A stretch of DNA of 23,233 nucleotides, taken from positions 1 through 23,233 of IMG/VR virus record IMGVR_UViG_3300034198_009299; one strand, written 5' to 3'. The translations under genes and the position numbers were made by a program. This DNA comes from a virus. This document shows, one piece after another, positions 1 to 23,233 of this stretch (the stretch's first letter is position 1; each line of letters starts with the position of its first letter). The notes beneath the pieces are model-generated. The model was not told the origin of the DNA, ran no database searches, and saw nothing but the letters and a program-made list of their open reading frames with translations.

Positions 1-399
1 ACCTTCTTTGAGACCGCCCAGCAGATAGAGCGAGAGATTGCATCACCTGTCAGGGCTTTAGCCATTACACGAACGGAGAGCAACAGAGCTGCTAACCTGG
101 CAGCACTTGAGGCGGCAAAGCTTCAGAACTATGTGGTGACGAAGGAATGGATATCTGCCATAGACTTCAGGACCCGGAGGTTTAGCGAGAAGGACCAGTA
201 TGACCATGCGCTTCTTGATGGCAAGGTCATTGAGATGTACGAAGACTTCCAACAGATGGGACGGACCAATGGCATAATGGCCGTGGCAGAATGCCCATTA
301 GACCCAGCAGCTCCAGCCGCATTTACGATAAATTGCAGGTGCGTGCTGGGCTTTGAGAATAAACGAGACGCACAGGGTAGACTAATACCTAAACGATAA
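1..399 (+). CDS. Minor head protein, Mu F-like / SPP1 gp7-like C-terminus (5' partial)
   Basis: The frame is open from the first base, so the gene begins upstream of the window; an internal ATG at 133 is not the true start. The visible 132 residues carry the end of the phage head-morphogenesis domain: an ITRTESNRAAN segment, then a KEWISAIDFRTR stretch with an HALLDG motif, and a C-terminal INCRCVLGF motif. Both the RTE and NCRC motifs are hallmarks of Mu F / SPP1 gp7 minor head proteins, which sit near the portal and aid head assembly or DNA ejection. The family normally precedes protease and capsid genes, as here. The stop is four bases before the next ATG. Function is inferred from family. 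Confidence 0.85.
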   Translation, partial: TFFETAQQIEREIASPVRALAITRTESNRAANLAALEAAKLQNYVVTKEWISAIDFRTRRFSEKDQYDHALLDGKVIEMYEDFQQMGRTNGIMAVAECPLDPAAPAAFTINCRCVLGFENKRDAQGRLIPKR

Positions 400-403
400 T
401 GAC

Positions 404-1957
404 ATGCCAGTAACAGAGTGCAGCAACGGAAAATATCGCATCGGAGATGGTGCATGTGTATACACATCAAGAGCATCAGCGGAGCGGGCCTATCAGGCCT
501 ATCTTGCCATTGAAGGTGAGACAGCTAGGCAACATGAGAGCATGAAGGCAGATAGGAACAGGATAAGCTTCGACTTTGACGATACACTTGAGCACATGGC
601 GGTTCAGCGTATTGCAAAGAGATACATCGCAGACGGCAAGACGGTCTACATCATCACCCGCCGGCAAGAGTCAGCAAGCGAGGAGGTATATGCTGTGGCT
701 GAAGAGGTAGACATTAGTAGGCGCAATGTATACTTCACAAATGGCCGGATGAAATGGGAGACAGTGAAGCGGCTAAATATCGGTAGGCATTATGACAATA
801 ACGAGGATGAACTGCAGCTAATCCGTGACAACACGGATGCCATCGCGGTCTATGTGGATGATGACATGATGGATGATGGAGAAGGTTATGATGATGAAGG
901 TGAAGACATGAATGGAGATGAAGAAAAGCAGATAGCTTCATTTTTTGCATCGATCAAAGAAGAGACCTACAATGACTACCCACAGGCGGCCACTAACAAT
1001 GCCAAGCGTGCTTTAAAGTATAAAGAGGAGAATGGCTCTTCATGTGGCACTCCTGTCGGCTGGACAAGAGCCAGGCAGCTTGCAAATAAAGAGCGCATCA
1101 GCCGTGACACAATTACCAGGATGGCATCTTTCAAACGTCATCAGCAGAATAAAGATGTGCCGTACTCCGAGGGCTGTGGCGGCATCATGTGGGACGCATG
1201 GGGCGGTGACGCAGGCATAAATTGGGCAATTAGTAAATTGCAGCAGATTGACGAAAAAAATACGAGCATGATCTACGGATATAAGCGGCTGAGTCAGGAC
1301 ATCAAAGATGTAGATGCGAAGAAGGGCATCGTCACCGGCTACTTCTCAGCGTTCAACATAAAAGACTCTGACGGTGACATCATCCTTCCCGGCAGCTTCA
1401 AGCGCAGCATCGAAGAATGGCAACCGAAGGGCAGAATCAAGCATCTCCTGAACCATGACCCGCGCCAGCCACTGGGAAAGATTACCGAACTGCGTGAAGA
1501 CACTTATGGACTGTACTACGAGAGTCAGATAGGCAAGCACAACCTTGGCCAGGACTTCATCAAGATGGTGGAGAGTGACCTGGTTAAAGAGCATAGCATT
1601 GGCTTCAACATAAAGGGGCAAAGGAAGGCTGAAAATGCCAATGAAATTTATGACATAGTTTTGTATGAAGGAAGTTCACTGACATCGTGGGGCGCAAATG
1701 AATACACGCCACTACTTGGCTTGAAGAGTGCAGATGATAGAGTGCAAAGGATCAAGCGGCTTGAGAAATTTGTCAAGCATAGTGATGCCACTGATGAGAC
1801 TATTGAGCTTCTCATGTTAGAGATAAAACAACTGAACCAACTGGTCGAAGACTTGAGTAACGTGCCGGCATCTGTGCAGGAACCGGTAGAGCCAAAGGTT
1901 GATGAGACGAAGGCGGTTAAAGATGCTTTGGACATTCTGATTTACAAACACTTCTAA
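404..1957 (+). CDS. Multidomain HK97-type prohead protease with HAD-like phosphatase domain
   Basis: 517 residues, over twice the length of HK97 gp4. Residues 1-36 form a small Cys-containing module ending SAERAYQAYLA, often seen in phage head proteins. Residues 52-152 look like a HAD phosphatase: DFDDT with D57 and D59, T85 in IITRR, K117, and a HYDNNEDE segment around D131. An acidic linker follows (152-175). Residues 188-279 match a phage-associated domain with NNAKRALKYKEENG, ARQLANKERISRDT and WDAWGGDAGINWA. Residues 305-440 are the S78-type prohead protease, with probable catalytic H351 (LLNHDP) and S398 (KEHSIGF). The C-terminus (443-517) is helical and charged. The protease should mature the capsid built by the next gene. 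The role of the HAD part is unknown; its key residues look intact. Confidence 0.9.
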   Translation: MPVTECSNGKYRIGDGACVYTSRASAERAYQAYLAIEGETARQHESMKADRNRISFDFDDTLEHMAVQRIAKRYIADGKTVYIITRRQESASEEVYAVAEEVDISRRNVYFTNGRMKWETVKRLNIGRHYDNNEDELQLIRDNTDAIAVYVDDDMMDDGEGYDDEGEDMNGDEEKQIASFFASIKEETYNDYPQAATNNAKRALKYKEENGSSCGTPVGWTRARQLANKERISRDTITRMASFKRHQQNKDVPYSEGCGGIMWDAWGGDAGINWAISKLQQIDEKNTSMIYGYKRLSQDIKDVDAKKGIVTGYFSAFNIKDSDGDIILPGSFKRSIEEWQPKGRIKHLLNHDPRQPLGKITELREDTYGLYYESQIGKHNLGQDFIKMVESDLVKEHSIGFNIKGQRKAENANEIYDIVLYEGSSLTSWGANEYTPLLGLKSADDRVQRIKRLEKFVKHSDATDETIELLMLEIKQLNQLVEDLSNVPASVQEPVEPKVDETKAVKDALDILIYKHF

Positions 1958-1968
1958 AACAAATACAA

Positions 1969-3114
1969 ATGGAAGTAAAAGACATCGTGGCGGCGCTCGA
2001 TCCTAAAATCGCCGAAATTAAGAACCAAGTGGCTGCCGATGTTGCAGCACTTGACAGCAAGCATGCTGCAACAGTAGCACAGCTGAACGAAGATGCCCAG
2101 AAGAAGGGTGAGACTCTTTCCGAACTGCGCGAGAAGGTCAACGGCCTCATCTCCAGCAATGGCAAGATTAAGTCTGCGATCGAAGCTGATGCTTTCGCTG
2201 ATCGTCAGAAGTCAATGGGTAAACTGCTTGTAGAGATTGTGGCTGAGAACTTTGATGCCATCAAAAATGAGCGGCAATTCAATAGCATGAAAGCTGTTGA
2301 GACAATGACCTTGACAAACCAGCTGACGGGCACCAGTCAGGTCAGCTATGTCGAAAACCCAATTCTGCGCTCTTTCTTCAACCCGCACCTGTATGATGTT
2401 TTCCGCATCATCCCGACTGCAACCGGTAACGTGACTTTTCCGCGTGGGAATAATCCTCTCGGCGAAGGTTCGTTTGGCACTCAGACTGAAGGTAACAGCA
2501 AGGCTCAGGTTGACTATGATGTGACGATGGTGAACACCAGTGTTCCGTTCATCGCTGGCTTTGCAAAGGTATCTCGTCAGATGTTGCAAGACCTTCCTTT
2601 CCTTCAGGCATATCTCTCTCAGTCTCTGCTTGAAGACTGGAATCGCCGCGTGAACAACAGCTTCATGAGCACCATCACTGCTTCTGCCACTGCAGGTAGC
2701 ACTTCTGCTACTCCGGTCGCTGAGCGTGTTGTTGACTACACTGCTCAACACCTGGCCCTCGGTCTTGGTCAGCCTAACCTGATCTTGACCACTCACGCTG
2801 TATGGGCAAGCATCCTGAAGACTCAGCCTACCAACGGCTCTTACGGTGTACCAGGTGGCATCACCATCGGTGCAAACGGAGAGACTCGCATTATCGGTAT
2901 TCCGGTTGTGCCTCATTCTCAGATCGTCTCTGGTAAGATTTATGTCATGAACACCAATGCCTTCGCGATTGCTCAGGCTTCCGGCCTCGCAGTTCGTAGT
3001 ACGGAGTTCGACCAGGATGACTTCGTGAAGAACGTTGTAACCTACCGTGCAGAGGCTCGTGTTGCTCTTCTGAGCTTCCAGCCGACTGCAGCTGTTTACG
3101 GTTCAGCTTCCTAA
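1969..3114 (+). CDS. Major capsid protein, HK97 fold
   Basis: 381 residues. The first ~75 residues are Ala/Glu/Lys-rich and predicted coiled coil, like the delta (scaffolding) domain of HK97 gp5 that the protease removes. The capsid domain starts near residue 110: an E-loop-like TGNVTFPRG stretch (152-160), a long helix with SRQMLQDLPFLQAYL, a VNNSFM segment, and a C-terminal part with VVPHSQI, GKIYVMNTNAFAIA and YRAEARVALLSFQPTA, all typical of HK97-family capsids. The ATG follows an A-rich leader (aaaacaaatacaa) without Shine-Dalgarno sequence. The position right after the protease supports the call. The exact cleavage site cannot be read from sequence alone. Confidence 0.93.
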   Translation: MEVKDIVAALDPKIAEIKNQVAADVAALDSKHAATVAQLNEDAQKKGETLSELREKVNGLISSNGKIKSAIEADAFADRQKSMGKLLVEIVAENFDAIKNERQFNSMKAVETMTLTNQLTGTSQVSYVENPILRSFFNPHLYDVFRIIPTATGNVTFPRGNNPLGEGSFGTQTEGNSKAQVDYDVTMVNTSVPFIAGFAKVSRQMLQDLPFLQAYLSQSLLEDWNRRVNNSFMSTITASATAGSTSATPVAERVVDYTAQHLALGLGQPNLILTTHAVWASILKTQPTNGSYGVPGGITIGANGETRIIGIPVVPHSQIVSGKIYVMNTNAFAIAQASGLAVRSTEFDQDDFVKNVVTYRAEARVALLSFQPTAAVYGSAS

Positions 3115-3127
3115 CTGACACCATAAC

Positions 3128-3157
3128 AAGGGGAGGGGCTTAATTGCCTCTCCCTTT
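3128..3157 (+). terminator. Hairpin after the capsid gene, possible terminator or 3' end stabiliser
   Basis: A 12-bp stem (two G-T wobbles) at 3128-3139 and 3146-3157 encloses a 6-base TTAATT loop. It is followed by only a weak T stretch (agttt), so termination may be partial. It lies 13 bases after the capsid stop and just before a CA-repeat leader, marking the boundary between highly expressed capsid mRNA and the cargo genes. Confidence 0.6.
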
Positions 3158-3162
3158 AGTTT

Positions 3163-3182
3163 ACACACACAAAACACACACT
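3163..3182 (+). promoter_or_regulatory. CA-repeat leader before the methyltransferase ATG
   Basis: The 20 bases acacacacaaaacacacact directly precede the ATG at 3183. There is no Shine-Dalgarno sequence. It is the longest of seven similar leaders in the window. A role in translation initiation is inferred from position only. Confidence 0.6.
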
Positions 3183-3731
3183 ATGCCCATCGGCTCATAT
3201 TCTTCGTTTAGGGACATTATGCGTCAGGTCCTGATGCATTCACCTAAGTCAGTGCTTGACCTTGGCATAGGTCACGGCATCAATGGCGCGGGAGTGCGCA
3301 ATTGGCTTGACCTTGGTGTCAGGCCATACAAGACCCACCTGGTTGGTGTTGAAGGCTTCAAGGATTATGCTTCTCCGCTTTGGCAATGCTACGATCAGGT
3401 GTATGTGCAAGATATTGCACACTTTCTTCAGACTCCTGCGCAATTTGACTGCATCCTCATGACTGATGTGCTTGAGCACTTTGACAAAGATGAAGGCAAT
3501 GCAGTCATTCAGCAATGCCTCTCATGCTTGCAGAAAGGTGGCATCCTGCTCATATCCACTCCTGCAGTATGGATAGAGCAAGGCGCAGCGTATGGCAACG
3601 AATTTGAGCGCCATAAGAGCCTCTGGCACTTTACTGACTTTTTTGGAATGGCGGGGCTTGAGGTGATAAAAGACGGCAGCCAGGATGACATGGGCTACAT
3701 GATGCTTGTAGTAAAAATTACCAAGCAATGA
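3183..3731 (+). CDS. Class I SAM-dependent methyltransferase
   Basis: 182 residues. The ATG at 3183 after the CA leader is preferred to an upstream in-frame TTG at 3144, because that one lies inside the hairpin stem. Motif I is VLDLGIGHGING (24-35), an acidic residue at the end of strand 2 is E57 (VGVEGF), then DVLEHF (95-100) and GGILLIST (119-126): the Rossmann-fold pattern of UbiG/Methyltransf_23-like enzymes. No DNA-methylase NPPY/DPPY or PC motif is visible, so a small molecule, glycan or protein substrate is more likely than DNA. It overlaps the glycosyltransferase by ATGA, so the two are probably made together. Placement inside the morphogenesis operon suggests virion or host-surface modification (inference). 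Confidence 0.85.
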   Translation: MPIGSYSSFRDIMRQVLMHSPKSVLDLGIGHGINGAGVRNWLDLGVRPYKTHLVGVEGFKDYASPLWQCYDQVYVQDIAHFLQTPAQFDCILMTDVLEHFDKDEGNAVIQQCLSCLQKGGILLISTPAVWIEQGAAYGNEFERHKSLWHFTDFFGMAGLEVIKDGSQDDMGYMMLVVKITKQ

Positions 3732-4720
3732 GACTGCTAAACAGCATCCATCTTTATCCACCACAGCACACATGTGGCGCGGAGTTCATGGCACATTGGA
3801 TCAACAAGGACATACAGGCTAACGGCGGTGATGTGAGGGTTTTGCTGCACCAGGCACGGCACTACCACATAAATAGCATGTATGTCTATGATGGCATTGA
3901 TGTCTTCCCACCTGAGCAGATGGTCATTGAAAAGCTTTTCTGGTGGGCTGATGCGGTGATGACTCATTTGGATTACACTGACTGGACCATAGGTATGGGA
4001 GAAGTGATGAAAAAGCCCATCTTCCATCTTATTCACAATACATCTACCTATGGCCGCATCGTCATGGCTGACAGGCCGCAGTACATTGTCTACAACAGTG
4101 AATGGGCAAAGGATCAGCTTGGGTACAAGCATGACAGCATCGTGGTGCCTCCACCTGTAGACTGGCGGCATTATGATACCAATGTTGACCCATCGTACAA
4201 CGAAGCCATCACGCTCATCAACCTTGATCAGAATAAAGGCGGCCATATCCTCCGGCAAATAGCGGAGGCCATGCCACATAAAAAGTTCATTGGTGTCATG
4301 GGCAGCTATTCCGAACCTTCGGATATTGGCCAACATGTTAATCAGCCTCCTAATGTGACAGTCTTGCCAAAAACAAATGACATAAAAGCGATTTATCGCC
4401 AGACCCGGATACTTATCATGCCCAGTAAATATGAGAGCTGGGGACGCACGGCAACGGAGGCCATGTGTTCAGGCATCCCAGTCATAAGCTCTGGCACTCC
4501 TGGTCTGCGAGAGAATTGTGGCAAGGCCGGTATCTATCTTGACCGGGAGGAAGTCAAGCTATGGGTTGACAAAATTGATGAATTAGACAAGCCAAAGCTT
4601 TACGAAAAGTGGAGCAATGCGGCTAAGAAGCGTAGCCGTGAGCTTGACCCACAGGCAAAGCTTGCAGAACTTCGTACCTTTATGCAGTCATCAATTGATG
4701 ACTATAAAAGACGAGTATGA
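3728..4720 (+). CDS. GT-B fold glycosyltransferase (GT4-like)
   Basis: 330 residues. The N-terminal Rossmann half begins MRLLNSIHLYPPQ and has the HTCGAEF segment (14-20), comparable to the GGAE motif of GT4 enzymes. The C-terminal half starts near 160 with INLDQNKGG and holds the nucleotide-sugar signature ESWGRTATEAMCSGIPVIS, whose E236 and E244 form the EX7E motif. SSGTPGLREN (254-263) follows. Such enzymes move a sugar from an NDP-sugar donor. It overlaps both neighbours by ATGA, which ties it to the methyltransferase and to the connector gene. The acceptor is unknown: capsid or tail protein, host surface glycan, or modified nucleotide are all possible. Confidence 0.87.
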   Translation: MRLLNSIHLYPPQHTCGAEFMAHWINKDIQANGGDVRVLLHQARHYHINSMYVYDGIDVFPPEQMVIEKLFWWADAVMTHLDYTDWTIGMGEVMKKPIFHLIHNTSTYGRIVMADRPQYIVYNSEWAKDQLGYKHDSIVVPPPVDWRHYDTNVDPSYNEAITLINLDQNKGGHILRQIAEAMPHKKFIGVMGSYSEPSDIGQHVNQPPNVTVLPKTNDIKAIYRQTRILIMPSKYESWGRTATEAMCSGIPVISSGTPGLRENCGKAGIYLDREEVKLWVDKIDELDKPKLYEKWSNAAKKRSRELDPQAKLAELRTFMQSSIDDYKRRV

Positions 4721-5226
4721 ACCTGCTTTTAGATATTGAGATACTGCAAGACTACACCACTGAGCCGGTAAGCGTAGCAACGGCAAAGGCTTACATGAAG
4801 GTCAACTTTTCAGATGATGATACATTGATAGAGTCACTGATTAAGAATGCACGCATATGGTTGGAGAACTACACCGGCAAATCCTACGGCACACGTTCGA
4901 TAAAGCTAACGATTGAGATGACTGCAGGAGAGTGGTATGAGCTGCCAGGCCCCGTGCAGTCGGTTGACAGCCTTGTGTCTTATGATTACTCCGATTGCAG
5001 CCAGTACGATATTGCAGGATCGCAGATAAGAGTATATGCTACCGGCATCTACATGGTGTATCTGACCTATGGCTTCACCACCATACCAGAAGACGCAAAG
5101 AATGACATTCTGAGCATCACGGCCTACACTTATCAGAACAGAGGCATTGACTTGTCAAATGAAGGGGCGAACTTAGTAGACTTCCCAATGTTGGCAACAC
5201 AATACCAGCGGAGGGTGCCTATATGA
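4717..5226 (+). CDS. Head-tail connector (HK97 gp6-like adaptor)
   Basis: 169 residues. The opening EPVSVATAKAYMKVNFSDDD (16-35) followed by TLIESLIKNARIWLENYTGK is the typical start of the gp6/phage_connect_1 family: a short helix-turn with DDD..I..LI..A. The rest is beta-rich with ELPGPVQSVDSL and VYLTYGFTTIPEDAKNDIL, also typical (the conserved P..vk.ai segment). gp6 proteins form a ring under the portal and close the filled head. It overlaps the glycosyltransferase and the next gene by ATGA. Its position between the capsid and gp10-like genes is canonical apart from the two-gene insert. Confidence 0.85.
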   Translation: MNLLLDIEILQDYTTEPVSVATAKAYMKVNFSDDDTLIESLIKNARIWLENYTGKSYGTRSIKLTIEMTAGEWYELPGPVQSVDSLVSYDYSDCSQYDIAGSQIRVYATGIYMVYLTYGFTTIPEDAKNDILSITAYTYQNRGIDLSNEGANLVDFPMLATQYQRRVPI

Positions 5227-5747
5227 CTTTAAAGCTGTCGGGTGTGCAGAAGGTCATCAACGAGCTTGCCAAGGTGGAAAGTGAGATGAGCGCGGAGGTG
5301 GATGGAGAGCTTCAGGCATCGCTGAATAAAATGACTACCACAGCTAAAAGAAACGCACCAAGCAACTTCAGCCAATTAAGGAATAGTATAGGCAATGCCA
5401 AAGAAAGTAAACTTAGATATTCACTCTTTGCATCTGCCTTTTATGCGCCATATGTAGAATTCGGCACACGAGGAAAGGTCAGTGTTCCTGCAGAGCTTGA
5501 GAGTGTGGCACAGGGTATAAAGGGCAGAGGTTCACGCGGTAACTTCAAGCAGTTCATTGAATCTATTTATCTGTGGGGGACAAAGAAGAAAATAATCAAG
5601 AAGGGAGACAAGAACCATGCTTTGAATATCGCGCGAAAGATATATAAAGAGGGTATTGCACCACAGCCGTACCTTTGGCCGGCATTCGTGGCAGAGAGAA
5701 GTAAATTAGTGGCAAATATTAGGGCAGTAGTGAATAGAAAACGATGA
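5223..5747 (+). CDS. HK97 gp10-like head-tail/tail component
   Basis: 174 residues. Helical N-terminus, then AKRNAPSNFSQLRNSI (41-56), the conserved YAPYVEFGTRG core (74-84) and a C-terminal QPYLWPAF motif (148-155). This AP..tG.L..SI / YA..vEfGT / P.pFl.PA pattern defines the HK97-gp10 family of neck or tail-completion proteins. A Lys-rich insertion (120-132) lies between core and C-terminus. It overlaps both neighbours by ATGA. The upstream GGAGG-like stretch lies in coding sequence and may be chance. Confidence 0.87.
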   Translation: MTLKLSGVQKVINELAKVESEMSAEVDGELQASLNKMTTTAKRNAPSNFSQLRNSIGNAKESKLRYSLFASAFYAPYVEFGTRGKVSVPAELESVAQGIKGRGSRGNFKQFIESIYLWGTKKKIIKKGDKNHALNIARKIYKEGIAPQPYLWPAFVAERSKLVANIRAVVNRKR

Positions 5748-6169
5748 AGAACCCGGGCAAATCATTGAGGCAGTTATACGCGTCAGCTCTTGCAAATCTA
5801 ACATACGATGGCAAGAGCGTGACTGTCTATGATAGCTACCCAATTGAGACTACACCGGACCGATATGTGTACATAAATGCTATGACCTATTCACAAGTCG
5901 GCAATAATAATTGCTTCATATTTGACGGCTCGGTAACGCTTGACATTGTATGTAAACAGTATAAAAAACTGGACTATAATACAGTTGACGGCATAGGTCA
6001 GGAAGTGTTGAATACTTTGCTTCCTTACCCCTACAGCCAACAAGAGGATACAGACTTTCAGTTCATGAATCCGAACGTTGACAGCGTGAACTATTTGATA
6101 GAACCCGATGGTTCATACTTCATTCTCAGGAAAATCATAATTTTATCCCAAGCAATATTCCAAAAATAA
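5744..6169 (+). CDS. Probable tail terminator / completion protein (gpU/DUF3168-like position)
   Basis: 141 residues without a motif I can name securely. Order after gp10-like and directly before the tail tube gene is where siphophages encode the tail terminator, a small alpha/beta protein that caps the tube. Visible features agree: an N-terminal helix (SLRQLYASALANL), a short strand and YPIETTPDRYVYINAM, then alternating strands including FDGSVTLDIVCKQ. The ATG overlaps the previous stop. Function rests on order and general shape; a structure prediction against lambda gpU or SPP1 gp17 would test it. Confidence 0.6.
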   Translation: MKNPGKSLRQLYASALANLTYDGKSVTVYDSYPIETTPDRYVYINAMTYSQVGNNNCFIFDGSVTLDIVCKQYKKLDYNTVDGIGQEVLNTLLPYPYSQQEDTDFQFMNPNVDSVNYLIEPDGSYFILRKIIILSQAIFQK

Positions 6170-6175
6170 AAAGAT

Positions 6176-6616
6176 ATGCCAACAGGAATCGCTGGATCAA
6201 TCCAGAATGTAGAAATAGACTTTGTACCTACGAGCAGCTACAAAACGCTTGTTTGCTTGCGTACATCATCAGTGAACACAACTGTCACGGTGACTGAGGA
6301 AGAGACCAACTGCGGAAAGCTCACATCCATTGGAGAGCCTGGTTTCACATTCTCCTTTGATGCCATCTGTGAGGTATCCCCCAGCGGCTCACAGGCAAGC
6401 TACGAGGACTGCCTGGCTGCCATCGTGAACAAGACTAAGGTAAAGGTGCGTTTTCAAAATCCGACTGTAACAGGCGCATCAATTGGGACATTGTACTATC
6501 ACCAGTGTGATGCTTTCTTCACCGACCTGACACTCAACCAAGATGCAGCTGGTGGAGCATACATCAACTTCAGCGGCACTATCCAGTCTACTGGCACTCT
6601 TGACATCACTCCCTAA
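6176..6616 (+). CDS. Major tail tube protein
   Basis: 146 residues, all-beta and low in Lys/Arg, as tail tube proteins are. The segment SYEDCLAAIVNKTKVKVRFQNP (helix then strand), then YYHQCDAFFTDLTL and a closing YINFSGTIQSTGTLDI, match the tail-tube pattern in which an alpha helix packs on a beta sandwich and the last strand is G.....G.. . It lies directly before the frameshifted G/GT chaperone genes, the standard place for the tube gene. A second tube-like gene at 11219 is treated separately. The stop is followed by a hairpin. Confidence 0.75.
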   Translation: MPTGIAGSIQNVEIDFVPTSSYKTLVCLRTSSVNTTVTVTEEETNCGKLTSIGEPGFTFSFDAICEVSPSGSQASYEDCLAAIVNKTKVKVRFQNPTVTGASIGTLYYHQCDAFFTDLTLNQDAAGGAYINFSGTIQSTGTLDITP

Positions 6617-6627
6617 CATATAACAGA

Positions 6628-6670
6628 CCCCGGCACGCATCCCGCAGAACTGCGCACCATGCCGGGGCTT
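6628..6670 (+). terminator. Hairpin after tail tube gene, likely partial terminator
   Basis: Perfect 8-bp stem CCCCGGCA (6628-6635) with TGCCGGGG (6660-6667). A small inner hairpin (CGCA/TGCG, loop GAAC) is possible. It is followed by cttcttaattct, a weak U tract. It probably lowers downstream expression of chaperones relative to tube protein, as found at the same place in other siphophages (inference). Confidence 0.6.
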
Positions 6671-6680
6671 CTTAATTCTA

Positions 6681-6692
6681 TACACACACATT
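6681..6692 (+). promoter_or_regulatory. CA-repeat leader before chaperone G ATG
   Basis: tacacacacatt directly precedes the ATG at 6693, 11 bases after the hairpin. It is the same hairpin-then-CA arrangement as at 3128-3182. Confidence 0.55.
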
Positions 6693-7076
6693 ATGAACGG
6701 ATACATGCAAGCCGATATTCTCGGCAAGAAGCGCGGCATTAAGTTCGGCACTATTGCGCTACGTCAAATCACATTATATAGTGAAAAGAACGGCAAAGCT
6801 CTTGGCGAGAGCTTAGATTTAGCCCTAATCCCCATTATAGTGTATTGGGGACTTTTCAACAATTGCTACATAAAGCAGGAAGACCCTGATTTTACTTTCG
6901 AGGATGTTGTTGAATATGTGGAGGATAACATGGATCAGGCTGAAGTATTTGGTGAGATTGTAAAGTGCCTATGGACATCAAAGCTTGTTAGTGGTCAAGA
7001 GTCAGCTAATAGCAGTATGGTGCCTGAGCAAAAAAAAAGTTCGACCTCTCGACAGAAGAAGGGTGGGACAAGTTAG
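6693..7076 (+). CDS. Tail assembly chaperone G
   Basis: 127 residues in the zero frame. The helical, acidic body includes IKFGTIALRQITLY, LDLALIPIIVYWGLFNNC and FEDVVEYVEDNMD, resembling the G-type chaperones that coat the tape measure before tube assembly. The tail after residue ~110 is low-complexity and Lys-rich, as expected for out-of-frame read-through of a recoding site. Position between tube and tape-measure genes is canonical. A run of nine A residues near the 3' end allows a -1 shift into the T frame. Confidence 0.82.
   Translation: MNGYMQADILGKKRGIKFGTIALRQITLYSEKNGKALGESLDLALIPIIVYWGLFNNCYIKQEDPDFTFEDVVEYVEDNMDQAEVFGEIVKCLWTSKLVSGQESANSSMVPEQKKSSTSRQKKGGTS
7031..7040 (+). other. 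Programmed -1 ribosomal frameshift site (A_AAA_AAA)
   Basis: Nine A residues run from 7030 to 7038. In the G frame the codons are 7032-7034 AAA and 7035-7037 AAA, so a slippery heptamer A_AAA_AAA (7031-7037) permits both tRNAs to re-pair one base back. After slipping, reading continues AAG TTC GAC without a stop until 7354. A small hairpin (TCGA / TCGA, loop cctc) lies just downstream at 7041-7052; it is weak and may not be the stimulator. Confidence 0.8.
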
Positions 7077-7354
7077 AGTCGCACGTCACAGGTGAGATAG
7101 GCTGCAGCAACTACGCAGCTATGACATTCAGAGAGGTCATGCTGGTCATACAAGGATACAGTGACAGGATGGTTCACGATTACAAAAACACCAGGCTGAT
7201 CATGTACATGATGGCACGGATGTGGGGTGACCCAAAGAAAGCACCTGCGACTCCTGAAGACTTGTGGAAATTGCCAGGGGATGAACCTACAGGGCCATCC
7301 GAGGATGACATCGCCGAGATGTTTCGTAAATTGCGGTCAAAGGATAGTCAATGA
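7037..7354 (+). CDS. T portion of the G-T tail assembly chaperone, made by -1 frameshift
   Basis: The -1 frame is open from the slippery run and gives KFDLSTEEGWDKLESHVTGE and so on, joining without a break the segment from the ATG at 7121. Counted from the G start, the fused G-T protein is about 220 residues. The T part contains MTFREVMLVIQGYSDRM and MMARMWGDPKKAP, matching the end of the GT/gp14-like chaperones that recruit tube subunits to the tape measure. Independent start at ATG 7121 would lose 28 conserved-looking residues, so fusion is the preferred reading. It overlaps the tape measure by ATGA. Confidence 0.82.
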   Translation, partial: KFDLSTEEGWDKLESHVTGEIGCSNYAAMTFREVMLVIQGYSDRMVHDYKNTRLIMYMMARMWGDPKKAPATPEDLWKLPGDEPTGPSEDDIAEMFRKLRSKDSQ

Positions 7355-9186
7355 GCGAACAACTCCAGATAAATATAGGCGCGGACACTAAAGGTCTGGA
7401 GACTGGTCTGCAGAGGGCAACGGCTGCGGTTGAAACATTTGACAAAAACGTAAAGAAGACTGTCAGCTCATCCGGTCAGGCCACGCTGGCACTCTCAAAC
7501 CTTGGCCGGGTAGCCTCTGATGCTCCGTTTGGATTTATAGCCATTGCGAACAACATTGAGCCGCTGATTCAGTCTCTGCAGGGGTTGGGTAAAACATCAG
7601 GAGGCATCGGCGGTACACTCAAAGCATTGGGGGCATCATTAATAGGTCCGGGTGGTTTATTGCTTGGCTTTAGTTTGGTATCCTCTGCCATCACGGTTGC
7701 CGTACAGAAATATGGCAGTTTAGGCAATGCTATCAATGCACTTTTTGGCTCACAGGACGAACTTGTAAAGCTTACAGCTGATGCGGCTGACTCTTATGCC
7801 AAATTTAATGTAGAGCTAAAGACTACAGCTGATATCCAAGGTCAGGCAGCCAGCAGCGTGCAGGGTGAGATATCCAAGGTCAAAACTCTTGCTACAATCG
7901 TCACTGATCAGACGAAGAGCTACAATGAACGGAATAGTGCACTGAAGGCTCTGCAAGAAATCAACAAAACATACTTCGGAGATATTGACGAGGAAGGTGT
8001 AAAGCTTGGAAAGCTTACCACTGCAGTTAATGCATACACGCAGGCAACAATTCAGGCAGCAGTTACAAAAGGCTTTGAGTCAGAGATAGGCAGGGTAAGT
8101 GTGGAGCTTGATAAGCAACAGCGCGTACTTGATAAGCTGATACCAAGGCTTGGACAAGCGGCAGCGGCACAGCGGGCGCAATCGCAGGCATTGCCTGGTC
8201 TTGCTCAGGCAGCCGAACAATCCCGGATCGGTTCTGCCGCCGCGGATGCCACCAATGCCTACATAGAGCAGAACCAGGTCGTTCAGGACTTGAGAAAGCA
8301 GCTTGTTGAACTGAATGCAGGCATCAATACCAGCATCAACAGATACAATGGTCTTATAGCACCAGCACAGGCGGCAGCTGAAGCTCAGAAGAAAAAACAG
8401 GAAGCAGACAAGAAGGCAGCGGAGGCAGCAAAGAAGAACAATGCTGAGCTAAAGCGACAGGAGGAATTAGAGCTTAAACGCATCGCCCGTCTTGATGCAC
8501 GTCTTGCCAATGCTGCAACATTGGTACCGGTGGTAGGTATCGGCTTCAAGATTGATGAGAAGAACTTGGCTGATAATTTTAACAGGCTCAAGGCCGCGTA
8601 TGATGATGGGCTGCAGCAGTTTAAGAGTATAGGTGATAGAATTATTGCTACCATCCCAAAGCTGCCCAGCGACTTTAAAATAATTCCTCCTCAATCTTTC
8701 ACTGATGCAGCTGCACAGGCTGAACAATTAAGAACAAAACTGCAAGAGACTGTTGGCACAGTTATACAGGGCTTTGACACGCTTATAGCTCCAGCAATCG
8801 ACTCAGTTTTTAATTCCATACAAAATGGCACTTCAGTCATTGAAGGGCTTAAAACAAGCCTAAAAGGCCTTTTAATACAATTGGCGGCCAATGCTGCAAA
8901 GGCTTTGATATTGTCAGCTGCACTCAAGTTTATACCTGGTGCCGGGGCGGTCACTACAGGCGGCCTGTTCGGTGCTGGTGGTGGTCTATCCAGTGGCATA
9001 CTTGGCACACTTCTCGGGGGCGGCGGCATTCCTCGTCTGTCAGGAGCAGCTGCGCCAACATTCTCCGGCAATACTGCTTTCACAGGAGGCCTTCAGTTAG
9101 GTGGTCAGGTAGTATTTACACAGCGTGGCGCTGACCTTGTAGGGGTTCTAAATTCATCAAATGCAAGAATAGGGAGGGTAGGATAA
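7351..9186 (+). CDS. Tail tape measure protein
   Basis: 611 residues, the largest helical protein of the tail block. The start, LQINIGADTKGLETGLQRA, is a typical tape-measure opening. A hydrophobic stretch lies at 93-118 (with LIGPGGLLLGFSLVSSAITV). Residues 338-385 are a strongly charged Ala/Lys/Glu coiled coil. A second hydrophobic Gly/Ala-rich part lies at 503-560, and the C-terminus LGGQVVFTQRGADLVGVL resembles the end of other Bacteroidota-phage tape measures. Tape measures set tail length and help DNA enter the cell; this one is short, suggesting a tail of roughly 90 nm by the usual 1.5 angstrom per residue rule (inference). Order after G/GT is canonical. Confidence 0.9.
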   Translation: MSEQLQINIGADTKGLETGLQRATAAVETFDKNVKKTVSSSGQATLALSNLGRVASDAPFGFIAIANNIEPLIQSLQGLGKTSGGIGGTLKALGASLIGPGGLLLGFSLVSSAITVAVQKYGSLGNAINALFGSQDELVKLTADAADSYAKFNVELKTTADIQGQAASSVQGEISKVKTLATIVTDQTKSYNERNSALKALQEINKTYFGDIDEEGVKLGKLTTAVNAYTQATIQAAVTKGFESEIGRVSVELDKQQRVLDKLIPRLGQAAAAQRAQSQALPGLAQAAEQSRIGSAAADATNAYIEQNQVVQDLRKQLVELNAGINTSINRYNGLIAPAQAAAEAQKKKQEADKKAAEAAKKNNAELKRQEELELKRIARLDARLANAATLVPVVGIGFKIDEKNLADNFNRLKAAYDDGLQQFKSIGDRIIATIPKLPSDFKIIPPQSFTDAAAQAEQLRTKLQETVGTVIQGFDTLIAPAIDSVFNSIQNGTSVIEGLKTSLKGLLIQLAANAAKALILSAALKFIPGAGAVTTGGLFGAGGGLSSGILGTLLGGGGIPRLSGAAAPTFSGNTAFTGGLQLGGQVVFTQRGADLVGVLNSSNARIGRVG

Positions 9187-9187
9187 A

Positions 9188-11209
9188 ATGCCGGCAACAA
9201 AGTTTATACTTCAGTTTAAAAATGCTCAAGAAGACTTGTGTGCAATCCGCTTTATCTATGATGACTACAGCGGTGATGCCATACAATTATACGGAGGGCC
9301 ACAGCCATTTGTATTAGGTGAGTTTAATACTGATGACGATTTATTTAAACCAATGCGACCACAGCAGGCCACGATTCAGGTGTTAGCATCTGCAGGTGGC
9401 GTTGAATTGATGGACTTCATTACTACAAATGACACTGATGTCATTGTTGCTTTCGATTACGGCAGTTTTACAAACTATTGGCAAGGGTATCTTTCACAGG
9501 AAGATATAGAGGAAACATGGATAAGTACAAACCACATCCTAACTCTGAGAGCAGATGAAGGCTTTGGCCGTACAAAGGAGACTCCTTTAAATGATGGCAC
9601 AGGTGCAAATTTGGCAGGCACTCACGATTTTTTTAATCTTATCCAATATGCATTAAGTGATGTCGTGGGCAACTTCTTTTACACACGCATCTACTCAAAT
9701 TTGCTGCACACATCCATGTCTTCGTCAGCTAATCAGACGGGCATTGATCAATGTGTGGTAAATGTTCGGACATTTGAGAAAAACGTAGATGAATTTGAGG
9801 ATGGGTATACGGTTGTCGAAAAGATTAACAGAGCATGGAATCAGACAGTATTCCAATGGAATGGGTTGTGGATAATTTTAAGACTGCCTGAACACTTTAC
9901 TGATGGCAATCTTGTTGGTTTTAATACCAACAGGCCGACTGTAGGCAATCGGCAGGCTGTCAACAAGAGATATGATGTATTCGTTGGAGTGCAGGAAGAT
10001 GTAAAGCCGATCACTCCTGAGATGCTAAAGACAGTCATCAAGCCAAGCAAGACTACCACAACTATATTTAAATTTGAATACCCTCCTGAAATACTTTGCA
10101 ACCAGCTCTTCCAGGACGGCACACTAACTGGCGAGACGGCAACAGAAAAGACCTACACTATAAACGATTGGAACAGGTACAAGACAAGTAAAGAAGTACC
10201 TGTGGCATCTACTGCACCGTGGCAAAGAAGGTACATATTTGATGCCACCAATGAGATATACGACAACTATCTTGACATGGATGTTGACCTGACGGCTGCA
10301 TCATGGATTCAGTCATGCGATGTTGAACTGATGGCCGGTGATAAGCTTGATATAAGCTTTGAATTCAAGGTAGAAGGAAACTTCGGGGGTGACATACAAT
10401 TTATGCAGGTGCTGTTCAAAAGAGACAGGTCTCTTCAGTATCGTTACGGCCTTAATAATGATGGTGACTGGGTCCTTGCCACAACTGACTGGAACAGCGC
10501 CAATGTTCCTTTTTTGTCAACGCAGTTAGATCCATCGACATTAGCGAATGAATGGAATAGCTACAGCTATAAATCAGCTCCTGTGCCTTATGCAGGCATT
10601 TTTAGAGTGCTGCTATACAAGCCTGCCACTGGTTCGCCGGCCCATCACTACAAGGACATAGAGATTACAATAAGGCCGCAGAAGAATGGCGGGTACGATC
10701 CTGCCATAACAGGAGATTACGACAGGTATACAATCGCCAGGACTGTCAAGAAGGCCAGTCAGATTCAAATATACTTCGATGACACTGATAGTGCGATGCA
10801 GAACGGCACTATCTTTGAATCGGATGGCATCACAAAGACGGGCGATCAGTGGTTTAGGCGTAAAAACTTTAATGGTGATGTAGCAACAGACGAGCGGCTG
10901 ACATTCAAAAGGCATAACACATTGTCAAGGTGGTTCATGAACAGAAACTACAAGACCAAACTGGATGTAAATTTATACGGGCTAAAATGGCAGGATACGA
11001 GCAGCACCTACTTTCCAATTGGATTAATTAATACCATCAGATTTGTTGATGATGACCCTGCCAAAATTTACGCAATTGTAAACTTGAAGCAGATAGACTT
11101 CATGAATTGTACCTGGTCAGCTACTTTAATGGAAATTTATGATGTGACAGTTGACAGCAATGAACCAACTGAAAGTGATGTGTACAGTTTTGACTTTTAC
11201 TATGAATAA
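9188..11209 (+). CDS. Large tail protein, probable distal tail/hub component
   Basis: 673 residues, beta-rich throughout, directly after the tape measure where distal tail (Dit) and tail-associated (Tal) proteins are encoded. The N-terminal ~140 residues (FILQFKNAQEDLCAIRF, TNYWQGYLSQEDIEETW) may be the Dit/Tal-like platform, and the middle (about 330-500, with SFEFKVEGNFGGDIQFMQVL) has the look of a carbohydrate-binding-type jelly roll. I see no lysozyme or peptidase catalytic motif. The C-terminal part ends in an acidic tail, ESDVYSFDFYYE. Role as tail-tip scaffold is inferred mainly from order. Confidence 0.6.
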   Translation: MPATKFILQFKNAQEDLCAIRFIYDDYSGDAIQLYGGPQPFVLGEFNTDDDLFKPMRPQQATIQVLASAGGVELMDFITTNDTDVIVAFDYGSFTNYWQGYLSQEDIEETWISTNHILTLRADEGFGRTKETPLNDGTGANLAGTHDFFNLIQYALSDVVGNFFYTRIYSNLLHTSMSSSANQTGIDQCVVNVRTFEKNVDEFEDGYTVVEKINRAWNQTVFQWNGLWIILRLPEHFTDGNLVGFNTNRPTVGNRQAVNKRYDVFVGVQEDVKPITPEMLKTVIKPSKTTTTIFKFEYPPEILCNQLFQDGTLTGETATEKTYTINDWNRYKTSKEVPVASTAPWQRRYIFDATNEIYDNYLDMDVDLTAASWIQSCDVELMAGDKLDISFEFKVEGNFGGDIQFMQVLFKRDRSLQYRYGLNNDGDWVLATTDWNSANVPFLSTQLDPSTLANEWNSYSYKSAPVPYAGIFRVLLYKPATGSPAHHYKDIEITIRPQKNGGYDPAITGDYDRYTIARTVKKASQIQIYFDDTDSAMQNGTIFESDGITKTGDQWFRRKNFNGDVATDERLTFKRHNTLSRWFMNRNYKTKLDVNLYGLKWQDTSSTYFPIGLINTIRFVDDDPAKIYAIVNLKQIDFMNCTWSATLMEIYDVTVDSNEPTESDVYSFDFYYE

Positions 11210-11218
11210 ATTTATATC

Positions 11219-11896
11219 ATGGCAGATGCAGTAAAGGGTAAAGATGTGGTCTTCTATGCAAAGCTGGGGGCTAATTACTACCCATTTGCATGTGCCAAAG
11301 AAGTAACGATTTCACAAACTACTGATAAGCTTGAGCTGGCACCATATACGACAGGGAAATGGAGATCATACATCTATGGCCGAACATCCGGCACAATAAC
11401 AGGTAATGGCGTAGTCAAAGTCGTAGCAGATGCAAATAGATACGGAATTTTTGACCTTATAGACTACCAGCTACAGCATCAAATAATATTAACGAGATAC
11501 ACAACTACTGACCCACAAGGTAACTTTAAGACATATGAAGTTCCTTGTTTAATAGATGAGGTTACATTCACCGGAACTGTGGGTCAGCTTGCCACATATA
11601 GCTTTACTTTGACTATGTCAGGAGACCCTGAATTTAACCAGACTCCCATCACGCAGCCGCTGACCGATGTGGATTTCTGGGACTACACAGCCATTGGGGG
11701 AGAGACAACTATCTCGGATGCATCAATCATTGGTGTGGGCCTGCTTGATGTCAGAAGGAATGGCATCGGTGTTGAATTTATTACAACAGGCACACCAACA
11801 AGCAGCCAGGTGCTGTACACGGCGTTGACCGGAGAGCTTACTTTTGGCACGGCACTTTCCGCAGGTGAGTGGATACTTGTATTATTCCTTGACTAA
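11219..11896 (+). CDS. Tail-tube-like protein (TP901-1 tube family pattern), likely tail-tip component
   Basis: 225 residues. The first ~140 follow the TP901-1-type tube pattern: GKDVVFYAKLGANYYPFACA, a TISQTTDKLELAPYTTG segment, WRSYIYGRTSGTITGNG, a helix (RYGIFDLIDYQLQ) and a closing strand set LATYSFTLTMSGDPEF. Residues ~165-225 form an added module with RNGIGVEFITTG and a Gly-rich strand end GEWILVLF. Its place after the large tail protein, not before the chaperones, suggests a tube-derived ring in the tail tip rather than the tube itself. It could instead be the true tube, with the 6176 gene in another role. Confidence 0.6.
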   Translation: MADAVKGKDVVFYAKLGANYYPFACAKEVTISQTTDKLELAPYTTGKWRSYIYGRTSGTITGNGVVKVVADANRYGIFDLIDYQLQHQIILTRYTTTDPQGNFKTYEVPCLIDEVTFTGTVGQLATYSFTLTMSGDPEFNQTPITQPLTDVDFWDYTAIGGETTISDASIIGVGLLDVRRNGIGVEFITTGTPTSSQVLYTALTGELTFGTALSAGEWILVLFLD

Positions 11897-11898
11897 AA

Positions 11899-12729
11899 AT
11901 GCTCGGAGCTTCTACATACACAAATGGGGTGCCACGCCCATACATCAATGTATCAGGCATTGATGCGCAGGATGTCATTATCATCGATCGCAACGGCATT
12001 GGAGTGAAACATATCACCTATTTTCCGGGCAGCGAGGATGTGAGCCTGCTGACTTACGAATATTATGGGGTAAAGACTGAGACACCAACGGCCACCAATG
12101 ACTTGAAAGTGCTCAGCGATTATATCTCCGGTACAGATAGGCAGATCATACTTAAGGTGCAGAGCACTCCGATAGCAGGCTTTGTCTTCTCGGTCTATTC
12201 AGGCAGCATAATAGCATCTTATGTGGTGCAGAGTGGTGACACTGCCGAGGATGTGAGGGATGCCATTATCACAGAGATAGATGCGACAGCCTGGGGTACT
12301 ACAGTTGCCTGCACTCCAATCGGTATGGACAGGATACAAATAGACATCACCGGCATATCAGTAGATCTATTCACCAAGATAGGCAGTCAGATATTTAAGA
12401 AGGGCTACTATGTGGTCATATCTACTATGAGCTACATCATAGAAGAAAAGACCGACCCGTATACCTGGCCGACATTGTCAACGCCACCGACATCATTAGC
12501 CTTTGGCGCATTAGTGTCGCTGACGGGTAGTGTGGAGGCATATCTCACTGACGCTCTATCTACTTATACATACAGCGATAGTGTGACGGGTAGCGTGACC
12601 ATCACTGCCATTGCCACATCTACAAATGTGCCATTCAACCAGTGCGTCATTGATGAGGTCAATCAAAAGATATGGTTCACAGAAGATTTATCATACGGAG
12701 AGATTATAAAAGTATTCTACAAGACATGA
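11899..12729 (+). CDS. Beta-rich tail protein of unknown function
   Basis: 276 residues. Near its N-terminus it repeats the motif DRNGIGVKHIT found in the C-terminal module of the preceding gene, and its last 30 residues (IWFTEDLSYGEIIKVFYKT) resemble the end of that gene (LTFGTALSAGEWILVLF). The two probably share a small module. The middle has many Thr/Ser/Ile strands and no catalytic motif that I recognise. It starts three bases after the previous stop and overlaps the fibre gene by ATGA. A tail-tip or fibre-attachment role is inferred from position. Confidence 0.55.
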   Translation: MLGASTYTNGVPRPYINVSGIDAQDVIIIDRNGIGVKHITYFPGSEDVSLLTYEYYGVKTETPTATNDLKVLSDYISGTDRQIILKVQSTPIAGFVFSVYSGSIIASYVVQSGDTAEDVRDAIITEIDATAWGTTVACTPIGMDRIQIDITGISVDLFTKIGSQIFKKGYYVVISTMSYIIEEKTDPYTWPTLSTPPTSLAFGALVSLTGSVEAYLTDALSTYTYSDSVTGSVTITAIATSTNVPFNQCVIDEVNQKIWFTEDLSYGEIIKVFYKT

Positions 12730-14861
12730 GATACCTTCTACTTTTCATTTTTTCAGTGTCTGCATTATTTGCTAATGCTCAGCAAGTGAACCCGGTGACG
12801 GACTATACTTTTGCCAATAAAATGAGTTCAGGCCGCAGCACTGTCACCGACACGGCTGCTTACTTCAGCGTAGGGCCTCGTTTCGGGGCTATTAGGGGCA
12901 TGATGCCGCCAATTGTGGTAGATACTGCTGTAGTTGTCGCAAACAAGCGTAATGGCCTTCTAATCTTCTCTGTGCAGAAGAATAAAATGCAGGTATGGGA
13001 TAGTGCAGGCTCAAAGTGGGCAGACCTGACGGGGTCTGCTGGATCTGCCATCACTTCAGCCGACACAGCCAGCATGCTCCTGCCGTATCTCAGGAAGGTT
13101 GACACCACTGCAATGCTCCTGCCGTATCTCAGGAAGGTTGACACCACTGCAATGCTCCTGCCGTATCTCAGGAAGGTTGACACCACTGCAATGCTGTCAC
13201 CATATTTAAAAGAAAGTGACACAACATTTTTGAGTAACAGGATTAATTTAAAGGTAAACATGAGTGATACATCCACCATGCTGTCGCCTTACGTTCGTGG
13301 TTCGGGAACTGCAAACTATCTCCCGAAGTTCAACGCCTCCCGTTCTATTGTGGACTCGAAGGTTTACGAAACCGGAACGAATCTGATGTTCAATACTACG
13401 ACTCCGTATATTTCATCATCCGGATACGGAACGTTCGACATCAATGGTTCAACTGCATCCGTCTTGGTTTTACGCAAGACCGACACAGCAAGGGGGTACT
13501 GGTCGCACAATGGTTCAACAATGGACATCAATAACCTTTCAGCCGGAGATATTCGTTTCTATACCCAAGGAAGTTTAAGAGGTCGTTTCCAAACCGACGG
13601 AACATTCCGACTTAATTCATTAACGGGAACGGGTGATCGTATCGTGACGGCGGACGCAAACGGCGTACTATCTGCGACATCATCCGCTACCGGACTTGTT
13701 GACACGACGGTATTAAGTACAAGGGCATGGAGGCAAAAGGGCATAGATAGTGTGAACGCAAATGTAGCATTGAAAGTAAATATTAGCGACACGGCATCGA
13801 TGCTTACAAACTACATCCGTCATGCGGGTAATGGGCTGACAAAAAGTGGTCAAGCATTAAGCGTGGACACGGCTGCAATCGCCACACGTGCAAGGGTGCA
13901 GAAAGGGATTGATTCGGTTGCAACATTGGCAACGGCGGGGGTTACATCAGTCGCTACGGGTTACGGCTTATCCGGTGGCACAATCACCACAACGGGAACG
14001 ATTTCAGCGGATACCTTGCAACTTTCAACAAGGGCATGGAGGCAAAAAGGACTTGATTCATTGGCGGCACTTGAAATTAGCGGGAGCGGTACTGCGGGGC
14101 AAGTCGCATATTTTGACGGCACACGAAGCATAACCGGAGAAAATGCTTTATTCTACGATGCAACAAATGATAGGCTTGGAATTAATACATCATCTCCGTC
14201 TTATCGTTTGGACGTAAGCGGTACATTCAGATCATCTCATGCCGGAGGGATTTTAAGATACGAGCCTGAAACAATCAGCGGAAACTTGACAAGTCATTTC
14301 AATTTAAGGGCATACACAACATACAACAATCAAATTTCATTCACTGAAATAGGTGTAGCGGATAGGTGGTCTTTCGGAACTCGAACTGGCGATGATAAAT
14401 TATATTTTAGCCAAGGTGCAACGGTTAGCGGATCTGTTCGTATGATGCTTAACACATCTGCGGAACTACTCCTCAACACCACCACTGACGCCGGGGACTA
14501 CAAACTACAAGTTAGCGGGAACGCATATGTTACGGGCGCAATAACATCAACGTCAAATTTATTCATCACGTCATCCTTTCCAGAATATTTAGCCCAATTA
14601 AACACGGCAGGCGGGCAGCGCATTAGAATGAGGGTAAACGGAACGGACGGGGAAATACAAGTTACAAGGGCATTGGGAACAGTTCCCGCATTATTATTTA
14701 GCACCGAAGGGGGTGAAAAATTACGCATTGAAAATGCGGGAGGTATTAAATTTAATCCGCAATCAGCGGCAGCAAACGCAACTGCCGGAACGGTGTATTA
14801 CGATTCAGATGATAACAAACTAAAGGTGTATAACGGCACAACTTGGGTAGACCTTCATTAA
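12726..14861 (+). CDS. Repeat-containing tail fibre / receptor-binding protein with signal peptide
   Basis: 711 residues from the ATG at 12726, which overlaps the previous stop (ATGA); an in-frame start at 12672 would run into the preceding gene and is rejected. The N-terminus MRYLLLFIFSVSALFANAQQ is a classic Sec signal peptide with likely cleavage after ANA. Three identical 13-residue repeats MLLPYLRKVDTTA and diverged copies follow, then three TRAWRQKG(I/L)DS-type repeats, DRLGINTSSPSYRLDVSG and a C-terminus ending KVYNGTTWVDLH, all usual in trimeric fibres. No S74 chaperone domain is present. Codon choice appears to change near 13,280, suggesting a swapped distal part. Receptor binding is inferred. 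Confidence 0.75.
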   Translation: MRYLLLFIFSVSALFANAQQVNPVTDYTFANKMSSGRSTVTDTAAYFSVGPRFGAIRGMMPPIVVDTAVVVANKRNGLLIFSVQKNKMQVWDSAGSKWADLTGSAGSAITSADTASMLLPYLRKVDTTAMLLPYLRKVDTTAMLLPYLRKVDTTAMLSPYLKESDTTFLSNRINLKVNMSDTSTMLSPYVRGSGTANYLPKFNASRSIVDSKVYETGTNLMFNTTTPYISSSGYGTFDINGSTASVLVLRKTDTARGYWSHNGSTMDINNLSAGDIRFYTQGSLRGRFQTDGTFRLNSLTGTGDRIVTADANGVLSATSSATGLVDTTVLSTRAWRQKGIDSVNANVALKVNISDTASMLTNYIRHAGNGLTKSGQALSVDTAAIATRARVQKGIDSVATLATAGVTSVATGYGLSGGTITTTGTISADTLQLSTRAWRQKGLDSLAALEISGSGTAGQVAYFDGTRSITGENALFYDATNDRLGINTSSPSYRLDVSGTFRSSHAGGILRYEPETISGNLTSHFNLRAYTTYNNQISFTEIGVADRWSFGTRTGDDKLYFSQGATVSGSVRMMLNTSAELLLNTTTDAGDYKLQVSGNAYVTGAITSTSNLFITSSFPEYLAQLNTAGGQRIRMRVNGTDGEIQVTRALGTVPALLFSTEGGEKLRIENAGGIKFNPQSAAANATAGTVYYDSDDNKLKVYNGTTWVDLH
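13074..13190 (+). repeat. Three perfect tandem copies of a 39-bp unit in the fibre gene
   Basis: Units start at 13074, 13113 and 13152, each 39 bp and identical in DNA as well as protein (MLLPYLRKVDTTA). A fourth, diverged copy starts at 13191. Exact identity implies recent slippage or unequal recombination. In-frame length changes would lengthen or shorten the fibre shaft. Confidence 0.95.
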
Positions 14862-14870
14862 CTTTATCAC

Positions 14871-15089
14871 ATGAAAAAATCAATCGGCTACGCAATCATT
14901 TTCGTTTTCGTCATTGCTCTTATGTCGTTCACGTTAGGTGTACAACAAGCGAAAACGTACAAGTTAGAACTAACCACCCAAGAGGTGCAAGTGATTTACG
15001 ATGCACTGGGGGAACTCCCGGCAAAGGTGAGTGAAGGGATACGGGCGAAAGTGGCGAAGCAGGTGGGGGAGCAGAACGCCCAAAAGTGA
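14871..15089 (+). CDS. Small membrane-anchored protein of unknown function
   Basis: 72 residues. One hydrophobic segment at about 5-24 (IGYAIIFVFVIALMSFTLGV) follows two Lys, so it should be an N-terminal anchor or uncleaved signal. The remainder, with KLELTTQEVQVIYDALGELP and a charged end, is a short soluble domain. Similar small proteins with an ALGELPAK-type core are familiar from Bacteroidota phages, but I know no assigned function. The start follows the fibre stop by nine bases; the region has other overlapping frames, but this is the one with protein-like composition. Confidence 0.65.
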   Translation: MKKSIGYAIIFVFVIALMSFTLGVQQAKTYKLELTTQEVQVIYDALGELPAKVSEGIRAKVAKQVGEQNAQK

Positions 15090-15129
15090 CAACATTTTAA
15101 GACTTAATTTTACAACCAAGGAAAAAAGT

Positions 15130-15489
15130 ATGAAGCAGTTACTGACCATTATTTTAGTCGTTTTCAGCGTATCACTTTACGCCCAGGATAGCACCAAGAC
15201 AACCCGTAAGAAGCCGATCGAGCGCATCAAGGTGTGGAAAGATGGGAAGGTGTATGATGCTGATGACATTAAGATTGTCTGCGCGTTCAATGACATGGAG
15301 TCATCAGCCACCTTTTATTACAAGCTTGAGGATAGCACCGGGGCGATTGTCTCCGATGGCAATGTGGTCATCACTGGGGATGACTACATTAGGCTGTCAA
15401 CTCTTGCCAATTGGAATGACAGGGCAGTGCTCATGGTCATGCGTTATTTGAATGTAAACGACAGGGAGCGAAGATCACTAAAGAACTGA
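15130..15489 (+). CDS. Small exported protein of unknown function
   Basis: 119 residues from the ATG at 15130; an earlier ATG at 15031 would overlap the previous gene and hide the signal peptide. MKQLLTIILVVFSVSLYAQD is a Sec signal peptide with likely cleavage after YA. The mature part has KVWKDGKVYDADDIKIVC, YYKLEDSTGAIVSDGNVVI and a C-terminal helix (MVMRYLNVNDRERR), suggesting a small beta domain. It lies between fibre and endolysin. A periplasmic or envelope role during infection is possible; nothing shows which. Confidence 0.7.
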   Translation: MKQLLTIILVVFSVSLYAQDSTKTTRKKPIERIKVWKDGKVYDADDIKIVCAFNDMESSATFYYKLEDSTGAIVSDGNVVITGDDYIRLSTLANWNDRAVLMVMRYLNVNDRERRSLKN

Positions 15490-15494
15490 GCTGA

Positions 15495-15995
15495 ATGGAT
15501 CCGGTCACACTTGAACGCATCAAGCTGCTGCATCCAAAATTGCGCGATGAAGCTCTTGAGATTTACCAAGAGATATGCCAGGCATTGACAGGGAAAGCTA
15601 TTTGCAGATTCAGCTTCACACTCCGCACAATTGCAGAACAAAACAAGCTCTTTGCCCAAGGTCGAACGATAGCAGGCAAGATAGTCACCAAGGCACGCGG
15701 TGGCCATAGCTATCACAATTATGGTCTTGCCATTGACATTGTGCTCATAAAAGATGTCAACGGAGACGGTAACTATGATAAAGCTGTCTGGGACACGAAG
15801 AGTGACTTTGACGGGGATGGCAAGAGTGACTGGATGGAAGTGGTGCAAATCTTCAAAGAGTACGGCTGGGAGTGGGGCGGTGATTGGAAATTTGTAGATG
15901 CACCACACTTCCAGAAGACATTCGGGTATAGTGTCAGGCAACTACTAAACATGCATGCGGCCGGCAATGTCAAAAATGATTATGTCAAGATATGA
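15495..15995 (+). CDS. Endolysin, M15 family peptidoglycan peptidase with calcium-type loops
   Basis: 166 residues. The LAS/M15 zinc motif SYHNYGLAID gives H74 and D81, and H138 in APHFQ completes the likely zinc set. FTLRTIAEQNKLFAQGRT (41-58) and YGWEWGGDWKFVD are further family signatures. Between them lie two DxDxDG loops, DVNGDGNYD (87-95) and DFDGDGKSD (104-112), as in calcium-binding EF-hand-like sites; the T5 endolysin of the same family is calcium-dependent. The enzyme probably cleaves L-Ala-D-Glu or a cross-bridge peptide bond of the host cell wall. No signal peptide, so it needs the holin encoded downstream. It overlaps the next gene by ATGA. Confidence 0.9.
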   Translation: MDPVTLERIKLLHPKLRDEALEIYQEICQALTGKAICRFSFTLRTIAEQNKLFAQGRTIAGKIVTKARGGHSYHNYGLAIDIVLIKDVNGDGNYDKAVWDTKSDFDGDGKSDWMEVVQIFKEYGWEWGGDWKFVDAPHFQKTFGYSVRQLLNMHAAGNVKNDYVKI

Positions 15996-16459
15996 TAATA
16001 AAGGCAGGCACACATGCACCCATGAGATGGCCTAAGCTGATTTATGGCATGTCTCCGCTCAGGTATGAAATAACATTCACACCAAGCTGTGCCTATTATA
16101 TCGGAGCAGATCAGTCTGATATCAATAAGTTATTTGGCATAGGGTACTGGCCGAATCATCAACACAATTCAGTGAGGTTCGGGTGGCGTTATAGTTCGTC
16201 AAACTACATCGACATCTTTGCATATTTTTACAAAGACGGAGAGCGGTTCTGGCAGATGATAGGCAAGGTGGGAATGAATGTGCCGTACACTTTCATCATG
16301 ATGCCCAGCGGCCATAACCACAACATGCAGATACTTGGCCGCGGTATTCATGCAGTGGTGCCAGTGAAGCCTTTAAAGTTTGCGTTTTTGTTAGGCCCAT
16401 ACTTCGGAGGTAATAAAACTGCTCCGCATGACATTGAGATAAAAATGACAAGACTATGA
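15992..16459 (+). CDS. Beta-rich conserved phage protein of unknown function
   Basis: 155 residues, rich in aromatic residues and strands: VRFGWRYSSSNYIDIFAYFY, then PYTFIMMPSGHNHNMQI and a C-terminal LLGPYFGGNKTAPHDIEI. The PYFGGN..APH ending recurs in Bacteroidota phage and prophage proteins I have seen, without a known role, and suggests a lectin-like beta sandwich. It overlaps the endolysin (ATGA) and the next gene (ATGA). A virion surface or glycan-binding role is a guess. Confidence 0.6.
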   Translation: MIIKAGTHAPMRWPKLIYGMSPLRYEITFTPSCAYYIGADQSDINKLFGIGYWPNHQHNSVRFGWRYSSSNYIDIFAYFYKDGERFWQMIGKVGMNVPYTFIMMPSGHNHNMQILGRGIHAVVPVKPLKFAFLLGPYFGGNKTAPHDIEIKMTRL

Positions 16460-16794
16460 CACCAGGCATCTACAACATAACGGCATACAGAGGGGATACT
16501 TTGCAGCGCACCATCACGCTGAGGGATGGGAGCAACAATCCGATCAGCCTGGCAACAGCAGCGGTGAAGATAGAGGTGCGCACAAAGCCTGACGGAGACA
16601 TTAAGCTCACCATGACTGAAGGTGATGGCATCACGGTGAGCGGTGCAGGCAATAATGTCATCACGATATCAAAGGTCATCAGCATCTCTGACAGCTGTGC
16701 GATGTACTACGACCTGCAGGCAACTTTCAGCAGCGGTGTGGTCTCGACATATCTCAAAGGGAACTTTAACGTAGTAAAAGACATCACACAATGA
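16456..16794 (+). CDS. BppU-like N-terminal domain protein, probable fibre/baseplate adaptor
   Basis: 112 residues. The pattern YNITAYRGDTLQRTITLRDG, then NPISLATAAVKIEVR and a closing strand set (YYDLQATFSSGVVSTYLKG) resembles the N-terminal domain of baseplate upper proteins, in which RGDT.. and ...G.PIdLt...v...vR segments recur. Such domains attach receptor-binding parts to the tail tip. It overlaps the previous gene by ATGA and the next by ATGA. Confidence 0.6.
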   Translation: MTPGIYNITAYRGDTLQRTITLRDGSNNPISLATAAVKIEVRTKPDGDIKLTMTEGDGITVSGAGNNVITISKVISISDSCAMYYDLQATFSSGVVSTYLKGNFNVVKDITQ

Positions 16795-17318
16795 GCGATG
16801 TGAACGTAACGGTAGATAATAACGATGTTAATGTGCAAGTGGTGAGTGGCATCATTGAGCCGATTAGTTTTTACTATGGCAGCTTTTACTCCACTCAAGA
16901 TCAGACCAATGCCGGAGCTAACCAGGTCAACAAGATGACCTACAATGTCACTGACTTTGCAAGTGGTGTGAGCATTGCAAGCAATAGCCGCATCACAATT
17001 GCAAATGCCGGCATCTATAACATCCAATTTTCTGCTCAGTTCGACAAGACCGACAGCGGAGATGATAATGTGGACATATGGCTGCAAAAGAATGGCAGCA
17101 ATGTCGCGAACACAAACACTCAAACTACATTAACCGGCAATACCGGCAAGCATGTGGCTGCATGGAACTTCTTCGTCAATGCAGCTGCTGCCGATTACTA
17201 TGAGCTGTGCTGGTCATCACCTGACGCAAATGTGTTCATCAATTACATAGCAGCTCAGTCAACACCCACACGGCCAGCCATTCCATCAGTCATTTTAACA
17301 GTAAATAAAGTCGCATGA
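16791..17318 (+). CDS. C1q/TNF-like jelly-roll protein, probable virion or fibre tip protein
   Basis: 175 residues. From about residue 60, AGIYNIQFSAQFDKTDSG, VDIWLQKNGSNVANTNT, HVAAWNFFVNAAAADYYEL and ANVFINYIAAQ match the strand order of C1q-like jelly rolls found in many phage fibre and head-decoration proteins (G.Y...fs.q / v.iWl.kNG..v.....). The N-terminal ~25 residues are Asp/Asn/Val-rich and may be an attachment strand. It overlaps the small XhlA-like gene by ATGA. The partner is unknown. Confidence 0.7.
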   Translation: MSDVNVTVDNNDVNVQVVSGIIEPISFYYGSFYSTQDQTNAGANQVNKMTYNVTDFASGVSIASNSRITIANAGIYNIQFSAQFDKTDSGDDNVDIWLQKNGSNVANTNTQTTLTGNTGKHVAAWNFFVNAAAADYYELCWSSPDANVFINYIAAQSTPTRPAIPSVILTVNKVA

Positions 17319-17530
17319 ACTCGGATGTATTGATGTGGATGGTGGGCTTGGGTATAACTGTCATCGGCTCAATCCTTGGCATCTATGTGCGTATGGAGAC
17401 AAAGATGAAAGAGCTTGACATCCGGGTGAAGGGGCTGGAGCGGACGGACAATGCCATGAATGAGAAGCTTGATAAGCTGATGGAGATGATAAACGACATC
17501 AGAGTGTCTATCGCATCACGTCACCAATAA
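17315..17530 (+). CDS. XhlA-like membrane/coiled-coil protein
   Basis: 71 residues. A single membrane segment at about 5-25 (VLMWMVGLGITVIGSILGIY) is followed by a coiled coil (28-64, with MKELDIRVKGLER and NEKLDKLMEMINDIRV). This is the reverse-ordered shape also seen in XhlA-type hemolysin/holin partners and in small phage membrane proteins. Being next to the holin, it probably tunes membrane permeabilisation. Confidence 0.65.
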   Translation: MNSDVLMWMVGLGITVIGSILGIYVRMETKMKELDIRVKGLERTDNAMNEKLDKLMEMINDIRVSIASRHQ

Positions 17531-17541
17531 AATCAAATAAT

Positions 17542-17772
17542 ATGAGCGACTTTCTAAAGCTGAACGGAAAAGACCTGTTCAAAGGCATGCTGGTAGCAGT
17601 CCTTGCCATCATCACTTCATCTCTGTCTGTCATACTGGATGCCGGAGCATTGCCAACGGCACAGGAGTGGCTTGGCATTGCAAAGGTGGCCGGTACTGCT
17701 GCCATCTCTTATCTGCTCAAAAATCTGTTTACGAACAGTAATGACGAGCTGCTGAAGGGGGAGGGCAAATGA
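17542..17772 (+). CDS. Holin
   Basis: 76 residues with two hydrophobic segments: about 15-33 (FKGMLVAVLAIITSSLSVIL) and about 45-62 (LGIAKVAGTAAISYLLKNLF), and a charged C-terminus NDELLKGEGK. Size, two segments and the position between endolysin and spanin support a class II-type holin. It overlaps the spanin gene by ATGA. The lysis timing cannot be read from sequence. Confidence 0.75.
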   Translation: MSDFLKLNGKDLFKGMLVAVLAIITSSLSVILDAGALPTAQEWLGIAKVAGTAAISYLLKNLFTNSNDELLKGEGK

Positions 17773-18224
17773 GGCTCTTCCTGACCTTATTGGCTCTTAT
17801 CCTTCTATGGTCATGTGATCCTGTTAAGCGGTCTCTACGCAAGAAGGCTGAGATTGATGCCGCCATCGCCCAATGGGTGCTAGACAATCCCAAGCCATCG
17901 GATACGGTCTATCTGCCAGGAGTGGAACGGGTGCGGTATGATACGATTGTGAACGAGAATATCTACGTTGACACCATTCGCATAAAGGACACGGTGTATA
18001 TCAGGAAGACCAGGTGGCAGGACATTATAAAGACCATTCAGGTTACCGACACTATGTATCAGGTCTTGAGCGATCATGGGGCTGCCCAGCATCTACGCTC
18101 AGTGTTAGAGCAGAAAAATGCGGAGCTGAGTGTGAAGAGTGCCGCTAACAAATCACTCACCTGGGCCATTGTGGTGCTGAGCCTGTGCCTAATCTTTATG
18201 GTAGGTATCCGACTTATGAAATAG
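17769..18224 (+). CDS. Unimolecular spanin (u-spanin) candidate
   Basis: 151 residues. The N-terminus is a lipoprotein signal with lipobox LWSC (C16), followed by D17-P18. The C-terminus has a single membrane segment (about 130-148, LTWAIVVLSLCLIFMVGI) ending in Arg/Lys. Lipid anchor in the outer membrane plus a C-terminal inner-membrane segment is the defining topology of u-spanins such as T1 gp11, which fuse the two membranes at the end of lysis. The middle is strand-rich with repeated DT(V/I)Y elements. Asp at +2 would retain the lipid in the inner membrane in E. coli, but Bacteroidota sorting differs. Role supported by the preceding holin. Confidence 0.82.
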   Translation: MRLFLTLLALILLWSCDPVKRSLRKKAEIDAAIAQWVLDNPKPSDTVYLPGVERVRYDTIVNENIYVDTIRIKDTVYIRKTRWQDIIKTIQVTDTMYQVLSDHGAAQHLRSVLEQKNAELSVKSAANKSLTWAIVVLSLCLIFMVGIRLMK

Positions 18225-18235
18225 TAGTTTTCTCT

Positions 18236-18248
18236 TGTGTGTGTTTTT
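18236..18248 (+). other. GT-repeat tract complementary to the CA leaders
   Basis: tgtgtgtgttttt lies in the 3' untranslated part of the lysis operon, just before its terminator. Twelve bases (18236-18247) are exactly complementary to the leader at 18374-18385. Base pairing in RNA is possible; function is speculative. Confidence 0.5.
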
Positions 18249-18254
18249 CGCCAT

Positions 18255-18284
18255 GCCTGCCCATCTCTATGGGTGGGCTTTTTT
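18255..18284 (+). terminator. Strong intrinsic terminator of the late/lysis operon
   Basis: A 9-bp stem (18255-18263 with 18270-18278, two G-T wobbles), a 6-base loop and six T residues. It lies 30 bases after the spanin stop and ends the late block. Confidence 0.9.
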
Positions 18285-18311
18285 ATGGCAGATATGTATG
18301 ATTAAAAAATA

Positions 18312-18329
18312 TTTAAATAATTATTTAAA
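18312..18329. promoter_or_regulatory. Perfect 18-bp AT-only palindrome, candidate operator
   Basis: TTTAAATAATTATTTAAA reads the same on both strands and ends four bases before the -33 box. Flanking AATAT-like bases extend the symmetry with a one-base offset. It may bind a dimeric regulator, such as an XRE protein; alternatively it is just an AT-rich upstream element. Confidence 0.55.
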
Positions 18330-18333
18330 AATA

Positions 18334-18366
18334 TTTGGATAGTATTTTAAAAATAGTTTATCTTTG
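18334..18366 (+). promoter_or_regulatory. Bacteroidota-type promoter (-33 TTTG, -7 TATCTTTG)
   Basis: TTTG at 18334-18337, a 21-base spacer and TATCTTTG at 18359-18366 match the Bacteroidota housekeeping consensus TTTG / TAnnTTTG. Transcription should begin near 18371-18375, so the mRNA would begin almost at the CA leader, with only about 13-17 untranslated bases. This is the clearest promoter in the window and drives the early block. Confidence 0.82.
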
Positions 18367-18373
18367 ATCTATC

Positions 18374-18387
18374 AAAACACACACACT
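18374..18387 (+). promoter_or_regulatory. CA-repeat leader at the predicted mRNA 5' end
   Basis: aaaacacacacact directly precedes the ATG at 18388. Since it coincides with the predicted transcription start, the leader is nearly the whole 5' untranslated region. Confidence 0.65.
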
Positions 18388-18651
18388 ATGTCACAACAAC
18401 TAAAACTTCGCAACATCGAAAGCCTGTTCGGTCAGTACATTAAGTGGACTGCACCATCTTCTAACTACAATGCACCATATCAGGGCATTGCCAAAATTGT
18501 CAGCCTTAAAGGCTTCTCCGCACGCCGGCCGCTGGTGACCGTCACCATTGCCGGAGATGACCTGGAATATGCACGAGTTGATGAGTGGGACTGCTTTGTT
18601 TATTCAGATGACTTCCGCTTTGTTACTTATGAGATTGTTTACCACATCTAA
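18388..18651 (+). CDS. Small early protein of unknown function
   Basis: 87 residues from the ATG after the CA leader; the in-frame TTG at 18364 overlaps the -7 box and is rejected. The sequence has NIESLFGQYIKWTAP, IVSLKGFSARRPLVTVTI, DEWDCFVYSDDFRFVTYEIVYHI: mostly strands, with no motif I recognise. As the first gene behind the promoter it may be an early takeover or anti-host protein, but nothing in it says so. Confidence 0.65.
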   Translation: MSQQLKLRNIESLFGQYIKWTAPSSNYNAPYQGIAKIVSLKGFSARRPLVTVTIAGDDLEYARVDEWDCFVYSDDFRFVTYEIVYHI

Positions 18652-18665
18652 ACACAATACACACT
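18652..18665 (+). promoter_or_regulatory. CA-rich leader
   Basis: The whole 14-base gap between stop and ATG, aacacaatacacact in sense with the last stop base, is CA-rich. No Shine-Dalgarno sequence. Confidence 0.5.
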
Positions 18666-18887
18666 ATGACCTTTCAACAAGAAATCATCGATGGCTGGAT
18701 GCAGCTACGCCAGCCGGGAGATGTAAAGATCATTGCAGATCAGGCCAACTGTACCCCGCAGAACGTTTATAACGTCTTCAGGTCAGGCAAATGCTCAGAA
18801 AAGCTCTTCAACATCATGGCCGCGTACTATGACGAGCGTGCCAAAAACTACGCAGCACTTCACAAAACCATTCAATCTATTCTTTAA
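18666..18887 (+). CDS. Small helix-turn-helix protein, possible Cro-like regulator
   Basis: 73 residues. QPGDVKIIADQANCTPQNVY (16-35) fits a helix-turn-helix: a first helix (VKIIADQA), a turn at N-C-T, and a recognition helix (PQNVYNVFRSG). Helices before and after fill out a minimal domain. The gene sits close behind the promoter and palindrome, so it is one candidate to bind that palindrome. I cannot assign a family with certainty. Confidence 0.65.
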   Translation: MTFQQEIIDGWMQLRQPGDVKIIADQANCTPQNVYNVFRSGKCSEKLFNIMAAYYDERAKNYAALHKTIQSIL

Positions 18888-18907
18888 CACACACAACACA
18901 CACAATC
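18887..18907 (+). promoter_or_regulatory. CA-repeat leader
   Basis: The gap of about 20 bases between genes is almost entirely CA repeats (acacacacaacacacacaat) before the ATG at 18908. Confidence 0.6.
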
Positions 18908-19216
18908 ATGATTACTGCCATCATCACCATCGTTTCAGCTATTCTCTTTGTCAGCGGTCTTTACATTGCCATTGAATACCGGCACCAGTATTGCGCTCGC
19001 ATGGACCGCTATCAGGTAGAGGAGGAATTTGTCCAGGACTATCTCCAGACTCAGGAGGCCCTCAAACTTGTAACCTATGTGGACGGGAACAGCCTTATCT
19101 CAGCTTTTAAAGAACGCTGGAGCGAGATAATCGAACGGGAGCGCGTTGACTACTTTGTGGAGCAGATGCACAAGTCTTTAGATCTCCGTGTACTTTATCA
19201 AGTCAATGCAAATTAA
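18908..19216 (+). CDS. Small membrane-anchored protein of unknown function
   Basis: 102 residues. The first 22 are hydrophobic (ITAIITIVSAILFVSGLYIA), an N-terminal membrane anchor. The soluble part is helical and charged: DRYQVEEEFVQDYLQTQEAL, a short middle, and FKERWSEIIERERVDYFVEQ. No known motif. Early expression and membrane location would suit superinfection exclusion, but this is only a guess. Confidence 0.6.
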   Translation: MITAIITIVSAILFVSGLYIAIEYRHQYCARMDRYQVEEEFVQDYLQTQEALKLVTYVDGNSLISAFKERWSEIIERERVDYFVEQMHKSLDLRVLYQVNAN

Positions 19217-19226
19217 ATCCATTACT

Positions 19227-19496
19227 ATGGCAAGACAAAAAGGTGTCAGGTACTTCCTTGACTGGATCATATCAACTAAAGCGGAATTTACGCATGATGA
19301 GTTTATGCAAGCTTTCAAAAAAGCACAAGAGATTGAGGATCAAAATATAACACATGCCTTTATGTGCGGGGAAATGACTGATCACATGGGAGGACGTGGC
19401 ACATACACCGCAGAGTTTGAATCTTATCGTGGTTGGTGGCCAACCATTGAAAGTGATCGTAACTACGCAGATTTCATTAAAGAATTTTATCAATAA
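19227..19496 (+). CDS. Small early protein of unknown function
   Basis: 89 residues from the ATG at 19227, chosen since upstream in-frame starts (GTG 19188, ATG 19206) overlap the preceding gene. The sequence has VRYFLDWIISTKAEFTHDEF, HAFMCGEMTDHMGGRGTYTA and WWPTIESDRNYADFIKEFY. Acidic, helical at both ends. No motif that I recognise. It lies within the early operon before the SSB-like gene. Confidence 0.6.
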   Translation: MARQKGVRYFLDWIISTKAEFTHDEFMQAFKKAQEIEDQNITHAFMCGEMTDHMGGRGTYTAEFESYRGWWPTIESDRNYADFIKEFYQ

Positions 19497-19513
19497 CCAT
19501 TCAATCATTCATT

Positions 19514-20104
19514 ATGGCACTCGGAAATTCAAGCAGTAGCATCTATCTATCCATCGCAGATGGCAAGATTGTCAGGAGATTTAAAGAACCCACAGGAAAC
19601 AGCAAGCAGCGCACAAGCAAGACCGGCAAGATCGTGCATGAGGAGTCTTATGACTATGTCAGCGGACTTATCACCGACATCTCTACCAAAGACAGCGACT
19701 ACGGCAAATTTTGGAACGTTCGGCTGGTTGATGGCTCAGATGTATATACCCTGCAATTCCAGTATTCCGGCGGCAACGCATCAAGTTTTCTCAAGGCCAT
19801 CCCAAACGCCGACCTGACAAAGCCGATCACCATCAAGCCGCGAAGCGAGATGAACGGCGATAAGAAGCGCACTACTGTTATGCTCATTCAAGATGACACC
19901 ATTATTAGGTGGAAGTGGACGAAGGACAATCCTGGCACTCTGCCCGGCCTGAAGAAGGTCAAGGTAAAAGGTGTGGAGCAGTGGGATGACAGCGACATGA
20001 TGGAGGCTCTTGAGTCATATGTAGCAAATAACATCAGGCCGAACCTGCGCAGCGCGGAGAGCACTACTATCGGCGCAGAGGATGATAATGACGTACCTTT
20101 TTAA
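19514..20104 (+). CDS. Single-stranded DNA-binding protein-like, with SSB-type acidic tip
   Basis: 196 residues. The C-terminus EDDNDVPF (189-196) closely resembles the acidic DDDIPF tip by which SSB proteins hold exonucleases, helicases and polymerases. The body (about 45-140) is strand-rich with YVSGLITDISTKDSDYGKFW, WNVRLVDGSDVYTLQFQYSG and TVMLIQDDTIIRWKW, which would suit an OB fold, though it does not match bacterial SSB directly. A neighbouring nuclease and helicase support a role in phage recombination or replication. Confidence 0.7.
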   Translation: MALGNSSSSIYLSIADGKIVRRFKEPTGNSKQRTSKTGKIVHEESYDYVSGLITDISTKDSDYGKFWNVRLVDGSDVYTLQFQYSGGNASSFLKAIPNADLTKPITIKPRSEMNGDKKRTTVMLIQDDTIIRWKWTKDNPGTLPGLKKVKVKGVEQWDDSDMMEALESYVANNIRPNLRSAESTTIGAEDDNDVPF

Positions 20105-20107
20105 GCT

Positions 20108-20335
20108 ATGGGTAAGAAAACTGACCAGCATTCCAAGGACTTTGCCCGGTCCTTGGGTGCTCTCCTGAAGCGAGAGAGAGAAAACAAAGGCATAAAGCAG
20201 ATAGACGTAGCTAACAAATTAGGGCACAATTCAAGCGTCATGGTCTGCAGATACGAGCGAGGGGCCATGATACCAAGCGCACACACGCTATTCGTCATTG
20301 CTCAAATTTTGGATATCACAATCGAAATAAACTAA
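20108..20335 (+). CDS. XRE-family HTH transcriptional regulator
   Basis: 75 residues, nearly all one XRE/Cro domain: LGALLKRERENKGIKQIDVA (16-35), NKLGHNSSVMVCRYERGAMI (36-55), PSAHTLFVIAQILDI. The KQIDVANKLG..SS.M..RYERG.. sequence is the standard XRE helix-turn-helix. Too small for a ligand domain, it could act as a Cro-like dimer on the palindrome at 18312 or elsewhere. Gene is 3 bases after the SSB stop. Confidence 0.88.
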   Translation: MGKKTDQHSKDFARSLGALLKRERENKGIKQIDVANKLGHNSSVMVCRYERGAMIPSAHTLFVIAQILDITIEIN

Positions 20336-20343
20336 ACACACAC
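20336..20343 (+). promoter_or_regulatory. CA-repeat leader
   Basis: acacacac fills the whole gap between the XRE stop and the nuclease ATG at 20344. Confidence 0.55.
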
Positions 20344-21093
20344 ATGAGTAAATTTATCATTGACCTGCAGAGCAAACAGCTGACCATGCTCGATGCCAGG
20401 TTTTATTACACCGAACATGGGGACTTTGTCCCATCAGTCACCACCATTCTGGAGGCCTACCCAAAAGATGCACACTTTTACAAGTGGCTCAAAGAGGTCG
20501 GCACCGATGCTGATGCCATCAGGGATGAGGCAGGCCGTCGCGGCTCAGTCGTTCACCAGCTCACCGAGATGTATGACAATGGCGAAGAGGTCAGCCTTCT
20601 GAACACTGAGGGAAATTTGCAGTACAAGATGTTAGAGTGGTCTATGTTTGAGAGGTACGTTGAATTTTGCAACAAGTTCAAGCCTAAGATCATAATGTCT
20701 GAGCAGAACATTGTCAGCCCATTTTTAGGATTTGCCGGGACACTGGACAGGGTGATTGAGCTGAATGGCCTGACCTATTTAATCGACATTAAGACATCTA
20801 ATGTCATCCACGACCAGTACTGGCTGCAGCTTGCCGCTTACAGAGAGCTCCTGCGCTCACAGATGGGCATTGAGGTGAATATGGTAGGTATACTTCACCT
20901 GAACGCAAAGACACGCACAGAGGGCAAAATTGGGGCTATACAAGGACAAGGCTGGCAGCTGGTCTCTCAGCGTGACAGTGCAAAAGAGATGGGCCTGTTT
21001 ATCAAGACTATGGACCTGTGGCAGGAGCAGAACAAAGATGCCAGGCCTAAGAAAGCAAGCTATACACTCACACACAAAAAACAAGCCATATGA
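20344..21093 (+). CDS. PD-(D/E)XK nuclease, RecB/Cas4-like exonuclease
   Basis: 249 residues. The N-terminal part has PSVTTILEAYP and GRRGSVVHQLTEMYD, typical of phage RecB-type exonucleases. The catalytic core has E120 (SEQ), D135 (GTLDRV), D148 and K150 (LIDIKTS) and the QxxxY motif Q162-Y166 (LQLAAY). These form the Mg-dependent PD-(D/E)XK site. No Fe-S Cys cluster is visible, so Cas4 proper is unlikely. It probably resects DNA ends for annealing with the SSB-like partner. The 3' end holds an embedded CA-rich stretch (about 21064-21081) just before the next start. Confidence 0.88.
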   Translation: MSKFIIDLQSKQLTMLDARFYYTEHGDFVPSVTTILEAYPKDAHFYKWLKEVGTDADAIRDEAGRRGSVVHQLTEMYDNGEEVSLLNTEGNLQYKMLEWSMFERYVEFCNKFKPKIIMSEQNIVSPFLGFAGTLDRVIELNGLTYLIDIKTSNVIHDQYWLQLAAYRELLRSQMGIEVNMVGILHLNAKTRTEGKIGAIQGQGWQLVSQRDSAKEMGLFIKTMDLWQEQNKDARPKKASYTLTHKKQAI

Positions 21094-21611
21094 ATGAAGT
21101 AATGGACAAGATGCCACGCGGGTGGTATGCAGCCATTGAACGCATAGAGATGAGCGCGACCGGCAAGCCCAGGCAGTTAAATTCGATGTTTAGCTTCGCT
21201 CAGATGAACAATGGCCGGTATGCTTCCGATGTGCTGATGGATGCTGTCAAGCAATTGCATGGCCATCAAGAGCTTAAAAAGCGGGCGCGGTACTGCTACG
21301 TACAAAACAACGTGCTGCTGTATTTTATGGGTGCTTTGGGTCACGTGCAGTGTGAGGACATGGCAGACCTGATATGCTGCTGCATGGACAATGGCAGGGA
21401 GTGGACAGGGGTGAGGCTAATACCTTTGTTTGAGCAAGACCTGTCAGTAAATTATTACATTGAATGCGACTTTTACAATCCGAAACCGGGCGAAGAAGAA
21501 GAGTATGAAGATTATATGATAATTCACCGGACAAAGAAAAAAGAGCTGGCAGACATTATCTTTCAATTCGTCTCAATCTTACACGATGAAATTAAGACCA
21601 TACCAGCGTGA
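21090..21611 (+). CDS. Conserved early protein of unknown function
   Basis: 173 residues, mixed helix and strand, with several Cys residues (ARYCYVQ, CEDMADLICCCMD) that may bind metal or be free. The end is charged and helical (EEEEYEDYM, KKELADIIFQFVSILHDEI). I do not recognise the family. It overlaps the nuclease by ATGA and the helicase by 26 bases, so it is probably co-expressed with them and may assist recombination or replication. Confidence 0.65.
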   Translation: MNEVMDKMPRGWYAAIERIEMSATGKPRQLNSMFSFAQMNNGRYASDVLMDAVKQLHGHQELKKRARYCYVQNNVLLYFMGALGHVQCEDMADLICCCMDNGREWTGVRLIPLFEQDLSVNYYIECDFYNPKPGEEEEYEDYMIIHRTKKKELADIIFQFVSILHDEIKTIPA

Positions 21612-22848
21612 GATTGTGGAGAGGGGGACTGACATCCTCCTCTCTAATTCAATAATCTACCTTGCAATGGAGGTGCGTACAGGCAAAACCATCACAGCCC
21701 TGTCAATCGCGCAGAAGGTTAAAGCTATCAGCGTGCTGTTCGTGACAAGGAAGAAGGCAATGAGCAGCATAGAAAAGGACTATGAGGCAGTGAAGTTCCC
21801 ATTTGAGCTTGACCTGATCAACTACGAAAGTATGCACAAGCTAACACCTGAAGAGATTGATGAGTTTGATTTGGTGATATGCGATGAGGCACACTGCCTG
21901 GGGGCTTTTCCACTTCCATCCGAGCGCACCAAACAGCTCCGTCAGATAGTCGGCAACCGACTGCTCATCTTGCTATCAGGCACTCCCACACCTGAGTCAT
22001 GGTCTCAGCTTTACCACCAGCTTTACCTCTCTGCCCATTCACCTTGGAAGCACTACAGAAACTTTTACGCATGGGCCAAGGACTTTGTGACAGTTAAGAA
22101 GCGGTATATCTACAACCGGGAGATTAATGACTACACCAATGCTGACCGCGAGAAGATAGAGGCTGACACGAAGCATCTCTTCATCTCATTCACTCAAGAA
22201 GAAGCTGGCTTTGAGCAGATGGTGGAGGAGGAAATTATGGAGGTGCCAATGTCAAACAAGACATATGTAGCTGCTGATCGGCTGCGCAAAGACAAAGTGC
22301 TCAAGACATCTGAGGGCATGGTTGTGGCAGATACAGCCGTGAAGGTTATGAGCAAGCTTCAGCAGATCTATTCAGGCACTGTCATTGTAGACGAGACCGA
22401 GACCGGAGAGCCAACAGCACAAGTCTTTGATGTCACAAAAGCTGAAACAATTCGTGACAAGTTCGCCGGTCAGAAGATAGCCATCTTCTATAAGTTCAAA
22501 GCCGAGGAGATGGCCATCCGGTCAGTATTCGGCACGCGGGTGGTGGACACACCGGAGAGCTTTGCCATGAGCGGACAGAATGCAGTGTACATATCTCAAA
22601 TACAATCCGGCAGGGAAGGCATCAATCTTTCATCTGCTGACTGCCTTGTGATGTACAACATTGACTTCAGTGCAGTTAGTTATTGGCAGGCAAGAGCCAG
22701 GCTGCAGAGCAAGGACAGAACGAAGCCGGCAAAGGTGTACTGGGTGTTTGCAATTGATGGCATTGAGTTAAAGATATACGAGCGGGTGAAGGACAAAAAA
22801 GATTATACGCTGCATCACTTTAAAAAGGATTTTCACATAACTTCATAA
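21586..22848 (+). CDS. Superfamily 2 (SNF2/DEAD-like) helicase
   Basis: 420 residues. RPYQREIVERG (4-14) is the Q-type opening, Walker A lies in MEVRTGKT (K34, T35), motif II is DEAH (100-103), motif III is SGTP (131-134), motif V is SGREGINL (341-348) and motif VI is a variant, QARARLQSKDR (368-378). This layout is that of phage SNF2/Res-like helicases acting in replication or recombination. The SGREGINL..ADCLVMYN pattern matches SNF2-like proteins. The start at 21586 overlaps the prior stop by 26 bases, so coupling is likely. Substrate (fork, Holliday junction, RNA) cannot be read from sequence. Confidence 0.9.
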   Translation: MKLRPYQREIVERGTDILLSNSIIYLAMEVRTGKTITALSIAQKVKAISVLFVTRKKAMSSIEKDYEAVKFPFELDLINYESMHKLTPEEIDEFDLVICDEAHCLGAFPLPSERTKQLRQIVGNRLLILLSGTPTPESWSQLYHQLYLSAHSPWKHYRNFYAWAKDFVTVKKRYIYNREINDYTNADREKIEADTKHLFISFTQEEAGFEQMVEEEIMEVPMSNKTYVAADRLRKDKVLKTSEGMVVADTAVKVMSKLQQIYSGTVIVDETETGEPTAQVFDVTKAETIRDKFAGQKIAIFYKFKAEEMAIRSVFGTRVVDTPESFAMSGQNAVYISQIQSGREGINLSSADCLVMYNIDFSAVSYWQARARLQSKDRTKPAKVYWVFAIDGIELKIYERVKDKKDYTLHHFKKDFHITS

Positions 22849-22881
22849 AGTTTTGGACAGTTCTGACATAGGGTTAGTTTA

Positions 22882-22908
22882 CCCGGATGTTTCTACATCT
22901 GGGGTTTT
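22882..22908 (+). terminator. Intrinsic terminator after the helicase
   Basis: A 9-bp stem CCCGGATGT/ACATCTGGG (one G-T wobble), TTCT loop, then g and four T residues followed by atta. It lies 33 bases after the helicase stop and separates it from the tRNA-like gene. Confidence 0.78.
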
Positions 22909-22938
22909 ATTAAGTATATCGGATGGTTCACATAGGTT

Positions 22939-23025
22939 GCCGCTGTTAGTTTAAGTGTCTCAATGAAGACCAAGGTAAAATACACCTCAGATGTGTAGAT
23001 GCAAGTTCGAATCCTGCACAGCGGC
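22939..23025 (+). tRNA. tRNA-like gene, tentatively tRNA-Leu(CAG), with enlarged D-loop
   Basis: 8-bp acceptor GCCGCTGT with ACAGCGGC (22939-22946, 23018-23025); anticodon arm TACAC/GTGTA with 7-base loop CTCAGAT (22981-22997), reading anticodon CAG; T-arm with TTCGAAT loop (23006-23012) and one A-C mismatch in its stem. The D-loop with GGT (22974-22976) is ~24 bases instead of 7-11 and holds a small hairpin GTCT/AGAC (22957-22970). Variable loop is only three bases, not the long arm of normal tRNA-Leu, and CCA is not encoded. The 8-bp acceptor resembles G-1:C73 of tRNA-His. It may be a diverged tRNA or mimic, so the isotype is uncertain. Confidence 0.5.
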
Positions 23026-23034
23026 CTAATTTTT

Positions 23035-23045
23035 AAACACACACC
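23035..23045 (+). promoter_or_regulatory. CA-repeat leader
   Basis: aaacacacacc directly precedes the ATG at 23046 and lies nine bases after the tRNA-like gene. No promoter consensus was found close upstream; processing of the tRNA transcript could create this 5' end. Confidence 0.55.
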
Positions 23046-23233
23046 ATGATCGCAAAATTAAAAAGCTTGATGCACAACATTGAAGAGCTGACGCAGAAAG
23101 ATGCGCTGCAAAAGCAGGAGGGTGGTACACACTACAATAAATATCGCATCCAGCCGGCTGAGTTCATTTACACGAACAACATCCCATATCTGGAAGGATG
23201 CGCAGTTAAGTATCTATGCCGGCACCGGGACAA
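23046..23233 (+). CDS. DUF3310 family protein (3' partial)
   Basis: The gene is cut by the window end after 62 residues. KQEGGTHYNKYRIQPAEFIY and NIPYLEGCAVKYLCRHRD match the DUF3310 core, normally G..HY....iqpi.fi......f.egn..KYi.R... The family occurs in many phages; T7 gp1.7, a nucleotide kinase, is a distant relative. It is usually part of early nucleotide or replication gene sets, which agrees with its place here. Confidence 0.85.
   Translation, partial: MIAKLKSLMHNIEELTQKDALQKQEGGTHYNKYRIQPAEFIYTNNIPYLEGCAVKYLCRHRD

Follow-up and report, generated by a model that had tools for sequence, protein, structure and literature searches.

We found that a bacteriophage gene for an HK97-type prohead protease also encodes a phosphatase-like domain of the HAD type, which appears catalytically intact and which is optional among close relatives of the protease. 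The gene lies in the window, by which we mean the whole stretch of 23,233 nucleotides that was analysed (IMG/VR virus record IMGVR_UViG_3300034198_009299), and its product joins an N-terminal module, the HAD domain, a WGGD domain and an S78 protease domain (Table 1). We see about an even chance that the HAD domain is an accessory phosphatase for nucleotides or nucleic-acid ends, which enters the prohead attached to the protease and is released there by cleavage. While HAD enzymes and S78 proteases are each well known, the new elements are that the two are combined, that the combination comes and goes among relatives, and that the domain has a Lys-Ala flank. In the literature that we searched, we found no paper describing a fusion of a HAD domain with a prohead protease.

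A HAD-like domain within a prohead protease gene

On the basis of its profile matches, the C-terminal part of the gene is certainly a prohead protease of the HK97 type. The S78 domain scores above the curated cut-offs of both PF04586 (E 4e-18, 66.5 bits, cut-off 21) and TIGR01543 (E 1.5e-23, 83.5 bits, cut-off 59), and the His and Ser that had been assigned to the protease in the original prediction are conserved in every homologue compared. The likeness to the HK97 family (Peptidase S78) lies in the catalytic domain with H351 and S398, and it extends to the gene order, with the end of a MuF-like head protein (1-399) on the 5' side and the major capsid protein on the 3' side. The protease of HK97 itself is not known to carry a HAD or WGGD extension. 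M289 sits in an otherwise variable linker, A-rich upstream, and protease-only homologues appear to begin at its position. An internal start at this codon is plausible and would yield a nested free protease of 229 aa.

No family model in the profile libraries scores above its cut-off on the HAD segment, and weak profile matches, for example to TrmB, were taken as chance. An AlphaFold2 model of aa 48-155, built from an alignment of 20 relatives, reached a pLDDT of 95.1 and a pTM of 0.88. The best match among solved structures was the 3'-phosphatase domain of T4 Pnkp (Z 12.4, rmsd 2.3, 104 residues, 16% identity), followed by a phosphoserine phosphatase (Z 12.1) and a universal stress protein (Z 12.0), and most of the top rows were HAD proteins. 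Since universal stress proteins, which have another Rossmann-like fold, tie at Z 12.0, the fold alone is no proof of a HAD domain. The assignment rests on the predicted fold together with the sequence motifs, and it is the motifs that decide.

All four motifs were found: D57, D59 and T61 fit motif I, DxDx(T/V), T85 fits the T/S of motif II, K117 the Lys of motif III and D131 the acidic motif IV. These residues, as well as R87, are unchanged across the fused and the stand-alone relatives. The conservation extends down to an Elemovirus phage protein of 34% identity, which is annotated as a HAD hydrolase. A HAD-like domain with intact residues had been proposed, and a non-HAD fold or unconserved catalytic residues had been named as the outcomes that would speak against it. 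Both were examined; the predicted fold is that of a HAD protein, and D57, D59, T85 and K117 are invariant among the homologues. As for the acidic motif that had been noticed, it is D131 in HYDNNEDE (129-136) that matters, while the acidic linker at 153-180 is not the motif. The domain would be capless, as its length of about 105 residues is too short to accommodate a cap.

Between the window and its relative L001, dN/dS is 0.017 for the HAD domain, 0.031 for S78 and 0.055 for WGGD, at a dS of 0.87. Judged by these ratios, the HAD domain is maintained for function under strong purifying selection. A Foldseek search against BFVD lists HAD-like proteins under the names 'XkdF', at 36-50% identity, and 'Prohead protease', at 15-19%, which hints at further fusions.

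The N-module is real, with C6 and C18 invariant in 86 of 86 sequences, but its description as Cys-rich was overstated, as it has these two Cys only. Within this group, HAD proteins and proteases alike have the module with its two invariant Cys, irrespective of which other domains they contain. The proposed WGGD domain proved to be a real conserved domain, although no Pfam family describes it. It is 53-59% identical in haloarchaeal viruses, namely in the HGTV-1 protease and in portal-MuF proteins of HRTV-4 and HRTV-28. It was also found in proteins of cyanobacterial, Vibrio and Roseobacter viruses, many of which are annotated as head proteins, and inside capsid-annotated genes of Synechococcus and Roseobacter phages.

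Table 1. Features of the gene and of the adjoining capsid gene, with positions in the window
Feature	Position	Strand	Evidence
Complete gene (517 aa) with N-module + HAD + WGGD + S78 prohead protease	404..1957	+	ORF and profile matches
N-module, aa 1-37, beta-beta-alpha in the model	404..514	+	C6, C18 invariant
Variable low-confidence linker, aa 38-48	515..547	+	pLDDT <50 at 37-47
K48-A49, predicted protease cleavage site before HAD	545..550	+	K-A in 26/26 fused, 0/34 non-S78 HADs
HAD domain, aa 49-152	548..859	+	AF2 pLDDT 95, fold matches, empty slot in L004
HAD motif I, D57-x-D59-x-T61	572..586	+	Invariant
HAD motif II, T85-R86-R87	656..664	+	T85 and R87 invariant
HAD motif III, K117	752..754	+	Invariant
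HAD motif IV, H129-Y-D131-N132...E136	788..811	+	D131, N132, E136 invariant
Acidic low-confidence linker, aa 153-187	860..964	+	pLDDT <50 at 157-188
K185-E186, second predicted cleavage site	956..961	+	Lys in 124/124 WGGD-containing proteases
WGGD domain, aa 188-285	965..1258	+	phrog_2859; other viruses have it in portal and protease proteins and in capsid-annotated ones
M289, possible internal start of free S78 protease	1268..1270	+	ATG in 98/98 homologues
S78 prohead protease domain, aa 300-435	1301..1708	+	PF04586, TIGR01543
H351, conserved catalytic-type His	1454..1456	+	88/88 homologues
S398, conserved catalytic-type Ser	1595..1597	+	87/87 homologues
K441-S442, possible C-terminal cleavage site after protease domain	1724..1729	+	K441 in 87/87
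Major capsid protein, presumed protease substrate	1969..3114	+	PF05065 E 1.7e-19, TIGR01554
Capsid protein K108-A109, presumed delta-domain cut	2290..2295	+	K 67/67, next residue A 49/67

Distribution of the HAD module and predicted cut sites

The HAD domain occurs in four architectures: N-module+HAD+WGGD+S78 as in the window, N-module+HAD+S78, N-module+HAD+WGGD without S78, and N-module+HAD alone, the last being a protein of 143-170 aa. Among the distinct S78 proteins collected, 102 consist of N-module, WGGD and S78 without HAD, compared to 33 with HAD. Among the empty forms, L004 comes closest: over WGGD and S78 it shares 96% identity with the window protein, it breaks off at the HAD domain, and its empty slot lies at the matching place. 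Since most homologues lack the domain, including L004 with its near-identical remainder, HAD is not needed for protease function. Mapping of its presence and absence on the WGGD+S78 tree required 16 changes, 15 of which are forced by well-supported branches, whereas shuffling gave a mean of 19.8. As this number is little below random, the module appears to have been exchanged or lost often. In the HAD tree, the S78-joined domains make up one side of a single branch (support 98/88). The simplest reading of the two trees would be one fusion origin, followed by recombination or loss inside the group. The linker as a general insertion hotspot was discarded; HAD-less slots measure at most 43 aa and never hold another domain.

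The original prediction had proposed checking whether other phages encode the domains separately, and we indeed found HAD as a protein of its own in phages without an S78 match. In none of the 15 searched contigs with non-S78 HADs was an S78 protease found, so that a head-maturation role is unlikely for the separate HADs. Four contigs of the HAD+WGGD or the N-module+HAD-alone type (L120, L139, L145 and L163), which were read in detail, have the HAD gene just upstream of the terminase genes, in part by sequence reading, and other relatives with a separate HAD place the gene among unrelated small genes. No complementing HAD of the same family was found elsewhere in 20 contigs, possibly fragments, with a HAD-less protease. 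Bacterial homologues of the HAD domain were not found in genome_contigs, and a wider search seeded with the HAD of an Elizabethkingia phage gave no matches.

In the full-length model, low-confidence linkers (37-47, 157-188 and 284-300) lie between the N-terminal domains and HAD has a pLDDT near 90; the S78 part is poorly modelled (shallow alignment). The capsid protein of HK97 is cut at K103/S104 (PMC10275583), and in phage phi12 cleavage after R and K has been described for the capsid protein and for Ccm (PMC8569155). The capsid proteins compared here have an invariant Lys, mostly as Lys-Ala, at the boundary corresponding to the HK97 cut, and this Lys at the presumed cut is a further likeness to the HK97 family, here known from sequence. 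Lys residues likewise stand at both flanks of the HAD domain (Table 1). From these positions we infer that the protease may separate the N-module, HAD and the WGGD-protease part by cuts after Lys. Because the fused HADs form one clade, the association of Lys-Ala with the protease-joined form amounts phylogenetically to one contrast. As for the Lys before WGGD, it is present also where HAD is absent, so that its origin does not lie in the release of HAD.

Possible roles of the HAD domain

Our preferred reading is that of a passenger. The capless HAD module would occupy a flexible linker in the extension that the S78 protease has at its N-terminus, without being part of the cutting machinery, and the protease would carry it into the prohead as a covalent passenger. 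There, the protease would cut after Lys at both HAD flanks, as is presumed for the capsid protein, and the freed HAD would either stay trapped in the head or leave it along with the ejected DNA. It might remove phosphate from nucleotides or nucleic-acid ends, either in the head or after ejection, or already in the cell before assembly. More generally, we tentatively propose, with more doubt than confidence, that a maturation protease may double as a delivery vehicle for an optional enzyme. Such an enzyme would be carried in cis between cut sites of the protease itself and set free in the prohead, to be kept there or to leave along with the ejected DNA. The original prediction of an active enzyme that is packaged or released at head maturation is now better supported by the Lys-Ala flank, which is specific to the protease-joined form, and by the low-confidence linkers on both sides; the substrate, the cleavages and the packaging are what we infer.

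Regarding the substrate, the second half of the HAD domain shows weak profile similarity (E about 6e-4) to 5'-nucleotidases, both to PF06189 (E 5.8e-4, best 19.2 bits, below the gathering cut-off of 28.2, with only about 70 of 302 model positions matched) and to phrog_8630 (E 5.9e-4). With the T4 Pnkp 3'-phosphatase it shares the fold, the DxDxT motif and the Lys of motif III, and motif II of Pnkp, S-x-R, resembles its T-x-R. It differs from Pnkp in sequence, at the 16% identity given above, and the window protein is without a kinase domain. R176 and D254, which are essential in Pnkp, have no evident counterpart in the window HAD. Moreover, Pnkp was not among the matches in a profile search of PDB sequences, and its fold match is tied with those of other HADs. 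The hints from PF06189, phrog_8630 and the Pnkp fold are weak and point two ways.

The main rival, which we consider unlikely though still worth weighing, is that HAD works in the cytoplasm of the infected cell, for example in nucleotide salvage or in clearing 3'-phosphates, before or beside head assembly. The fusion would then be a convenience that provides late expression only, and the maturation cuts would destroy or discard the domain. Free HADs of 143-170 aa in other phages, adjoining the terminase where read and in contigs without S78, agree with this, as do distant HAD relatives in other phages that lie away from head genes. The separate HADs near the terminase or among small genes fit cytoplasmic action and count against our passenger reading. 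The same holds for M289: if it is an internal start, a large share of the protease may lack HAD from the outset. However, a cytoplasmic role leaves unexplained why the domain is fused in frame to a protein which enters the prohead, and why the K-A flank is limited to the protease-joined form.

It seems improbable to us that HAD serves counter-defence; such an enzyme, whether it arrives with the DNA or is produced early, might repair RNA or DNA ends or destroy a host signalling nucleotide. The accessory, labile distribution of HAD is typical of host-conflict genes, and the 3'-phosphatase of T4 Pnkp, an enzyme with a known role in RNA repair, is among the closest folds, but this match is tied with unrelated HADs. 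Such a function is compatible with the passenger reading and would become a sub-case of it if delivery were shown.

The original prediction considered both nucleotides and head proteins as targets. Nucleotides or nucleic-acid ends are the stronger reading, and action on head proteins the weaker, since HAD is optional in near-identical proteases and occurs separately in S78-less phages. A role of HAD in dephosphorylating head proteins, or in regulating assembly or the activity of the protease in some other way, is very improbable in our view: its place within the protease polypeptide and the purifying selection would fit, but the majority of close relatives assemble in its absence, among them one with 96% identity elsewhere, and it is found in phages without a detectable S78 protease. 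Least probable of all is a catalytically dead spacer or scaffold-like domain, which would agree with the tolerated absence of HAD but not with catalytic motifs that are invariant across fused and stand-alone relatives.

Comparison with other phage systems

In T4, the internal proteins and Alt bear a targeting propeptide when they enter the head; the prohead protease removes it, and the proteins are ejected (PMC7411985). Our working model is alike in that a passenger would enter the prohead and be freed by the prohead protease. It differs in that the T4 passenger travels on a short targeting peptide, whereas here it would be joined to the protease itself. In the MuF polymorphic toxins of temperate phages, enzymatic domains are joined to head-morphogenesis proteins (PMC5576092); there, MuF is the carrier and a C-terminal toxin the passenger, while in the window the carrier would be the protease and the passenger is phosphatase-like.

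If the passenger reading is true, a head-maturation protease would serve as the carrier for an accessory enzyme, a loading route unlike the short targeting peptides of T4. In that case, a search for further virion-borne enzymes of uncultured phages could turn to protease fusions. With natural pairs that differ in having HAD, such as the window and L004, the role of the module can be tested directly.

Elsewhere in the window, reading of the sequence places two genes, one methyltransferase-like and one glycosyltransferase-like (3144-4720), between the capsid protein and the head-tail genes, and L171 has the same pair in this position. A tail-fibre-like protein at 12672-14861 contains near-identical short repeats (TAMLLPYLRKVDT).
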